From Pseudomonas sp. SJZ079 (GTDB taxonomy: Bacteria > Pseudomonadota > Gammaproteobacteria > Pseudomonadales > Pseudomonadaceae): a stretch of 64,000 bases of DNA. Below the pieces are notes generated by a model. It searched no databases. It was given only the letters and a program-made list of their open reading frames with translations, and had not been told where the DNA came from. Position numbers and translations under genes: made by a program. The stretch is taken from positions 248,001 through 312,000 of the forward strand of contig NZ_VIUH01000002.1 in NCBI RefSeq assembly GCF_007993865.1, read 5' to 3'. Of the stretch, positions 1 to 64,000 are shown piece by piece. Position 1 is the stretch's first letter, and each line of letters begins with the position of its first letter.

Positions 1-88
1 ATCTCCTCGTATGTTGGCTCCGTCAACATTATGCCGAACGGTCAGCCAGCGGCGCCAGTCGACAGCCCAGATATCCAGGAGGTTCGCC

Positions 89-565
89 ATGCTATTCATC
101 GCGCTACTGATTGTGTTGGCCGTACTCGCGGCGCTGGCCGACCGCCTCGGCGTGCCTGCCTTGCATAATTGGCCGGCGCGAATGCGCCTGGCCATGGCGT
201 TGGCGCTGCTGTTTGCCGGCAGCGACCACCTGCTCAACCCGCAACGTTACCTGCCGATGCTGCCCGAGGTCCTGCCCTATCACCTGGAGCTGGTGCTATT
301 CACCGGGCTCTGCGAGTTGGCGGGCGCCATCGGTCTGCTGCTGCCGCGCTGGCGGCGCTGGGCGGCGCTCGCCCTAGCGGTGTATTTCGTCTGCGTATTC
401 CCGGCGAATATCAAAAATGCCCTCGACGGCCTGAACGTCGAGGGTCTGCCGGCGGCGACCTGGTACTACTGGTTACGCCTGCCCTTTCAGCCGCTGATCA
501 TATTCTGGGCGCTGTATGCCGGCGAAGTGGTCGGCGCTAGATCGCGCCAAGTGCCGGCTAGATAA
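89..565 (+). CDS. DoxX-like small integral membrane protein
   Basis: A 158-residue protein that is almost entirely hydrophobic, with about four predicted membrane segments, near residues 1-15, 30-45, 68-85 and 90-110, and another hydrophobic stretch near 138-152. Its length and the pattern around the loop NPQRYLPMLP resemble DoxX-like (DUF4870/MauE-type) inner-membrane proteins. The start at 89 is chosen because AGGAGG lies at 77-82, seven bases upstream; an earlier in-frame ATG at 11 has no such site and would add a non-hydrophobic leader. It stands alone ahead of a UPF0158 gene. The substrate and role are unknown; assignment is by general resemblance only. Confidence 0.7.
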   Translation: MLFIALLIVLAVLAALADRLGVPALHNWPARMRLAMALALLFAGSDHLLNPQRYLPMLPEVLPYHLELVLFTGLCELAGAIGLLLPRWRRWAALALAVYFVCVFPANIKNALDGLNVEGLPAATWYYWLRLPFQPLIIFWALYAGEVVGARSRQVPAR

Positions 566-666
566 ACAGCGGCAGCAAAACGGCGGCAGAGGCCCGCTCA
601 ACAGTTGAGCAAATCACCTGCCGCCGGGTTATGGTTAGGTCAGTCAATTCCTTGGAGTCCAAGTCC

Positions 667-1089
667 ATGCGCCCCATGACCATTGACCTGCCGCGCATCG
701 AGCGGGCCCTGCTCAGCGTGGAAGACCTCGAGCACTTTCTCGACCTGCACACCGGTAGCGTCCTGACCGTCGCGCCCGGCGACCCGGTGCCGGGCGCCGA
801 TGAAAAATACGACGTCCAGCCGGAGCGCTACCTGCCCATCCAGCCCTTGCCACTCGGCGCGGCCCTGGCCATGCGCGAGGCCTTCCTGTACAGCCTGCAC
901 GACCCCCACGCGCATACCGCACTGAGCCACGCATTGGCCGGGCGCAAGCCGCTGCGCACCTTCGACTACCAGCTGCAACGGCTACCGCAGGTACGTCAGG
1001 CCTGGCTCGCGTATCAAGCCGAGCACATCCGCGACGAAGTCGTGGAGTGGTTGGAAAGCAACGGCCTGGAACTGGCGCAGACAGGCTAA
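667..1089 (+). CDS. UPF0158 family protein
   Basis: A 140-residue soluble protein. The pattern of an N-terminal segment with LDLHTGSVL, a middle segment and a C-terminal block with FDYQLQRLP, QAWLAYQAEH and VEWLES fits the uncharacterised UPF0158 family. No catalytic motif is visible and the family has no agreed function. The ATG at 667 is preceded by GGAG at 654-657; an upstream ATG at 631 lacks a good site. It converges with dtd, ending 35 bases before the dtd stop, without an obvious terminator hairpin between them. Confidence 0.7.
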   Translation: MRPMTIDLPRIERALLSVEDLEHFLDLHTGSVLTVAPGDPVPGADEKYDVQPERYLPIQPLPLGAALAMREAFLYSLHDPHAHTALSHALAGRKPLRTFDYQLQRLPQVRQAWLAYQAEHIRDEVVEWLESNGLELAQTG

Positions 1090-1124
1090 CCAGCGGTAGG
1101 AAAACCACTGAGCTCGAGCTGCGA

Positions 1125-1562
1125 TCAGCTTTCCAGGAGAAAGGTCACCGGGCCGTCATTGACCAGGTGCACCTGCATCTCGGCCCCGAAGCGACCCGTG
1201 GCGACCTGCGCGTGCTTGGCCTGCGCCTGCTCGACCAGCAACTCGAACAGCTCGGCGCCCAGGGCCGGTGGCGCGGCGCTGGAGAAGCTCGGCCGCAGCC
1301 CGCTCTTGGTGTCGGCGGCCAGGGTGAACTGCGACACCAGCAGCAGGCCGCCGCCGACGTCGCCGAGCGACAGGTTCATCTTGCCCTCGGCGTCGCCGAA
1401 CACGCGGTAGTTGAGCAGCTTGTGCAGCAGTTTGGCGACGCTCGCCGGGGTGTCTTGCGGCTCGACGCCGACCAGGGCCAACAGGCCTTGATCGATGGCC
1501 CCGACCACCTCCCCGGCGACCTCCACCCGCGCGCAGCGCACGCGCTGGATCAGTGCCTTCAT
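1125..1562 (-). CDS. dtd: D-aminoacyl-tRNA deacylase
   Basis: 145 residues, the usual length of Dtd. The protein hydrolyses D-aminoacyl-tRNAs (such as D-Tyr-tRNA) in the cytoplasm as a dimer, preventing D-amino acids from entering protein. Both family signatures are visible: [12 protein letters not shown] near residues 77-88, holding the catalytic-site Thr, and NDGPVTF near the C terminus. It starts with MKALIQRV, typical of the family. Its ATG overlaps the pip stop by four bases (ATGA, 1559-1562), so it is the second gene of a pip-dtd unit and is probably translationally coupled. Confidence 0.95.
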
Positions 1563-2530
1563 GCTTCGTCCGGGGACAGGTTGAGCAGGCGCCGGGCGAT
1601 CTGGTTGGCCGCGCGCACCAGCGCATCGGTAATCCCGGTTTCGGACGCCGCATGACCGGCATCGCGAATAATCTGCAGCTCGCTGTTCGGCCAGGCCTGG
1701 TGCAGTTCCCAGGCGTTATCCAGCGGACAGATCACGTCGTAGCGGCCATGCACTATCACCCCCGGCAGGTGGGCGATTTTCGGCATGTCGCGGATCAATT
1801 GGTCGGGTTCGAGGAAGGCGTTGTTGACGAAGTAGTGGCACTCGATACGGGCAATCGACAGCGCCCGGTGCGCTTCGCTAAAACGATCCACCACCTGCGG
1901 ATTCGGCCGTAACGTGGCCGTGCGCCCTTCCCAGGCCGACCAGGCCTTGGCCGCATGCATCTGGGCGATCTGGTCGTTGCCGGTCAGGCGCTTGTAGAAC
2001 GCCTGCATCAGATCGCCGCGTTCGTCGACCGGGATCGGCGCCACATAGTCCTGCCAGTAATCGGGGAACATGCGGCTGGCGCCGGCCTGGTAGAACCACT
2101 GAAACTCCTGCGGCCGGCAGAGGAAGATGCCGCGCAGAATCAGCGCATGCACCCGCTCCGGGTGGCTCTGGGCGTAGGCCAGGGCCAGGGTCGAGCCCCA
2201 GGAGCCACCGAACAGCACCCACTTGTCGATCCCCAGGTGCGTGCGAATGCGCTCCAGGTCGGCGACCAGGTCCCAGGTGGTGTTGTTCTCCAGGCTCGCG
2301 TGCGGCGTCGAGCGGCCACAGCCGCGCTGGTCGAAGGTGACGATGCGGTACAGATTGGGATCGAAGAAACGCCGACTGAGGGCATCGCAACCCGCACCGG
2401 GGCCGCCATGGATGAACACCACCGGCAAGCCATCCGGCGAACCGCTTTCGTCCACATAGAGCACATGCGGCGCCTCTACCGCTAGTTCATGGCGGGCATG
2501 GGGTTTGATCTCCGGATACAAAGTCTGCAT
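1559..2530 (-). CDS. pip: Proline iminopeptidase
   Basis: 323 residues, alpha/beta hydrolase of peptidase family S33, which releases N-terminal proline from peptides in the cytoplasm. The oxyanion-hole motif HGGPGAG is at 41-47, the nucleophile elbow GGSWGS gives Ser110, and HGRYDVICP and AGHAAS near the C terminus supply the Asp and His of the triad. The motif FDQRGCGRS is also diagnostic. It is the first gene of a two-gene unit with dtd (four-base overlap) and is divergent from the lipoprotein gene at 2619. Confidence 0.95.
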
Positions 2531-2618
2531 GGTGCGCTCCCGTGTCTTGGCCTACGGTCCCTGTTGGGCGCCGCTCTGATGCTCAACCGGCATCATAACC
2601 ATGAATCAGGAGTTCGGC

Positions 2619-3053
2619 ATGTCAGTCCGGCAATTCGCCTTACCTTTCATACTGTTTTTCATTCTGCTGGCGGGCTGCGGTGGCCGCGATGATCCGCAAG
2701 CCGCACTGGAAGCCGCCGTGCAGCAGCTGCAAGACAACCTTGAGGGCAAGCAGACCCGCGCGGTACTCGAGCAACTGCACCCGCAGTTTTCCGCCCAGCA
2801 GAGCTTCGTGCGCGACTGGGCGCAGCGCACCATGACCCTGCTGTTCTTGCGCCACAAGAACATCCAGGTGCTGGCACTCAGTAAACACAGCCAGATCGAC
2901 CCGACCTACCGCGACAAAGGCCGCAGCGAGGCGCAGATCGCCCTGACCGGCGCCGCAGGCCTGATCCCCGACAGCGCACGGCATTACAGCGTCGCACTGG
3001 AGTGGTGGCTGGAGGGCGACGAGTGGAAACTGGCGCGGCTGGACTGGCAGTGA
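2619..3053 (+). CDS. Putative lipoprotein of unknown function
   Basis: 144 residues beginning MSVRQFALPFILFFI and ending the hydrophobic run in a lipobox LAGC, so Cys is residue 17 or nearby and the mature protein should be lipid-anchored. The mature part is mixed alpha/beta with a tail EWWLEGDEWKLARLDW that resembles small NTF2-like folds, in which a C-terminal sheet ends with W-K-L. That fold guess is weak. The start at 2619 is supported by AGGAG at 2608-2612; the ATG at 2601 would place the lipobox deeper and has no ribosome site. Confidence 0.75.
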   Translation: MSVRQFALPFILFFILLAGCGGRDDPQAALEAAVQQLQDNLEGKQTRAVLEQLHPQFSAQQSFVRDWAQRTMTLLFLRHKNIQVLALSKHSQIDPTYRDKGRSEAQIALTGAAGLIPDSARHYSVALEWWLEGDEWKLARLDWQ

Positions 3054-3089
3054 GGCCAGCGGCGCCCTCAGACGCAGCTGGCCTTGGCC

Positions 3090-5012
3090 TTACAGGTCCC
3101 AGTTGAGCGACAGGTTGATGCCGTGCTGGCGCTCATCGGTGCCGCGGAACTGGTAGGACGCGCGCAGTTGCAGGGTCTCGGCCAGCGCATGGCTGATGCC
3201 CACGCCGGCCAGGGTCTGGCCACTGGCCGGCGTATGGCCCTGCAACTCGAAGCGGTTGCCGGCAACCGAATTGAGGCCCAGGCGCAGGTCACGCGCGTCG
3301 TCCTCGAACTCGCGCTCGCGGGCGATTTCGGCGAACACTTGGGTCGCCGGGGCGAGCTGGTAGTTCATCTGCAACCCCAGACCCAGGCGCTTGCTGTCGC
3401 GTTGCTGGTCGTCGAAGTTGAGTGAGGTAGCACTCATGCCGCGCTCGCGATAGCCGTCCACCTCGACCTTGGCATAGTCGGCGCTGATGAACGGGCTGAC
3501 CCGCCAACCCGTGCCGGCATTGGCCAGGTCATAGCCCAGGCGCCCGGACAGAGCCCACAGCTGCCCATCGGTGTCAGCTTTTTCGCTGCGTTCGGTGATC
3601 CCCAGGGCGAACTGCCGGTTGAGGTCGCTGTAGTCCAGGTGGCCCAGACTGATGCTGCTATCGGCCCACACTCGGCCGTGCTGGTATTGGGCGAAGGCAC
3701 TGAGCAAGTAGCTGCGCAGGTCGTACTCCGAGTCGGCCTCGCCCGCCTCGAGCTCCTGCTCCTGCAGGCCCAAGGCCAGGCCCAGGCGCCATTGCTCGCT
3801 CAGGCGATAGCTGCTGCCCAGGTTCACGCCCAGGCCCGTGCTGTCGCCGTCGGCCACCGCCTGGTCACGCTGGAACTGCTGGCGTTGGCCGCTGGCGGCG
3901 ACGAAGCTACGCCACTGACCCACGGCCTGCCAGACGCCGCGGTCGGCCTGCCATTCGCTGCGCAGCTGTTGCTGGTGCGCGTTGAGGCTGGCCATGGCCA
4001 TTTCCGGCAGCAGCGACACCTGCCACGGCGCGCCAAGAATCGAGTAGATGTAGTCGGCGCTGATCTGCTGCACCGCCGAGGTGGGGTGCACGCCGTCATT
4101 GAACATCAGCCGGTCGGGATTCGGCGTGAGCCCGCCCAGGCCCCAGGTCGGGTCGGCCAGGCAGCTGTCACCGCTGAAGCAGACATCGGTCTGGCTGACC
4201 AGCGGATCGAAGCCGTAGCTCGCCAGGTCGCCCTTCACCTCGCTCAACAGGCCGCGGAAATTCAGGCGGATGACATTGCCGCCAAGGGCCGCGAGCTGGT
4301 TGCCCAGTTGGTCGTTGAGCAATCCCGAGGCGTTCGACCAGGCCGCGCGGAACCCCGAGGCGAAACCGGCCGGGGTCAGGCCCACATCCGGCAGATCCGA
4401 GACGATGATGGTGCGCGCCCCTGCCGCCTGCAGCGCCGCCACCCCGGCGACCAGATCGGCTGCCGCAGCGGCGGCGCTGGCCTGGTCGGTGACCACGAAT
4501 TGCAGCACATCGTTGCCGCCACCGTTGAGGTAGAACAGGGCATCGGGATCGACCCGCGGCACATCCACCAGGTAGCCGTTGCGGGTGCGGATGGTGCCGC
4601 CACCGGCATTCACCACCGAGCCGTTGAGCGCGGTGATAGAGGCGAGGATCTGATCGGTGCGGTAGCCGCCCACCGCATAGTTGCTCCCGTCCGGGTTACC
4701 GGTGAGCACCTGCGGCAGGATGGGGGTCGAGGGCAGGGCCTGCAGACCGAGCAGGGCCGCCAGGCGCTGGGTGGACACGGCGTCGTAGTACTCGGTGTTA
4801 TTGGACAAAAAGCCGGGGCCGGTACGGTTGGTGAAGCGCAGGCCTCCGGTAGGGTTGCCGCCCAACAGCGGACTGCCGATATCGGGGAACTGGCCGCTGT
4901 CGCTCAGCGAGTCACCGAAGATCACCAATTGCGAGTAGGGCATGGCGTGGGTCGCGGCCGGCAGGCCGGCGAGCAGTACAGCGGCGGTCAGGGTTTTCAG
5001 GGAGGGGGTCAT
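3090..5012 (-). CDS. estA: Autotransporter esterase EstA (GDSL family)
   Basis: 640 residues. A signal peptide runs to about Ala23. The passenger is a GDSL/SGNH esterase: FGDSLSDSG at 32-40 (nucleophile Ser35), the GGNDV block, and DGVHPTS with the catalytic Asp and His. The last ~280 residues are a beta-barrel autotransporter domain with alternating aromatic strands, ending NLSLNWDL. The family is outer-membrane anchored with the esterase displayed outside; in P. aeruginosa EstA affects rhamnolipid production and motility. Length is the same as characterised EstA (about 645). It is a single gene, convergent with the lipoprotein gene. Confidence 0.95.
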   Translation of the reverse strand: MTPSLKTLTAAVLLAGLPAATHAMPYSQLVIFGDSLSDSGQFPDIGSPLLGGNPTGGLRFTNRTGPGFLSNNTEYYDAVSTQRLAALLGLQALPSTPILPQVLTGNPDGSNYAVGGYRTDQILASITALNGSVVNAGGGTIRTRNGYLVDVPRVDPDALFYLNGGGNDVLQFVVTDQASAAAAAADLVAGVAALQAAGARTIIVSDLPDVGLTPAGFASGFRAAWSNASGLLNDQLGNQLAALGGNVIRLNFRGLLSEVKGDLASYGFDPLVSQTDVCFSGDSCLADPTWGLGGLTPNPDRLMFNDGVHPTSAVQQISADYIYSILGAPWQVSLLPEMAMASLNAHQQQLRSEWQADRGVWQAVGQWRSFVAASGQRQQFQRDQAVADGDSTGLGVNLGSSYRLSEQWRLGLALGLQEQELEAGEADSEYDLRSYLLSAFAQYQHGRVWADSSISLGHLDYSDLNRQFALGITERSEKADTDGQLWALSGRLGYDLANAGTGWRVSPFISADYAKVEVDGYRERGMSATSLNFDDQQRDSKRLGLGLQMNYQLAPATQVFAEIAREREFEDDARDLRLGLNSVAGNRFELQGHTPASGQTLAGVGISHALAETLQLRASYQFRGTDERQHGINLSLNWDL

Positions 5013-5074
5013 GGCTGCTCCTTCTTATTGTGGTTGCCTTACGGCAAGCCAAGAAGGTTATCGCGCACAGCCCA

Positions 5075-5107
5075 GGGCGACGCTCACCCAAATGGGTGGT
5101 GTCGCCC
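5075..5107 (-). terminator. Imperfect hairpin downstream of hutG
   Basis: GGGCGAC and CACCCA pair with TGGGTG and GTCGCCC around a two-base loop, with a small internal bulge. It lies 40-70 bases past the hutG stop, at the end of the long hut operon. No T-run follows on either strand, so it may be an RNA 3' stabilising stem instead of an intrinsic terminator. Confidence 0.4.
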
Positions 5108-5146
5108 TGCAGATGCTGCGGCGCGCAGCCAAAGAGCCCGGGCCAA

Positions 5147-5959
5147 CTAGCGCCCGTAGTGCTCGCGGCCCCAATCGAGCATGGCCTGGAGCAACTGCCG
5201 AATGACCGCCTGAGTCGGCTTGGCCAGGTCCTCGCGGTAGCCGAAGGGCGGCTGTTCGTCCATGTAGTTGCACTGGGCCAATTCCAGCTGCACGGCATGC
5301 CGATGCTGCTGCGGCTGGCCGTAATGACGGGTGATGTGGCCGCCTTTGAAGCGCCCGTTCAGCGCATGGCTGTAGCCCTGCGCCTGCGCACAGAGCTGAC
5401 GCAGGCGCTCGGCCAAGTCGATCGCGCAGCTCGCGCCGCTGTTGCTGCCGAGATTGAAGTCGGGCAAACGCCCGTCGAACAGCCTCGGCACCTGCGAGCG
5501 GATCGAGTGAGCGTCGAACAGCAGCGCATAGCCGAACTCCTTCTGCAAGCGCGCCAGCTCGTCGGCCAGGGTCTGGTGATAGGGCTTCCAGATCTGCGCC
5601 AGGTAGCGCGCGCGCTCCTCGGTGCCGGGCGCCAGCCCAGGGCGATACAGCGCCTCGCCATCGAACAGGGTGGCGGGAAACAGCCCGGTGGTGGCACTGG
5701 CGTACAGCGGTGCGTCGTCCTGCGGCCGGTTGAGGTCGACGACGTAGCGCGAATAGTTGGCCGCCAGGGTGCTGGCGCCCAGTTCGGCGGCGCAGTGGTA
5801 GAGCCTGGGGATATGCCAGTCGGTGTCCGGCAGGCTGCGCGCCTGCTCGACCAAGCCGGCCTCGACCGCCGGAGTCAGGCGCAGGCCGGCGTGCGGCATG
5901 CTGATCAGCAGCGGCACGCGGCCACGGCTGAACTCGAACGCGTCATCGATCTCAGACAT
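5147..5959 (-). CDS. hutG: N-formylglutamate amidohydrolase
   Basis: 270 residues; hydrolyses N-formyl-L-glutamate to glutamate and formate, the last step of the five-step histidine pathway. The N-terminal [15 protein letters not shown] segment carries a conserved His, and [13 protein letters not shown] holds the second metal-binding motif of this zinc hydrolase family. The start at 5959 overlaps the end of hutI by eight bases, so it is the last gene of the hut operon. Together with hutF it shows that this organism uses the formylglutamate branch, as Pseudomonas does. Confidence 0.95.
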
Positions 5960-7160
5960 CGGTCAGCTCCTCAGCATGACGGATCACCCGTTTGCCCAGC
6001 TCGCCACCCAGCCAATAGGCCAGCTCAGCCGGCCGGGCGATATCCCAGGCGACAAAGTCGGCGACCTTGCCCACTTCCAGGCTGCCGTGGCTGTGGCCCA
6101 GGCCCAGGGCCTGGGCCGCGTGCAGGGTGACCCCGGCCAGGGCCTCCTCCGGGGTCATGCGGAACAGGGTGCAGGCCATGTTCATCATCAAGCGTAACGA
6201 CAGGGCCGGCGAGGTGCCAGGATTGAGGTCGCTGGCGATCGCCATGGCCACGCCATGCCGGCGCAACAGATCGATCGGCGGCAACTGAGTCTCGCGCAGA
6301 CAATAGAAGGCGCCAGGCAGCAGCACCGCCACGCTGCCGGCGGCGGCCATGGCCTGGGCATCGCTCTCATCCATGAACTCCAGATGATCGGCCGACAGCG
6401 CGCCGTAACGCGCTGCCAGGCTGGAGCCGTGCAACGAGGACAGCTGCTCGGCATGCAGTTTGATCGGCAGGCCCAGCTCGCCGGCGCATTGGAACACCCG
6501 CTCGACCTGGGCCGGGGAAAACCCCAGGTGCTCGCAGAAGGCGTCCACCGCATCTACCAGCCCTTCGCTGGCCAATTGCGGCAAGATTTCGGCGCAGACC
6601 AGGTCGATATAGGCGTCCGCCCGCCCGGCGAACTCCGGCGGCAGGGCGTGGGCCGCCAGGCAGGTGCTGCGCACCGTCACCGGCAGCAGCTCGCCGAGGC
6701 GACGGATCACCCGCAGCATCTTGCGCTCGGCGGCCAGGCTCAGGCCGTAGCCGGATTTGACTTCCAGGGTGGTGACGCCCTCGCGCAACAGCTGCCGGGC
6801 GCGCAGCAATGCGCCCGTCAGCAGCTCGCCCTCGCTGGCCTCGCGGGTGGCGCGCACGGTGCTGGCGATGCCGCCGCCGGCTGCGGCGATCTCGGCATAG
6901 CTGACGCCCTCGAGGCGCTGCTCGAATTCAGCGCTGCGGTCGCCGCCGAACACCAGGTGGGTGTGACAGTCGATCAGCCCCGGGGTCAGCCAGGCGCCGC
7001 CGAGGTCGACGGTTTCGCCATAGTCGCCGGCCGGCAGCTCGGCGCGCGGGCCGATCCAGACGATGTGCGCGCCCTCAGTGACCAGCGCCGCGTCCTCGAT
7101 GATCGAGTAACGGCCGCCGGCCATGCTGGCGGCATGGCAATGTTGCCAACGCTTTTTCAT
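5952..7160 (-). CDS. hutI: Imidazolonepropionase
   Basis: 402 residues; opens the imidazolone ring of 4-imidazolone-5-propionate to give formiminoglutamate. It belongs to the amidohydrolase superfamily: [13 protein letters not shown] gives the HxH metal ligands, KLHAEQLS the third His region, and [10 protein letters not shown] the catalytic Asp. The substrate-specific VKSGYGLS motif is present. ATG at 7160 overlaps the stop of the upstream hutH-like gene by four bases, and its own stop overlaps hutG, so it sits in a tightly coupled part of the operon. Confidence 0.96.
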
Positions 7161-8695
7161 TGCAGGCCTCCGATACTCGCCGCCACTCGCTCGAGAGCGC
7201 CGTCTTCACTCAGCAGGGCGGCGGCGCTGGCAATGTCCGGTGCCAGCCAGCGGTCGCTGTCATAGGCCGACACCCGTTCGCGCAGCAGCTCCCAGGCACA
7301 ATGGGTGCCGACGCCGAAGTGCTGCGCCTTGAGGAACTCGAAGGCCTGGGCCGCCAGCAGGTACTCGATGGCAAGAATCTGCCGGCTGTTGGCCAACGCC
7401 TTGCCCAGCTTCAACGCGGCGCTGGTGCCGAGGCTCAGGTGATCCTCCTGCAGACCGGAGGTGACGAAGTTGTCGAGCACCGCCGGCTGCGCCAGCTGAC
7501 GGTTCTCACCACACAATGCGCCGGCGACGTACTGCACGATCATCATCCCCGAGTTGACCCCGGGTTCTGCAACCAGAAAGGCCGGCAAGCCACTGACCAG
7601 CGGGTTGATCAACCGGTCCAGGCGCCGCTCGGCGATACCGCCGAGCTCGGCCACCGCGATGGCCAGCAGATCGGCGGCCATCGCCACCGACTCGCCATGC
7701 GGGTTGGCCTGGGACACCACCCGGTAGTCGTCCGGCGTGCCCAGCACCAGCGGATTGTCGGTGACCGAGTTGAGTTCGGTCTCGATCTGCTGCGCCGCAT
7801 GGGCCAGTTGATCGCGGCAGGCGCCATGCACCTGCGGTATCGCACGGATGCTCAGGGCGTCCTGGGTGCGCAGGCCACGGCTGCTGGCCACGACTTCGCT
7901 GCCTTCGAGCAGGGCCCGCAGGTTGTCGCCCACCCGCTGCATGCCAGGGTGCGGTTTCAGCGCGATGACTTCCGGGGCAAAGGCGTCGAGCTGCCCGCGC
8001 AACGCCTCGAAGCTCATGGCGCCGATCACGTCGGCCCACTGCATCAGACGACTCGCGTCGGCCAGGGCCAGGCAGCTCAGGCCGGTCATGCACGGCGTGC
8101 CATTGACCAGGCACAGGCCATCCTTGGCCCCCAGCTGCACCGGCTGCAGCCCTTCGGCCGCCAGCGCCTGCGTGGCCGGCACGACCTGATCGCGATAGCT
8201 CACTTCACCGACACCGAGCAGGGCGATGCCGACATGCGCCATATGGGTCAGATAACCGACCGAGCCCTGCGCGGGCACCCGCGGAGTGATACCGCGGTTG
8301 AGCAGTGCCAGCAGCATCTCGACGACCCCACGCTGCACCCCGGACTTGCCGTGACTGTAATTGGCGATGGCGGCGCAGATGATCGCCCGGGTCTGCTCGT
8401 TGGTCAGCGCCGGACCGACGCCGCAGGCATGGCTGAGCAGGGTGTTGCGCGACAGCTGGGCGAGCTGCTCGCCCTCCAGCAGCACGTTGCACAGGGCGCC
8501 GAGGCCGGTGCTGATGCCGTAGGCCCGCTCCCCCCGGGCGACGATGCGCTCGACCACCGCGCGGGCGTTGTCGATGCGCCCCCAGGCGACCGGCGCCAAC
8601 TCCAGTTGCGCGCCATGGCGGGCCACCGCCACGACGTCTTGCCAGCGCAAGGGCGCATTACCCAGGACTATGGTTTCGACAGACAACATCTGCAT
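7157..8695 (-). CDS. Histidine ammonia-lyase paralogue lacking the MIO triad
   Basis: 512 residues, aligned along its whole length with the HutH encoded at 11529-13061. Many family features are kept: Tyr59 in RAYGISTG, His89, Asn198 in LVNGT, Arg284, and the Glu of QEDHLS. However the loop that reads [11 protein letters not shown] in HutH is GSVGYLTH here: three residues are missing and no Ala-Ser-Gly remains to cyclise into the MIO electrophile. Tyr281 of HutH is Leu281, and the Phe of NFH is Pro (NPH). Annotation as an active lyase is therefore doubtful. The frame is intact and the gene is coupled to hutI, so it looks maintained. Pseudomonas hut clusters commonly carry a second hutH-like gene beside hutI; whether those also lack the triad cannot be checked here. 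Confidence 0.9.
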
Positions 8696-8701
8696 GCTTC
8701 C

Positions 8702-9517
8702 TTAAACAGTAGCCACACGGCGCTGGACGAAACGATCGACGTACTCATCGGCGGGCTGGTAGAGGATTTCCTTCGGCGTGCCGACCTGGATCAGCTGACC
8801 GTCCTTGAGAATGGCGATGCGATTACCGATGCGCACGGCCTCGTCGAGGTCGTGGGTGATGAACACTATGGTCTTGTGCAGGGCCTTCTGCAGTTCGAGC
8901 AACTGGTCCTGCATCTCGGCGCGAATCAACGGGTCGAGCGCGCTGAAGGCCTCGTCCATCAGAATGATGTCGGTATCCGCCGCCAACGCGCGAGCCAGCC
9001 CGACCCGTTGGCGCATGCCGCCGGAAAGCTGGTGCGGATAGGACTTTTCATAGCCCTTGAGGCCGACGGTGTTGATCCAGTGCAGCGCGCGCTCGGCGCA
9101 ATGGGCCTTGCTCTCGCCGCGCACCTTGAGGCCGTAGGCGACGTTGTCCAGCACCGTCTTGTGCGGCAACAGGCCGAAGCTCTGGAACACCATGCTGATC
9201 TTGCGCCGACGGAAGCTGCGCAACGCCTCCCGGTCGTAACGCAGGATGTCCTCGCCATCGACCAGGATTTCACCGCTGGTCGGATCGATCAGGCGGTTGA
9301 AGTGACGCACCAGGGTCGACTTGCCGGAGCCGGAGAGGCCCATGATGACGAAGATTTCACCCGGCTCGATAGCCAGCGACAAGTCGTTGACCCCGACCAC
9401 GCAGTCGGTCGCGGCGAGCACCTGATCCTTGCTCTGGCCCTGCTGAATCATCTTCAGCGCAGCCTCCGGGCGCGCACCGAATATCTTGAAGACGTTCTTC
9501 ACCACGATCTTGCTCAT
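8702..9517 (-). CDS. hutV: Histidine ABC transporter, ATP-binding protein
   Basis: 271 residues, an ABC ATPase of the glycine betaine/proline (ProV/OpuAA) type. Walker A is GLSGSGKST, the signature [15 protein letters not shown], Walker [13 protein letters not shown], followed by the switch His in FITHDL. The N-terminal [13 protein letters not shown] extension is typical of this subfamily; the C-terminal CBS domains of ProV are absent. Its start overlaps the permease stop by four bases. Linkage to hutXW and the histidine catabolic genes points to histidine uptake, as shown for HutXWV in Sinorhizobium. Confidence 0.92.
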
Positions 9518-10365
9518 TTGCTCACCTCATGCCGCGCACGGCCATAGGCCTGGGTGATGCGGTCGATGACCACGGCCAGGATGACGATGGCCAGACCGGC
9601 TTCGAGGCCGCGTCCGACGTTGAGGGTCTGGATGCCGATCAACACGTCCTCGCCGAGACCGCGGGCGCCGATCATCGAGGCGATCACCACCATCGACAGG
9701 GCCATCATGGTGGTCTGGTTGATTCCGGCCATGATGCTCGGCAGCGCCAGCGGCAGTTGCACGCCAAACAGCTGCTGCCAGCGGTTGGCGCCAAAGGCGT
9801 TGACCGCTTCCATCACCTCGCCGTCGACCTGGCGGATACCCAGGTCGGTGAGGCGGATCAACGGCGGCGCGGCGTAGATCACCGTGGCGAAAATCGCCGG
9901 CACCTTGCCCAGGCCGAAGAGCATCAGCACCGGGATCAGGTAGACGAAGCTGGGCATGGTTTGCATGATGTCCAGCAGCGGCATCAGCACCGCACGCAGG
10001 CGGTTGCTGCGGGCGGACAGAATGCCCAGCGGAATACCGATAATCACCGCGATCAGGGTCGCCACCAGCATCAGTGCCAGGGTCTGCATCAATTTGTCCC
10101 AGAGCCCGACCGCACCGACCAGGAACAGCAGGCCGACGATCGCCAGGGTCGGCAGCGTACGGCGTGTGGCGTGCCAGGCGACAGCGGCGACGATGGCCAG
10201 CATCAGCCACCAGGGTGTGCCGCGCAGCAGGCCTTCGAGGTTGACGATGGCCCACAACAGGGTGTCGGAGATGTGGCGGAACACATCTCCGTAGTTGGCC
10301 ACCAGATCGTCGACCCAGGTATTGACCCAATCGGCAATGGAGAAAGTGAAGCGTTCGGGGAACAT
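9514..10365 (-). CDS. hutW: Histidine ABC transporter, permease
   Basis: 283 residues, a ProW-type inner-membrane permease with about six to seven membrane spans. The BPD_transp_1 signature region [26 protein letters not shown] near residues 180-205 couples it to HutV. The start at 10365 (MFPERFTF) matches family starts; a longer frame reaching 10458 would translate the hairpin-rich intergenic region and is rejected. The gene is separated from hutX by 129 bases containing two stem-loops. Confidence 0.92.
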
Positions 10366-10420
10366 AGGCTGCTCTCGATCGGTTTGCTCTGGGAGGGCGG
10401 CGCCAGCCCCCGCTCCCCGA

Positions 10421-10440
10421 CCCTCGCGCGCACGCGAGGG
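10421..10440 (-). repeat. Intercistronic hairpin 1, hutX-hutW
   Basis: Perfect eight-base stem CCCTCGCG/CGCGAGGG with a four-base loop. It lies in the only sizeable gap within hutXWV. In ABC operons such stems often protect the binding-protein message and lower permease expression; that role is inferred. Confidence 0.6.
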
Positions 10441-10461
10441 GACTGTCCTGTGCAACATCGC

Positions 10462-10483
10462 GGAGGGGCATCGGCGCCCCTCC
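10462..10483 (-). repeat. Intercistronic hairpin 2, hutX-hutW
   Basis: Perfect eight-base stem GGAGGGGC/GCCCCTCC with a six-base loop, 12 bases after the hutX stop. There is no T-run, so it is more likely an mRNA-stabilising or attenuating stem than a strong terminator. Confidence 0.6.
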
Positions 10484-10494
10484 CGTGCTGCGGG

Positions 10495-11466
10495 TTACAA
10501 CGCCGCGTCGATCTTCTGCGCCGCCTCTTCGCTGACCCAGGCGCGCCAGACGTCCGGGTGCTGTTTGAGGAAGAGCTTGGCCAGCTCAGGCGAATCGATG
10601 CGTTCCTTGGCCATCCGCGCCAGGTTCTGGTTCAGCAGGTCGATCGGCAGATTGACCTTCTCCAGCACCGCCACCAGTTCCGGCGCCTGCTCGTGGAAGT
10701 CCTTGGACAGACCGACCTGGATGCTGATGGTCTTGTCGACGCCAGGCTTCTCGTCCAGCTTGAGCAGATCGACCTGCCCCATCAGCGGCGTCGGCGACCA
10801 GTAATAGAACAGGATCGGCTCGCCGCGCTTGTAGCTCGACAGCACCGCGGCATCCAGCGCCGGCCCGGTGCCCGGGCGGAAGTTGGTGAACTTGTCTTCC
10901 AGGCCGTAGCTTTTCAGCATCTCGCTGTTGTCCAGCTCGCAGGTCCAGCCGGCCGGGCAGTTGTAGAAGCGGCCTTTACTCGGCTCTTCCTGGTCACGAA
11001 AGACTTCGGCGTACTGCGCCAGGTCGGTAATCGCCTTGAGGTTCGGCGCCTTGGCTTCGAGCTTGCGCTGGGCATCGCCCTCGACCACATAGCGCGGCAC
11101 GTACCAGCCTTCGGCCGCACCGACGATCGGCGCGCCGACCCCGACCACTTTGCCGGCCGCCGCGGCCTTGTTCCAGACCTCGCTGCGGCCCACCCATTCC
11201 TCGGCGAACACCTGAATGTCGTTGCTGCTCAAGGCGTTCTCCATGGTGATGGAGTTGCCCGGCAAGCTGTCGGTGGCGCAACCGTAGCCTTCCTTGAGGA
11301 CGATCTGCATCACGTCGGTGAGCAGCATGCCGCTCTCCCAGTTCAGCCCGGCGAATTTCACCGGTTTGCCCGATTCGCACCAGCCGGCGGCTTGCGTCGC
11401 GGCGGAAGTGGCGAACAGGCCGAGGGCGAGGACAGTGCCGAGCAGCGACTTAGGTTTTTTGTTCAT
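10495..11466 (-). CDS. hutX: Histidine ABC transporter, substrate-binding protein
   Basis: 323 residues. A signal peptide (MNKKPKSLLGTVLALGLF...TQA) ends near residue 27, followed by an OpuAC-type solute-binding domain (FAGLNWESGMLLTDVMQ and IQVFAEEWVGRSEVW). It delivers substrate in the periplasm to HutWV. The ATG at 11466 has GGAG seven bases upstream; a TTG four codons earlier is rejected. Homologues bind glycine betaine or histidine; the operon context favours histidine. Confidence 0.92.
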   Translation of the reverse strand: MNKKPKSLLGTVLALGLFATSAATQAAGWCESGKPVKFAGLNWESGMLLTDVMQIVLKEGYGCATDSLPGNSITMENALSSNDIQVFAEEWVGRSEVWNKAAAAGKVVGVGAPIVGAAEGWYVPRYVVEGDAQRKLEAKAPNLKAITDLAQYAEVFRDQEEPSKGRFYNCPAGWTCELDNSEMLKSYGLEDKFTNFRPGTGPALDAAVLSSYKRGEPILFYYWSPTPLMGQVDLLKLDEKPGVDKTISIQVGLSKDFHEQAPELVAVLEKVNLPIDLLNQNLARMAKERIDSPELAKLFLKQHPDVWRAWVSEEAAQKIDAAL

Positions 11467-11528
11467 CGGATACTCCAATCATTCAATGGGTTGGGTAACG
11501 GCAGTCGAGCAAAAGTGTTACGGCGACC

Positions 11529-13061
11529 TCAGAGACTCGGCAGCAGCTTCGCCGGCAGCAGGTCGTTCAGGCAGCGCGTCGCCAACAGCTGGCTGGCGGC
11601 CTCGATGTCCGGGGCGAAGAAGCGGTCTTCCTGGTAATGGCTGACCTGCTCGCGCAGCGCGGCGCGGGCCTGTTCCAGTTTCACCGAGGTCTTGCGCCCT
11701 TCGCGGAAGTCCAGGCCCTGGCAGGCACCGAGCCATTCGACGGCGAGGATGCCGCGCACGTTGTCGGCCATTTCCCACAGGCGCTTGCCGGCGGCCGGGG
11801 CCATGGACACGTGGTCCTCCTGGTTGGCCGAGGTCGGCAGGCTGTCGACGCTGTGCGGATGAGCCAGCGCCTTGTTCTCGCTGGCCAGCGCGGCGGCGGT
11901 GACCTGGGCGATCATGAAACCGGAGTTGACCCCGCCATTGGCCACCAGAAACGGCGGCAACTGCGACATGTGCTTGTCCATCATCAGCGAGATGCGCCGC
12001 TCGGACAGCGCGCCGATTTCGGCGATGGCCAGGGCCAGGTTGTCGGCGGCCATGGCCACCGGCTCGGCGTGGAAGTTACCGCCGGAGATCACGTCGCCCT
12101 CGGCGGCGAACACCAGCGGGTTGTCCGATACCGCGTTGGCTTCGACCGCCAACACCTCGGCGGCCTGGCGCAGCTGGGTCAGACAAGCGCCCATGACCTG
12201 CGGCTGGCAACGCAGCGAATAGGGGTCCTGGACCTTGTCGCACTTTTCATGGGAACGGGAGATCTCGCTGCTGGGCGTGAGCAAATCGCGGTAGGCGGCG
12301 GCTGCATCGATCTGTCCGCGCTGGCCACGGGCCGCGTGAATGCGCGCATCGAAGGGCGCCCGCGAGCCGAGCATGGCCTCCACGCTCAGGCCGCCGCAGA
12401 CCAGCGCCGCGGCGAACAGGTCTTCGGCCGCGAACAGCCCGCGCAGGGCGTAGGCGGTGGACACTTGAGTGCCGTTGAGCAGCGCCAGGCCTTCCTTGGC
12501 CGCCAGGGTCAGCGGCTCGAGGCCGGCCTTGGCCAAGGCCTCGGTGGCCGGCAGCCATTCGCCCTGGTAGCGCGCCTTGCCCTCGCCGAGCAGGACCAGC
12601 GACATGTGCGCCAGCGGCGCCAGGTCGCCGGAGGCGCCGACCGAGCCCTTGAGCGGGATGTGCGGGTAAACCTCGGCATTGATCAGGGCGATCAGCGCGT
12701 CGATCACCTGCCGACGGATACCGGAGAAGCCACGCGCCAGGCTGTTGACCTTGAGCAGCATGATCAACCGCACCAGATCATCATCCAGCGGCTGGCCGAC
12801 ACCGGCGGCATGCGACAGCACCAGCGAGCGCTGCAGGTTTTCCAGGTCTGCGCTGGCGATGCGGGTCGACGCCAGCAGGCCGAAGCCGGTGTTGATGCCG
12901 TAGGCGGTGCGGTTCTCGGCGAGTATCTGCTCGACGCAGGCGACGCTGGCCTCGATGGCCTCGGCGGCGCTCTCGTCCAGGGTGACCGTTACCGGCCCCT
13001 GCAGCACCAGGCGCAACTGGCCCAGGCTCAGTTGACCAGGCAGTAAGTTCAGCGCAGTCAT
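11529..13061 (-). CDS. hutH: Histidine ammonia-lyase
   Basis: 510 residues; deaminates L-histidine to trans-urocanate, the first pathway step. The MIO-forming triad Ala143-Ser144-Gly145 lies in [14 protein letters not shown]. Other active-site residues known from the P. putida enzyme are all present, one position later than in that protein: Tyr54, His84, Asn196, Gln278, Tyr281, Arg284, Phe330 and the Glu of NQEDHVS. It follows hutU by two bases on the same strand and precedes hutX by 62. This is the functional lyase of the cluster. Confidence 0.98.
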
Positions 13062-13063
13062 GT

Positions 13064-14740
13064 TCAGGCTCCTTTGACCGGGGTAACCATAGGTAGATTG
13101 AGGCCCTGTTCGCGGGCGCAGTCGATGGCAATCTGATAACCGGCATCGGCGTGCCGCATCACCCCGGTGGCCGGGTCGTTGTGCAGCACGCGGGCGATGC
13201 GCGCGGCGGCTTCATCGCTGCCGTCGCAGACGATGACCACCCCGGAGTGCTGGGAGAAGCCCATGCCGACGCCGCCACCGTGGTGCAGCGAGACCCAGGT
13301 GGCGCCGCTGGCGGTGTTCAGCAGGGCGTTGAGCAGCGGCCAGTCGGACACCGCATCGGAGCCATCGGCCATCGCCTCGGTTTCGCGATTGGGGCTGGCC
13401 ACCGAGCCGGAATCCAGGTGGTCGCGGCCGATCACCACCGGTGCGGACAGCTCGCCACTGCGGACCATTTCGTTGAAGGCCAGGCCGAGCTTGGCGCGCT
13501 GGCCCAGGCCGACCCAGCAGATACGTGCCGGCAGACCCTGGAAGGCGATGCGTTCACGGGCCATGTCCAGCCAATGATGCAGATGGGCATCGTCAGGGAT
13601 CAGCTCCTTGACCTTGGCGTCGGTCTTGTAGATGTCCTCGGGGTCGCCGGACAAGGCCACCCAACGGAACGGGCCGACGCCGCGGCAGAACAGCGGACGA
13701 ATATAGGCCGGAACGAAGCCGGGGAAGGCGAAGGCATTGCTCACGCCCTCTTCCTTGGCCATCTGGCGGATGTTGTTGCCGTAGTCGAAGGTCGGCACGC
13801 CCTGCTGCTGGAAGGCCAGCATGGCGCGCACGTGCACGGCCATCGACTGCTTGGCGGCCTTGACCACTTCGGCCGGCTGCAACTGCGCCTTGGCACGGTA
13901 CTCGTCCCAGCTCCAGCCGATCGGCAGGTAGCCATTGAGCGGATCGTGGGCGCTGGTCTGGTCGGTGACCATGTCCGGGCGCACGCCACGCTTGACCAGT
14001 TCCGGAAGGATCTCGGCGGCGTTGCCACACAGGGCGATGGAAATCGCCTTGCCCTCGGCGCAGTACTTCTCGAGGCGCGCCAGGGCGTCGTCGAGATCCT
14101 TGGCCTGCTCGTCGACGTAGCGGGTCTGCAGGCGGAAGTCGATGCGGCTCTGCTGACACTCGATGTTCAGCGAGCAGGCGCCGGCCAGGGTCGCCGCCAG
14201 CGGCTGCGCACCACCCATACCGCCGAGACCGGCGGTGAGTACCCAGCGGCCGGTGAGGTCGCCACCAAAATGCTGGCGGCCGGCCTCGACGAAGGTCTCG
14301 TAGGTACCCTGGACGATGCCCTGGCTGCCGATATAGATCCAGCTGCCGGCGGTCATCTGGCCGTACATCGCCAGGCCCTTGGCATCCAGCTCGTTGAAGT
14401 GTTCCCAGGTCGCCCAGTGCGGCACCAGGTTGGAGTTGGCGATCAGCACGCGCGGCGCGTTGCTGTGGGTCTTGAATACGCCGACCGGCTTACCGGATTG
14501 CACCAGCAGGGTCTCGTCGTCGTTCAGTTGCTTGAGGCTCTCGACGATCTGGTCGTAGCACTCCCAGTTGCGCGCGGCGCGGCCGATGCCGCCATACACC
14601 ACCAGCTCCTTGGGGTTCTCCGCCACTTCCGGGTCGAGGTTGTTCATCAACATGCGCAGCGGCGCCTCGGTCATCCAGCTCTTGGCGCTCAACTGGGTGC
14701 CACGCGGGGCGCGAATTTCGGTGTCACGGAATTTGGTCAT
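13064..14740 (-). CDS. hutU: Urocanate hydratase
   Basis: 558 residues, the usual length of urocanase. It converts urocanate to 4-imidazolone-5-propionate with tightly bound NAD+ as electrophile. Diagnostic blocks are [12 protein letters not shown], the glycine-rich [20 protein letters not shown] region near residues 175-190, and [17 protein letters not shown] near the C terminus. The ATG at 14740 follows a GAGGAG-type site. It is 39 bases downstream of the transporter gene and two bases before hutH. Confidence 0.98.
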
Positions 14741-14779
14741 GGCAGACTCCTCAATCTAACTAGTTAACGGCGGACGGCG

Positions 14780-16105
14780 TCACAGCCAGCCCATAAAGTG
14801 CGCCAGGTAGGCCAGCGGAATGCTGAACACCAGGCTAAGTACGGTGCGCTGCAGCCAGACCAACAGCAGGTCGCGCAGACGCAGGGGAATTCGCGTGGCC
14901 AGCACGCAGGGAATCGATGCGGAGAGAAACAGCACGCTGCTCACCGAGACGATGCCGGTAACGAACTTGACGATCTGGTCGGCGTCTTTCAGCAGCATCG
15001 CCGGCAGGAACATTTCCGCCAGCCCGGCCGCGAGGGCACGCGCCACCTCCATCGGCTCACTGAGGCCGAACAGCCAGGTGATCGGATAGAGCAGCACGCC
15101 GATGGCATCGAACAGCGGGGTGTACTTGGCGGCCAGCAACCCGAGCAGGCCGACCGCGAGAATGCTCGGCAGGATGGCGGCGGTCATGCGCAGGCCATCG
15201 CTGAAGGTGTCGCGCAGGGCCGTGAGTAGCGAAGGCGCACAGGCCGCCTGGCTGAGGCCGGCACTCCAGGCGCTGCGCAGGCGGCTCTCGCCGGGACGCA
15301 ATTGCGGCTCCGGGTGCGCCTCGGACGGCAGGCGTGACAGCGGATAGATCCGCGCGCTGACCGCGGTGACGCTGAAGGTCACCAGCATGGCGCCCCAGAA
15401 ATACAGGTTCCAGATTTCCATCAGGCCCAGGGTCTTGGCGATGATCACCATGAACGGGGCGGACACGGTGGAGAAGCCGGTGGCAATGATCGCCGCCTCG
15501 CGCAGGCTGTAGTGGCCCTGCTGGTACATGCGGTCGGTGATCAGCAGGCCCACCGAGTAGCTGCCGACGAAGGAGGCCACCGCGTCGATCGCCGACTTGC
15601 CGGGCGTGCGCCAGATCGGTCGCATCACCGGCTGCATCAATACCCCGACGGTCTCCAGCAGGCCGAAGCCGATCAAGAACACCAGCGCCAGCGCGCCCAG
15701 CGGCACTATCAACGCCAGGCTGAGCACCAGCTTGTCGAACAGAAACGGCAGCATGCCCGGCTGATACAGCGCATCCGGCCCGAGCTTGAACAGATAGGCC
15801 ACGCCGATCAGCAGGCCGAGCACCTTGAGCCCACTGAACACCGTGTGGGTCAGGTCCTTGCGCCAGCTGCCGCTGATCCAGGGCTCCAACGCACCGTAGA
15901 GCATGAACAGCAGGGCGATGCCGATCACCAGTGGTCGGGCATGCAGCACCAAGGCGCTGGCCGTATGGTCGAGCAGGATGGTCGAGCGACCACCGATCTC
16001 GAAGGGGACGAAAAACAGCACCAGGCCGATCAGGCTATACCCCAGCAGGCGCGCTAGGGCTCGGCCGGAGGCGGCACTGACGGTCGACGAAAGCTCTTCA
16101 GGCAT
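14780..16105 (-). CDS. YjiH-like membrane transporter with nucleoside-recognition (Gate) domain
   Basis: 441 residues with roughly ten hydrophobic membrane segments. The block SAIDAVASFVGSYSVGLLITDRMYQQG and the paired halves resemble the YjiH/SpmA-SpmB Gate family. The function of YjiH proteins is not established. Here the gene leads the hut operon, 39 bases before hutU and directly behind a HutC-type palindrome, so a role in uptake of histidine, urocanate or an efflux/overflow product is inferred. The ATG at 16105 follows CGGAGAAGAG; an in-frame upstream start at 16138 is less likely. No hutT-type permease is seen in this cluster. Confidence 0.8.
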   Translation of the reverse strand: MPEELSSTVSAASGRALARLLGYSLIGLVLFFVPFEIGGRSTILLDHTASALVLHARPLVIGIALLFMLYGALEPWISGSWRKDLTHTVFSGLKVLGLLIGVAYLFKLGPDALYQPGMLPFLFDKLVLSLALIVPLGALALVFLIGFGLLETVGVLMQPVMRPIWRTPGKSAIDAVASFVGSYSVGLLITDRMYQQGHYSLREAAIIATGFSTVSAPFMVIIAKTLGLMEIWNLYFWGAMLVTFSVTAVSARIYPLSRLPSEAHPEPQLRPGESRLRSAWSAGLSQAACAPSLLTALRDTFSDGLRMTAAILPSILAVGLLGLLAAKYTPLFDAIGVLLYPITWLFGLSEPMEVARALAAGLAEMFLPAMLLKDADQIVKFVTGIVSVSSVLFLSASIPCVLATRIPLRLRDLLLVWLQRTVLSLVFSIPLAYLAHFMGWL

Positions 16106-16692
16106 GACTCTTCTCCGAGGCGGCAGGTGGATAGACAATCACTAAATCCACACACATATATTTACTTGTACATACAAGCATATGCAAGCAGAGGGCCATT
16201 TTTATTTTCTTCCCCGACAAATAGCCGCCTAGCGCCCCGCACGTCCCGAATAATCGACCTGGCGCACTGGAGGAGAACCACCGGCAGACTCCATCCGCCA
16301 GGTGCAGAATTGTTACCGGGAAACAAAAATCGCCTACTCGCCGAGCACTCGCGCAGCACAGGCGTGGCCCTAAGTAACACTCGCGCCAACTGCCGCGATC
16401 CACTCACTCGGCGCCGACGTCGCCCCTGCACAAGGAGAGACGAGGCTAGCGCCGGAGCGGCTCAGGCCGCGGGACGGGGCCGAGCAACCACGGTAGCTGC
16501 CCCTGACTTCAACATGCGCGGATGCAGCCGCATGGACGACATGGGGAGACGCTGCCAACGCCTTCGCTGGCAGCCGCAGGTTGTGAGGGGGTTCAAGGGA
16601 GGAATCAGCCCGAGCGGCCAAGCAGGTCGCTACGCGTCATCTGTTCGGCAGGGGCCCTGCGCGGCAGCCTTAGCAGGCCGCCGCAGTTTGTC
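16106..16692. other. Regulatory region upstream of the main hut operon
   Basis: A 587-base gap between hutD and the yjiH-like gene. It contains the palindrome at 16165-16178 and an AT-rich stretch (16135-16200) that should hold the operon promoter: on the minus strand TTGCAT (16182-16187) is followed after 17 bases by TAAATA, with the palindrome lying in the spacer. The rest (16200-16690) is GC-rich and holds open frames without family resemblance or ribosome sites. I see no convincing gene there. Confidence 0.55.
16165..16178 (-). promoter_or_regulatory. HutC-type operator before the yjiH-hutUHXWV operon
   Basis: CTTGTACATACAAG, a perfect six-base inverted repeat around two bases; on the minus strand it reads ATGCTTGTATGTACAAG with flanking bases. 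This agrees with the TTGTAT-TACAA form of HutC/GntR operators described for Pseudomonas hut promoters. It sits between candidate -35 and -10 elements, so bound HutC would block RNA polymerase until urocanate releases it. Confidence 0.75.
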
Positions 16693-17298
16693 TCAGGTGG
16701 ATTGATCGCCGCACGCGTGCAGCTCGATCAGTGCGTAGCCGTTTTGCTCCGCACCAGTCAGGCGCAGCTCGCGCAACAGCGCACCGCCTTCGCACACCCA
16801 GCAGTCGTAGCGACCGAGATGCTCGGTGCGCCCTTCGAGACTGACGCTCAAGCCATCCTCCAGACTGAAGAGCAGCAGCACCGACGCGGAACTGAACAGC
16901 TGGTGTGGCGCCGGCAGCCCCTGCGACCATTGCAGCCGCGCGCGGTAGCGCGCCGGCGCATAGATCAGATTGAAATCGCGTATGGCGCCGCCAAGCAACT
17001 GGCAGTGCACCCGGCTGTCGCCGGAGAAGGCGAAGGCATCCATCGCCAGCAAGGGCCGCGAGCGCACATCATCGACCTCCAGCTGCATCCCTGCCCCTTC
17101 GAGCACGGTGATGATGCGCTGATAACCGTTGAACGCGGAAAACCCGCCGGACTCGCCGACATCGGCCAGCGACAGGCGCCAGCCGAAACCTTCCAGGCCC
17201 TCGCCGGCATCGCGGGCGATTTCCAGGGTGCTGCCGGCGCCATTCTTCCAGGGCATGCGCGGGTAATCGGCCGCGCGCAGCATACGCGGCAGGCTCAT
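16693..17298 (-). CDS. hutD: HutD family protein
   Basis: 201 residues of the HutD/Ves cupin family. The signature MPWKNGAGSTLEIARD is at the N terminus, followed by FGWRLSLADVGESGGFSAFNGYQRIITVLEG typical of the cupin fold. HutD proteins are thought to bind a pathway intermediate and temper hut expression; biochemical function is not settled. ATG at 17298 overlaps the hutC stop (ATGA, 17295-17298), so it is coupled to the repressor gene. Confidence 0.9.
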   Translation of the reverse strand: MSLPRMLRAADYPRMPWKNGAGSTLEIARDAGEGLEGFGWRLSLADVGESGGFSAFNGYQRIITVLEGAGMQLEVDDVRSRPLLAMDAFAFSGDSRVHCQLLGGAIRDFNLIYAPARYRARLQWSQGLPAPHQLFSSASVLLLFSLEDGLSVSLEGRTEHLGRYDCWVCEGGALLRELRLTGAEQNGYALIELHACGDQST

Positions 17299-18047
17299 GA
17301 GCTGAAGCGTCCTTCCAGACGATGGCGCGAGCCGGGATAGAGCAGCCGCGCGCTGGTCACCGTCTTCTGTCCCGACCAGGTACGCCGACGAATCAACAAG
17401 CACGGCTCGCCGCGCTCGATCTGCAGCAGCTTGCACTCGCCGGCATCGGCCAGGATCGCCTCGACCACGTGCTCGCCCTCGCTCAGCGGCGCGACCTGAG
17501 ACAGGTAGGCATAGGGCGTCTGCTGGGTGAAATCCTGCTTGAGATAGTCCGGCGCCACCGCCGCATTGACGTAGCGATCCTCGATCTGCACCGGTAGATC
17601 GTTCTCGTAATGCACGATGACCGAATGGAACACCCGCTGGCCTTCGCGCACGTCCAGCGCCAGGGCCCGCTCGGACCCCGCCTGCTCTTCCTCCAGGCGA
17701 ACCACGACACAGTGATGGCGATGACCGCGCGCGGCGATCTCATCGGCGATGTTATGCACCTCGAACAGGGCCGACTGGCCCTTGGGCTCGGCGACGAAGG
17801 TGCCGACGCCCTGCATGCGCACCAGTAACCCTTCCGCGGTCAATTCACGCAGTGCCCGATTGATGGTCATGCGGCTGAAGCCGAGCTGATTGACCAACTC
17901 ACTTTCCGAGGGCACGCGGTGGTGCGGCGGCCAGGCCCCGGACTGAATCTGGCCACTGATCATCTGTTTGACGCGCGCATACAAGGGCGCGGGGGTATCC
18001 CCCAACTGCGAGGCCAGCGATGCGATCTCGGGGTGCGAAGTGGACAC
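17295..18047 (-). CDS. hutC: Histidine utilisation repressor HutC (GntR family)
   Basis: 250 residues. An N-terminal winged helix-turn-helix (PLYARVKQMI, HHRVPSESELVNQLGFSRMTINRALRELTAEGLL) is followed by a UTRA ligand-binding domain. HutC represses hut promoters and is released by urocanate. The GTG at 18047 is chosen: AGGAG lies six bases upstream, and the length matches known HutC proteins (about 248); an in-frame start at 18116 would add an Arg-rich stretch without a ribosome site. It is divergent from hutF, with its own operator in between, so self-control is likely. Confidence 0.95.
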   Translation of the reverse strand: MSTSHPEIASLASQLGDTPAPLYARVKQMISGQIQSGAWPPHHRVPSESELVNQLGFSRMTINRALRELTAEGLLVRMQGVGTFVAEPKGQSALFEVHNIADEIAARGHRHHCVVVRLEEEQAGSERALALDVREGQRVFHSVIVHYENDLPVQIEDRYVNAAVAPDYLKQDFTQQTPYAYLSQVAPLSEGEHVVEAILADAGECKLLQIERGEPCLLIRRRTWSGQKTVTSARLLYPGSRHRLEGRFSS

Positions 18048-18200
18048 GGGGTACTCCTGATCATGGCGCCGGCGCCGATTGCACACGGCAGTAATCCAAC
18101 GAGGCCTGGAGAACACTCATGCATTCCCCGGCGAGCGGTAACGGCTGCCACCCGCTGGACAGGCTCAGTCTGCCAAGAGTTTACGACGCCGCCAAACATC

Positions 18201-18216
18201 TGTATATGTATATACA
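18201..18216. promoter_or_regulatory. HutC-type operator between hutC and hutF
   Basis: TGTATATGTATATACA, a perfect seven-base inverted repeat with a two-base centre and a nested TGTATATACA palindrome. It is 30 bases upstream of the hutF ATG and shares the TTGTAT-TACA core with the site at 16165. Likely the operator for hutF and possibly hutCD. Confidence 0.75.
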
Positions 18217-18245
18217 AATCAAGCACCACTCGCGAGAGCAAAATC

Positions 18246-19610
18246 ATGCCTGCTTTTTTCGCCGACCACGCCTTGCTCGCCAGCGGCTGGGCGCGCAACG
18301 TACGCCTCGAAGTCTCGACCAGCGGATTGATTGAACAGATCAGCCGCGACGCCAGCAGCGCGGGCGCCGAGCGTCTCAACGGCCCGCTGTTGCCGGGCAT
18401 GCCGAACCTGCACTCGCACGCCTTTCAGCGGGCCATGGCGGGCCTCGCCGAGGTCGCCGGCAACCCGAATGACAGTTTCTGGACCTGGCGCGAACTGATG
18501 TACCGCCTGGTCGGTCAGCTCAGCCCCGAGCAGATCGAGGTCATCGCCCGCCAGCTGTATATCGAGATGCTCAAGGCCGGCTACACCAGCGTCGCCGAGT
18601 TCCACTATGCGCATCACGACCCGCAGGGCCAGGCCTATGCCGACCCGGCGGAGCTGGCGCTGTGCATCAGCCGGGCGGCGAGTGCTGCCGGTATCGGCCT
18701 GACCCTGCTGCCGGTGCTCTACAGTCACTCGGGCTTTGGCGGCCAACCGGCCAATCCCGGACAGCGCCGCTTCATCCACAGCAGCGACAGCTACCTGGCC
18801 CTGCAGCAACGCCTGCACCCGTTGCTGGCGCAACAACCGGCCCAGCGCCTGGGCCTGTGTTTTCACTCGCTGCGCGCGGTCACCCCCGAGCAGCTCACCG
18901 AAGTACTGGCCGCAGGCGACAGCCACTGCCCGATCCATATCCACATCGCCGAGCAGCAGAAGGAAGTCGACGACTGCCTGGCCTGGAGTGGCCGGCGGCC
19001 GTTGCAGTGGCTGTACGAGCACGCGCCGGTGGATTCACGCTGGTGCCTGGTGCACGCGACCCACGCCAACCCGGACGAGGTCAGCGACATGGCGCGCTCT
19101 GGCGCGGTGGCCGGATTGTGCCTGACCACCGAGGCCAACCTGGGCGACGGGATCTTCCCGGCGGTGGACTACCTCGCCCAGGGCGGGCGCCTGGGCATCG
19201 GCTCGGACAGCCACGTGTCGGTCAGCGTGGCCGAAGAACTGCGCTGGCTGGAATACGGCCAGCGCCTGCGCGACCAGAAGCGCAATCGCCTGTACCACAG
19301 CGACCAGCCGATGATCGGCCGCAGCCTGTACGACGCCGCCCTGGCCGGTGGCGCCCAGGCGCTGGGGCAAGCGATCGGCGCGCTCGAAGTCGGCAAGCGT
19401 GCCGACCTGCTGGTGCTGGATGGCGATGACCCCTACCTCGCCACCGCCGAGACCGACGCCATCCTCAACCGCTGGCTGTTCGCCGGCGGCGACCGCCAGG
19501 TGCGCGATGTCATGGTGGCTGGGCGCTGGGTGATCCGCGAGGGCCGCCACGCCGCCCAGGAACAGACAGGCCAGGCCTTCGCCCAGGTGTTGCGTGAGCT
19601 GCTGGGTTAA
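18246..19610 (+). CDS. hutF: Formimidoylglutamate deiminase
   Basis: 454 residues; converts N-formimino-L-glutamate to N-formylglutamate and ammonia, the substrate for HutG. It is an amidohydrolase-superfamily zinc enzyme: MPNLHSHAFQRAMAG (HxH and the characteristic FQR), HIHIAEQQKEVDD, VHATHAN and IGSDSHVSVS carry the metal and catalytic residues. ATG at 18246 (MPAFFADHALL) has GAGAG upstream and matches family starts; longer frames would cross the operator. It is transcribed opposite to the other hut genes. Confidence 0.96.
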   Translation: MPAFFADHALLASGWARNVRLEVSTSGLIEQISRDASSAGAERLNGPLLPGMPNLHSHAFQRAMAGLAEVAGNPNDSFWTWRELMYRLVGQLSPEQIEVIARQLYIEMLKAGYTSVAEFHYAHHDPQGQAYADPAELALCISRAASAAGIGLTLLPVLYSHSGFGGQPANPGQRRFIHSSDSYLALQQRLHPLLAQQPAQRLGLCFHSLRAVTPEQLTEVLAAGDSHCPIHIHIAEQQKEVDDCLAWSGRRPLQWLYEHAPVDSRWCLVHATHANPDEVSDMARSGAVAGLCLTTEANLGDGIFPAVDYLAQGGRLGIGSDSHVSVSVAEELRWLEYGQRLRDQKRNRLYHSDQPMIGRSLYDAALAGGAQALGQAIGALEVGKRADLLVLDGDDPYLATAETDAILNRWLFAGGDRQVRDVMVAGRWVIREGRHAAQEQTGQAFAQVLRELLG

Positions 19611-19669
19611 TCCCGAGCGCAGAGTGGGCAGGCGATTCCCGCTAGCAAGCCGCGCCCTATCGGCAGAGG

Positions 19670-19924
19670 CTACTTCAGGCCCTTACCGGAGAACATCAGC
19701 ACTTTGTCGCCGGCGTATTGCACGCTGATAAAGCTGTTGTCGTCGCCCCAGGTGCAACTCGAAATACCCAGTGCGCCGGAGCATTCGGTGGGGCCGCCGA
19801 GCAAGCCTTCGACCTCAGGCTTGGTCATTCCCGGCTTGAGCTTGGAGTAGTTTTCCTGGTTGATCTTGCTGCAAGCCACCAACCACACACAGCACGACAG
19901 CAATACGAGAGAACGCAACGACAT
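19670..19924 (-). CDS. Small lipoprotein, DUF3862/SmpA-like
   Basis: 84 residues. The hydrophobic leader ends in lipobox LVAC (Cys18). The mature part, YSKLKPGMTKPEVEGLLGGPTECSG, has the GM-x4-V-x2-LLG-x-P motif of the BLIP/SmpA-like DUF3862 family, with a Cys pair likely to form a disulfide. The ATG at 19924 has AGGAG seven bases upstream; the longer open frame is not used. Function unknown. It is convergent with hutF and has no clear terminator between. Confidence 0.8.
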   Translation of the reverse strand: MSLRSLVLLSCCVWLVACSKINQENYSKLKPGMTKPEVEGLLGGPTECSGALGISSCTWGDDNSFISVQYAGDKVLMFSGKGLK

Positions 19925-19991
19925 GGCACAGCTCCTGGATAGAGGGTGGGGCCAGCTTGACACAGCGCCCCACGACTTGCCCGCTTGGACG

Positions 19992-20594
19992 TCAGAAGCC
20001 TGAGCCGGGTTCCCGCAAGAACGCCAGTTCGTCAGGGGTCGAAGCACGACCGAGAATGCTGTTGCGATGGGGGAAGCGGGCAAAGCGCGCGATCACCCGC
20101 TGGTGACGTTCGGCGTAGTCCAGGTAACCGGCGAACAGCTGACGCTCGGCGGCCGCAGCCTGCTCATGCAGCTCGGTGAAACAGGCCAGCGCCCGCTCCT
20201 GTTGCTCGAGGTCTTCGGCATGCTCGAAGACGATATAGACGAACACCCGCTGAATCGGTGTCAGCTGTATATCCCAGCCATACCTCAGCCCCTCGCGCAC
20301 CAGCGCTTGAGCCTGCAGGTCGCCGGCGAACGCCCGCGGACTATCGCGAAAGATCATCCGCGGCAGCTGGTCGAGCAACAGCACATTGGCCAACCAGCCC
20401 TCGGCATGTACGTGCCAGGCGTCCAGCTCGCCGGCCAGCGCCTGCTCGACCAGTTCAGCGAAACGCGCCTGCGCCTCGCTGTCCTGGCTGTCCTGCTTGC
20501 CGAACCAGAGCGTGTTGCGCGCCGCAGCCACCTCGCTCGCCGTTGTCGCGGCGCCGAACCACCAGTCGAGCAAGGGTTGCCAAGGCTGCGTCAT
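19992..20594 (-). CDS. DUF924 family protein
   Basis: 200 residues. LLDWWFG, LWFGKQD, LLLDQLPRMIFRDSPRAFAGD and HAEDLEQQERALACF are the conserved blocks of DUF924, an all-helical family resembling tetratricopeptide-like proteins of unknown function. It starts three bases after the fbp stop on the same strand and is probably co-transcribed with it. Confidence 0.88.
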   Translation of the reverse strand: MTQPWQPLLDWWFGAATTASEVAAARNTLWFGKQDSQDSEAQARFAELVEQALAGELDAWHVHAEGWLANVLLLDQLPRMIFRDSPRAFAGDLQAQALVREGLRYGWDIQLTPIQRVFVYIVFEHAEDLEQQERALACFTELHEQAAAAERQLFAGYLDYAERHQRVIARFARFPHRNSILGRASTPDELAFLREPGSGF

Positions 20595-20597
20595 GGG

Positions 20598-21605
20598 TCA
20601 CTCCTGATGGTAAGCGGTGACCCGCTCGACTTCCTGCTTGGAGCCGAGGAACACCGCCACACGCTGGTGCAGGGACGTCGGCTGGATATCCAGAATGCGC
20701 TGCACGCCGTTGGTTGAGGCGCCACCCGCCTGCTCGATGATAAAGGACATCGGGTTGGCCTCGTACATCAGACGCAGCTTGCCGGGCTTCTCCGGCTCAC
20801 GGGAATCACGCGGGTACATGAACAGACCGCCGCGCGTCAGGATACGGTGCACGTCGGCGACCATCGCCGCGACCCAGCGCATGTTGTAGTCCTTACCCAG
20901 AGGGCCCGTCTTGCCGGCCAGCAATTCCTCGACATAGCGCTTGACCGGCGGCTCCCAGTGACGCTGGTTGGACATGTTGATGGCGAATTCCTGGGTGGTT
21001 TCCGGCACCTTCATATGGTCGTGGGTCAGCACGAAGCTGCCGAGCTCACGGTCCAGGGTGAAGCCTTTGACACCATTGCCCAGGGTCAGGATCAGCATGG
21101 TCTGCGGGCCGTAGATCGCGTAACCGGCGGCGACCTGCTCGGTGCCCGGCTGGAGGAAGGCGTCCTCGCCAAGATCACCGCTCTGACCGTTGCGCTCCGG
21201 GCAACGCAGTACCGAGAAAATGGTACCGACCGAAACGTTGACATCGATGTTGGAGGAGCCGTCCAGCGGATCGAACACAAGCAGGTAGGCGCCTTTCGGG
21301 TAACGGCCGGGAATCTGGTAAGCCTTGTCCATCTCCTCCGACGCCATGCCGGCCAGGTGACCACCCCACTCGTTGGCCTCCAGGAGAATTTCGTTGGACA
21401 GCACGTCGAGTTTCTTCTGCACCTCGCCCTGCACGTTCTCGGTTTCCATGCTGCCGAGCACGCCGCCCAGAGCGCCCTTGGACACCTGATGACTGATCGC
21501 CTTGCAGGCACGCGCCACCACCTCGATAAGGAAACGCAGATCGGCAGGGGTGTTGTGGCTACGGGTCTGCTCGATCAGATAGCGACTCAGGGTAACGCGG
21601 GACAT
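20598..21605 (-). CDS. fbp: Fructose-1,6-bisphosphatase, class 1
   Basis: 335 residues; hydrolyses fructose 1,6-bisphosphate to fructose 6-phosphate in gluconeogenesis. The metal-binding signature [20 protein letters not shown] is near residues 112-131, and RYVEELLAG and [28 protein letters not shown] supply the substrate site. It is the first gene of a unit with DUF924. The upstream 135-base gap to the DUF3999 gene should contain its promoter. Confidence 0.97.
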
Positions 21606-21740
21606 GGAAGGCTCCGGGAAGGAAGAAAAATCGCGCGCAGTTTAACCCTTTACGCGCGCCAGCGCCTCCTGCCGCCGCCCGTCGGTAGCGCCCCCAAGGT
21701 CGGCAGACAGAGCAAAGCCCTACGGCTTAACCGCCCTCGC

Positions 21741-23111
21741 TCAAGACTTGGCCGGCGCGCGCAACAGGCTCAGCGCCATCAGCACTAGCAGGCCGACGCC
21801 GGCGAGCAAGACGCCCCACAGTCCCAGGCGCTTCCAGTCGAAGCGCGTCGCCTGTTCGACACTCGCCGCCCCCGCCTCGAATGCGGACGCCTCAGCAGCT
21901 GTGGCTACGCCCAGCCCAGCCAGACGCCGATCGTCGTAACCGGGAATCAGCGTATCCAGCGGCAAGCTGGCCGCCTTGCCGGCGGGGTTGCCGGTGGCCA
22001 GCACGTAGGGCGGCGTGCCGCGGGCGAGGAATACCAGCTGGGTGGCCCGCAGGCCGACGCGCAACTGCGGCGCCTGGTTGCCCAGGCCACCGCCGCGTTC
22101 GTCCACCCGCAGGCTCAACTGCTGCGCAGCAGCGCCATACAGTTCGAGTTCATCGTGCAGCACCTCCGCGCCACCCTGGGTCAGACGGTAGAGCAGCCCG
22201 CGACCCAAGGGTTGCCAGCGCACCTGGCCGTCGCGGCGGCCCGAGACCGTCACCGGCGCCAGGGTATTGCTCTGGCTGAGCTCGACGCGCAGGCGTTGCA
22301 GCGGCAAGGCCAGGGGTAGATCCCAGCGGTACTCGCCAGGTGCGACCCGACTCGGCGCCAGCGGCGCCGACCAGACCAACGGCGCCGGCACGCTGCGGCT
22401 GCTGACCAGGCGCGCGGCGGTCAGCAGCGGCGCCTGCTGCGGATCGTTCCAGAGCAGCCGCAAGTAGCGCGCCTGCTGTCCCGGCAAGCCCACCTCGCGC
22501 AGGTCGATGCGCTCGTCGGCAAACCTCAGGCGGGCCACCTGCCCGTTGCCCCAGCTGCGCCAGTGCTGCAGATCATCGCTGGCCTCGATGGTGAAATGCT
22601 GAAAGCCTTCACGCTCGACGCTCCAGTCGAGGATCAACAGCTGCAGCGGCGCCTCGATCGCGCTGGCATCCAGCAACCAGCCGCGCAACGGCTCGGCCTC
22701 CGCACTCTGGACTTCCTCCGCCGCCAACTCGACCAGGGTGCCCGTGGCGCTGCGCTGCACCCGTACCGCAGGCATCCGCTCGGCGCTCGCCGGACCGCGC
22801 AAGGGAAACCAGTTGACTGGGATTTCGCTGCGCGTCTCGCGGCTCTGCGCGGCGTCCCGAGTCAGGGCATAGGCCAGGGCCTGCCCTTCGGCGTTGAACA
22901 CCCGCAGGTCACGCAGGTCGGCATAGCGCGCGGCGAGATGCACCGCCATCGGCACCTCCAGGCGATACCAGGGACCCTCGCCGGCCAGGGTCAGCGGCAC
23001 CCGGGTCGCATAGTCGTCCAGCGCCTGCGCGCTCGCTGGCTGCACAGCCAGCAGAGCGAGCGTGGCCAACAGCGCCAGTCGCGACCCTGCCTTGTTTGAG
23101 AACACCTTCAT
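21741..23111 (-). CDS. DUF3999 domain membrane protein
   Basis: 456 residues. A signal peptide ends near SAQA (about residue 30); the long middle part (PLTLAGEGPWYRLEVPMAVH, LRDLRVFNAEGQALAYAL) is beta-rich and likely periplasmic, and a single membrane helix lies at about 432-450. This matches DUF3999, a family of unknown function almost always encoded beside DUF2339. Its ATG overlaps the DUF2339 stop by four bases, so the two are coupled and probably form one envelope complex. Confidence 0.88.
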   Translation of the reverse strand: MKVFSNKAGSRLALLATLALLAVQPASAQALDDYATRVPLTLAGEGPWYRLEVPMAVHLAARYADLRDLRVFNAEGQALAYALTRDAAQSRETRSEIPVNWFPLRGPASAERMPAVRVQRSATGTLVELAAEEVQSAEAEPLRGWLLDASAIEAPLQLLILDWSVEREGFQHFTIEASDDLQHWRSWGNGQVARLRFADERIDLREVGLPGQQARYLRLLWNDPQQAPLLTAARLVSSRSVPAPLVWSAPLAPSRVAPGEYRWDLPLALPLQRLRVELSQSNTLAPVTVSGRRDGQVRWQPLGRGLLYRLTQGGAEVLHDELELYGAAAQQLSLRVDERGGGLGNQAPQLRVGLRATQLVFLARGTPPYVLATGNPAGKAASLPLDTLIPGYDDRRLAGLGVATAAEASAFEAGAASVEQATRFDWKRLGLWGVLLAGVGLLVLMALSLLRAPAKS

Positions 23112-26100
23112 GCCTTGACCCGCTCCGGTTCTGGCTCTGCTTCGGCGACCGCCTGCCGGGGCGGCAGCGGCGCGAAATAGCCGACGATCAACAACAGCAC
23201 GCCGACCCCGATAAACGACACGATGCGTTCCAGGCCGCCGCGGTTATCCAGCTCGACGAAGAATAGCTTGGCCACCACCACGCCGATCAGCACCGCCCCG
23301 ACCAACCACAACTCGCGGCGGCTGCGCAGGTGACCGAAGATCATCAGCGCCAGGGCGATCAGGGTCCAGATGAGCGATAGGCCGGCCTGCACCAGCATCG
23401 ACTCGAGCAGCGCGTCCAGCCGATAGGGCACCGCTGCCCAATGGTGCGCCGCGCGGAACACCGCCGCGGTGAATAAGGCGAACAGCGCAGTACCCACGAC
23501 CAGCTGCGGCAGATGCTGCCGGTAGGCCTCGCTCAACCCCAGCTGAGGCAAGGTGCTGCGCAGCCATTGGTACACGCCGAACAGCGCGATCAGCAAGCCC
23601 AGCTCCAGCGGGTTGAGCAGCGGCAGGTAGGGCAAGGGCTCGGCGGCGCCGTCACTGCCGCTATTGGCCAGCCAGAACCAGGCCAGCATCAACGCCGCCA
23701 ACGGCGCCGCCGCCAGCACGCGGTACTCGCGCGAGTAGGCGCTGAATGGCCAGCGCAACTGGCGCGGCAGCGCCATCAGCAGCAGATAACCGCTCGGCAG
23801 CAACGCCCAGCCGAGCCAGCGCCAGGCGTTGTAATGCTCGGACAACAGATAGAGCAGGTAGCGCAGTTCCAGCGCCAACACCCCGAGGATCAGCCAGCAG
23901 CCCAGCACATGCGCCGCACTCAACGCCCCGCCTGGCAGCAGCGCGGCGAGCCGGCGCAGCGACCACAGGTGCACCGCGAATAGCGCGCCCCAACCCAGCC
24001 AGCCGAAGTCCGCCGCCGGGTGGTAGGCCAAGTGCCAGGCAAGCAGCAGGGTCAGCGCCGCAGCCGGCACCAGCAGCGTGCACAACAGCGCCAAGGCGCG
24101 CCACTGCAGCCGCGCGGCAAGCAACGTCGACAACGCAACGCTCGCGGCGGCGGCCAACAGCACCAGCGGCGCGCGCGACTCGGGCGCGGCGAATCGAAAT
24201 ATTTCGCCGACCAGCGCCAAACTCCACCAGCCCGCCCCCCACACCAGCAGCACCTGAGACAACCGCACCAGGCTCAACGCCGGCAAGATAGCCGCCTGCT
24301 CGCCGCGGGCGACTCGCTGCACCCGCCAGGCCCCGATCAGCGCGGCGATCGCCAGCACCGCGGGCGTCCAGAAGCCGGCGTGAGCCAGCGGGCGCAGACC
24401 TTCGCTACCGAGCTGGGCCAACAGCAGCGGAGCGGCAAGCAGAAACGCCAGCCCGCCGAATACCTGCAGCAACACGCCGAAGACGAAACTGGCGCGCTGC
24501 TGCAACTGCAAACTAAGCCAGATAATCAGCAGACCGCTGCCGCCCCACACCGCGCTGGCGCTCTGCCAGGGCAGGACGAACAGCACCGCCAGGTTGATAA
24601 ACACCAGCCCGACCAGCAACACCAGCGCCAAGCCGCGCATCAAGCGGCGGTCACGGCTGACCTGCTTATCGCGCGCAGCCAGGAGCATGCCGCCGATCAG
24701 CGCCAGACCGATCAGGGTCGCCGTCAACAGGCCACGCCAACCGGCACTGAACACGCCGCCGGTAGCAGCTGAACTGCCGTGCAACTGCAGCAAAAACACC
24801 GCGCCACCGAGCAACTGCACCGCGAAGGCGCTGAACAGGAAGCTGCGCGACTGCAGGCGCAGGCCGAGCAACAGCGTCGCCAGACCGGCCAACGCCCAAC
24901 TGATAGCCGTGGCCTCGGCGGCGAAGCACAGCGGCGCGATCAGATAAAGGAAGGCCAGACCGCTGCAGGCCAGCCACGGCAGCGCACGGCGCTCCCAGGC
25001 AGTCGCCTGCTCGGCTGCCTGGCGCAGGCGCCAGAAGCTGAACAGCAGGGCCGCGCCCAGCAACAGCGCGCCCAGCGGCGCGCCCTGCAGCAGTGCCTCC
25101 TGGCTTGAGCGCAGCTCGGCGAGGTAGGCCAAGGCCGCGCCCAGTTGCAATAGCAAGGCAAAGCAACGGGCCAACAGGCGCTGTTGACGCAGGCCCAACC
25201 AATAGAGACCGGCGCCCTCCACCGCCCAGGCGGCGGAGGTCCAGCGCGCATCCAGCCCCAACGGGATCGCCAGGGTGCCGAACACCACGCCCAGCACCAG
25301 GCAGGTTTCCACTAACAGCAGCGCGCGCCCGGCGGTGCGCCTGGCCAACAGTCGGGCCAGGCCGATATAGAACAGGCCCAGGGCCAGGGCACTGAAGGCG
25401 GCGGCGAACGCCAGGTGCTGCACCACCGCGTACTGCAGGCCGAAGCCCACCAGCGGCGGGCCGAACAACACGGTGGCGTCGACATAATCGCCTTGGCGCG
25501 CCGACCAGCGCAGCAACTCGGCGCGGCCAGCCGGCGCCTGTTGCGCCTCGAGCAGCTTGCGCCGGGCGAACAACAGGCCGATGGCCACGTACAACAGGAA
25601 GAACAGCAAGAGGAACGGCTCAGTGCTCCAGAGCAATTCCGCGCTGTAGGAACGCAGCCCCCAGGCAAAGCCGATACCGAAGGTGCCGACGAAGCCGACC
25701 AGGTTGAGCGGGCGCCAGGCCTTGAACCAGGCGATGGCGAAGATGCCGGCATTCAACAGGGCGAAATAGGAGAACAGCGCGACATGGTTACCGCTGCCGG
25801 TGGAGGTCAACAGAGGCGCGGCGAAGGCGCCGAGGGCCGCTGCCACCGCCAGTGCCAGGGCGTCCTGCGCCACCGCGAGAATCGCCGAGCAGAGCGTCAC
25901 CGCCACCAGCAGGGCGAACGCGGCCCCGGGCGCGAGCAAGGGATGCAGGCGCATGGCGGCGAATACCGTCAGGTACAGCACGGCGATGCCGGCACCCTGC
26001 ACCATCAGGGCATAACTCGGGTTGCGTCGGCGCAGCCACCAGCCCAGGCCGAGCAAGGCAATGGCACTGGACGCCACTCCGGCGTAGCGCAGCTCCACCG

Positions 26101-26734
26101 GCACCACCATGCCTTCGGTGGCATAGCGCAGGAGGAAGGCCAGACCCAGGAACAGCAGCAGTACGCCGATCCGCAGCACCGGGTTGCCGCCCAGCAGCCA
26201 GGCCTGGGCGGCACCCATCGCCCGTTCGAGCGGCGACGGTTCGCGGGGCATTGCCGCTTGCCGGCCGGCGTGGCGCGCCGCGGCGGCCGCGACTGGCCGG
26301 CCGGCTTCAGCCGTGCTGGCGACAGGTTCCAGCGGCTCGCCGAGCGCCTGCCGATCCAGTGCGGCCAGCAGCTCGGCATCCAGCGCCCAGTCCAGCGGCT
26401 GCTCATCCTCGCCGGGGCCAGCCGCGGGCGGCTCGGCTTGCCGGGCCTCGGTCGCCATCGCCGCGTCGCGCGGCGCTACGGGCTCGGTCGCGGCGTCCGG
26501 ACGACCCGGCTCCACCTTGAGCAAACGCTCATGCAGCTCCGATGTGCGGCGCGCGAAACGCTCGGCGAAGTCCTGCAACTGCGCAGCCAGGGCCGTGCTC
26601 TGCTGTTGCAGCGCCTGCAGCTTGAGGGCCTGCCCCAAACTCAGGGCCAACAGGCCGGCGACTATCGCCGCGCTGATCGATTCGCCGACCAGCGCTCCCA
26701 ACAGCAACCCGACCAGCATGAACATCCATTGCAT
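23108..26734 (-). CDS. DUF2339 large polytopic membrane protein
   Basis: About 1208 residues and one of the largest genes here. An N-terminal membrane helix is followed by a short coiled coil (QALQQQSTALAAQLQDFAERFARR), an Ala/Pro-rich linker to about residue 160, and then some thirty hydrophobic helices to the C terminus. This is the DUF2339 layout; no enzyme motif is evident. The ATG at 26734 follows GGGGAA; a TTG five codons earlier is an alternative. It heads a two-gene unit with the DUF3999 gene. Confidence 0.88.
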   Translation of the reverse strand: MQWMFMLVGLLLGALVGESISAAIVAGLLALSLGQALKLQALQQQSTALAAQLQDFAERFARRTSELHERLLKVEPGRPDAATEPVAPRDAAMATEARQAEPPAAGPGEDEQPLDWALDAELLAALDRQALGEPLEPVASTAEAGRPVAAAAARHAGRQAAMPREPSPLERAMGAAQAWLLGGNPVLRIGVLLLFLGLAFLLRYATEGMVVPVELRYAGVASSAIALLGLGWWLRRRNPSYALMVQGAGIAVLYLTVFAAMRLHPLLAPGAAFALLVAVTLCSAILAVAQDALALAVAAALGAFAAPLLTSTGSGNHVALFSYFALLNAGIFAIAWFKAWRPLNLVGFVGTFGIGFAWGLRSYSAELLWSTEPFLLLFFLLYVAIGLLFARRKLLEAQQAPAGRAELLRWSARQGDYVDATVLFGPPLVGFGLQYAVVQHLAFAAAFSALALGLFYIGLARLLARRTAGRALLLVETCLVLGVVFGTLAIPLGLDARWTSAAWAVEGAGLYWLGLRQQRLLARCFALLLQLGAALAYLAELRSSQEALLQGAPLGALLLGAALLFSFWRLRQAAEQATAWERRALPWLACSGLAFLYLIAPLCFAAEATAISWALAGLATLLLGLRLQSRSFLFSAFAVQLLGGAVFLLQLHGSSAATGGVFSAGWRGLLTATLIGLALIGGMLLAARDKQVSRDRRLMRGLALVLLVGLVFINLAVLFVLPWQSASAVWGGSGLLIIWLSLQLQQRASFVFGVLLQVFGGLAFLLAAPLLLAQLGSEGLRPLAHAGFWTPAVLAIAALIGAWRVQRVARGEQAAILPALSLVRLSQVLLVWGAGWWSLALVGEIFRFAAPESRAPLVLLAAAASVALSTLLAARLQWRALALLCTLLVPAAALTLLLAWHLAYHPAADFGWLGWGALFAVHLWSLRRLAALLPGGALSAAHVLGCWLILGVLALELRYLLYLLSEHYNAWRWLGWALLPSGYLLLMALPRQLRWPFSAYSREYRVLAAAPLAALMLAWFWLANSGSDGAAEPLPYLPLLNPLELGLLIALFGVYQWLRSTLPQLGLSEAYRQHLPQLVVGTALFALFTAAVFRAAHHWAAVPYRLDALLESMLVQAGLSLIWTLIALALMIFGHLRSRRELWLVGAVLIGVVVAKLFFVELDNRGGLERIVSFIGVGVLLLIVGYFAPLPPRQAVAEAEPEPERVKA

Positions 26735-26978
26735 GCAGCGATTCCCCAATCAGCCAAGAGGCGAGTCAGCCGCCCCTGCCCGGCAGCGGATCATTCCAAC
26801 ACTATTGAGGCCGGCCGTCTCCTCACACAGAGACGCTTGCGACCTGCATCACAGGCACAATCGGCTTTGCGCGACACTGAAAACACGACCAGCCGGCAGA
26901 TCGTGGTTCACAAATCCGCCCACGCCGCTATCATCCCCGGCCGCATGCCGAACGCGCCTCTGCCCTGAGCCTGAAGCC

Positions 26979-27377
26979 ATGATGAAAAACAACCTGATTG
27001 CCGCCGCCGAACTCGACCGCCTGGATACCTGGGCCAAGTACACCGCCGATATGTGCCATAGCTGCATGTCCAGCTGCTGCACCCTGCCGGTGGAGGCGCG
27101 CATCGGCGACCTGATCCGCATCGGCGTGGTCGACGATTTCGAGCGTGGCGATCCGCCCAAGCAAATCGCCAAGCGCTTGCAGAAAGAGGGCATCATCGAG
27201 CGTTTCAACCAGAAGTCGGGGATCTTCACCCTGACCCGTTTGGCCAACAACGACTGCCTGTACCTCGACCGTAAAACGCGCCTGTGCAGCATCTACGAGA
27301 AACGCCCGGACACCTGCCGCAACCACCCCAAGGTCGGCCCGCGCCCTGGCTATTGCGCCTACAAGCCGAAAGCCTGA
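26979..27377 (+). CDS. YkgJ family cysteine cluster protein
   Basis: 132 residues with the metal-binding cysteine pattern of the YkgJ family: CHSCMSSCC near residues 26-34, then CLYLDRKTRLCSIYEKRPDTC and a final Cys in GYCAY. The family probably chelates zinc or an iron-sulfur cluster; function is undefined. The start could be either of two adjacent ATGs (26979 or 26982). Divergent from the DUF2339 gene, with 244 bases between. Confidence 0.85.
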   Translation: MMKNNLIAAAELDRLDTWAKYTADMCHSCMSSCCTLPVEARIGDLIRIGVVDDFERGDPPKQIAKRLQKEGIIERFNQKSGIFTLTRLANNDCLYLDRKTRLCSIYEKRPDTCRNHPKVGPRPGYCAYKPKA

Positions 27378-27483
27378 GCGACGCCAACAGACAGCCGCGA
27401 GTCGCGGCAATGCGACACATGCCTAGGGGCGGCGCCTATGGTTAGACTGAGCGGTCAGGCATAACACTTACAGACAGCCGCCC

Positions 27484-28803
27484 ATGCATAACCCCACCGC
27501 GACCACGCCCAACCTAGCTGGCCTGCGCTTCCACACGGAGCGCGAGGCCTTGTTCAACGAGTTGCACACCCGGCCTTTTCCCGTACTGGCCACGCCGACC
27601 CGCCTGGCACAATTGGTGCTGCTGCCCGACAGCCAACAACCTGACGCCGAGTACCAGCACCTGCTCCGCCTCTGCGAGCGCCACGCCGTGCTGCCGCCCA
27701 GCTCCAATTCCTCCTGCTACTACCAGGACTTTGGCGGCTTCGAGCTGCGCTGGGAGCGACATACCGAGTTCTCCAGCTACACCCTGATCAGCCAGCAACC
27801 GCAGGACGCACCCTTCGCTCAGGACGTCCTGACGCTGCTGCCGGAACACTGGCTGCAACAACTGCCAGGCCGACTGATCAGCAGCAACCAGCTGGAAATC
27901 ATCCCGGCCCCGGCCAATGAGCCAGAGCCCCACGAGCTGCGCCAGCATTTCGAAGGCCAGCGCCTGATCAGCTCGCTGGTCAGTGATGGTCAGGCCCGTT
28001 TGTGGAGCGCCTACCGCATCCACCGCGATGGCCACGGACGCGTACTGATCCATAACCGTGGCCTCAACCCCTGCCAAACCGGGCGCCTGGTACGTACCCT
28101 GCTGGAAATGGAAACCTACCGCATGATGCTGCTGCTGGCCCTGCCCCAGGCCAAATCCATCTCGCCGCAGATCAAAGCCATGGAGCGACAGTTGGCGGCG
28201 TCCATCCAGCAGATCAATCAGATCCGTGACCTGGCCGACGAGCGCCATTTGCTCAGCGAGCTCGGCAGCCTGGCGGCGCGGGTCGAACAGCTGATCGCCG
28301 CGCACAACTTCCGCTTTGCCGCCAGCCGCGCCTATCACGAACTGATCCTCAATCGCCTGGCCGAGCTGCGCGAGCAGGAATGCCCGGGCCTGCAGACCTT
28401 CCGCGAATTCCTCCTGCGCCGCCTGACGCCGGCTTGGCGCACCTGCGAAGCCGCGGAGCAGGACCTGGACGACCTGGCGCGACGCATCGACCGCGCCAGC
28501 GAACTGCTGCGCACGCGCATCGACCTGACCATCGAAACCCAGAACCAGCAATTGATGCGCGCCATGGACCAGCGCAGCCACACCCAGCTGCGCCTGCAAC
28601 AAACGGTGGAAGGCCTCTCGGTGGCCGCGATCAGTTACTACCTGGTAGGCCTGTGCAAATACCTGGCGGAATCGGCCAAGGCCCTCGGCCTGATCGACAG
28701 CAGCACGCTCGCCACCGGGATTGCCGTGCCCTTGTGCGTCACCGCGGTCTGGCTGGGCATGCGCCGACTCAAGCGCGGCCTGCACCTACCCGAGGCAAAG
28801 TAA
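27484..28803 (+). CDS. DUF3422 family membrane protein
   Basis: 439 residues. The N-terminal ALFNELHTRPFPVLATPTR motif is typical of DUF3422. A long helical region (residues 200-360) precedes two C-terminal membrane segments (VAAISYYLVGLCKYL and TGIAVPLCVTAVWLGM), giving a CorA-like outline: cytoplasmic helices and a C-terminal helical hairpin. Transport function has not been shown and is only an analogy. It ends at a strong bidirectional terminator shared with typA. Confidence 0.85.
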   Translation: MHNPTATTPNLAGLRFHTEREALFNELHTRPFPVLATPTRLAQLVLLPDSQQPDAEYQHLLRLCERHAVLPPSSNSSCYYQDFGGFELRWERHTEFSSYTLISQQPQDAPFAQDVLTLLPEHWLQQLPGRLISSNQLEIIPAPANEPEPHELRQHFEGQRLISSLVSDGQARLWSAYRIHRDGHGRVLIHNRGLNPCQTGRLVRTLLEMETYRMMLLLALPQAKSISPQIKAMERQLAASIQQINQIRDLADERHLLSELGSLAARVEQLIAAHNFRFAASRAYHELILNRLAELREQECPGLQTFREFLLRRLTPAWRTCEAAEQDLDDLARRIDRASELLRTRIDLTIETQNQQLMRAMDQRSHTQLRLQQTVEGLSVAAISYYLVGLCKYLAESAKALGLIDSSTLATGIAVPLCVTAVWLGMRRLKRGLHLPEAK

Positions 28804-28844
28804 GCCAAGCCGAGCACAGGCTGCTCAGGAACAAAACACGGAAA

Positions 28845-28885
28845 CAAAAAAGCCCCCGCCAGCTTGCGCTGACGGGGGCTTTTTC
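28845..28885. terminator. Bidirectional terminator between the DUF3422 gene and typA
   Basis: AGCCCCCG and CAGC pair with GCTG and CGGGGGCT around TTGC, with one mismatch. A-tract before and T-tract after make it work from both sides. Confidence 0.9.
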
Positions 28886-28903
28886 AGTCATGCAACCGAG
28901 TTA

Positions 28904-30721
28904 TCAGTTGCCTTTCTTGGCCGCGCGGGTGCGCTCGCTTTCGCCAAGAATTTTCTTACGCAGGCGAATCGACTTCGGCGTCACTTCGCACAGCTCATCG
29001 TCCTGGATGAATTCCAGAGCCTGTTCCAGGGTGAAGCGAACCGGCGGAACCAGGGCGATGGTTTCGTCCTTACCGGAAGCACGCATGTTGTCGAGCTTCT
29101 TGCCTTTGGTCGGGTTCACGCCCAGGTCGTTGTCGCGGCTGTTGAGGCCGACGATCTGACCTTCGTAGATATCCTGGCCGTGCTCGACGAACAACTTGCC
29201 GCGGGCCTGCAGGGTTTCCAGCGAATAGGTCAGCGCCTTGCCGGTGGCGACCGAAACCAGTACGCCGTTCTGACGGCCGGACATGTCGCCGGACTTCATC
29301 ACGTCGTAACGGTCGAAGATGCTGGTCATGATGCCGGCACCGGAGGTCAGGGTCAGGAACTCGTTACGGAAACCGATCAGACCACGGGCCGGAATGTTGT
29401 ACTCGAGACGCACACGGCCCTTGCCATCCGGAACCATGTTGGTCAGGTCGCCTTTACGGATACCCATCTGCTCCATCAGCGCGCCCTGGGAAACTTCCGG
29501 CACGTCGATGGTGACGTTCTCATAGGGTTCGTGCTTGACGCCATCGACCAGCTTGATGATCACTTCCGGACGACCGACGCCCATCTCGAAGCCTTCGCGA
29601 CGCATGGTTTCGATCAGTACCGAGAGGTGCAGTTCGCCACGGCCGGAGACCTTGAACTTGTCAGCACTGTCGCCCTCTTCGACGCGCAGGGCCACGTTGT
29701 ACAGCAGCTCCTTGTCCAGACGCTCCTTGATGTTGCGGCTGGTGACGAACTTGCCTTCCTTACCGCAGAACGGCGAGTCGTTGACCTGGAAGGTCATGGC
29801 AACGGTCGGCTCGTCCACGGACAGCGGGACCATGGCTTCGACGTTCTGCGGATCGCACAGGGTGTCGGAGATGAACAGCTGATCGAAGCCGCTGATGCAA
29901 ACGATGTCGCCAGCTGCGGCTTCGTCCACGTCGACGCGGTGCAGACCGTGGTGGCCCATCAGCTTGAGGATACGACCGTTACGGCGCTTGCCTTGAGCGT
30001 CGATCGCGACCACCTGGGTGTTCGGCTTGACGCGGCCACGGGCGATACGGCCAACGCCGATGATGCCGAGGAAACTGTTGTAGTCCAGTGCGGAAATCTG
30101 CATCTGGAACGGGCCGTCGCGGTCGACTTGCGGCGCGGGCACGTGGTCAACGATGGCCTGATACAACGGCACCAGGTCTTCCGCCATGGCGGTGTGTTCC
30201 AGACCGGCAACACCGTTGATCGCCGAGGCGAACACGATCGGGAAGTCCAGCTGCTCTTCGGTCGCGCCGAGGTTGTCGAACAGGTCGAAAATTTGCTCGA
30301 CCACCCAATCCGGACGCGCGCCCGGACGATCGACCTTGTTCACTACCACGATCGGACGCAGGCCGGCTTCGAAGGCCTTCTTGGTCACGAAGCGGGTTTG
30401 CGGCATCGGGCCGTCTTGGGCGTCGACTACCAGCAGCACCGAGTCAACCATCGACATCACGCGCTCGACTTCACCGCCGAAGTCGGCGTGGCCGGGGGTG
30501 TCGACGATGTTGATGTGGTGACCATTCCAGTTGATGGCGGTGTTCTTCGCCAGAATGGTGATGCCGCGCTCTTTTTCCTGGTCGTTGCTGTCCATCAGGC
30601 GCTCGGTGTCGAGCTCGTTGCGCTCGAGGGTGCCGGACTGGCGCAGCAGGGCATCAACCAGCGTGGTTTTGCCATGGTCGACGTGAGCGATGATGGCGAT
30701 GTTGCGTAGTTTTTCGATCAC
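28904..30721 (-). CDS. typA: Translational GTPase TypA/BipA
   Basis: 605 residues; ribosome-associated GTPase related to EF-G, involved in 50S assembly and stress adaptation. G1 is [10 protein letters not shown]2 region EKERGITI, G3 DTPGHADF, G4 NKVD; domains II, III and V and a TypA-specific C-terminal domain follow, ending RTRAAKKGN. The GTG at 30721 is preferred because the protein then begins [18 protein letters not shown], as in other TypA proteins; an in-frame ATG at 30757 would add twelve polar residues. It is leftward, downstream of thiI but separated by a large inverted repeat. Confidence 0.96.
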
Positions 30722-30796
30722 TTGTGTATCTCGATCAGAGGATTCGGTTTGCCGCATAGTCTACGCGGCGGATATTAACTAAATACGAATTCGGTC

Positions 30797-30832
30797 AGAC
30801 GGTGTAAACGCGCGGCGGCGTTTACACCGTCT
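30797..30832. repeat. Perfect 15-bp inverted repeat between thiI and typA
   Basis: AGACGGTGTAAACGC and its exact complement flank the six-base loop GCGGCG. It lies 50 bases after the thiI stop and 75 bases before the typA start. No T-run follows on the minus strand, so it is not a classic intrinsic terminator; a stem of this size should still affect thiI read-through or mRNA ends. Confidence 0.7.
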
Positions 30833-30882
30833 ACAGGTCGGGGGGGCGATGGCGGATGCTGCCGCCATTCAACCCCGGCGTC

Positions 30883-32337
30883 TTATGTCGGACGATAAAC
30901 GCGCACATTGGCATGTCCCTCGCTGAGCAGGTGGTGGGCATGCAGACGGCTCATCACACCCTTGTCGCAATACAGCAGGTACTGGCGATTCTCATCCAGT
31001 TCCTTGAACTTGCTGTTCAAGGCGTAAAACGGTACAGCCTGCACCTCGATACCCGGCAGCTGCAGGGGCTGGTCATCGGCGGCATCGGGGTGGCGGATAT
31101 CGATGATCACCTGGCCGGCCAGTGCCTCGTCGACTTCCTCGACCTGGATATCCTTGCCCAGTTCGTCGATCACCTTGTCGATTGGCAACTGGGTCGCGCG
31201 CTCCAGAGCGCGCTCGAGGATCGCCATGTCGAACTGCGACTCTTCGTAGGCGATGCGCTCGGGCTTGGCCTTGGTGGTCGGGTTGATCGAGATGACGCCG
31301 CAGTACTCCGGCATGTGCTTGGCAAACTCGGCGGTGCCGATCTGCGTGGCGGTGTCGATGATGTCCTGCTTGTGGCTGGCGATCAGCGGGCGCAGCACCA
31401 GCTTGTCGGTGGCCGAGTCGATCACCGAGAGGTTCGGCAGGGTCTGGCTCGACACCTGACTGATCGCCTCGCCGGTGACCAGCGCGTCGATCTGCAAACG
31501 CTCGGCAATGCGCGTGGAGGCGCGCAACATCATGCGCTTGAGGATGACGCCCATCTGGCTGTTATCGACCTTGCCGAGAATCTCGCCGAGCACTTCCTCG
31601 AACGGCACGCTGATAAACAGCACGCGCTGCGAGCGACCGAATTTCTGCCACAGATAATGGGCGACTTCCATCACCCCCAACTCGTGGGCACGACCACCGA
31701 GGTTGAAGAAGCAGAAGTGGGTAATCAGGCCCCGGCGCATCATCTGATAGGCGGCGACGGTGGAGTCGAAACCACCGGACATCAGCACCAGGGTCTGCTC
31801 CAGCGAGCCCAGCGGATAACCGCCCAGGCCTTGATGCTGGTGATGAATGACGAACAGACGCTGGTCGCGGATCTCCATGCGCACTTCGACTTCGGGTTTC
31901 TTCAGGTCGATGCCAGCGGCGCCGCATTGCTGACGCAACTGGCTGCCAACATGGCGCTCGATGTCCATGGAGCTGAAGCTGTGCTTGCCGGCACGCTTGC
32001 AGCGCACGGCGAAGATCTTGCCCGGCAGCTGATCGGCGAAATGGCTCTTGCATTTAGCCAGCACGTCGTCGAAGTCGCCCAGCGGGTACTCGTGGACCTC
32101 GAGAAAATGCGTGATGCCTGGCGTGCAGGACAGACGAGCGATCATCTCCTGCAGCACTTTCGGCTCGCTGAGCGCGGTTTCCACTTCCAGATTGTCCCAG
32201 ACACCGGTTACCGACAGCTGCGGATCCAGGTCGCGCAGCACCGCACGAATATTCTTCGCCAATTGCCGGATAAAGTGCTTACGCACCGGCCGACTCTTGA
32301 TGGTGATTTCCGGGAAGACTTTAACGATCAGTTTCAT
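30883..32337 (-). CDS. thiI: tRNA 4-thiouridine synthase / sulfurtransferase ThiI
   Basis: 484 residues, the long form of ThiI. Order: N-terminal ferredoxin-like and THUMP domains (1-165), a PP-loop ATPase ([11 protein letters not shown], near 185), and a C-terminal rhodanese domain with the active cysteine in [10 protein letters not shown]. The partner Cys in [10 protein letters not shown] is also present, as needed for the disulfide-linked sulfur transfer that makes s4U8 in tRNA and feeds thiazole synthesis. Divergent from glnA. Confidence 0.96.
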
Positions 32338-32435
32338 GAAAGCAGCGCGTGCCGAGGTAGCCTAAAAACAGGGGGCGCGGATTATAGCGGAAATTGCTCA
32401 AGCTTTAACCAAAAATCCTACCCGGCCTTTTAAGC

Positions 32436-32450
32436 GCACCATTATCGAGC
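32436..32450 (+). promoter_or_regulatory. NtrC box 1 upstream of glnA
   Basis: GCACC-ATTAT-CGAGC, a weaker match to GCACC-N5-GGTGC. Its centre is about 138 bases before the predicted start of transcription and 31 bases (three helical turns) from box 2, as in enterobacterial glnA. Confidence 0.65.
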
Positions 32451-32466
32451 GCTATAAAATTAAAGC

Positions 32467-32481
32467 GCACCAAAATGGAGC
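32467..32481 (+). promoter_or_regulatory. NtrC box 2 upstream of glnA
   Basis: GCACC-AAAAT-GGAGC matches the NtrC consensus with one mismatch. Its centre is about 107 bases before the predicted transcription start. Confidence 0.8.
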
Positions 32482-32554
32482 CAATATCATCCAAGCCTGA
32501 CTCCGCACTCCCCGCCACGCCTGTGCTTCAGGCCACCAGCCCATTCCAGGGCAC

Positions 32555-32570
32555 TGGCATGCAATTTGCT
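32555..32570 (+). promoter_or_regulatory. Sigma-54 promoter of glnA
   Basis: TGGCATGCAATTTGCT agrees at every conserved position with TGGCAYR-N4-TTGCW, with ten bases between GG and GC. Transcription should start near 32581, leaving a leader of about 87 bases. With the two NtrC boxes this is a complete nitrogen-limitation promoter. Confidence 0.9.
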
Positions 32571-32667
32571 CCCTTGTGAGGCAGGTTGTCCTGGCGGACT
32601 ATCGCGCCGGGCTTCACCGAACTATATAAGGGCTCACCCTTTGAGCCTTATCCATCTGGAGGACAGC

Positions 32668-34074
32668 ATGTCGAAGTCGATTCAACTGATCAAAGAACAC
32701 GACGTGAAGTGGGTAGACCTGCGCTTCACCGACACCAAGGGTAAGCAGCACCACGTCACCATGCCGGCGCGCGACGCCCTGGACGACGAATTCTTCGAAC
32801 ATGGCAAGATGTTCGACGGCTCCTCCATTCATGGCTGGAAAGGCATCGAAGCCTCCGACATGATCCTGATGCCGGTCGACGACACCGCCGTCCTCGACCC
32901 GTTCACCGAAGAACCGACCCTGATCCTGGTCTGCGACATCGTCGAGCCGAGCACCATGCAGGGCTACGACCGCGACCCGCGCTCGATCGCCAAGCGCGCC
33001 GAAGAGTTCCTCAAGAGCACCGGCATCGGCGACACCGTATTCGTCGGCCCGGAGCCTGAGTTCTTCATCTTCGACGAAGTGAAGTTCAAGTCCGACATCT
33101 CCGGCTCGATGTTCAAGATCTACTCCGAGCAAGGCTCCTGGATGACCGACCAGGACGTCGAAGGCGGCAACAAGGGCCACCGCCCGGCCGTCAAAGGCGG
33201 TTACTTCCCGGTTCCACCGTGCGACCACGACCACGAAATCCGTACTGCCATGTGCAACGCCATGGAAGAAATGGGCCTGGTCATCGAAGTGCATCACCAC
33301 GAAGTGGCGACTGCCGGCCAGAACGAAATCGGCGTGAAGTTCAACACCCTGGTGGCCAAGGCTGACGAAGTTCAGACCCTGAAGTACTGCGTGCACAACG
33401 TCGCCGACGCCTACGGCAAGACCGCGACCTTCATGCCGAAGCCACTGTACGGCGACAACGGCTCGGGCATGCACGTGCACATGTCGATCTCCAAAGACGG
33501 CAAGAACACTTTCTCCGGCGAAGGCTATGCCGGCCTGTCCGACACCGCGCTGTACTTCATCGGCGGTATCATCAAGCACGGTAAGGCCCTGAACGGCTTC
33601 ACCAACCCCTCGACCAACTCCTACAAGCGTCTGGTTCCGGGCTTCGAGGCGCCGGTCATGCTGGCCTACTCGGCGCGTAACCGTTCCGCCTCGATCCGCA
33701 TCCCCTACGTGTCCAGCCCCAAGGCGCGCCGCATCGAGGCACGCTTCCCGGATCCGGCTGCCAACCCGTACCTGGCATTCGCCGCCCTGCTGATGGCTGG
33801 CCTGGACGGCATCCAGAACAAGATCCACCCAGGCGATGCAGCCGACAAGAACCTCTACGACCTGCCACCGGAAGAAGGCAAGCTGATCCCGCAGGTGTGC
33901 GGCAGCCTGAAAGAAGCCCTGGAAGAGCTGGACAAGGGCCGCGCGTTCCTGACCAAGGGCGGCGTGTTCTCCGACGACTTCATCGACGCTTACCTGGAGC
34001 TGAAGAGCGAAGAAGAAATCAAGGTCCGCACCTTCGTACACCCACTGGAATACGACCTGTACTACAGCGTCTAA
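32668..34074 (+). CDS. glnA: Glutamine synthetase, type I
   Basis: 468 residues; ATP-dependent synthesis of glutamine from glutamate and ammonia, a dodecamer. Conserved blocks: DGSSIHGWK, the metal-binding [29 protein letters not shown] and NRSASIRIP. The adenylylation site NLYDLPPEE near residue 398 is intact, so activity should be controlled by GlnE. The ATG at 32668 follows GGAGGAC; codon use is strongly biased as expected of a highly expressed gene. Expression is driven from the NtrC/sigma-54 promoter upstream and stops at a strong terminator. Confidence 0.99.
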
Positions 34075-34109
34075 ACCCGGCATCCGCCGCTCAGGCGGCG
34101 TGACACCAG

Positions 34110-34143
34110 AAGCCTCCCTGGCGCAAGCCAGGGAGGCTTTTTT
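34110..34143 (+). terminator. Intrinsic terminator of glnA
   Basis: AAGCCTCCCTGGC pairs perfectly with GCCAGGGAGGCTT around a GCAA tetraloop and is followed by a T-run. Confidence 0.95.
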
Positions 34144-34288
34144 GTTGGATACCCGATTGCCTTAAATAAGTCGCCCCGCCCCGTTCGACCAGCTATTTGG
34201 TGCGCCAGGGCACGCCGCCACCTCCGCCCCCTTGCCAGCACCGCCAGCCAGTGCAAGTCTTAGCAGCACATCACTCGGGAGAATGGCC

Positions 34289-34846
34289 ATGCGCCAGATG
34301 CTCACTTGCCTGCTGCTGATCCTGGCCCTGCCGGCCAGCGCGCAGATCTACAAATACACCGACACCAAGGGTAATACGGTGTTCACCAACCAGCCGCCGG
34401 ACGGCCAGAACGCCGAGACCGTTGAGCTGCCCACGACCAACACCATAGAAGCCCAGCCGCTCACTTCGCCCCCGAGCACGCCGGCCGGCGCGGTCGCTTC
34501 GAGCAGCTATTCGGTACTCGAACTGACCGATATCCCAACCGACGAAGCCCTGCGCGCCAACAACGGCACCTTCAGTGTCGGCGTGCGCCTGCAGCCGCGC
34601 CTGGCCGCGACCCATCGCCTGCGCCTGCTGCTGGATGGCCAGCCCTACGGCCAGCCAAGCAACGTACCGCGCCTGCAGTTGAGCAATATAGATCGCGGCG
34701 AACACAGCCTGGCGGTTGAAATACTCAATGGCGAGCAGTCGATTCAACAGAGCGCCAGCGTCACCTTCACCGTGCAACGGGTCAACACCAGCAGCCCGGC
34801 ACTGCGTCCGCCACCACCGCCCCCTACCCCCAAACCGGCCAGCTAA
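34289..34846 (+). CDS. DUF4124 domain periplasmic protein, first copy
   Basis: 185 residues. A signal peptide (MRQMLTCLLLILALPASA) is followed at once by the DUF4124 motif QIYKYTDTKGNTVFTNQPP, a central domain with RLRLLLDGQPYG and LSNIDRGEHSLAVEI, and a Pro-rich tail. The start at 34289 has GGGAG seven bases upstream. It is a paralogue of the next gene, three bases away; both sit between glnA and ntrBC. Role unknown. Confidence 0.85.
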   Translation: MRQMLTCLLLILALPASAQIYKYTDTKGNTVFTNQPPDGQNAETVELPTTNTIEAQPLTSPPSTPAGAVASSSYSVLELTDIPTDEALRANNGTFSVGVRLQPRLAATHRLRLLLDGQPYGQPSNVPRLQLSNIDRGEHSLAVEILNGEQSIQQSASVTFTVQRVNTSSPALRPPPPPPTPKPAS

Positions 34847-34849
34847 AAC

Positions 34850-35464
34850 ATGCGCAACCTATTGTTGTACTTAGTACTGCTGAGCCTGCCGGCTGCCGCC
34901 CAGGTCTATACCTACCTCGACGCGGAGGGTAATCGCGTGTTCACCGACCAACCCAGGCAGGGCAACGCCGAGCGCATCGAATTAGCGCCCAGTAACGGCA
35001 TGGCCAGCCTGCCCGCTGCCACTCCGCCAGCACCCACCGCGGCCACTGCACAAGTGCCCGCCTACCAGGTGCTGCGCATCTTGATCCCCGAGCCAGACGC
35101 CACCATCCGCGACAGCGCCGGCAATCTGATCGTCAGCGCCAGCAGCGAACCGGCCTTGCACGACGGCCACAGCTACCGCCTGCTACTGGACGGCCAGAGC
35201 ATCGGCGCCACGGGGCGCAGTCCGGTGTTTGAACTGAATAACATCGACCGCGGCACCCACCAACTGGCCGTGGAAATCGTCGATGCCCAGGGCCGCACGT
35301 TGGAGCGCACGCCGAGCCAGCCACTGCATATGCTGCGCATCTCGCTGGCCCAGAAACGCATGGTCAGACCCTGCAAAAAAGCCGACTACGGCGTGCGCCC
35401 GGAATGCCCCCTGAAGGACAAGCCAGTGGAGAAGCGCGACATTCCCTTCGTACCCTTTATCTAA
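34850..35464 (+). CDS. DUF4124 domain periplasmic protein, second copy
   Basis: 204 residues. Signal peptide, then QVYTYLDAEGNRVFTDQP (DUF4124) and a C-terminal region with SYRLLLDGQSIG and LNNIDRGTHQLAVEIVD, matching the same positions in the preceding gene. The C-terminal tail is longer and contains two cysteines (PCKKADYG, PECPLKD). It starts three bases after the first copy stops, so the pair is one transcription unit from tandem duplication. Confidence 0.85.
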   Translation: MRNLLLYLVLLSLPAAAQVYTYLDAEGNRVFTDQPRQGNAERIELAPSNGMASLPAATPPAPTAATAQVPAYQVLRILIPEPDATIRDSAGNLIVSASSEPALHDGHSYRLLLDGQSIGATGRSPVFELNNIDRGTHQLAVEIVDAQGRTLERTPSQPLHMLRISLAQKRMVRPCKKADYGVRPECPLKDKPVEKRDIPFVPFI

Positions 35465-35478
35465 GCCGAACGACCAAC

Positions 35479-35493
35479 GCACCATTGCGGTGC
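35479..35493 (+). promoter_or_regulatory. NtrC box upstream of ntrBC
   Basis: GCACC-ATTGC-GGTGC, a perfect dyad matching the NtrC consensus. Its centre is about 150 bases before the start predicted from the sigma-54 element at 35612, a usual enhancer distance. A TATACT at 35513-35518 downstream could be the -10 of a basal promoter that bound NtrC would influence. Confidence 0.85.
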
Positions 35494-35611
35494 AATAAGC
35501 CGCACCACTTTCTATACTCTCCCCATTCTGGTTCGCTCGCGCGCCCGCGCCTGCGCCGAAACACGGCCTGAGCCACCGATTCCGCCTATTCCCTGCGTCT
35601 TTCCGGGGCTT

Positions 35612-35627
35612 TGGTTTGCTTCTTGCA
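35612..35627 (+). promoter_or_regulatory. Candidate sigma-54 promoter of ntrBC
   Basis: TGGTTTGCTTCTTGCA keeps TGG, TTGCA and the ten-base GG-GC spacing of sigma-54 promoters but has TTT in place of CAC. It is 31 bases before the ntrB ATG and downstream of a perfect NtrC box. Confidence 0.6.
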
Positions 35628-35658
35628 TTTTCCAACCCATTGCCGGAAGCCTTCGCCT

Positions 35659-36744
35659 ATGACCATTAACGACGCACTGCACCGCCTGTTGCTCGACAAC
35701 CTGACCACCGCCACTCTGCTACTCAACGCCGAACTGCGCCTCGAGTACATGAACCCGGCCGCGGAAATGCTCCTGGCCGTCAGCGGCCAACGCAGTCACG
35801 GGCAATTCATCAGCGAGCTGTTCACCGAATCGGCAGAGGCCCTGTCCTCGCTGCGCCAGGCGGTCGAGCAGGCGCATCCGTTCAATAAGCGCGAAGCCGT
35901 GCTGACCTCGGTAACCGGCCAGACCCTGACCGTCGACTATGCGGTGACGCCGATCCTCAATCGCGGCGAGACCCTGCTGCTGCTGGAGGTCCATCCGCGC
36001 GACCGCTTCCTGCGCATCACCAAGGAAGAGGCACAGCTGTCCAAGCAGGAAACCACCAAGCTGCTGGTGCGCGGCCTGGCCCATGAAATCAAGAATCCGC
36101 TGGGCGGTATTCGCGGTGCCGCGCAACTGCTGGCGCGCGAGCTGCCGGAAGAAAGCCTGAAGGACTACACCAACGTCATCATCGAAGAAGCCGACCGCCT
36201 GCGGAACCTGGTGGATCGCATGCTCGGCTCGAACAAACTGCCGTCGCTGGCCATGACCAACGTGCACGAGGTGCTGGAGCGCGTCGGCAGCCTGGTCGAA
36301 GCGGAAAGCCAGGGCAGCATCACCCTGGTCCGCGACTACGACCCGAGCATCCCGGACGTACTGATCGACCGCGAGCAGATGATCCAGGCGACACTGAATA
36401 TCGTGCGCAACGCCATGCAGGCGATAGGCACGCAGAATGAGCTGCACCTCGGTCGCATCACTCTGCGCACCCGCACCCTGCGCCAGTTCACCATCGCGCA
36501 CATCCGCCACCGCCTGGTGGCCAAGCTGGAAATCATCGACAACGGCCCCGGCATACCCACGGAGCTGCAGGAAACCATCTTCTACCCCATGGTCAGCGGA
36601 CGTGCAGACGGCACCGGGCTCGGCCTGGCCATCACCCAGAACATCATTAGTCAGCATCAAGGCTTGATCGAGTGCGAGAGCCACCCCGGGCACACCGTGT
36701 TCACGATCTTCCTGCCGCTGGAACAAGGAGTAACGCCGTCATGA
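35659..36744 (+). CDS. ntrB: Nitrogen regulation sensor kinase NtrB
   Basis: 361 residues, cytoplasmic. An N-terminal PAS domain (about 1-115) is followed by the H-box GLAHEIKNPLGGIRGAAQLL with phospho-acceptor His142, and an ATPase domain with N box NIVRNAMQA, G1 DNGPGIP and G2 GRADGTGLGLA. It phosphorylates or dephosphorylates NtrC according to nitrogen supply signalled by PII. The ATG at 35659 follows GGAAG. Its stop overlaps the ntrC start (ATGA, 36741-36744). Confidence 0.97.
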   Translation: MTINDALHRLLLDNLTTATLLLNAELRLEYMNPAAEMLLAVSGQRSHGQFISELFTESAEALSSLRQAVEQAHPFNKREAVLTSVTGQTLTVDYAVTPILNRGETLLLLEVHPRDRFLRITKEEAQLSKQETTKLLVRGLAHEIKNPLGGIRGAAQLLARELPEESLKDYTNVIIEEADRLRNLVDRMLGSNKLPSLAMTNVHEVLERVGSLVEAESQGSITLVRDYDPSIPDVLIDREQMIQATLNIVRNAMQAIGTQNELHLGRITLRTRTLRQFTIAHIRHRLVAKLEIIDNGPGIPTELQETIFYPMVSGRADGTGLGLAITQNIISQHQGLIECESHPGHTVFTIFLPLEQGVTPS

Positions 36745-38177
36745 GTCGCAGTGAAACCGTATGGATCGTCGACGACGACCGTTCCATCCGCTGGGTGCTG
36801 GAAAAAGCCCTGCAACAGGAAGGCATGACCACCCAGAGCTTCGACAGCGCGGATGGCGTACTCAGCCGCCTCGGCCGGCAGCAGCCGGACGTGGTCATCT
36901 CGGACATCCGCATGCCCGGTGCCAGCGGCCTGGATCTGCTGGCGCAGATTCGCGAACTGCATCCACGCCTGCCGGTGATCATCATGACCGCCCACTCGGA
37001 CCTGGAAAGCGCGGTCGCCTCCTATCAGGGCGGGGCCTTCGAGTACCTGCCCAAGCCCTTCGATGTCGACGAGGCAGTGTCCCTGGTCAAGCGTGCGTTC
37101 CAGCATGCACAGGAACAGCAAGGCCTGGCGCCCCCCGTCGCCGAAGCACGCACTCCGGAAATCATCGGTGAAGCGCCGGCCATGCAGGAGGTATTCCGCG
37201 CCATCGGCCGCCTCAGCCACTCGAACATCACCGTATTGATCAACGGCGAGTCCGGCACCGGCAAGGAACTGGTGGCCCACGCCCTGCACCGCCACAGCCC
37301 GCGTGCGGCTTCGCCCTTTATCGCACTGAACATGGCCGCGATCCCCAAGGACTTGATGGAGTCCGAACTGTTCGGCCACGAGAAAGGCGCCTTCACCGGT
37401 GCGGCCAACCTACGTCGCGGACGCTTCGAGCAGGCCGACGGCGGCACCCTGTTCCTCGACGAAATCGGCGACATGCCAGCCGACACCCAGACTCGCCTGC
37501 TGCGCGTGCTGGCCGACGGCGAGTTCTACCGGGTCGGCGGCCATACGCCGGTGAAAGTGGACGTGCGCATCATCGCTGCCACCCATCAGGATCTGGAAAA
37601 CCTGGTACAGGCCGGCAAGTTCCGCGAGGATCTGTTTCACCGCCTCAACGTGATCCGCATCCATATCCCGCGCCTGGCCGACCGCCGCGAAGACATCCCG
37701 ACCCTGGCCCGGCACTTCCTCAGCCAGGCCGCGCAGGAGCTGACAGTCGAGCCCAAGCTACTGAAGAGCGAGACCGAGGACTACCTGAAGAACCTGCCCT
37801 GGCCGGGCAACGTGCGCCAGCTAGAAAACACCTGCCGCTGGATCACCGTGATGGCCTCAGGGCGCGAGGTGCACGTCGACGACCTGCCGCCGGAACTGCT
37901 CAGCCAACCGCAGGACAGTGGCACACCGAGCAACTGGGAACATGGCTTGCGCCAGTGGGCCGACCAGGCCTTGACCCGCGGCCAGTCAAGCCTGCTCGAC
38001 AGCGCGGTGCCGGTGTTCGAGCGGATCATGATCGAGACGGCCCTCAAACACACCGCCGGACGCCGCCGCGATGCCGCCGTGCTGCTGGGCTGGGGACGCA
38101 ACACCCTGACCCGCAAGATCAAGGAGCTGGGCATGAATATCGACGGCGCCGAGGAAGACGACGGCGACGACAACTGA
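36741..38177 (+). CDS. ntrC: Nitrogen regulation response regulator NtrC
   Basis: 478 residues. Receiver domain with phospho-acceptor Asp55 (VVISDIRMPG), sigma-54 activator AAA+ domain with Walker A GESGTGKE and the sigma-54 loop GAFTGA, and a C-terminal Fis-type helix-turn-helix (AGRRRDAAVLLGWGRNTLTRKIKELG). Boxes for it are visible before glnA and ntrBC and probably before the small RNA downstream. AGGAG lies ten bases before the ATG. A terminator follows at 38201. Confidence 0.98.
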   Translation: MSRSETVWIVDDDRSIRWVLEKALQQEGMTTQSFDSADGVLSRLGRQQPDVVISDIRMPGASGLDLLAQIRELHPRLPVIIMTAHSDLESAVASYQGGAFEYLPKPFDVDEAVSLVKRAFQHAQEQQGLAPPVAEARTPEIIGEAPAMQEVFRAIGRLSHSNITVLINGESGTGKELVAHALHRHSPRAASPFIALNMAAIPKDLMESELFGHEKGAFTGAANLRRGRFEQADGGTLFLDEIGDMPADTQTRLLRVLADGEFYRVGGHTPVKVDVRIIAATHQDLENLVQAGKFREDLFHRLNVIRIHIPRLADRREDIPTLARHFLSQAAQELTVEPKLLKSETEDYLKNLPWPGNVRQLENTCRWITVMASGREVHVDDLPPELLSQPQDSGTPSNWEHGLRQWADQALTRGQSSLLDSAVPVFERIMIETALKHTAGRRRDAAVLLGWGRNTLTRKIKELGMNIDGAEEDDGDDN

Positions 38178-38200
38178 GCCGGCGACTGGCGCAACAAAGG

Positions 38201-38226
38201 AGCGGACCTCGGGGTTCGCTTTTTTT
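38201..38226 (+). terminator. Intrinsic terminator of ntrBC
   Basis: AGCGGACC pairs with GGTTCGCT (one G-T pair) around TCGG and is followed by six T, 24 bases after the ntrC stop. Confidence 0.9.
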
Positions 38227-38382
38227 ATTGCACCGATCCGCGCGGAAATGCTCACTGTCGGCGCACACGATGCCCGCTGTGCACTCCGGCGGACCAGTCT
38301 GAGGCTGAACGCCCCCGCAAAAACCCAGCAGAATGGCTTTAGCCCGCAGTATTTCCGCGGGTTTGCGACATCGTAATAAAAC

Positions 38383-38398
38383 TGGCATACCCCCTGCA
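38383..38398 (+). promoter_or_regulatory. Sigma-54 promoter of a small RNA
   Basis: TGGCATACCCCCTGCA matches the sigma-54 consensus at all but one conserved base with correct spacing. No rightward reading frame follows. Degenerate NtrC-like half sites lie upstream, such as GCACT-CCGGC-GGACC at 38281-38295 and GCACA-N10-TGTGC at 38263-38282, about 120-140 bases before the expected start. Confidence 0.8.
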
Positions 38399-38408
38399 TA
38401 GACTCAAG

Positions 38409-38462
38409 CAACTCCAGTTTCGGGGGCCTTGGTACAGGCAGGCCGGGGATTCCCCTCTTTTA
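38409..38462 (+). ncRNA. nrsZ: Probable NrsZ-type nitrogen-regulated small RNA
   Basis: Expected to start about twelve bases after the -12 GC of the sigma-54 promoter and to end in the stem GGGG-ATT-CCCC plus TCTTTTATT (38445-38462). It can form an internal stem GGCCT/AGGCC. In P. aeruginosa the sigma-54/NtrBC-dependent RNA NrsZ is encoded in the same place, just after ntrC, and its active module is about 60 bases; position, promoter class and size agree. The sequence identity to NrsZ was not compared, so the name rests on synteny. Ends are predicted. Confidence 0.55.
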
Positions 38463-38900
38463 TTCTTGCTCCAGGCTGACCACCAGCCGCCAGCGCCCGT
38501 CCAGCGCCTCGCTGCGCCATTCACCGCGCAGCGGGCGGGCCGCTACAAAGCGCAGACGCAACACCCGTTGATCGCGGGTTAAGCGCCAGTTCACTGGCTT
38601 ACCATGCAGATCCAGCTGGCCGCGCCGCTCGCGCCCCTGACTCTCGAAGCGCAAAACATAAGCCCCAGCCACCTGCGCGGCGCGCACGGCTGGTTCGGCG
38701 TTGAACCAGAGCGTCAGCCCCTGCGGCGCCGCCTCGACACGCTCCAGGCGCAGCGCATCCGGCTCCAGCAAACGTCCGACCATCAGGCCGATGAGAAAGC
38801 CAAACAGCGCCAGCGAGCCAATCACTCGTCCCCACTGACGCGGTCGCTGATCCTCATCGGGAGTAGAATGCTGCCCGTCTTCAGGCTCGGAGCCGCGCAT
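38460..38900 (-). CDS. Small single-span membrane protein, unknown function
   Basis: 146 residues. A polar N terminus (DEDQRPRQWGR) precedes one membrane helix (VIGSLALFGFLIGLMVGRLL, residues 26-45), then a beta-rich domain (GLTLWFNAEP, YVLRFESQGRERRGQLDLHG, LRLRFVAARPLRG). I recognise no family. Its ATG (38898-38900) overlaps the trmL ATG on the other strand by two bases, so the two genes are divergent with no spacer. AGGA lies about ten bases upstream on the minus strand. A downstream start is possible but none has a better site. Confidence 0.65.
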   Translation of the reverse strand: MRGSEPEDGQHSTPDEDQRPRQWGRVIGSLALFGFLIGLMVGRLLEPDALRLERVEAAPQGLTLWFNAEPAVRAAQVAGAYVLRFESQGRERRGQLDLHGKPVNWRLTRDQRVLRLRFVAARPLRGEWRSEALDGRWRLVVSLEQE

Positions 38901-39360
38901 GTTTCACGTAATCCTTTTTCAACCGGAAATTCCACCGAATACCGGCAACATTATCAGGCTCTGCGCCAACAGCGGCTGCCACCTGCACCTGATCGAGCCA
39001 TTGGGCTTCGAACTGGACGATAAGCGTCTGCGCCGTGCCGGGCTGGATTACCACGAGTACGCCACCCTGCAACGCTATGCCGACCTGGCCAGCTGCCTGG
39101 AAAGCCTCGGCCAGCCCCGTGTATTCGCCTTCACCACCAAAGGCTCGCAGGCCTATCACGAAGTGCGCTACCAACCGGGCGACGCCTTCCTGTTCGGCCC
39201 GGAAAGCCGCGGCCTGCCGCAGGACATACGCGACAACCTGCCCGCCGAGCAACGCCTGCGCCTGCCGATGCGTGAAGGTTGCCGCAGCCTTAACCTGTCC
39301 AATACCGTGGCAATTGCGGTCTACGAGGCGTGGCGCCAGCAGGGCTTTGCCATCGATTGA
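38899..39360 (+). CDS. trmL: tRNA (cytidine(34)/uridine(34)-2'-O)-methyltransferase TrmL
   Basis: 153 residues, a minimal SPOUT methyltransferase that modifies the wobble base of two tRNA-Leu isoacceptors. FHVILFQPEIPPNTGNIIRLCANSG at the N terminus and FGPESRGLP plus LPMREGCRSLNLSNTVAIAVYEAWRQ at the C terminus are the SPOUT motifs forming the knotted SAM site. GGAG lies six bases before the ATG. It is divergent from, and overlaps, the preceding small membrane protein gene. Confidence 0.95.
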   Translation: MFHVILFQPEIPPNTGNIIRLCANSGCHLHLIEPLGFELDDKRLRRAGLDYHEYATLQRYADLASCLESLGQPRVFAFTTKGSQAYHEVRYQPGDAFLFGPESRGLPQDIRDNLPAEQRLRLPMREGCRSLNLSNTVAIAVYEAWRQQGFAID

Positions 39361-39463
39361 CTCAACAAGGCTGGATGAGTCGCGCCAAACCTTCTGCCGG
39401 CCTGCCCAACCGGCACCTTAGCCGCCTCACTGTCCATCGCGGCGAAAGTCCAGGGCCACAAAA

Positions 39464-39483
39464 AAGCGCCCCGCGGGGCGCTT
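39464..39483. terminator. Terminator between trmL and secB
   Basis: AAGCGCCCCGCGGGGCGCTT is a perfect palindrome. On the minus strand it is followed by a T-run, so it mainly serves secB, and it can also stop trmL. Confidence 0.8.
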
Positions 39484-39505
39484 CTTATCGACTCTGACTA
39501 ACGGC

Positions 39506-39991
39506 TCAGTGAGCCGGCGTCGCCTCGGCCGCTTGTTCCATACGCTTCAATTCTTGCGCATACAGCGCATCGAAGTTCACCGGGGCCAGCATCAGCGCCG
39601 GGAAGGAGCCGCGCACCACCAGGCTATCCAGGGTTTCGCGCGCATAGGGGAAGAGGATGTTCGGACAGAACGCGCCCAGGGTGTGGCTCATCGAGCCGGC
39701 GTCGAGGCCCTTGATCAGGAAGATCCCGGCTTGCTGGACTTCGGCGATGAACGCGGTTTCTTCACCGTTCTTCACCGTGACCGAGAGGGTCAGCACCACT
39801 TCATGGAAATCGCCATCCAGGGATTTCTGCCGGGTATTCAGGTCCATGGCCACGCTCGGCGTCCACTCCTGACGGAAGATTTCCGGGCTCTTCGGCGCTT
39901 CGAAAGACAGGTCGCGCACATAGATGCGCTGCAGGGAAAACTGTGGGTTCTGTTCGCCCTGAGCGGCGCCGTTGCTAGCTTGTTCAGTCAT
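39506..39991 (-). CDS. secB: Protein-export chaperone SecB
   Basis: 161 residues; tetrameric cytosolic chaperone that keeps precursors unfolded and delivers them to SecA. Family blocks: [43 protein letters not shown] and [36 protein letters not shown]. It follows grxC on the same strand (42 bases apart), the usual secB-grx-rhodanese arrangement. Confidence 0.98.
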
Positions 39992-40033
39992 GGCAAAGCC
40001 TTCTTATCGTGGATGCTAGATAGTGGGTTTTTA

Positions 40034-40288
40034 CTAAGCCTTGAGCAGCGCATCGAGCTTGCCGGCGCGCTCCAAGGCATACAGGTCGTCGCAACCACCC
40101 ACATGGGTGTTGCCGATCCAGATTTGCGGCACCGAGGTCTGCCGCGCCTTGCGGGTCATTTCGGCACGCACGCCGGGCTGACCATCGACCTTGATTTCAT
40201 CGAAGGCCACGCCTTTTTTGCCAAGCAGTTGCTTGGCCCGGATGCAGTAGGGGCACCAATCGCTGGAATAAATCACGACTGCGGGCAT
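40034..40288 (-). CDS. grxC: Glutaredoxin 3
   Basis: 84 residues, thioredoxin fold. Active site CPYC in SDWCPYCIRAKQLL, the cis-Pro loop TSVPQIWIG and the GG-x-DDLYALE glutathione-binding motif are all present. It reduces disulfides using glutathione. One base separates it from the rhodanese-like gene upstream and 42 bases from secB downstream, so the three are co-transcribed. Confidence 0.96.
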   Translation of the reverse strand: MPAVVIYSSDWCPYCIRAKQLLGKKGVAFDEIKVDGQPGVRAEMTRKARQTSVPQIWIGNTHVGGCDDLYALERAGKLDALLKA

Positions 40289-40289
40289 A

Positions 40290-40703
40290 TCACTTCACCA
40301 CAGGCAGGTTATCACCACGCCAGCTGGCAATGCCGCCAGACAGCTTGGCCGCGTTATAACCGGCTTTCTTCAGCTCACGGCTGGCCGCACCGGCCTGCTG
40401 GCCCATGGCATCGACCACGATCAGGGTCTTGGCCTTGTGCTTTTCCAGCTCGGCGATGCGGCTCGCCAGCTTGTCATAGGGCACATGCAGGGCACCGGCG
40501 ATATGCCCGGCAGAGAAGTCCTTCTGCCCCCGCACGTCCACCACCACGCCCTGCTCACTGTTGATCAACGCGGTCAGCTCGCGGCTGCTCAGGCTCTTCC
40601 CACCCTTGCTCAGCTCGGAGAAGATCAGCAGCGCCAGGAGGACGACGAACACGCCGCTCAGCGCATAGTGGTTAGTGGCAAATTCAATCAAGTTGGCAAG
40701 CAT
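40290..40703 (-). CDS. Membrane-anchored rhodanese-like protein lacking the catalytic cysteine
   Basis: 137 residues: one N-terminal membrane helix (GVFVVLLALLIFSEL) and a rhodanese domain with VVVDVRGQKDFSAGHIAGALHVPYDKL and SGGIASWRGDNLPVVK. The active-site loop, usually with a catalytic Cys, reads VVDAMGQQAG, and the whole protein has no cysteine. It resembles the YibN group. Sulfurtransferase activity is therefore unlikely; a binding or scaffolding role is inferred. The ATG at 40703 is used since an upstream start at 40751 would cross the promoter region. Confidence 0.85.
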   Translation of the reverse strand: MLANLIEFATNHYALSGVFVVLLALLIFSELSKGGKSLSSRELTALINSEQGVVVDVRGQKDFSAGHIAGALHVPYDKLASRIAELEKHKAKTLIVVDAMGQQAGAASRELKKAGYNAAKLSGGIASWRGDNLPVVK

Positions 40704-40845
40704 TGCGCGATTCCGGGACGGTAAAATGTCGGTCAGTATACACAGCCCCACAGGTCGACCAAAGCCCGCTGGGCGGTGACGCGCCAGCCACCAGGCCGTA
40801 AAATGCCAAGTCTTTTTTGTCCCTCACGCAGAGCGAACCAGCCTT

Positions 40846-42381
40846 ATGAGCGCCACGCCAAAACCGTTGGTACTGATCATTCTCGATGGCTTCGGTCACA
40901 GTGACAACCCAGAACACAACGCCATCCATGCCGCTAACACCCCGGTCTATGACCGCCTGCGCGCCACCCAGCCGCACGGCCTGATCTCCGGCAGCGGCAT
41001 GGACGTCGGCCTGCCCGACGGGCAGATGGGCAACTCCGAGGTCGGCCACATGAACCTCGGTGCCGGCCGGGTGGTGTACCAGGACTTCACCCGGGTGACC
41101 AAGGCGATTCGCGATGGCGAGTTCTTCGACAACCCCACCATCACCGGCGCGGTTGACCAGGCGGTGCAGGCCGGCAAGGCCGTGCATATCCTCGGTCTGC
41201 TCTCCGACGGTGGCGTGCACAGCCACCAGGAGCACATCGCTGCCATGGTCGAACTCGCCGCCCAGCGTGGCGCCGAGAAGATCTACCTGCACGCCTTTCT
41301 CGACGGCCGCGACACGCCACCGAAGAGCGCGCAAGCCTCCATCGAGTTGCTCGACGCGACCTTCGCCAAACTCGGCAAGGGCCGTATCGCCAGCCTCATC
41401 GGCCGCTACTTCGCCATGGACCGCGACAACCGCTGGGACCGCGTCGAACAGGCCTACAAGCTGATCGTCGACGGCCAGGGCCAATACACTGCCAGCAATG
41501 CCGTCGCCGGCCTGCAGGCCGCTTATGCGCGTGGCGAGAGCGATGAATTCGTCAAAGCCACCAGCCTCGGCGAGCCGGTCAAGGTGGAAGATGGCGACGC
41601 CGTGGTGTTCATGAACTTCCGCGCCGACCGCGCGCGCGAACTGACCCGGGCCTTCGTCGAAGCCGACTTCGAGGAGTTCGCCCGCCCCCGCGTGCCGCAG
41701 CTGGCTGACTTCGTCATGCTCACCCAGTATGCCGCGAGCATCCCGGCACCCAGCGCCTTCCAACCGACGCCACTCGACAACGTGCTCGGCGAATACCTGG
41801 CGAAGAACGGCAAGACCCAGCTGCGCATCGCCGAGACCGAGAAATACGCCCACGTCACCTTCTTCTTCTCCGGTGGCCGCGAGGAGCCCTTCGCCGGCGA
41901 GGAACGCATCCTGATTCCCTCGCCGAATGTCGCCACCTATGACCTGCAGCCAGAGATGAGCGCGCCGCAAGTCACCGACAAAATCGTCGATGCCATCGAG
42001 CACCAGCGTTTCGATGTGATAGTGGTCAACTACGCCAACGGCGACATGGTCGGTCATACCGGCGTGTTCGACGCCGCGGTAAAGGCCGTGGAGTGCCTGG
42101 ACAGCTGCGTCGGACGCATCGTCGCGGCACTCGACAAGGTCGGCGGCGAAGCCCTGATCACTGCCGATCACGGCAATGTCGAGCAGATGGAGGACCTCTC
42201 CACCGGCCAGGCACACACCGCCCATACCTGTGAGCCGGTGCCCTTTATCTATGTCGGCAAACGCAACGTCAGCCTGCGCACTGACGGCGTGCTGGCCGAT
42301 GTCGCGCCAACCCTGCTGACCCTGATGGGCCTGGAGAAACCGGCAGAGATGACCGGCAGCAGCATCATCAGCCTGAACTAA
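40846..42381 (+). CDS. gpmI: 2,3-bisphosphoglycerate-independent phosphoglycerate mutase
   Basis: 511 residues; interconverts 3- and 2-phosphoglycerate using two Mn ions, an alkaline phosphatase-superfamily enzyme. [10 protein letters not shown] binds metal, [16 protein letters not shown] holds the phosphorylated Ser, [11 protein letters not shown] and [13 protein letters not shown] line the substrate site, and [10 protein letters not shown] carries C-terminal metal ligands. Divergent from the rhodanese gene; ends at a terminator at 42401. Confidence 0.98.
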
Positions 42382-42400
42382 GCGACGAAAGCCGCGAAAT

Positions 42401-42433
42401 GCCCCACTCCACGCGGACTGGGGCGTTTTTTTT
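42401..42433 (+). terminator. Intrinsic terminator of gpmI
   Basis: GCCCCACTCC pairs with GGACTGGGGC (one mismatch) around ACGC, followed by eight T. Confidence 0.9.
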
Positions 42434-42487
42434 GCCGATCACCACGGGCATACTAGGGTTGTCCCCGCCCCAGGTGTCGCCTGCCCC

Positions 42488-43735
42488 ATGTTTCGCGCCC
42501 TCACCCTGATTGTCCTGACCTGCCTGCTCAGCCCGGTTTTTGCCGACGAGAAGGCCGATGCCCAGAAACAGCTGGAAGCTGCCCGCGCCGACGTGGCCGA
42601 ACTGAAAAAGCTGCTGGATAAACTGCAACAGGAAAAATCCGGGGTGCAGCAATCGCTTCAAAAAACCGAAACCGACATGGGTCAGCTGGAAAAGCAGATC
42701 AAGGGCCTGCAGAACGAGCTGCAACAAAGCCAAGACGAGATTCAACAGCTCGATCAGGAGAAAAAAAAACTCCAGAGCTCGCGCCTTGAGCAACAGCGAC
42801 TGATTGGCATCCAGGCGCGCGCGGCTTACCAGAGCGGCCGCCAGGAATATGTGAAGCTGCTGCTGAACCAGCAACAGCCGGAAAAATTCTCGCGCACCCT
42901 GACCTATTACGATTACCTCAGCGAAGCGCGCATGCAGCAACTGGCCACCTTCAACGAAACCCTGCGCCAACTGGCCAACGTCGAGCAGGACATCGCCAAC
43001 CAGCAAGCCCAACTGCTGGAGCAGAAAAGCGCCTTGGACGACCGCCGCGAACAACTCGCCGCCGTGCGCCAGGAGCGCCAGCTGGTGCTGGCCACGCTGA
43101 GCAAGGAATTCTCCGCCCGCGACCAGAAGCTCAAAGCGCGCCAGCGTGATCAGGCGCAGCTGACCAGCGTACTGAAAACCATCGAAGCCACCCTCGCGCG
43201 CCAGGCGCGCGAAGCCGAACAGGCGCGCCAACGCGCCCTGGTCGAGGCGCGTGAACAGCAGCGGCGCAGCAATACCCCCACCACCAGCAGCAGCGGCCCT
43301 CTGGTCAGCTCCGGCGCCAGTTACGGCGGACCGTTCGACAAGGCCCGCGGCAAGTTGCCCTGGCCAGTCGATGGGCGTTTAGTCGCGCGCTACGGAACCC
43401 CGCGCGGCGGCGACGCTCGGACTAAGTGGGACGGTGTGTTGATCGGCGCCGCGGCCGGCAGCCAGGTGCACGCCGTGCATGGCGGCCGCGTGGTGTTCGC
43501 CGACTGGTTGCGTGGTGCCGGGCTTCTGGTCATTCTCGACCATGGCAACGGTTACCTGAGCCTCTACGGGCACAACCAGAGCCTGCTGAAAGACGCCGGC
43601 GATGTAGTCAAGGCCGGCGAGCCTATCGCCACCGTCGGCACCAGTGGCGGACAAGACACGCCAGCTCTATATTTCGCGATTCGCCAGCAGGGTCGCCCCA
43701 GTGACCCGGCCCAATGGTGCCGCGCGCAAGGATAA
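42488..43735 (+). CDS. EnvC-like murein hydrolase activator
   Basis: 415 residues. Signal peptide (to about Ala20), a long coiled coil (20-265) rich in Gln/Glu/Lys heptads, a Ser/Thr linker, and a C-terminal LytM/M23 domain (from about 305). The zinc ligands are lost: the usual H-x-G-x-D motif is replaced around KWDGVLIGA, and LHFEI is LYFAI. EnvC proteins are likewise inactive and act by switching on periplasmic amidases at the division septum. Followed after 34 bases by ctpA, a usual pairing. Confidence 0.92.
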   Translation: MFRALTLIVLTCLLSPVFADEKADAQKQLEAARADVAELKKLLDKLQQEKSGVQQSLQKTETDMGQLEKQIKGLQNELQQSQDEIQQLDQEKKKLQSSRLEQQRLIGIQARAAYQSGRQEYVKLLLNQQQPEKFSRTLTYYDYLSEARMQQLATFNETLRQLANVEQDIANQQAQLLEQKSALDDRREQLAAVRQERQLVLATLSKEFSARDQKLKARQRDQAQLTSVLKTIEATLARQAREAEQARQRALVEAREQQRRSNTPTTSSSGPLVSSGASYGGPFDKARGKLPWPVDGRLVARYGTPRGGDARTKWDGVLIGAAAGSQVHAVHGGRVVFADWLRGAGLLVILDHGNGYLSLYGHNQSLLKDAGDVVKAGEPIATVGTSGGQDTPALYFAIRQQGRPSDPAQWCRAQG

Positions 43736-43769
43736 GCGTTGCGCTCACCTTCTTAGGAGTTAGTTCGCT

Positions 43770-45077
43770 ATGCCGCATTTGTCTCGCCTCACCTCGCTGG
43801 CACTGGCTATCGCCTTGCTCGGCAGCGCCTCTGTGTTGCAAGCCGCCGAAGCGCCGGCGGCGACTGCGGCCCCTAGCGACAAGGCGCCGCTACCCCTGGA
43901 GGAGCTGCGCACCTTCGCCGAGGTACTGGACCGCATCAAGGCCGCCTATGTCGAGCCGGTCAGCGATAAGACCCTGCTGGAAAATGCGATCAAGGGCATG
44001 CTCAGCAACCTCGACCCGCATTCTGCCTACCTCGACCCACAAGCCTTCCGCGAACTGCAGGAAAGCACCAGCGGCGAATTCGGTGGCCTGGGTATCGAAG
44101 TCGGCACCGAGGATGGCTTCGTCAAGGTGGTCACGCCGATCGACGACACGCCCGCCGCGCGCGCCGACATCCAGCCGGGTGACCTGATCGTCAAGATCGA
44201 CGGTCAGCCGACCAAGGGCCTGTCGCTGATGGAGGCCGTGGACAAGATGCGCGGCAAAGCCGGCAGCAAGATTCTCCTGACCCTGGTGCGCGATAGCGGC
44301 AAACCCTTCGATGTGGAGCTGATTCGCGCGGTGATCAAGGTCCGCAGCGTGAAGAGCCAGTTGCTCGAAGACGGCTACGGTTACCTGCGCATCACCCAGT
44401 TCCAGGTCAATAGCGGCGAAGAAGTCGGCAAGGCGCTGGCCAAGCTGCGCAAGGACAATGGCAAGAAGCTCCGCGGCCTGGTGCTGGACCTGCGCAATAA
44501 CCCCGGCGGCGTGCTGCAAGCGGCGGTCGAGGTGTCCGATCATTTCCTCAAGAAAGGCCTGATCGTCTACACCGAAGGACGGATTGCCAACTCCGAGCTG
44601 CGCTTCTCCGCCGACCCGCTGGATGCCAGCGAAGGCGTACCGCTGGTGGTGCTGATCAACGGCGGCAGCGCCTCGGCCTCGGAAATCGTCGCCGGTGCCT
44701 TGCAGGACCACAAGCGTGGTGTGCTGATGGGCACCGACAGCTTCGGCAAGGGCTCGGTGCAGACCGTGCTGCCGCTGAACAACGACCGTGCCCTGAAGCT
44801 CACCACCGCGTTGTACTACACGCCGAACGGCCGCTCGATCCAAGCCCAGGGCATTGTCCCGGACATCGTAGTCGCGCGGGCCAAGCTGACCCAGGAGCCG
44901 GGTGAGCAGAACATCAAGGAAGCCGACCTGCAGGGCCACCTGGGTAACGGCAACGGTGGCGCGGACAAACCGAGCCTGAACAAGACCGACAAGCAGGCGC
45001 GCCCGCAGGACGACGACTACCAGCTGAGCCAGGCCCTGACCCTGCTCAAGGGCTTGAACATCACCCGCGGCCAATAA
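43770..45077 (+). CDS. ctpA: Carboxyl-terminal processing protease CtpA
   Basis: 435 residues, periplasmic peptidase S41. Signal peptide to about Ala26, PDZ domain (GGLGIEVGTEDGFVKVVTPID to about 185), then the protease domain with catalytic Ser302 (NGGSASASEIVAGAL) and Lys327 (GTDSFGKGS). In P. aeruginosa CtpA with its partner LbcA degrades peptidoglycan hydrolases. Its place directly after an amidase activator gene fits a shared role in controlling cell-wall cutting. Confidence 0.96.
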   Translation: MPHLSRLTSLALAIALLGSASVLQAAEAPAATAAPSDKAPLPLEELRTFAEVLDRIKAAYVEPVSDKTLLENAIKGMLSNLDPHSAYLDPQAFRELQESTSGEFGGLGIEVGTEDGFVKVVTPIDDTPAARADIQPGDLIVKIDGQPTKGLSLMEAVDKMRGKAGSKILLTLVRDSGKPFDVELIRAVIKVRSVKSQLLEDGYGYLRITQFQVNSGEEVGKALAKLRKDNGKKLRGLVLDLRNNPGGVLQAAVEVSDHFLKKGLIVYTEGRIANSELRFSADPLDASEGVPLVVLINGGSASASEIVAGALQDHKRGVLMGTDSFGKGSVQTVLPLNNDRALKLTTALYYTPNGRSIQAQGIVPDIVVARAKLTQEPGEQNIKEADLQGHLGNGNGGADKPSLNKTDKQARPQDDDYQLSQALTLLKGLNITRGQ

Positions 45078-45086
45078 GCCGCGCAG

Positions 45087-45119
45087 AAAAAAGCCCGGAC
45101 TCAGTTGCCGGGCTTTTTT
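45087..45119. terminator. Bidirectional terminator after ctpA
   Basis: AAAAAAGCCCGG and CCGGGCTTTTTT form a perfect stem with a nine-base loop; works for ctpA and for the convergent binding-protein gene. Confidence 0.95.
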
Positions 45120-45131
45120 CTGCCTGTACGA

Positions 45132-45887
45132 TTACAGGTAGCTGTTGGTCATCTCGTCGACGAAGCCCTCGGCGCGCAGTTCGTCCAGCGCCTTCTGCAG
45201 ACGCTGCACCACCTCATCGGGGGTGTCCTTATTCAGCGCCAGATAGAGTTCGGCATCGTTGAAACGCAGAACCGTGGTCAGTCCGCTGACACCTTCCTGC
45301 TTCGCCAGATAACGCCCAACTGGATCGGTGGTAGCCCACAGATCGATCTGCCCCTTGAGCAGCTTCTGCACGTTCTGCTGGTCGCGCAGGGCGTTTATCG
45401 GTGCCAGCCCTTGGCTTTCCAGATGCTGGCTGACCGCGTCGTTCTTGTAGGCACCGACCTTGTATTGCCCCGCCTCTTTCAAACTGCCCACACTGAGGTT
45501 GTTGCCCGGCGCCGCGAGCAGCACCCAGCCGGTCTTGGCGATCGGCCCGACCCATTTGAACAGCGGCTGGCGCTCGGCGGTGAAGGTGGTGGAGAACAGG
45601 CCATAGTTGGGCTTGTCGAGGGTCAAGCGGTACAGACGATCCCAGGGGAAGCGCAGGGTCAGGCTGTACTTGATACCGGCCCGCTTGAACATCTCCCGCA
45701 CGATCTCGGCGCTGATGCCATCGATGCCATCGTCCCGCGCGAAGTTCTTATCGTCGACCGCCATGTTGAACGGCGGGAAGTTTTCGGTCAGCAGGACAAT
45801 TTTATAGTCCGCCGGCAACTCGGCGCGCGCCGCACAGGCGCCCAGGATTAGCCCGAACAACAGGCCGTTTTTCAGAAGCTTCAGCAT
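45132..45887 (-). CDS. Periplasmic solute-binding protein, SBP_bac_3 type, copy 1
   Basis: 251 residues. Signal peptide MLKLLKNGLLFGLILGACAARA, then LTENFPPFNM, the usual first block of amino-acid-type binding proteins, and YKVGAYKNDAVSQHL and IDLWATTDPVGRYLAKQEG further on. It is about 65% alike to the next gene by eye. No permease or ATPase gene is nearby, so it may be an orphan binding protein or serve a distant transporter or sensor. The ATG at 45887 has GGGGAGA upstream. Confidence 0.88.
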   Translation of the reverse strand: MLKLLKNGLLFGLILGACAARAELPADYKIVLLTENFPPFNMAVDDKNFARDDGIDGISAEIVREMFKRAGIKYSLTLRFPWDRLYRLTLDKPNYGLFSTTFTAERQPLFKWVGPIAKTGWVLLAAPGNNLSVGSLKEAGQYKVGAYKNDAVSQHLESQGLAPINALRDQQNVQKLLKGQIDLWATTDPVGRYLAKQEGVSGLTTVLRFNDAELYLALNKDTPDEVVQRLQKALDELRAEGFVDEMTNSYL

Positions 45888-46022
45888 AAGTCTCCCCGCT
45901 TGCATGATTTGTGGTTATGGCTAGCGACACCGCTGTCGGGGTATCGACCGGCGATGCTTAGTGTTGACTTCAGCCGTCCATGGCAACGAGCCGGCATGGG
46001 TTAATCGCCGGCCCGCCAAGCC

Positions 46023-46778
46023 TTATAAGTAGCTGTGGAGGATGTCGTCGACAAACCCTTCGGCACGCATCTTGTCCAGCTCACCCTGCAGCTTCTGTAC
46101 CACCTCATCGGGTGTTTCCTTGTTCAGCGCCAAATACAGCTCGGCACTGTCGAAGCGCAAGATGGTTTTCAGCCCGGAGATACCTTCCTGCTTGGCCAGG
46201 TAGCGCCCCGCTGGATCGCCGGTGGCCCACAGGTCGATCTGTCCGCTCATCAGTTTCTTGGCATTCAGCTGATCGCGCAGCGAGGTGACCGGCTCCAGGC
46301 CGCGCTCGGTCAAGTGCTCGGCTATCGCATCGCCCTTGTAGGCACCGACCTTGTATTGCTTGGCCTCCTCCAGAGTCTTCAGGCTGATCGTGCTGTCGCC
46401 CTTGCCGAGCAGGACCCAGTCATCCGGGCCGATCGGACCGACCCACTTGAACAGTTCCTCGCGGTCCGGCAGACGCGCAGTCACGAACACGCCGTAACCG
46501 GGCTTTTCCAGCGCCAGCTTGTAGATGCGGTCCCAGGGGAAGCGCAGGGTCAGGTTGTAGTGGATGCCGGCGCGCTTGAACATTTCCCGGACAATATCCA
46601 CTGCAATGCCATCGATATTGTCTTCATGAGCGAAGTTCTTGCCGTTGATCGCCATGTTGTAGGGCGGAAAGTTCTCCGTCAGCAGCACCATGCGGTAACT
46701 CGAATCGACTTCAGCATGGACCGCGTTTGCCATCAGCAGTAAGGCACCGGCACAGGCCAGGCATAGACGTTTAAACAT
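46023..46778 (-). CDS. Periplasmic solute-binding protein, SBP_bac_3 type, copy 2
   Basis: 251 residues, a close paralogue of the preceding entry: LTENFPPYNMAINGKNFA, EIVREMFKRAG-like IVREMFKRAGIHYNLTLRFP, YKVGAYKGDAIAEHL and IDLWATGDPAGRYLAKQEG occur at matching positions. A signal peptide ends near VHA. The ATG at 46778 is used, preceded by GGGG. The pair arose by tandem duplication, with 135 bases between them; each may have its own promoter. Ligand unknown, possibly an amino acid. Confidence 0.88.
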   Translation of the reverse strand: MFKRLCLACAGALLLMANAVHAEVDSSYRMVLLTENFPPYNMAINGKNFAHEDNIDGIAVDIVREMFKRAGIHYNLTLRFPWDRIYKLALEKPGYGVFVTARLPDREELFKWVGPIGPDDWVLLGKGDSTISLKTLEEAKQYKVGAYKGDAIAEHLTERGLEPVTSLRDQLNAKKLMSGQIDLWATGDPAGRYLAKQEGISGLKTILRFDSAELYLALNKETPDEVVQKLQGELDKMRAEGFVDDILHSYL

Positions 46779-47143
46779 GGATAACCCCATTGTTATAAGT
46801 ATGCAGACGGCTCAGCATAGCCAGCCCTGCCGCCGCCGCCCAGCCTTGACTGGTAAATCAGGCGAAGACTGCAAACCGTCGCGCTATCGATAGCACTCGA
46901 CGAACGACCGCAGCTGCTGCAGCGGCAGCAGTGCGTAGCCACCCTAAACCAGCGAATAGCAAGGCAGCAGACATAGGGACTCCCTGTCGGAAATAAGAGT
47001 GTGTCGGGGGGAGTACACGAACTGAGCGAGTCAACAGGCCAGAACGGCCGATACGCGGATACTGCTAGTTTAGCCGGGCGAGTCGACAGGGTCTGTCGAC
47101 TCGCCCGCAGCGCGACCGCTCAAGCGTGAGCATCCGCGCTAAC
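46779..47143. other. Intergenic region between hisF and the binding-protein pair
   Basis: 365 bases with no supportable gene. It should hold the promoter of the leftward binding-protein gene near 46779-46850 and contains the inverted repeat at 47075-47107. Nothing else is evident. Confidence 0.5.
47075..47107. repeat. Perfect 15-bp inverted repeat downstream of hisF
   Basis: CGGGCGAGTCGACAG and its exact complement flank a three-base loop, 37 bases after the hisF stop. No T-run follows on the minus strand. It could end or protect the his operon transcript. Confidence 0.7.
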
Positions 47144-47914
47144 TCAGCGCACGACTATGCCGCGACTGGCCAGGTAAGCCTTGGCCTCGGGCACCGTGTA
47201 TTCGCCGAAGTGGAAGATGCTCGCCGCCAGCACCGCGTCGGCCTTGCCTTCGAGAATGCCGGCGGCCAGGTGTTCGAGGTTGCCGACGCCACCAGAGGCG
47301 ATCACCGGAATGCCGACGGCCTCGCTGATGGCGCGGGTGACGCCGAGGTCATAACCGCTCTTCACGCCATCCTGATCCATGCTGGTCAGCAGGATCTCGC
47401 CGGCGCCGAGCGCTTCCATCTTCTTTGCCCAGAGCACCGCGTCCAGACCGGTCGGCTTGCGCCCGCCGTGGGTGAAGATTTCCCAGCGTAGCGGTTCACC
47501 AGGCAACGAGACCCGCTTGGCGTCGATGGCCACGACGATGCACTGCGAACCGAAACGCTGCGCCGCCTCACCGACGAACTCCGGGTTGAACACCGCGGCG
47601 GTGTTGATCGACACCTTGTCCGCGCCGGCATTCAGCAGGTTGCGGATATCCTGCACCGCCCTCACGCCGCCACCCACGGTCAGCGGGATAAACACCTGGC
47701 TGGCCATGCGCTCGACCGTGTGCAGCGTGGTATCGCGACCGTCGACGCTGGCGGTGATGTCGAGGAAGGTAATCTCGTCGGCGCCCTGCTCGTCGTAGCG
47801 CCGGGCGATTTCCACCGGGTCGCCGGCGTCGCGGATATTCTCGAACTGGACGCCCTTGACCACGCGGCCGTTGTCCACGTCGAGGCAGGGGATGATGCGT
47901 TTTGCCAGTGCCAT
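47144..47914 (-). CDS. hisF: Imidazole glycerol phosphate synthase, cyclase subunit
   Basis: 256 residues, TIM barrel. [18 protein letters not shown] and the phosphate-binding [12 protein letters not shown] and [10 protein letters not shown] loops are typical; the two catalytic Asp residues are in LDVD and SMDQDG. It uses ammonia from HisH to form IGP and AICAR. ATG at 47914 ([12 protein letters not shown]) is the family start. Last gene of hisB-hisH-DUF2164-hisA-hisF. Confidence 0.98.
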
Positions 47915-48029
47915 ATTGGTGCTCTCGTAGGGGGGGTTAGGCCGCAGCCCATAACCCACCATCGCCGGTTGTAATTCAACGCCCATCGCAGGGGTACGCC
48001 GCCGCGCGGCTAATCCAGCCTACTTAAGG

Positions 48030-48767
48030 TTAACCCTTGTAGCCGTCGCACAAGGCCTGAGCTTCGGCCACATCCAGGGTACCTTCGTAGATCGCCCGGC
48101 CGGTGATAGCGCCGATGATGCCCGGCGCCTTGGCGTCCAGCAGGGTCTGGATATCGCCGAGGTTGTGAATGCCGCCGGAGGCGATCACCGGGATTTTGGT
48201 CGCCGCCGCCAGGGCCGCGGTGAAGGGCACGTTGCAGCCCTGCATCATGCCGTCTTTGGCGATGTCGGTGTAGACGATGGCGCTGACGCCGTCGGCCTCG
48301 AAACGCTTGGCCAGGTCGATCACCTGCACCGTGCTGACCTCGGCCCAGCCGTCGGTGGCGACGAAGCCGTCCTTGGCGTCCAGGCCGACTATCACCTTGC
48401 CCGGAAATGCCTTGCACGCCTCGGCGACGAACTCCGGCTGCTTGACCGCCTTGGTGCCGATGATCACGTAGCTGACCCCGGCCTTGACGTAGTGCTCGAT
48501 GGTTTCCAGCGAGCGAATGCCGCCGCCGATCTGGATCGGCAGTCGCGGGTAGCGCTTGGCAATCGCGGTGACCACCTCGCCGTTGACCGGCTGACCTTCG
48601 AAGGCGCCGTTCAGGTCGACCAGGTGCAGGCGCCGGCAGCCGCCCTCCACCCACTTGGCGGCCATGCTCACCGGGTCATCGGAGAACACCGTGGAGTCAT
48701 CCATGCGGCCCTGGCGCAGACGCACACAGGCGCCGTCTTTGAGATCGATAGCGGGGATAATCAGCAT
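48030..48767 (-). CDS. hisA: Phosphoribosylformimino-5-aminoimidazole carboxamide ribotide isomerase
   Basis: 245 residues, TIM barrel homologous to His[21 protein letters not shown] starts the protein; [13 protein letters not shown] and [13 protein letters not shown] bind phosphate; the catalytic Asp residues lie in AIDLKDG and YTDIAKDG. It performs the Amadori rearrangement that supplies PRFAR to HisFH. Separated by 115 bases from hisF and 51 from the DUF2164 gene. Confidence 0.98.
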
Positions 48768-48818
48768 CAGTCGAACCTGCTCAAGCTTGCAAATTAAAAA
48801 ACGGGGATCGGTGCAGGG

Positions 48819-49079
48819 TCAGCTCTTCTCGAGCGCCCACAAGTCGCTTTCGATGCTCAGAAACCTGTCGGCCAGGTGCGTCTGCACATCGGCAATCGCC
48901 TTGTTGTAGAAATGTGGCGCCACTTCGCGGGTGAACAGGTCAAGCACTTCCTGGGCCTCGAACGAGCCCAGCTCAAGCTCGAAGCGCTCCTCCAGAAACT
49001 GCTTGATGCAGGCCACTGCGGCTTGTTCCTGGGCAGCCTCCAGACTCAGGCTCGGCGCCTTGCTCTTGTTCCTGCTCAT
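48819..49079 (-). CDS. DUF2164 family protein
   Basis: 86 residues, acidic and helical: LSLEAAQEQAAVACIKQFLEERFELELGSFEAQEVLDLFTREVAPHFYNKAIADVQ is the DUF2164 pattern. Its function is unknown. It is inserted in the his operon, directly next to the hisH stop, as in many Pseudomonas. No link with histidine synthesis has been shown. Confidence 0.85.
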   Translation of the reverse strand: MSRNKSKAPSLSLEAAQEQAAVACIKQFLEERFELELGSFEAQEVLDLFTREVAPHFYNKAIADVQTHLADRFLSIESDLWALEKS

Positions 49080-49718
49080 CTACCAGCGACCATCCCAGGC
49101 GACGAAGTTCTGCAACAACTGCAGGCCATGGCTGTGGCTTTTTTCCGGGTGGAACTGCACGGCGAAGCGTGAGCCATCGGCCAGTGCCGCGGCGAAATCC
49201 TTGCCGTAATGACCACGGCCCACCACCTGCTGCGGTTTGCCGGCCTCGACGTAGTAGCTGTGCACGAAGTAGAAGCGCGCCTGGTCGGGAATCTCGTGCC
49301 ACAGCGGATGTTTCACCGCCTGCGTCACCTCGTTCCAGCCCATGTGCGGCACTTTCAGCCGCTCACCGTCTTCCAGCAGGTCCTTGCCGAAGAAGCGCAC
49401 CTGACCGGGGAACAGGCCGATGCAATCGACCCCCTCGTTCTCTTCGCTGCGCTCCAGCAGCGCCTGCATACCCACGCAAATGCCGAGAAACGGCCGGTCC
49501 TGACTGACTTCACGCACCAGCGCATCGAACTCCAGGCGGCGGATCTCGGCCATGCAATCGCGGATCGCGCCGACCCCGGGGAATACCACGCGATCCGCCT
49601 CGCGAATCACCTGGGCATCGCTGGTCACCAGCACCTTGCCGGCGCCGACGTGCTCCAGGGCCTTGGCCACCGAGTGCAGGTTGCCCATGCCGTAATCGAT
49701 AACAGCGACCGTCTGCAT
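49080..49718 (-). CDS. hisH: Imidazole glycerol phosphate synthase, glutamine amidotransferase subunit
   Basis: 212 residues, class I glutaminase. The nucleophile is the Cys in [15 protein letters not shown], with the oxyanion strand motif preceding; His and Glu are in [16 protein letters not shown]. It supplies ammonia to HisF. It abuts hisB upstream and the DUF2164 gene downstream with no spacer. Confidence 0.98.
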
Positions 49719-50312
49719 TTACAGCACGCCCTTGGTCGACGGCATCTGCCCGGCCATGCGCGGGTCCAGTTCGACGGCCATGCGCAGGGCGCGGCCGAAG
49801 GCCTTGAATACGGTTTCGATCTGGTGGTGGGTGTTGGTGCCACGCAGGTTGTCGATGTGCAGGCTGACCAGGGCGTGGTTGACGAAGCCCTGGAAGAACT
49901 CCTGGAACAGGTCGACATCGAAGCCACCGACCACCGCGCGGGTGAAGGGCACGTGCATCTGCAGGCCAGGACGACCGGAGAAATCGATAACCACCCGCGA
50001 CAGCGCCTCGTCCAGCGGCACGTAGGAGTGGCCATAGCGGGTCATGCCTTTCTTGTCGCCGATGGCCTTGGTGAAGGCCTGGCCGAGGGTGATGCCGACG
50101 TCTTCGACGGTGTGGTGGTCATCGATATGCAGATCGCCCTTGCACTCGATATCCAGGTCGATCAGGCCATGGCGGGCAATCTGGTCGAGCATGTGCTCGA
50201 GAAAAGGCACGCCGATGTCGAAGCGCGCCTTGCCGCTGCCATCCAGGTTGATCGAGACCTTGATCTGGGTCTCCAGAGTGTTGCGCTCGACCAATGCCGT
50301 ACGTTCGGCCAT
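49719..50312 (-). CDS. hisB: Imidazoleglycerol-phosphate dehydratase
   Basis: 197 residues, the monofunctional form without the histidinol phosphatase domain. The Mn-binding motifs [11 protein letters not shown] (twice repeated in the fold as [10 protein letters not shown]) and [16 protein letters not shown] are clear. ATG at 50312 ([10 protein letters not shown]) has GGAG six bases upstream and matches Pseudomonas HisB. First gene of the his operon here, divergent from the panM-like gene. Confidence 0.97.
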
Positions 50313-50462
50313 TACCTGCTCCAGAAATTGCTCACGGAAAAAGGCCGACATTATAGGCGGCCCTGGCGCCGGGCGGCTACCGGCGCCAGTCGGACGGAAA
50401 ATCTATCGAGGCAACGAGCCCGAGCCTTACACTGCGCCGACGCTTAGTGTGAGGAGCAAGTA

Positions 50463-50861
50463 ATGCCCGTCGTCGTCGAATCGATCAACCACCCGTCCGC
50501 CCAGGACAGCAGCGACTTGGCGAAGATCTACGCCGACGCCCCGGACTGGCTGCTGCCGCCCTATGCAACTGCAGCGGCACTGATCGAGGCAGGCAGCCGG
50601 TGCGGCAGCCTGATCGCCGGGCGTTTCAACGACCGCCTGCTCGGCGCCGCCCTGCTGGAACAGCGCGACGACTGCTGGCGCCTGTCGCACCTGTGCGTGC
50701 GCCAGATCACCCGCTCGCGCGGGGTCGGCCAGCGTCTGCTCGACGAAGCCCAGCGCCTCGCCCGCGAGGCAGGCAAACCGCTGCGCCTGGTCGCCCCCAC
50801 GGATCAGCTGGAATGCCAAGCCCTGGCCGCGCGCCTGGGCCTCACGCTGGAAAGCCTCTGA
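50463..50861 (+). CDS. PanM/PanZ-like GNAT protein (acetyl-CoA sensor)
   Basis: 132 residues, small GNAT fold. The acetyl-CoA-binding motif is VRQITRSRGVGQRLLDEAQRLA (R-x-x-G-V-G), with LIAGRFNDRLLGAALLE before it. The N-terminal half resembles PanZ/PanM, which in enterobacteria promotes maturation of aspartate decarboxylase PanD. Whether it does so here is uncertain; pseudomonads can differ. AGGAG-like bases precede the ATG. It is followed directly by REP-like repeats. Confidence 0.75.
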   Translation: MPVVVESINHPSAQDSSDLAKIYADAPDWLLPPYATAAALIEAGSRCGSLIAGRFNDRLLGAALLEQRDDCWRLSHLCVRQITRSRGVGQRLLDEAQRLAREAGKPLRLVAPTDQLECQALAARLGLTLESL

Positions 50862-50864
50862 CGC

Positions 50865-50934
50865 GTAGCCCGGATGAAATCCGGGGGAAATGCCGAGGCA
50901 GCCATCACTGCACCCCGGATTGCATCCGGGCTAC
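50865..50934. repeat. REP-like inverted pair, GTAGCCCGGAT type
   Basis: GTAGCCCGGATGAAATCCGGG (near 50865) faces its mirrored partner CCCCGGATTGCATCCGGGCT-AC (near 50913). Each unit is itself a small palindrome, giving a REPIN-like doublet. A related single unit occurs near 56268. Confidence 0.8.
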
Positions 50935-50963
50935 GACTGGATAATGCCTGACACGTAGAAGTC

Positions 50964-51003
50964 AGCTTGCTGGCGAGTTTTCTTCTCGAATCGCCAGCAA
51001 GCT
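50964..51003. repeat. REP-like inverted pair, AGCTTGCTGGCGA type
   Basis: AGCTTGCTGGCGA and TCGCCAGCAAGCT form a perfect 13-bp inverted repeat with a 14-base loop, continued by GGCTCCTAC. This is the common Pseudomonas REP form. It lies right after the stop of the leftward hydroxylase gene and may end its transcript. Confidence 0.8.
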
Positions 51004-51008
51004 GGCTC

Positions 51009-52226
51009 CTACAACAACTGTCCCGACCGTGACCGCCAACCCAACAACACTAACCAGAGCAGGCTGGCGACGCACAAGCCAGCCAGCAGCACAGCGAGCA
51101 GCCACTGCCCCGACGCCAGCCACACACCCCAGCCCAGCGCCAACCCCGCCATCGCCAGCAGCCGCACCCCCTCCCAGCGCCACAATTGCCGCCTGCCCTC
51201 GAACAGCAGGCCCAGACTGACGCAGCCACTCAGGATCACCAGCACCAGCAACCCCGCCTGCCACAGCGCCGCCTGCCGGACACTGGCGAGAAATACCAGC
51301 GCCAGCGCATTGATCAGCACGAACTGAACGAACGCATAAGCCTTCAACTCGGCCGGATACGGCCGCTCGAACTTCTCCGCGCCCATCTGCGGCCAGGGCC
51401 GGTGGCGCACATCGACCGGGCGCCAGCCGGTGGGCATCCACCACAGGCGCAGCTTGTCCCACCAGCAGCGGGTGGCCAGCGCATCGGCCCATAACAGACA
51501 CCACCAGCTGAACTGCAAGCGGATCGGGTCGAAGGTGCCGACCGGAGTCGTCACCCCGTAACGCACCGGCTCGCGCTCCTCGGCATGGGTGCCGAACAAC
51601 CGATCCCAGAAGCTGAACACCCCGCCGTGATTCTTGTCGATGTAGGCGTCGTTCTGCCCATGGTGCACGCGATGCAGCGACGGGGTGATCAACAGGTACT
51701 CCAGCCAACCGAGCCGCCCGACGTGCTGGGTGTGAATCCAGAACTGATAGACCAACTGCACGCCGAGTAGCAGCAGAAACAGCGGCAGCGGCAGCCCGAG
51801 CACGGCCAAGGGTAAGTAGAACGGCCAGTCGAACCCGGTCTGCAAGGCACCCTTGCGCAGTGCGGTGGACAGGTTGAAATCCTCGCTGGAATGATGCGGC
51901 TGATGGGCACCCCACAGCAGGTTGTAGCGGTGCAAGGTGCGATGCGCCCAGTAGAAGCAGAAATCCACCGCGACAAATCCAAACAGCCAGACCCAGGGCA
52001 AAGCCGCGTCCCACTCGAACCAGCGCGCATGCTCGTACAACCAGGCGTATGGCACGACCAGCAACAGGCGCAGCGGACCTTCCAGCAACACCCGCAGTAC
52101 CGCCGTATTGATGCTGGTGCTGGCATCGGCCAGGCGATAGGTAGGCCTGCCGCTATACCGCTCGTAGGCCAGCTCCAGGAGCATCAGGAGGATATACAGC
52201 GGGAACGCCATCACCGCGATATTCAT
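51009..52226 (-). CDS. Sterol desaturase / fatty acid hydroxylase family membrane protein
   Basis: 405 residues with about eight membrane segments. The di-iron histidine clusters of the family are present in order: HRTLH, HQPHH and HRVHH (with HTQH between). The family hydroxylates or desaturates lipids at the membrane using O2. The C-terminal ~150 residues add four more hydrophobic helices. ATG at 52226 has GAGGGGTGA upstream; in-frame extension to 52556 is rejected. Substrate unknown. Confidence 0.88.
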   Translation of the reverse strand: MNIAVMAFPLYILLMLLELAYERYSGRPTYRLADASTSINTAVLRVLLEGPLRLLLVVPYAWLYEHARWFEWDAALPWVWLFGFVAVDFCFYWAHRTLHRYNLLWGAHQPHHSSEDFNLSTALRKGALQTGFDWPFYLPLAVLGLPLPLFLLLLGVQLVYQFWIHTQHVGRLGWLEYLLITPSLHRVHHGQNDAYIDKNHGGVFSFWDRLFGTHAEEREPVRYGVTTPVGTFDPIRLQFSWWCLLWADALATRCWWDKLRLWWMPTGWRPVDVRHRPWPQMGAEKFERPYPAELKAYAFVQFVLINALALVFLASVRQAALWQAGLLVLVILSGCVSLGLLFEGRRQLWRWEGVRLLAMAGLALGWGVWLASGQWLLAVLLAGLCVASLLWLVLLGWRSRSGQLL

Positions 52227-52638
52227 AGTCACCCCTCTGTTCTGGTTGTGTTGGCCGGTCTCGGCTCGGCACGTTAAGTACCGGCGCTCGCCGACTTTCC
52301 CGCAAAGCCTAACCCCGACACCCGCAACGCGCGGCGGCCAAACCCGCCAAATTCGAGCACCCAGCACGCCATACACGGTAGCGGCAGGCCGATTAGCGAT
52401 GTCGCCGCGCTCGGCGCGGGCATACTGGCATTCGGCCAAAAGCTGGCGGCCCCAAGGGAACCGCTCGGCGACTTCCCCATCCAAGCAGCTGCGGGGTTTG
52501 CCTCCTCTACCCGACCTCGAATCGACAAGGCTGAGCGCCTGCCCGGTAACAGCCACATGCAGGTCGCCCCCTGATCAACACGCTCGGCGCTATACTTTGC
52601 CCCCTCATATTCCAGCCATTCACAACAAGGACTCGTCC
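52227..52638. other. Divergent intergenic region, hydroxylase gene / asmA
   Basis: 412 bases with no supportable gene or hairpin. A TATACT at 52591-52596 may be the -10 of the asmA promoter, but no matching -35 is apparent. Only promoters in both directions are expected here. Confidence 0.4.
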
Positions 52639-54870
52639 ATGAAAGCGCTCGGCAAAATCCTAGGTCTGTTTTTCCTCGGACTGCTGCTGATCATCGTGGC
52701 CCTGGGCTTCGCCCTGACCCACCTGTTCGACCCCAACGACTACAAGGACGAGATCCGCCAATTGGCCCGCGACAAGGCCAACCTGGAACTGACCCTGAAT
52801 GGCGACATCGGCTGGAGCCTGTTCCCCTGGCTCGGCCTGGAGCTGACCGACGCCACCCTGGCCAGCGCCACGACCCCCGACCAGCCCTTTGCCGACCTGC
52901 GCCTGCTCGGCCTCTCCGTGCGCGTACTGCCCTTGCTGCGCAAGGAAGTGCAGATGAGCGACATCCGCATCGACGGACTCAACCTGAATCTGCAGCGCGA
53001 CGAGAAGGGCCACGGCAACTGGGAGGATGTCGGCCACCCGGCGTCATCCGCCACGGCCTCGACCGAGACCCGCGGCAAGACACCCACCGCTGACACCAGC
53101 ACAACCCCGCCGGGGCCGGCCGATAGCGCTCAACCGATCAAGCTGGATATCGACAGCCTGATCGTCAACAGCGCGCGCATCGACTACCACGATGCGCAAA
53201 AAGGCCAGCAGTTCAGCGCGGAAAGCATCCAGCTGACCACCGGCGCGATCCACGAAGGCGCCAGCATTCCCCTGAAACTCAGCGCCTTCTTCGGCACCAA
53301 CCAGCCGGTCATGCGTGCGCGCAGCGAGCTGCAGGGCGAGCTGCGCTTCGACCGCGCGCTCAAGCGCTATCAGCTGGAAGACGCCAAACTCAGCGGCGAA
53401 GTCTCTGGCGAGCCCTTCAACGGGCAAACCCTTAATTTCACCCTGCAAGGCCAATTGCTGGTCGACCTGGCCGCCCAGGTTGCCGAATGGAACAGCCTGA
53501 AACTCTCGGCCAATCAGCTGCGCGCACTCGGCGAGCTGAAAGTCCGCGAGCTGGACAAAACCGCGAAGCTGGCTGGCGGCCTGTCCATCGCGCCGCTCAA
53601 CCTGCGTCAATTTCTCCAGAGCATCGGTCAGCAGTTGCCGGCCATGCGCGACGACAAGACCCTGGGCCAATTCGAGATGGTCACCCGCCTCAGCGGCAGC
53701 CCGACCAGCCTGACCCTGGAAGAGCTACAGATGAAGCTCGACGACAGCAGCTTCAGCGGCCAGATCGCCGTCAGCGACTTCGCCAAACAAGCCCTGCGCG
53801 TGCAACTGCAAGGCGACAGCCTGGACCTCGATCGCTACCTGCCGGCTAAAAGCGCAGAAACCCAGGACGCCGGCTCCGCGCGCAAGGCCGAGGTCAAGGA
53901 GAGCGTCGCCAACGCAGGCGCCAATGGCAGCACCCAGCTGCCCAAGGCGCCGACCCAGCAAGCCTGGAGCGCCGCAGCGGTGCTGCCGGTCGAACAGCTG
54001 CGCACGCTCGATCTACAGGTGGCACTGAACCTCGATCAGCTCAGCGTCGAGCAACAGTCCATCAGCAAGTTCAAGCTCAAGGCCAAGAGCCGCAGCGGCC
54101 TACTGACCCTGGAAGAAATCCGCGGCAACCTCGCTAACGGCAACTTCGACGCCAAGGCGACGGTCGATGTGCGCCCGGCCGTGCCATTGCTGAGCATACA
54201 AAAAAACCTGAGCCGCATTCCGCTCGAACCCTTCCTCAAGAGCGAACAACAGCCATCTCCGCTCAAAGGCCTGCTGGACATGCAGGCCAACCTGACCACC
54301 AGCGGCAACAGCCAGAAGGCCTGGATCGATGGTCTCAACGGCACCGCCAGCTTCCTCCTCAACGACGGCGTGCTGGTCGACGCCAACCTGGAACAACAGC
54401 TGTGCCGCGGCATCGCCACGCTCAACCGCAAGGTGCTGACCAGCGAGGCACGCGGCAAAGACACGCCCTTCGAAACCCTGCAGGGCAACCTGACCTTTCG
54501 CAACGGCGTCGCCAGCAACCCGGACCTGCAAGCACGCATCCCAGGGCTCAAGGTCAACGGCCAGGGCGATCTGGACCTGCGCGTACTCGGCCTCGACTAC
54601 CGTGTCGGCATCATCATCGAAGGCGACCGGCACCCCATGCCCGACCCGGCATGCCAGGTCAATCAGCGCTACGTCGGCATCGAATGGCCCGTGCGCTGCC
54701 GTGGCCCGCTGGAGCTGGGCGCCAAGGCCTGCCGCCTGGATCAGGACGGCCTGGGCAAGATCGCCGCACGCCTGGCCGGTAGCAAGCTGACCGAGAAACT
54801 GGAAGAAAAACTCGGCGACAAGGTCAGCCCGGAACTCAAGGACGCACTCAAGGGCTTGTTCAACCAATGA
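52639..54870 (+). CDS. asmA: AsmA family protein
   Basis: 743 residues. An N-terminal membrane helix ([23 protein letters not shown]) anchors a large periplasmic body with the AsmA start [39 protein letters not shown] and a C-terminal AsmA_2 part ([13 protein letters not shown]). AsmA-like proteins are relatives of bridge-like lipid transfer proteins and affect outer-membrane composition. The ATG at 52639 follows AAGGA. Its stop overlaps the mutY start by four bases. Confidence 0.92.
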
Positions 54871-55946
54871 GTCCCGAGCAATTCTCCGCGGCGGTACTCG
54901 ATTGGTATGACCGCCACGGGCGCAAGGATTTGCCCTGGCAACAGGGCATCACCCCCTACCGGGTCTGGGTCTCGGAAATCATGCTGCAGCAGACCCAGGT
55001 CAACACCGTGCTGGGCTACTTCGACCGTTTCATGGCCGCGCTGCCCACGGTGCAAGCCCTGGCCGAAGCGCCGGAAGACGAAGTACTGCACCTGTGGACC
55101 GGCCTGGGCTACTACACCCGCGCGCGCAACCTGCAGAAGACCGCGCAACTGATCATGACCGAGCATGCCGGCGAGTTTCCCGCCGATGTCGAGGCGCTGA
55201 CCGCCCTGCCCGGTATCGGCCGCTCTACCGCGGGCGCCATCGCCAGCCTGAGCATGGGCCTGCGCGCGGCGATCCTCGACGGCAACGTGAAGCGGGTATT
55301 GGCCCGCTATGTGGCCCAGGAGGGCTATCCCGGCGAGCCTAAAGTCGCCAAACAACTGTGGGACGTGGCCGAGCTCTTCACCCCGCAGCAACGGGTGAAT
55401 CACTACACCCAGGCGATGATGGACCTCGGCGCCACGCTCTGCACCCGCAGTAAGCCGAGCTGCCTGCTGTGCCCGCTGCGCAGCGGCTGCCAGGCCCACC
55501 TGCTGAGCCTGGAGATCCGCTATCCGATCCCCAAGCCGCGCAAGGCGCTGCCGCAGAAACGCACCCTGATGCCCCTGCTGAGCAACAGCAGCGGCGAGAT
55601 TCTGCTCTATCGCCGCCCCTCCAGTGGCCTGTGGGGCGGCCTGTGGAGCCTGCCGGAACTGGACGACCTGCAAGCCCTGGAGACCCTGGCCAACCGCCAC
55701 AGCCTGCAACTCGGCGAACGCCGCGAACTGGCCGGGCTCAGCCACACCTTCAGCCATTTTCAACTGGCCATCGAACCTTGGCTGATCCAGGTCGAAAGCC
55801 AGCCGGCCAGCGTGACCGAGGCCGACTGGCTCTGGTATAACCTCGCCACCCCGCCGCGCCTGGGGCTCGCCGCCCCAGTGAAAAAGCTGCTGAAACGCGC
55901 GGCCGACGTACTGAATGCAGGACCGATTACTGGAGAGCAACCATGA
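54867..55946 (+). CDS. mutY: A/G-specific adenine DNA glycosylase
   Basis: 359 residues; removes adenine opposite 8-oxoguanine. The N-terminal catalytic domain has [12 protein letters not shown] with the catalytic Glu, helix-hairpin-helix [15 protein letters not shown] and catalytic Asp in [11 protein letters not shown]; the 4Fe-4S cluster motif is [17 protein letters not shown]. The C-terminal Nudix-like domain recognises 8-oxoG. Overlaps asmA upstream and yggX downstream (ATGA at both ends). Confidence 0.97.
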
Positions 55947-56215
55947 CCCGCACCGTAATGTGCCGCAAACACAAGCAAGAACTGCCCGGCCTGGATCGTC
56001 CGCCCTACCCGGGCGCCAAAGGCGAAGACATCTACAACAACGTCTCCAAGCAGGCCTGGGACGAGTGGCAGAAGCACCAGACCCTGCTGATCAACGAGCG
56101 TCGGTTGAACATGATGAACGCCGAAGACCGCAAGTTCCTCCAGGCCGAAATGGACAAGTTCCTCTCCGGCGAGGAATACGCCCAGGCCGACGGTTACGTG
56201 CCGCCCAGCGAATAA
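55943..56215 (+). CDS. yggX: Probable Fe(2+)-trafficking / oxidative damage protection protein YggX
   Basis: 90 residues: [24 protein letters not shown] with the conserved Cys7, and [32 protein letters not shown]. The family protects iron-sulfur enzymes from oxidation. The mutY-yggX coupling is widely conserved; here the ATG overlaps the mutY stop. Confidence 0.96.
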
Positions 56216-56234
56216 GTCTGCAAGCAGCTTGAAG

Positions 56235-56286
56235 GCAATCCCGGGGCTCGCGACGACCCCGTAACCTCCCCGGATTGCCTCCGGGC
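56235..56286. repeat. REP-like remnant after yggX
   Basis: GCAATCCCGGGG (from 56235) and CCCCGGATTGC (to about 56278) form an imperfect inverted repeat, followed by CTCCGGGCTA, which matches the unit at 50913-50934. It may also act as the yggX terminator. Confidence 0.6.
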
Positions 56287-56362
56287 TAGCCAATTACGTC
56301 GACCACGTTTCCACGACATGCAGCTAAACACCCGTAATCGCTAAATATTTTCCAACTCGCGC

Positions 56363-56391
56363 TTGACAGGCATAAGCCAAATCCGTCTAAT
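56363..56391 (+). promoter_or_regulatory. Promoter of tRNA-Phe
   Basis: TTGACA (56363-56368), a 17-base spacer and TCTAAT (56386-56391), followed by the GC-rich discriminator AGCGCCCC, as in growth-rate-controlled stable RNA promoters. Confidence 0.9.
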
Positions 56392-56402
56392 AGCGCCCCG
56401 TT

Positions 56403-56478
56403 GCCCAGGTAGCTCAGTCGGTAGAGCAGGGGATTGAAAATCCCCGTGTCGGCGGTTCGATTCCGTCCCTGGGCACCA
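56403..56478 (+). tRNA. tRNA-Phe (anticodon GAA)
   Basis: 76 bases. Acceptor stem GCCCAGG/CCTGGGC with encoded ACCA, D-loop AGCTCAGTCGGTAGAGC, anticodon stem-loop GGGGATTGAAAATCCCC with GAA, and T-loop GGTTCGATTCC. It has its own strong promoter and terminator. An accessory restriction island begins just past it; tRNA 3' ends are common integration sites, but the partner repeat is not inside the window. Confidence 0.98.
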
Positions 56479-56490
56479 CTAATACCGAAT

Positions 56491-56521
56491 AAAAGGCTCA
56501 CAGCAATGTGGGCCTTTTTTC
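56491..56521 (+). terminator. Terminator after tRNA-Phe
   Basis: AAGGCTCACA pairs with TGTGGGCCTT (one mismatch) around GCAA, followed by six T. The next 270 bases to hsdM hold no supportable gene. Confidence 0.88.
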
Positions 56522-56793
56522 TATCCGCAACAAAGTGCTGGCCCGTGCCGAGCGGCCGCCGGCCAGTGCCGCAACGTCCGCCCAGGGTCGCCCGCCGTCA
56601 TGCCTGCTCTGACTCTGCGCAGCATGGCCGCCCGGCCACACCGGCGCGCCAGGCGCAGCACGCCAGCCAATCCGCGCCGCCGCTTGATGAACCGTGCAAG
56701 CGACTGGACGCGCCGCGCCGCCGCAGCGAAGATCGCGCACCAGCGCCCCGAATAACCTCCCACTGACGCCGGCCTCAGCCGCAGAGAAAGCCC

Positions 56794-58302
56794 ATGAGCC
56801 ACAACAGCATCAGCCAGGACGAAATCAACGCCATCATCTGGAAGTCCTGCGATACCTTTCGCGGCAGCGTGGATGCCAGCGACTACAAGAACTACGTGCT
56901 GACCATGCTGTTCCTCAAGTACCTCAGCGACGTCTGGCAGGACCACTACGAGGGCTACCAGGCCAAATACGGCAACGAGCCGGCGCTGCTCACCGCCATG
57001 ATGAAGACCGAGCGCTTCGTGCTGCCCGAGTCGGCCAACTTCTACAGCCTGTTTGAGCAGCGCCACCTGCCCGGCAACGGCGAGCGCATCGACGAAGCCC
57101 TGCACGCCATCGAAGAAAGCAACAGCCGCAAACTGCGCGACGTGTTCCAAGGCATAAAATTTAACGACAACAAGCTCGGCGAAGAAAAGAGCAAGAACAA
57201 CCTGCTGCGCCACCTGCTGGAAGACTTCGCCCAGCCAGGCATAAACCTGCGTCCCTCGCGCATCGGCAGCCAGGACATCATCGGCAACGCCTATGAATTT
57301 CTCATCTCGCGCTTTGCCGCCGGCGCCGGCAAGACCGCCGGCGAGTTCTACACCCCGGCCCAGGTCAGCGACCTGCTGGCCGAACTGCTCGACCCGCAAC
57401 CCGGCGAGCAGATCTGCGACCCGGCCTGCGGCTCGGCCTCACTGCTGATGAAATGCGGGCGCAAGGTGCTGGAGAAAACCGGCTCGCGCAATTACGCCCT
57501 GTTCGGCCAGGAATCCATCGGTGCCACCTGGGCCCTGGCCAAGATGAACCTGTTCCTGCACGGCGAGGAAAACCACGACCTGCGCTGGGGCGACAGCATC
57601 CGCCACCCACAACTGCTCGACGCCAGCGGCGGCCTGATGCACTTCGACGTGGTCACCGCCAACCCGCCCTTCTCCCTGGAGAAATGGGGCGTTGAGCAGG
57701 CCGAGCACGACAAGTACGGGCGTTTCCAGCGCGGCCTGCCGCCGAAAACCAAGGGCGACTACGCCTTTATCCTGCACATGATCGAAACCCTTAAGCCCGG
57801 CACGGGCCGCATGGGCGTGGTGGTGCCCCACGGCGTGCTGTTCCGTGGCGGCAGCGAGGGCAAGATCCGCCAGGCGCTGATCGAGGAAAACCTGCTGGAC
57901 GCGGTGATCGGCCTGCCGGAAAAACTGTTCTTCGGCACCGGCATCCCGGCGGCGATCCTGCTGTTCCGCAAGAGCAAGCACAGCGACGACGTGCTGTTTA
58001 TCGACGCCTCCCGCGACTTCGTCTCCGGCAAAAACCAGAACCAACTCGGCCCGCAGCAGCTGGAAAAGATCGTCGCCAGCTACCGCGCCCGCCAACACGT
58101 GGCCCGCTACGCCGAGCCGGTCAGCCTGCAGCGCATCCGCGACAACGACTACAACCTGAATATCCCGCGCTACGTGGATACCTTCGAGGCCGAAGAAGAG
58201 ATCGACCTGCTGGCGATCAAGGCCGAGCGTGAAGTGCTGGAGCGGGAGCTGGTGGAGTTAAAGCGGGAGATGGATGGGTATTTGAAGGAGCTGGGGATAT
58301 GA
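56794..58302 (+). CDS. hsdM: Type I restriction-modification system, DNA methyltransferase subunit
   Basis: 502 residues. N-terminal HsdM_N helical domain (ISQDEINAIIWKSCDTFRGSVDASDYKNYVL), then the N6-adenine methylase domain: GEFYTPAQVSDLLAELL, SAM motif CDPACGSASLLM and catalytic NPPF in VVTANPPFSLEKWG. It methylates adenine in the site chosen by HsdS. GC content is like that of the core genome. Overlaps hsdS by four bases (ATGA). Confidence 0.97.
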   Translation: MSHNSISQDEINAIIWKSCDTFRGSVDASDYKNYVLTMLFLKYLSDVWQDHYEGYQAKYGNEPALLTAMMKTERFVLPESANFYSLFEQRHLPGNGERIDEALHAIEESNSRKLRDVFQGIKFNDNKLGEEKSKNNLLRHLLEDFAQPGINLRPSRIGSQDIIGNAYEFLISRFAAGAGKTAGEFYTPAQVSDLLAELLDPQPGEQICDPACGSASLLMKCGRKVLEKTGSRNYALFGQESIGATWALAKMNLFLHGEENHDLRWGDSIRHPQLLDASGGLMHFDVVTANPPFSLEKWGVEQAEHDKYGRFQRGLPPKTKGDYAFILHMIETLKPGTGRMGVVVPHGVLFRGGSEGKIRQALIEENLLDAVIGLPEKLFFGTGIPAAILLFRKSKHSDDVLFIDASRDFVSGKNQNQLGPQQLEKIVASYRARQHVARYAEPVSLQRIRDNDYNLNIPRYVDTFEAEEEIDLLAIKAEREVLERELVELKREMDGYLKELGI

Positions 58303-59468
58303 ACCTTCGCTCAGACATTAAACAGCTCACGCTTGCAGATGTGATCCAAGGCGACATCAAAAACGGCTACTCCCCGAACAGCACAGAAAGCGAAACGGGG
58401 TATTGGGTTCTGGGCTTGGGAGCACTGACGGACGCCGGGCTGAACCCAACAGAAATCAAGCCTGTTGAGTTCAACGACAAAGTTCGATCCACACTTTTGG
58501 AGCCTGGCGATTTTCTTGTCAGCCGCTCAAACACACCTGACAAAGTCGGCCGCAGCCTAAGATTCAAGGGCGAAATCAAGAACTGCTCCTACCCAGACTT
58601 GATGATGAGGTTCAGGCCAAACACTCAGCTAATTGATGCCAGTTTTCTGGAGTATCAACTTCAGTCTGCCGGTGTTCGCGCCTACTTAAAAAGCTGCGCG
58701 GCCGGCAGCAGCGCTTCAATGGTGAAAATCACTAAATCCACCGTCGCCAATACTCCGATTCAGCTTCCACCTAGAGCCGAGCAAACCAAGATCGCCCAAA
58801 TCCTTTCCACCTGGGACAAAGCCATCGCCACCACCGAACGCCTGCTTGCCAATAGCCAGCATCAGAAGCAGGCACTGATGCAGCAATTGCTGACGGGGCA
58901 GAAGCCCTTTACGGGTTTCCAGGAGGAATGGCAGCCCGCTGACTTCCCTTCTCTATTTCTCGTAAAAAACGACAAAAAAACTCAAACCACCTCCAGCAAC
59001 TACCTTGGGCATGGCGCAACTCCAATTATCGACCAGGGGCAGGCATTGATAGCTGGCTATACAGATAGTCAGCAAGTATATAAAGATGTGCCAGTGATCG
59101 TTTTTGGCGATCACACCCGCATCATCAAATGGATTGATTTTGAATTTTCACCGGGCGCCGATGGCACACAAATACTGAAAACATCGGATCTATTAGACCC
59201 CCATTTCGGTTACTACCTGCTATCCAATGCAGAGATTCCAAGCCTTGGATACAGTCGGCATATGCGCGAACTCAAAGAAATTAAATTCTTCTATCCAACA
59301 GACAAAACCGAACAACAAAAAATCGCCCAGGTACTCGCCACCGCCGACGCCGAAATAACCAATCTGCAAGCGCAGCTGGCCAAGCTTAAGCTGGAGAAAA
59401 AAGCCCTGATGCAACAGCTGCTGACCGGCCAGCGCCGGGTCAGGCTGGACGATGAGGCAGCAGCCTGA
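58299..59468 (+). CDS. hsdS: Type I restriction-modification system, specificity subunit
   Basis: 389 residues with two target-recognition domains, each followed by a helical spacer: PPRAEQTKIAQILSTWDKAI and KTEQQKIAQVLATADAEI, ending in the near-identical QKQALMQQLLTGQ and EKKALMQQLLTGQ. Each TRD reads one half of a bipartite site. The TRD-coding stretches (58310-58760 and 58940-59310) are visibly richer in A and T than hsdM, as expected for domains exchanged between strains. Confidence 0.96.
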   Translation: MNLRSDIKQLTLADVIQGDIKNGYSPNSTESETGYWVLGLGALTDAGLNPTEIKPVEFNDKVRSTLLEPGDFLVSRSNTPDKVGRSLRFKGEIKNCSYPDLMMRFRPNTQLIDASFLEYQLQSAGVRAYLKSCAAGSSASMVKITKSTVANTPIQLPPRAEQTKIAQILSTWDKAIATTERLLANSQHQKQALMQQLLTGQKPFTGFQEEWQPADFPSLFLVKNDKKTQTTSSNYLGHGATPIIDQGQALIAGYTDSQQVYKDVPVIVFGDHTRIIKWIDFEFSPGADGTQILKTSDLLDPHFGYYLLSNAEIPSLGYSRHMRELKEIKFFYPTDKTEQQKIAQVLATADAEITNLQAQLAKLKLEKKALMQQLLTGQRRVRLDDEAAA

Positions 59469-59480
59469 CCTCGACCGTGA

Positions 59481-59540
59481 GAGCGGCCTTGGCCGCGAAG
59501 CTTTTGTGTGGCCCGCAGCACTTCGCGGCCAAGGCCGCTC
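59481..59540. repeat. Perfect 20-bp inverted repeat (REP type) after hsdS
   Basis: GAGCGGCCTTGGCCGCGAAG at 59481-59500 and its exact complement at 59521-59540, 20-base spacer. It starts 12 bases after the hsdS stop. It is a third REP type in the window and may act as a transcript end. Confidence 0.85.
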
Positions 59541-59554
59541 CCACAAAGAGCATC

Positions 59555-59719
59555 GTAGGGTGGGGTAGCCGCGGGCCAGGGTCACGCCAACAACGCCAAA
59601 CCCGAGCACGCCGTAACCCACCATGGCGACCTACCGGTAAACCGCAATGGTGGGTTACGCGGCGCCCGGCTTGCGCGGTGATGCAAACGACCACCTTCAG
59701 CGCCGCTAACCCACCCTAC
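59555..59719. repeat. 165-bp palindromic repeat, copy A
   Basis: Begins GTAGGGTGGG and ends CCCACCCTAC, with an inner inverted pair GTAACCCACCATGGCG / CAATGGTGGGTTACG. Copy B (60448-60611) has the same ends, inner pair and length. No gene inside. It resembles a miniature inverted-repeat element; no target duplication is evident. Confidence 0.8.
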
Positions 59720-59766
59720 GCCCAGACCTCCCGGCGCACATCTAACCCGAACCAAGAGACACCTGA

Positions 59767-60432
<666 letters not shown>

Positions 60433-60447
60433 CCGCCGCGCCAAACC

Positions 60448-60611
60448 GTAGGGTGGGTTAGGCGCGTACCGCAGTCGTACCAATAGCAGCAAACCCGACC
60501 GCGCCGTAACCCACCATGGCGGTCTACCGAATCACCGCGATGGTGGGTTACGCGGCGCCCGGCCCCGATGGCGCATTCGCACATACGGAACGCGCCGCTA
60601 ACCCACCCTAC
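60448..60611. repeat. 165-bp palindromic repeat, copy B
   Basis: Same ends (GTAGGGTGGG and CCCACCCTAC), same inner inverted pair and nearly the same length as copy A, in the same orientation. The central parts differ more than the ends. The two copies bracket the UPF0149 gene. Confidence 0.8.
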
Positions 60612-60685
60612 GAGGCTTGGCATCACGCCTGACACGCGCCACCGGCCCCGTGGCTTGCCGTGCGCCACTTAGCCAGATAGACTCA

Positions 60686-60700
60686 CTCCCAAAATGGGAG
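60686..60700 (+). promoter_or_regulatory. Palindrome before higBA, probable operator
   Basis: CTCCCA-AAA-TGGGAG, a perfect six-base inverted repeat just before the higB start codon. Antitoxins of the HigA type repress their own operons through such sites. It overlaps the higB ribosome site (GGGAG), so a bound repressor or RNA stem would also limit toxin translation. Confidence 0.6.
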
Positions 60701-60709
60701 AACAGCGCC

Positions 60710-61012
60710 GTGCGAGTGATTGCACGAGGCACGTTGCGAGCCTTCTGGGAAAGCAGCCTGGCTTATGCTGACGCCATGACACCGCTGGTGGAATGGTATC
60801 GGCACATGGAAAAGGCCACTTATCCCACGCCGCAAGCCCTCAAGGCTGAGCTGCGCACGGCCAGTATCCTGAAAGGCAGCCGGGTGGTGTTCAACATCGC
60901 CGGCAACAAGTACCGGGTCATTCTGGCCATCGACTATGAGCGCCAACTGGCGTTTATTCGCTTTGTCGGCAGCCACGCCCAGTACGATCTGATCGATGCG
61001 GAGACAGTGTGA
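60710..61012 (+). CDS. higB: HigB-type toxin of a type II toxin-antitoxin pair
   Basis: 100 residues from GTG at 60710. VRVIARGTLRAFWE, ASILKGSRVVFNIAGNKYRVILAIDYERQLAFIRFVGSHAQYD is the HigB/RelE-like mRNA interferase pattern, with conserved Arg and His near the C terminus. The family cuts mRNA on the ribosome. GTG is chosen from the family start RVIARGTLR and the GGGAG upstream. Toxin-before-antitoxin order is typical of hig loci; the stop overlaps the antitoxin start by one base (TGATG). Confidence 0.92.
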   Translation: MRVIARGTLRAFWESSLAYADAMTPLVEWYRHMEKATYPTPQALKAELRTASILKGSRVVFNIAGNKYRVILAIDYERQLAFIRFVGSHAQYDLIDAETV

Positions 61013-61371
61013 TGAACATCAAACCGATTCGTAATGGCGACGACCTGGCCAACGCGCTGGCTCGTATGGAGCAGCTATGGGGCGCGCCAATGGACTCGCC
61101 TGCGGGCGATGAGCTGGAGATATTGGCCGTATTGATTGAGAAGTACGAAGAGCAGCACCAGCCGCTGCCGGCTTCCGACCCCATCGACGCGATCAAATTT
61201 CGCATGGACCAGCAAGGCTTGGTGCCGCGTGATCTGGAGCCTTTTATTGGCTCCAGTGGCCGCGTGTCAGAGGTGTTGAACCGCAAGCGCAAGCTGAGCT
61301 TGGCCATGATCAAACGCCTGCACGATGGCCTGCGCATCCCCTATGAAAGCCTGCTGGCCGACGCCGCCTAA
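61012..61371 (+). CDS. higA: HigA-type antitoxin (XRE helix-turn-helix)
   Basis: 119 residues. The C-terminal half is an XRE-type DNA-binding domain (DAIKFRMDQQGLVPRDLEPFIGSSGRVSEVLNRKRKLSLAMIKRLHDGL). The N-terminal half (DDLANALARMEQLWGAPMDSPAGDELEILAVLIEKYEEQH) should bind and neutralise HigB. The ATG at 61012 overlaps the toxin stop. Confidence 0.93.
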   Translation: MNIKPIRNGDDLANALARMEQLWGAPMDSPAGDELEILAVLIEKYEEQHQPLPASDPIDAIKFRMDQQGLVPRDLEPFIGSSGRVSEVLNRKRKLSLAMIKRLHDGLRIPYESLLADAA

Positions 61372-61426
61372 CAATAACGGCCACCACTGCCTTTAAACGC
61401 ATCGTACTGCCGCACAAGGAAGCCTC

Positions 61427-62020
61427 ATGCAGCCCGCCAGCGCTCAGGAAAAATACAGCGCCCAACAGCCAGCCCAAGCAACGGCCAAGGCGCTGATCCT
61501 GGCTGCGGAAACCGGCGCAGTGGACAACGCCGCGCTACGCGCCATCAGCGCTCTGGATACGCTAGCCGCCAGCCAGACACTGGGCCGGCTGCACCATCAG
61601 CGCCGCATGCTGGTAAAGGGTGGCGCCGGGCCTTCGACCTACTACCAGCTGGCAGATTTACCGGGCCAGCCACTTTTTCAGACACAAGGGCTTGCTGGCA
61701 ACGGCCTCAACGCAAATACGAGTGACCTACCCGCTCCCTTGCTCGCCGCTATTGCCGCGCTGTCGGCCAAACCACGCAAGGATAAACTCTGGCCGTTGAT
61801 CCTTTGGCTATGCAGCATCCGCCCATACAGCGCCGAGCAGTTGGCCAGGCAATTGAATCGCCAGGTGGTGGCCTTGAAGACCGGCCATTTAAATCTACTG
61901 CGCGAACAGCAGGGCCTGCTGGAATACCTGCACCGCGAAGTCGTCAACCTCCCGCAACAAGCCTATGTGACCAGCACTGCCGGTCGCCGATGGTTGGCCG
62001 AACAAGGAATAGTGCTGTGA
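61427..62020 (+). CDS. Tandem winged-helix protein coupled to hsdR
   Basis: 197 residues. Two putative winged-helix modules: residues 15-75 (TAKALILAAETGAVDNAALRAI, TLGRLHHQRRMLVKGG, STYYQL) and 120-190 (KLWPLILWLCSIRPYSAEQLARQL, LREQQGLLEYLHR, QAYVTSTAGRRWLAEQ). The second half resembles the C-terminal part of AlbA_2/Schlafen-like regulators, but no AlbA_2 domain is present. AAGGA lies six bases before the ATG. Its TGA overlaps the GTG start of hsdR (GTGA), so it is co-translated with the restriction subunit. Identity of the family is uncertain. Confidence 0.75.
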   Translation: MQPASAQEKYSAQQPAQATAKALILAAETGAVDNAALRAISALDTLAASQTLGRLHHQRRMLVKGGAGPSTYYQLADLPGQPLFQTQGLAGNGLNANTSDLPAPLLAAIAALSAKPRKDKLWPLILWLCSIRPYSAEQLARQLNRQVVALKTGHLNLLREQQGLLEYLHREVVNLPQQAYVTSTAGRRWLAEQGIVL

Positions 62021-64000
62021 CCACCACGTCCGCCTTTGCGCATCCCAGATTTCAGGAAGAATTCAGCGCCAAGATTCCCGCCCTGGCGCTGCTGGCCAAC
62101 CTGGGCTTCCGCTACCTGAGCCCCTCAGAAGCGCTGCAACTGCGCGGCAGCAGGGAGCGGGTAGTGCTGACAACGGTGCTCAAAGCCGAACTGGCCAAGC
62201 GGCGCTTTTTCAGCGGCGGCGTGGAACATGGCCTGAGCGAGGCGGCGCTGACCAAGCTGGTCGGCGAGATCAGCCATCCACCGCTGAACGAGGGCTTGCA
62301 GGCGGCCAACCAGCGCCTGTCCGATCAACTGCTGTATGGGGTGAGCGTCAGCGACTTCGTCGCGGGCAGCAAGGTCAACCCGACCATCGCGCTGATCGAC
62401 TGGCAGAACCCGAGCAATAACAATTTTCACCTGACCGAGGAGCTGGGCGTGGGCTGCACCAGCGGTATCGGCCAGCGTATCCCGGATATCGTGCTGTATG
62501 TGAACGGCCTGCCGCTGGTGGTGATCGAGGCCAAACGGCCGGACGCCAACAGTGGCAAGGACCTGATCAAGCAGGGCATCTCGCAGATGCTGCGCAACCA
62601 GCGCAGCGAGGAAATCCCCCAGTTGTTCGCCTTCAGCCAGTTGCTGCTGGTGGTCGATGGCAGCGGCGGGCGTTACGGCACCGTGGGCACCACCGAGAAG
62701 TTCTGGGCCGCCTGGCGTGAGGAGGAGATCAGCGAGGTGGCGTTTGCCGAGCTGAAGAACCGCCCGCTGCACGCGGCCCAGGAACAGGCGCTGTTCGCCA
62801 ATCGCCCCGCCGCCAGCCTGGCTTGGTACCGCAGCTGGCTGGCCGGCGGGCTGCTGGCCAGCCAGCAGGACAAACTGCTGGCCAGCCTGTGCCGGCCGGA
62901 TCGGTTGCTCGAGCTGGTGCGCTTCTACACCTTCAGCGACAACAAGCACGGCAAGCTGGTCGCGCGTTATCAGCAGGTGTTCGGCATCCGCGCGCTGATC
63001 GCGCGAATCCAGCAGCGCGATGCCCGTGGCGCACGCCAGGGCGGGGTGATCTGGCACACCACGGGCTCGGGCAAGTCGATCACCATGCTGCTGCTGAGCA
63101 AGGCGCTGATCTTCCACCCGGACCTGCAGAACTGCCGGGTGCTGGTGATCACCGACCGCACCGATCTGGAAGCCCAGCTGAGCAAGACCTTCGCCAGCGC
63201 CGGGGTGTTTACCGCACGCGATCAGGAGGAGGCCCTGAGCCAATCCGGCCGGCACCTGGCGCAGCAGATCGGCAAGGGCTCGGCGCGGGTGATGTTCGCG
63301 CTGATCCAGAAATTCAACTCGGCGGCCAAGCTGCCGGAATGCCGCAACGACAGCAGCGATTTCATCGTACTGGTGGACGAGGGCCACCGCTCCCAGGGCG
63401 GCGAAAACCATGTGCAGATGCGCCTGGCGCTGCCCAATGCGGCTTTCGTCGCCTTTACCGGCACGCCGCTGCTGCTGGATGAAAAGACCCAGAACAAGTT
63501 CGGCCCCATCGTGCACGCCTACACCATGCAGCGCGCGGTGGAGGACGGCACGGTGACGCCGCTGCTGTACGAGGAACGGCGCCTGGAGCTGGATGTGAAT
63601 GACCGCGCCATCGACAACTGGTTCGAGCGCCACACCCAGGGCCTGAGCGCGGCGCAGCAGGCCGATTTGAAGAAGAAGTTCGCCAAGAAGGGCGAGCTGT
63701 ACAAGGCCCTGGGCCGCCTGGAGCTGATCGCCCACGACATCAGCGAGCACTTCAGCAACTCGGTGCTGGACGGCCTGAAAGGTCAGGTGGCCTGCGACAG
63801 CCGGGTTTCGGCGATCCGCCTGAAGGGCTTTCTGGATGAGATCGGTCTGGTCAGTTCGGCACTGGTGATGTCCGCCCCGGACAGCCGCGAGGGCAACACC
63901 GACAGCGACGAGAACAGCAAATCCGTGGTGCAAACCTGGTGGGACGCCAACGTCGGCAAGGAAGACGGCAGCGCCTACAAACAACGCATGATCGAGGCGT
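62017..64000 (+). CDS. hsdR: Type I restriction endonuclease subunit, partial (3' end outside window)
   Basis: 661 codons are visible with an open frame to the end of the window; a full subunit has about 1000 residues. The N-terminal nuclease domain has the PD-(D/E)xK residues Asp157 (RIPDIVLYVNG) and Glu171-Ala-Lys173 (VVIEAKRP). The motor begins with Walker A GSGKS at 350-354 (WHTTGSGKS), the DEGH box 454-457 (VLVDEGHRSQGG) and FTGTPL. It translocates DNA and cuts unmodified DNA. The GTG at 62017 is used because it overlaps the preceding stop and gives the usual N terminus. Confidence 0.95.
   Translation, partial: MTTTSAFAHPRFQEEFSAKIPALALLANLGFRYLSPSEALQLRGSRERVVLTTVLKAELAKRRFFSGGVEHGLSEAALTKLVGEISHPPLNEGLQAANQRLSDQLLYGVSVSDFVAGSKVNPTIALIDWQNPSNNNFHLTEELGVGCTSGIGQRIPDIVLYVNGLPLVVIEAKRPDANSGKDLIKQGISQMLRNQRSEEIPQLFAFSQLLLVVDGSGGRYGTVGTTEKFWAAWREEEISEVAFAELKNRPLHAAQEQALFANRPAASLAWYRSWLAGGLLASQQDKLLASLCRPDRLLELVRFYTFSDNKHGKLVARYQQVFGIRALIARIQQRDARGARQGGVIWHTTGSGKSITMLLLSKALIFHPDLQNCRVLVITDRTDLEAQLSKTFASAGVFTARDQEEALSQSGRHLAQQIGKGSARVMFALIQKFNSAAKLPECRNDSSDFIVLVDEGHRSQGGENHVQMRLALPNAAFVAFTGTPLLLDEKTQNKFGPIVHAYTMQRAVEDGTVTPLLYEERRLELDVNDRAIDNWFERHTQGLSAAQQADLKKKFAKKGELYKALGRLELIAHDISEHFSNSVLDGLKGQVACDSRVSAIRLKGFLDEIGLVSSALVMSAPDSREGNTDSDENSKSVVQTWWDANVGKEDGSAYKQRMIEA

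Follow-up and report, generated by a model that had tools for sequence, protein, structure and literature searches.

A HutH-like protein of Pseudomonas without the MIO-forming triad: a putative trimethylamine-lyase for imported hercynine

Why should a hut cluster that already holds a histidine ammonia-lyase (HutH) with its Ala-Ser-Gly triad carry a second HutH-like gene from which that triad, the source of the MIO cofactor, is missing? The question is raised by P0002, which is encoded in the window (the whole stretch of Pseudomonas sp. SJZ079 DNA that was analysed, 64,000 nucleotides). A preliminary description had reported an intact gene at 7157-8695, coupled to hutI; these coordinates were correct, the strand is the minus strand, and the coupling takes the form of an ATGA overlap between the stop of P0002 and the start of hutI. 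All genes of the cluster lie on the minus strand, in the order hutU, hutH, hutX, hutW, hutV, MIO-less lyase, hutI, hutG:

13064-14740, minus strand: hutU, urocanate hydratase, named by likeness to annotated hutU
11529-13061, minus strand: true HutH (P0003), triad present, recognised from its sequence and HutH models
10495-11478, minus strand: HutX-like binding protein with an OpuAC domain (PF04069)
9514-10377, minus strand: HutW-like permease (nearest models ChoW and ProW, both below cut-off), its start ambiguous, the open frame extending to 10458
8702-9517, minus strand: HutV-like ATPase of the betaine/proline/choline family (TIGR01186 above cut-off)
7157-8695, minus strand: MIO-less HutH-like lyase P0002, 512 aa, ATG start
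5952-7160, minus strand: hutI, imidazolonepropionase, named by likeness, its start overlapping the lyase stop
5147-5959, minus strand: hutG, N-formylglutamate deformylase, named by likeness

P0002 is matched by PF00221 over residues 16-472 with 547 bits (cut-off 27.3), and by TIGR01225, the NCBI HutH equivalog model, with 542.8 bits, which is 3.6 bits over the cut-off of 539.15. Since TIGR01225 accepts it, P0002 is likely to be named a histidine ammonia-lyase though unable to make MIO; the cut-off of this model is therefore no test of the triad. PF00221 proteins number three in this genome; the third (L003) was considered as an ergothionase and rejected from its own residues.

Alignment of P0002 with the HutH encoded at 11529-13061 extended over the full length of both proteins, P0002 being three residues shorter exactly at Ala-Ser-Gly; the end-to-end likeness and the deletion first seen by eye were thus borne out. 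Residue numbers and roles follow P. putida HAL, in which Tyr280 is catalytic and Tyr53, His83, Asn195, Arg283 and Glu414 contact the substrate. The alignment placed the altered sites as follows:

8252-8257, minus strand: codons of Gly147-Tyr148, facing Gly-Ala-Ser-Gly of HutH
7853-7855, minus strand: codon of Leu281, replacing HutH Tyr281 (HAL Tyr280)
7700-7702, minus strand: codon of Pro332, replacing HutH Phe330 (HAL Phe329)

Lacking Ala-Ser-Gly, P0002 is therefore without MIO, and by cofactor it is not a HutH. The accessible text of PMC3903478 calls the triad strictly conserved, uses "MIO-less" for a Ser mutant, and reports that P. putida HAL loses more than 1000-fold of its activity on changing Ser143 to Ala. 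In the 30 MIO-less rows aligned, GSVG was always followed by Tyr at the position of Tyr148 (28 rows of the main clade, defined by the tree below, and two outlying ones). The HAL Tyr280 position was Leu in 28/28 clade rows and in 4/4 ergothionase-like rows, and Tyr in 42/42 rows of MIO HutH; Phe329 was replaced by Pro (19 rows) or Ala (9) in the clade, and was present in 42/42 MIO HutH rows and retained in three of the four ergothionase-like ones. Asn195 showed the opposite pattern, being kept in the P0002 clade and absent from three of the four ergothionase-like rows, and the clade pocket therefore differs from the ergothionase-like one. P0002 itself retains Tyr59, His89, Asn198, Arg284 and Glu417 (the Glu of QEDH); these residues, together with the changes of Tyr281 to Leu and of the Phe of NFH to Pro, had been listed in the preliminary description and were all confirmed in the protein. 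Its view that the substrate pocket was kept and MIO lost applies to the clade at large, where the triad is absent and HAL Tyr53, His83, Asn195, Gln277, Arg283 and Glu414 are retained in 28/28 rows. The structure prediction that it had proposed, an AlphaFold model of the monomer (mean pLDDT 83.4, pTM 0.87; weak at 145-148, 275-278 and 406-420), has the HAL fold, with Z scores for tyrosine aminomutase (40.5), ergothionase (38.9) and P. putida HAL (38.7), predicted-fold scores too near each other to pick one of the three.

A sequencing error in 8250-8275 that hid the triad would have undone these readings. A pattern scan of named genomes rendered at least 80 loci, all titled Pseudomonas, three of them contigs of one P. 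costantinii strain. Among the matches listed, GSVGY[LI] was found in 80/80 of these loci, a count in which GSVGY loci may be favoured by the one scan pattern of six that covers the triad stretch itself; a whole-genome search using no patterns found it in 29/29 additional loci of the genus. When 398 phylum genomes were searched with a MIO-less profile, 23 scored at least 666 bits and the next score down was 510; the triad was absent from 23/23 matches above this gap (GS[VA]GY) and present in 7/7 examined below it (L177-L183). Sequencing error is excluded, because the same change occurs in 80/80, 29/29 and 23/23 loci, and the loss of the triad is older and wider than the preliminary description assumed. 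The scoring of Pseudomonas relatives suggested there gave the same picture, the triad being absent from 80/80 and Leu standing for Tyr280 in every clade row.

An orthologue of the lyase, at E 1e-180 or better, occurs in 177 of 249 genus genomes. In an even sample at class level, one genome of 274, that of the window, exceeded 400 bits with P0002, and the clade is thus patchy. Among the matches listed, the open frame was at least 495 aa long in 80/80 Pseudomonas loci. The median dN/dS over 300 sampled pairs was 0.14 for the lyase (80 sequences) and 0.087 for HutH of the same loci (61 sequences), and the lyase is under purifying selection, weaker than that on HutH. Pseudogene status was considered on account of '1 TAG' flags (G324, G359) and a stop in L127, and was rejected against open frames of 511 aa and of at least 495 aa; a joint decay of lyase and importer was dropped too, the frames being open in the flagged loci.

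A tree built with the triad columns omitted resolved three clades: one of 28 MIO-less rows (support 100/100), one of 42 MIO HutH rows (96/95) and one of the four ergothionase-like rows (100/100; two of the four have 6s7j as best match, and the other two were named from motif and tree). The 28-row clade spans seven GTDB families as well as plasmids of Rhizobium, Sinorhizobium and Erwinia, and therefore did not arise by recent copying of HutH within Pseudomonas. When ten outgroup rows were added, the MIO-less clade held (12 rows, 100/100), and a Klebsiella plasmid protein grouped with the ergothionase-like rows (96/90); this Klebsiella protein (L152) and the protein of L202 lie outside the 28-row clade and were excluded from its counts. 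A single clade of all MIO-less rows was not rejected (p-AU 0.175, with the long-branch row L231_11682 omitted), and all MIO-less lyases may go back to one loss of MIO.

The genes next to the lyase bear on what it might act upon. The order HutX, HutW, HutV, lyase was found in 79 of the 80 Pseudomonas loci, the sequence of the remaining one (L140) beginning 138 bases ahead of the lyase gene. Of 17 loci from outside the genus, 15 have an importer next to the lyase (ProU-type in five, HisJ-type in eight, BCCT in two); none was found within the stretch in L196 and L198. As controls, 22 loci of MIO HutH were used, 20 of them chosen one per family from the phylum list with their neighbours unseen, plus L201 and L203; an importer (binding protein, permease and ATPase) was present in one, L222. 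The comparison (15/17 vs 1/22) gives a Fisher p of 8e-8 over loci that are related, and with importer references drawn from MIO-less loci, such that other importer types in the controls would escape. Neither an OpuAC protein nor a BCCT carrier was found in the 22 control loci, seven of which give a lone ABC ATPase match. The plasmid locus L144 has a lone binding-protein gene, with no permease annotated nearby; the plasmid loci L147, L148, L149 and L151 are unannotated.

Across the 249 genus genomes, HutX and the lyase were both present in 168 and both absent from 71, the lyase alone occurred in nine and HutX alone in one, at cut-offs of our choosing (for HutX, E 1e-150 or better) and ignoring the kinship of the genomes. 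The single HutX-without-lyase case is L213:8517-11224 (plus strand; genome G316), where HutXWV follows hutC and no lyase was found behind it. Of the nine lyase-only genomes, four (L204-L207) retain HutW and HutV without HutX, two of these adding a HisJ-type ABC importer; two (L208, L209) have a HisJ-type ABC importer; and in three (L210-L212) the gene of a BCCT carrier separates hutU from the lyase, the carrier being identified by Pfam in L210 and by 999 and 939 bits to the L210 carrier in the others. L199 and L200 likewise carry a BCCT carrier. In L078, L086, L102 and L106 (P. syringae, cerasi, congelans and avellanae) an extra BCCT-like gene (about 163 bits) was observed near 1860-3960 on the minus strand, about 5 kb from the lyase and on the opposite strand to it. 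Since different importer families take each other's place next to the same enzyme, a single imported substrate is indicated. Of the three families that accompany the clade, ProU-type ABC and BCCT are betaine transporter families, and the third, HisJ-type (SBP_bac_3), is a family for ordinary amino acids. Trp47, Trp125 and Trp227 of HutX align with Trp residues of a solved glycine betaine/proline-binding protein (7yle) and, together with other Trp residues, are invariant in 93/93 aligned relatives.

Eleven of the 80 Pseudomonas loci combine HutXWV and the lyase with a LysR gene, and further hut genes were not found within the stretch. The LysR gene is divergent from HutX in 11/11 of these stand-alone loci and was not found in the remaining 69. 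One such gene, L115:5246-6160 (minus strand), is a candidate regulator of the HutXWV-lyase module.

More distant MIO-less relatives were also seen. A Klebsiella plasmid protein (43%) comes after OsmV-OpuBB-OpuBB-OpuCC genes in a cluster with hutG, imidazolonepropionase (hutI) and urocanate hydratase (hutU), to which a second record adds HutC, HutD and formimidoylglutamate deiminase; in the 37-kb plasmid stretch, which is the part examined, no second lyase of this family is present. For the Klebsiella binding protein, the match to the ergothioneine binder EgtUC is about as good as those to other binders. OpuC-type importers adjoin this Klebsiella protein and one ergothionase-like protein, and no member of the 28-row clade. 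L200:5013-6551 (minus strand) encodes an ergothionase-like lyase with GSLGAAD, which scores 268 bits against 6s7j and 238.5 against the best HAL; close to it lie an OpuC-type betaine ABC importer and a hut cluster that includes the MIO-less lyase and a BCCT carrier. At L202:8958-10532 (minus strand) an MIO-less relative (GSVGYLGPEGHL), outside the main clade, keeps HAL Tyr280 and Phe329 and adjoins a HisJ-type ABC importer. L231:11682-13676 (plus strand) encodes a distant lyase that adjoins hutU and whose triad region, GSIGASD, lacks one residue.

From sequence and gene context, P0002 is probably an MIO-free lyase of the HAL fold that converts imported hercynine to urocanate and trimethylamine in an ergothionase-like mode; its substrate, reaction and acid/base residues are what we infer. 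The importers (HutXWV, BCCT) would bring in a quaternary-ammonium histidine, most likely hercynine (trimethyl-L-histidine, histidine betaine), from which the lyase would eliminate trimethylamine, and the urocanate formed would be degraded by the hut enzymes, beginning at nearby hutU. MIO works via an adduct with a free amine, an adduct that a quaternary nitrogen cannot form, and trimethylamine departs unaided; a quaternary nitrogen needs no MIO, and the triad would therefore be useless. With the triad and Phe329 gone, the pocket may have space for the trimethylammonium group, and Arg283, His83 and Glu414 could still grip the carboxylate and the imidazole. Somewhat better than even, in our judgement, is the broader idea of an unnamed family of hercynine trimethylamine-lyases, hidden as HutH, which would open the hut pathway to histidine betaine and have its own importers (HutXWV, BCCT and, in a related branch, the OpuC type), some mistaken for histidine importers. 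Against the hercynine reading stand the eight HisJ-type importers among 15, uninformative on betaines, the two loci (L196, L198) in whose stretch none was found, the OpuC-type importers adjoining no clade member, the pocket differences from the ergothionase-like rows at Asn195 and Phe329, the importer references drawn from MIO-less loci, the patchiness of the clade, the score of P0002, 356.9 bits to HAL (7tqr) vs 212.1 to ergothionase, and the accessible text of PMC8871633, where HutXWV is described as participating in histidine uptake. A dead enzyme, too, could lose the triad and Tyr280. Among the open-licence literature matches listed, neither the breakdown of hercynine nor the absence of the triad from this gene was found as the subject of a paper.

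Other explanations were weighed against the same evidence. P0002 might be a pseudoenzyme with histidine or urocanate as ligand, which it either senses or uses to tune HutH, for instance in mixed tetramers. HAL active sites are assembled from several subunits, the pocket residues are retained while MIO and Tyr280 are gone, and the gene adjoins hutH in many Pseudomonas loci, all of which would suit such a role. The lyase nevertheless tracks importers, other hut genes were not found in the 11 LysR-HutXWV-lyase loci, and among the 169 phylum genomes that gave a match, 146 lack an MIO-less hit, leaving the pseudoenzyme unlikely. The sensor and the mixed tetramers offered in the preliminary description accordingly found no support, the lyase going with importers and the Klebsiella relative standing alone in its 37-kb stretch, while the "different reaction" it also offered is favoured by the adjoining importers and by the 11/80 loci in which no other hut genes were found. 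Still less can be said for a functionless, decaying HutH duplicate: its dN/dS does exceed that of HutH (0.14 vs 0.087), but the value is far below 1, the frames are intact in 80/80 of the loci listed, the residues are fixed throughout the clade and the clade lies outside the MIO HutH rows, which makes decay very improbable.

Two further alternatives keep P0002 active and change its substrate. The imported compound might be an imidazole with another good leaving group, not trimethylated, undergoing a lyase or aminomutase reaction; this accords with the retained imidazole and carboxylate pocket and with the HisJ-type importer in 8/17 loci, and is a little harder to credit than the pseudoenzyme given that ProU-type ABC and BCCT importers adjoin the clade and OpuC-type ones related MIO-less lyases. 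Were P0002 an ergothionase, turning ergothioneine into thiourocanate and trimethylamine, the shared loss of MIO, the shared change of Tyr280 to Leu and the betaine-type importers would follow, ergothioneine being a trimethylated histidine. This is distinctly improbable, since the clade is separate from the ergothionase-like rows, the triad is short by three residues and not one, the lyase lies near hutU, which uses urocanate, and L200 has a P0002-type protein as well as a distinct ergothionase-like one.

Should the hercynine reading be true, the name would be corrected for a gene found in 177 of 249 sampled genus genomes and accepted by the NCBI HutH model. Hercynine is made by fungi and actinobacteria en route to ergothioneine; bacteria would be able to turn it into urocanate, which induces the hut genes, and would release trimethylamine in the process. 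It would also mean that an MIO enzyme can shed its cofactor once its substrate carries a good leaving group.

Among known systems, HutH (EC 4.3.1.3; 1b8f) is like P0002 in fold (Z 38.7, rmsd 2.6, 487 residues aligned), operon and histidine-binding residues; unlike HutH, P0002 is missing Ala-Ser-Gly and has Tyr280 and Phe329 replaced. The product of ergothionase, thiourocanate, is no hut intermediate. Ergothionase (ergothioneine trimethylamine-lyase; 6s7j), in the accessible text of PMC13405746 a HAL-like enzyme that "lacks the MIO" and releases trimethylamine, is like P0002 in its HAL fold (Z 38.9, rmsd 2.7, 480 aligned), in having no MIO, in the Leu at HAL Tyr280 (QDPLSFR in ergothionase) and in its substrate class, a trimethylated histidine, which for P0002 is proposed only. 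Unlike ergothionase, P0002 falls in a separate clade, is short at the triad by three residues (ergothionase by one), has Phe329 replaced and keeps Asn195. We take PA5093 of P. aeruginosa, from its place after hutXWV, to be the same gene as P0002, and by gene order presume PA5093 to be the second hutH and PA5091 to be hutG; the sequence of the P. aeruginosa PA7 orthologue (L077) was examined directly. PA5093 is named hutG in the accessible text of PMC12772324, and HutC regulons are said to often hold several HutH paralogues in that of PMC5343134. In P. fluorescens SBW25, hutH1 shares the position of P0002 after hutXWV (accessible text of PMC8871633) and, equated through gene order, is the same gene; the accessible account describes it as a histidase that is dispensable on histidine, a dispensability that a hercynine trimethylamine-lyase would explain.
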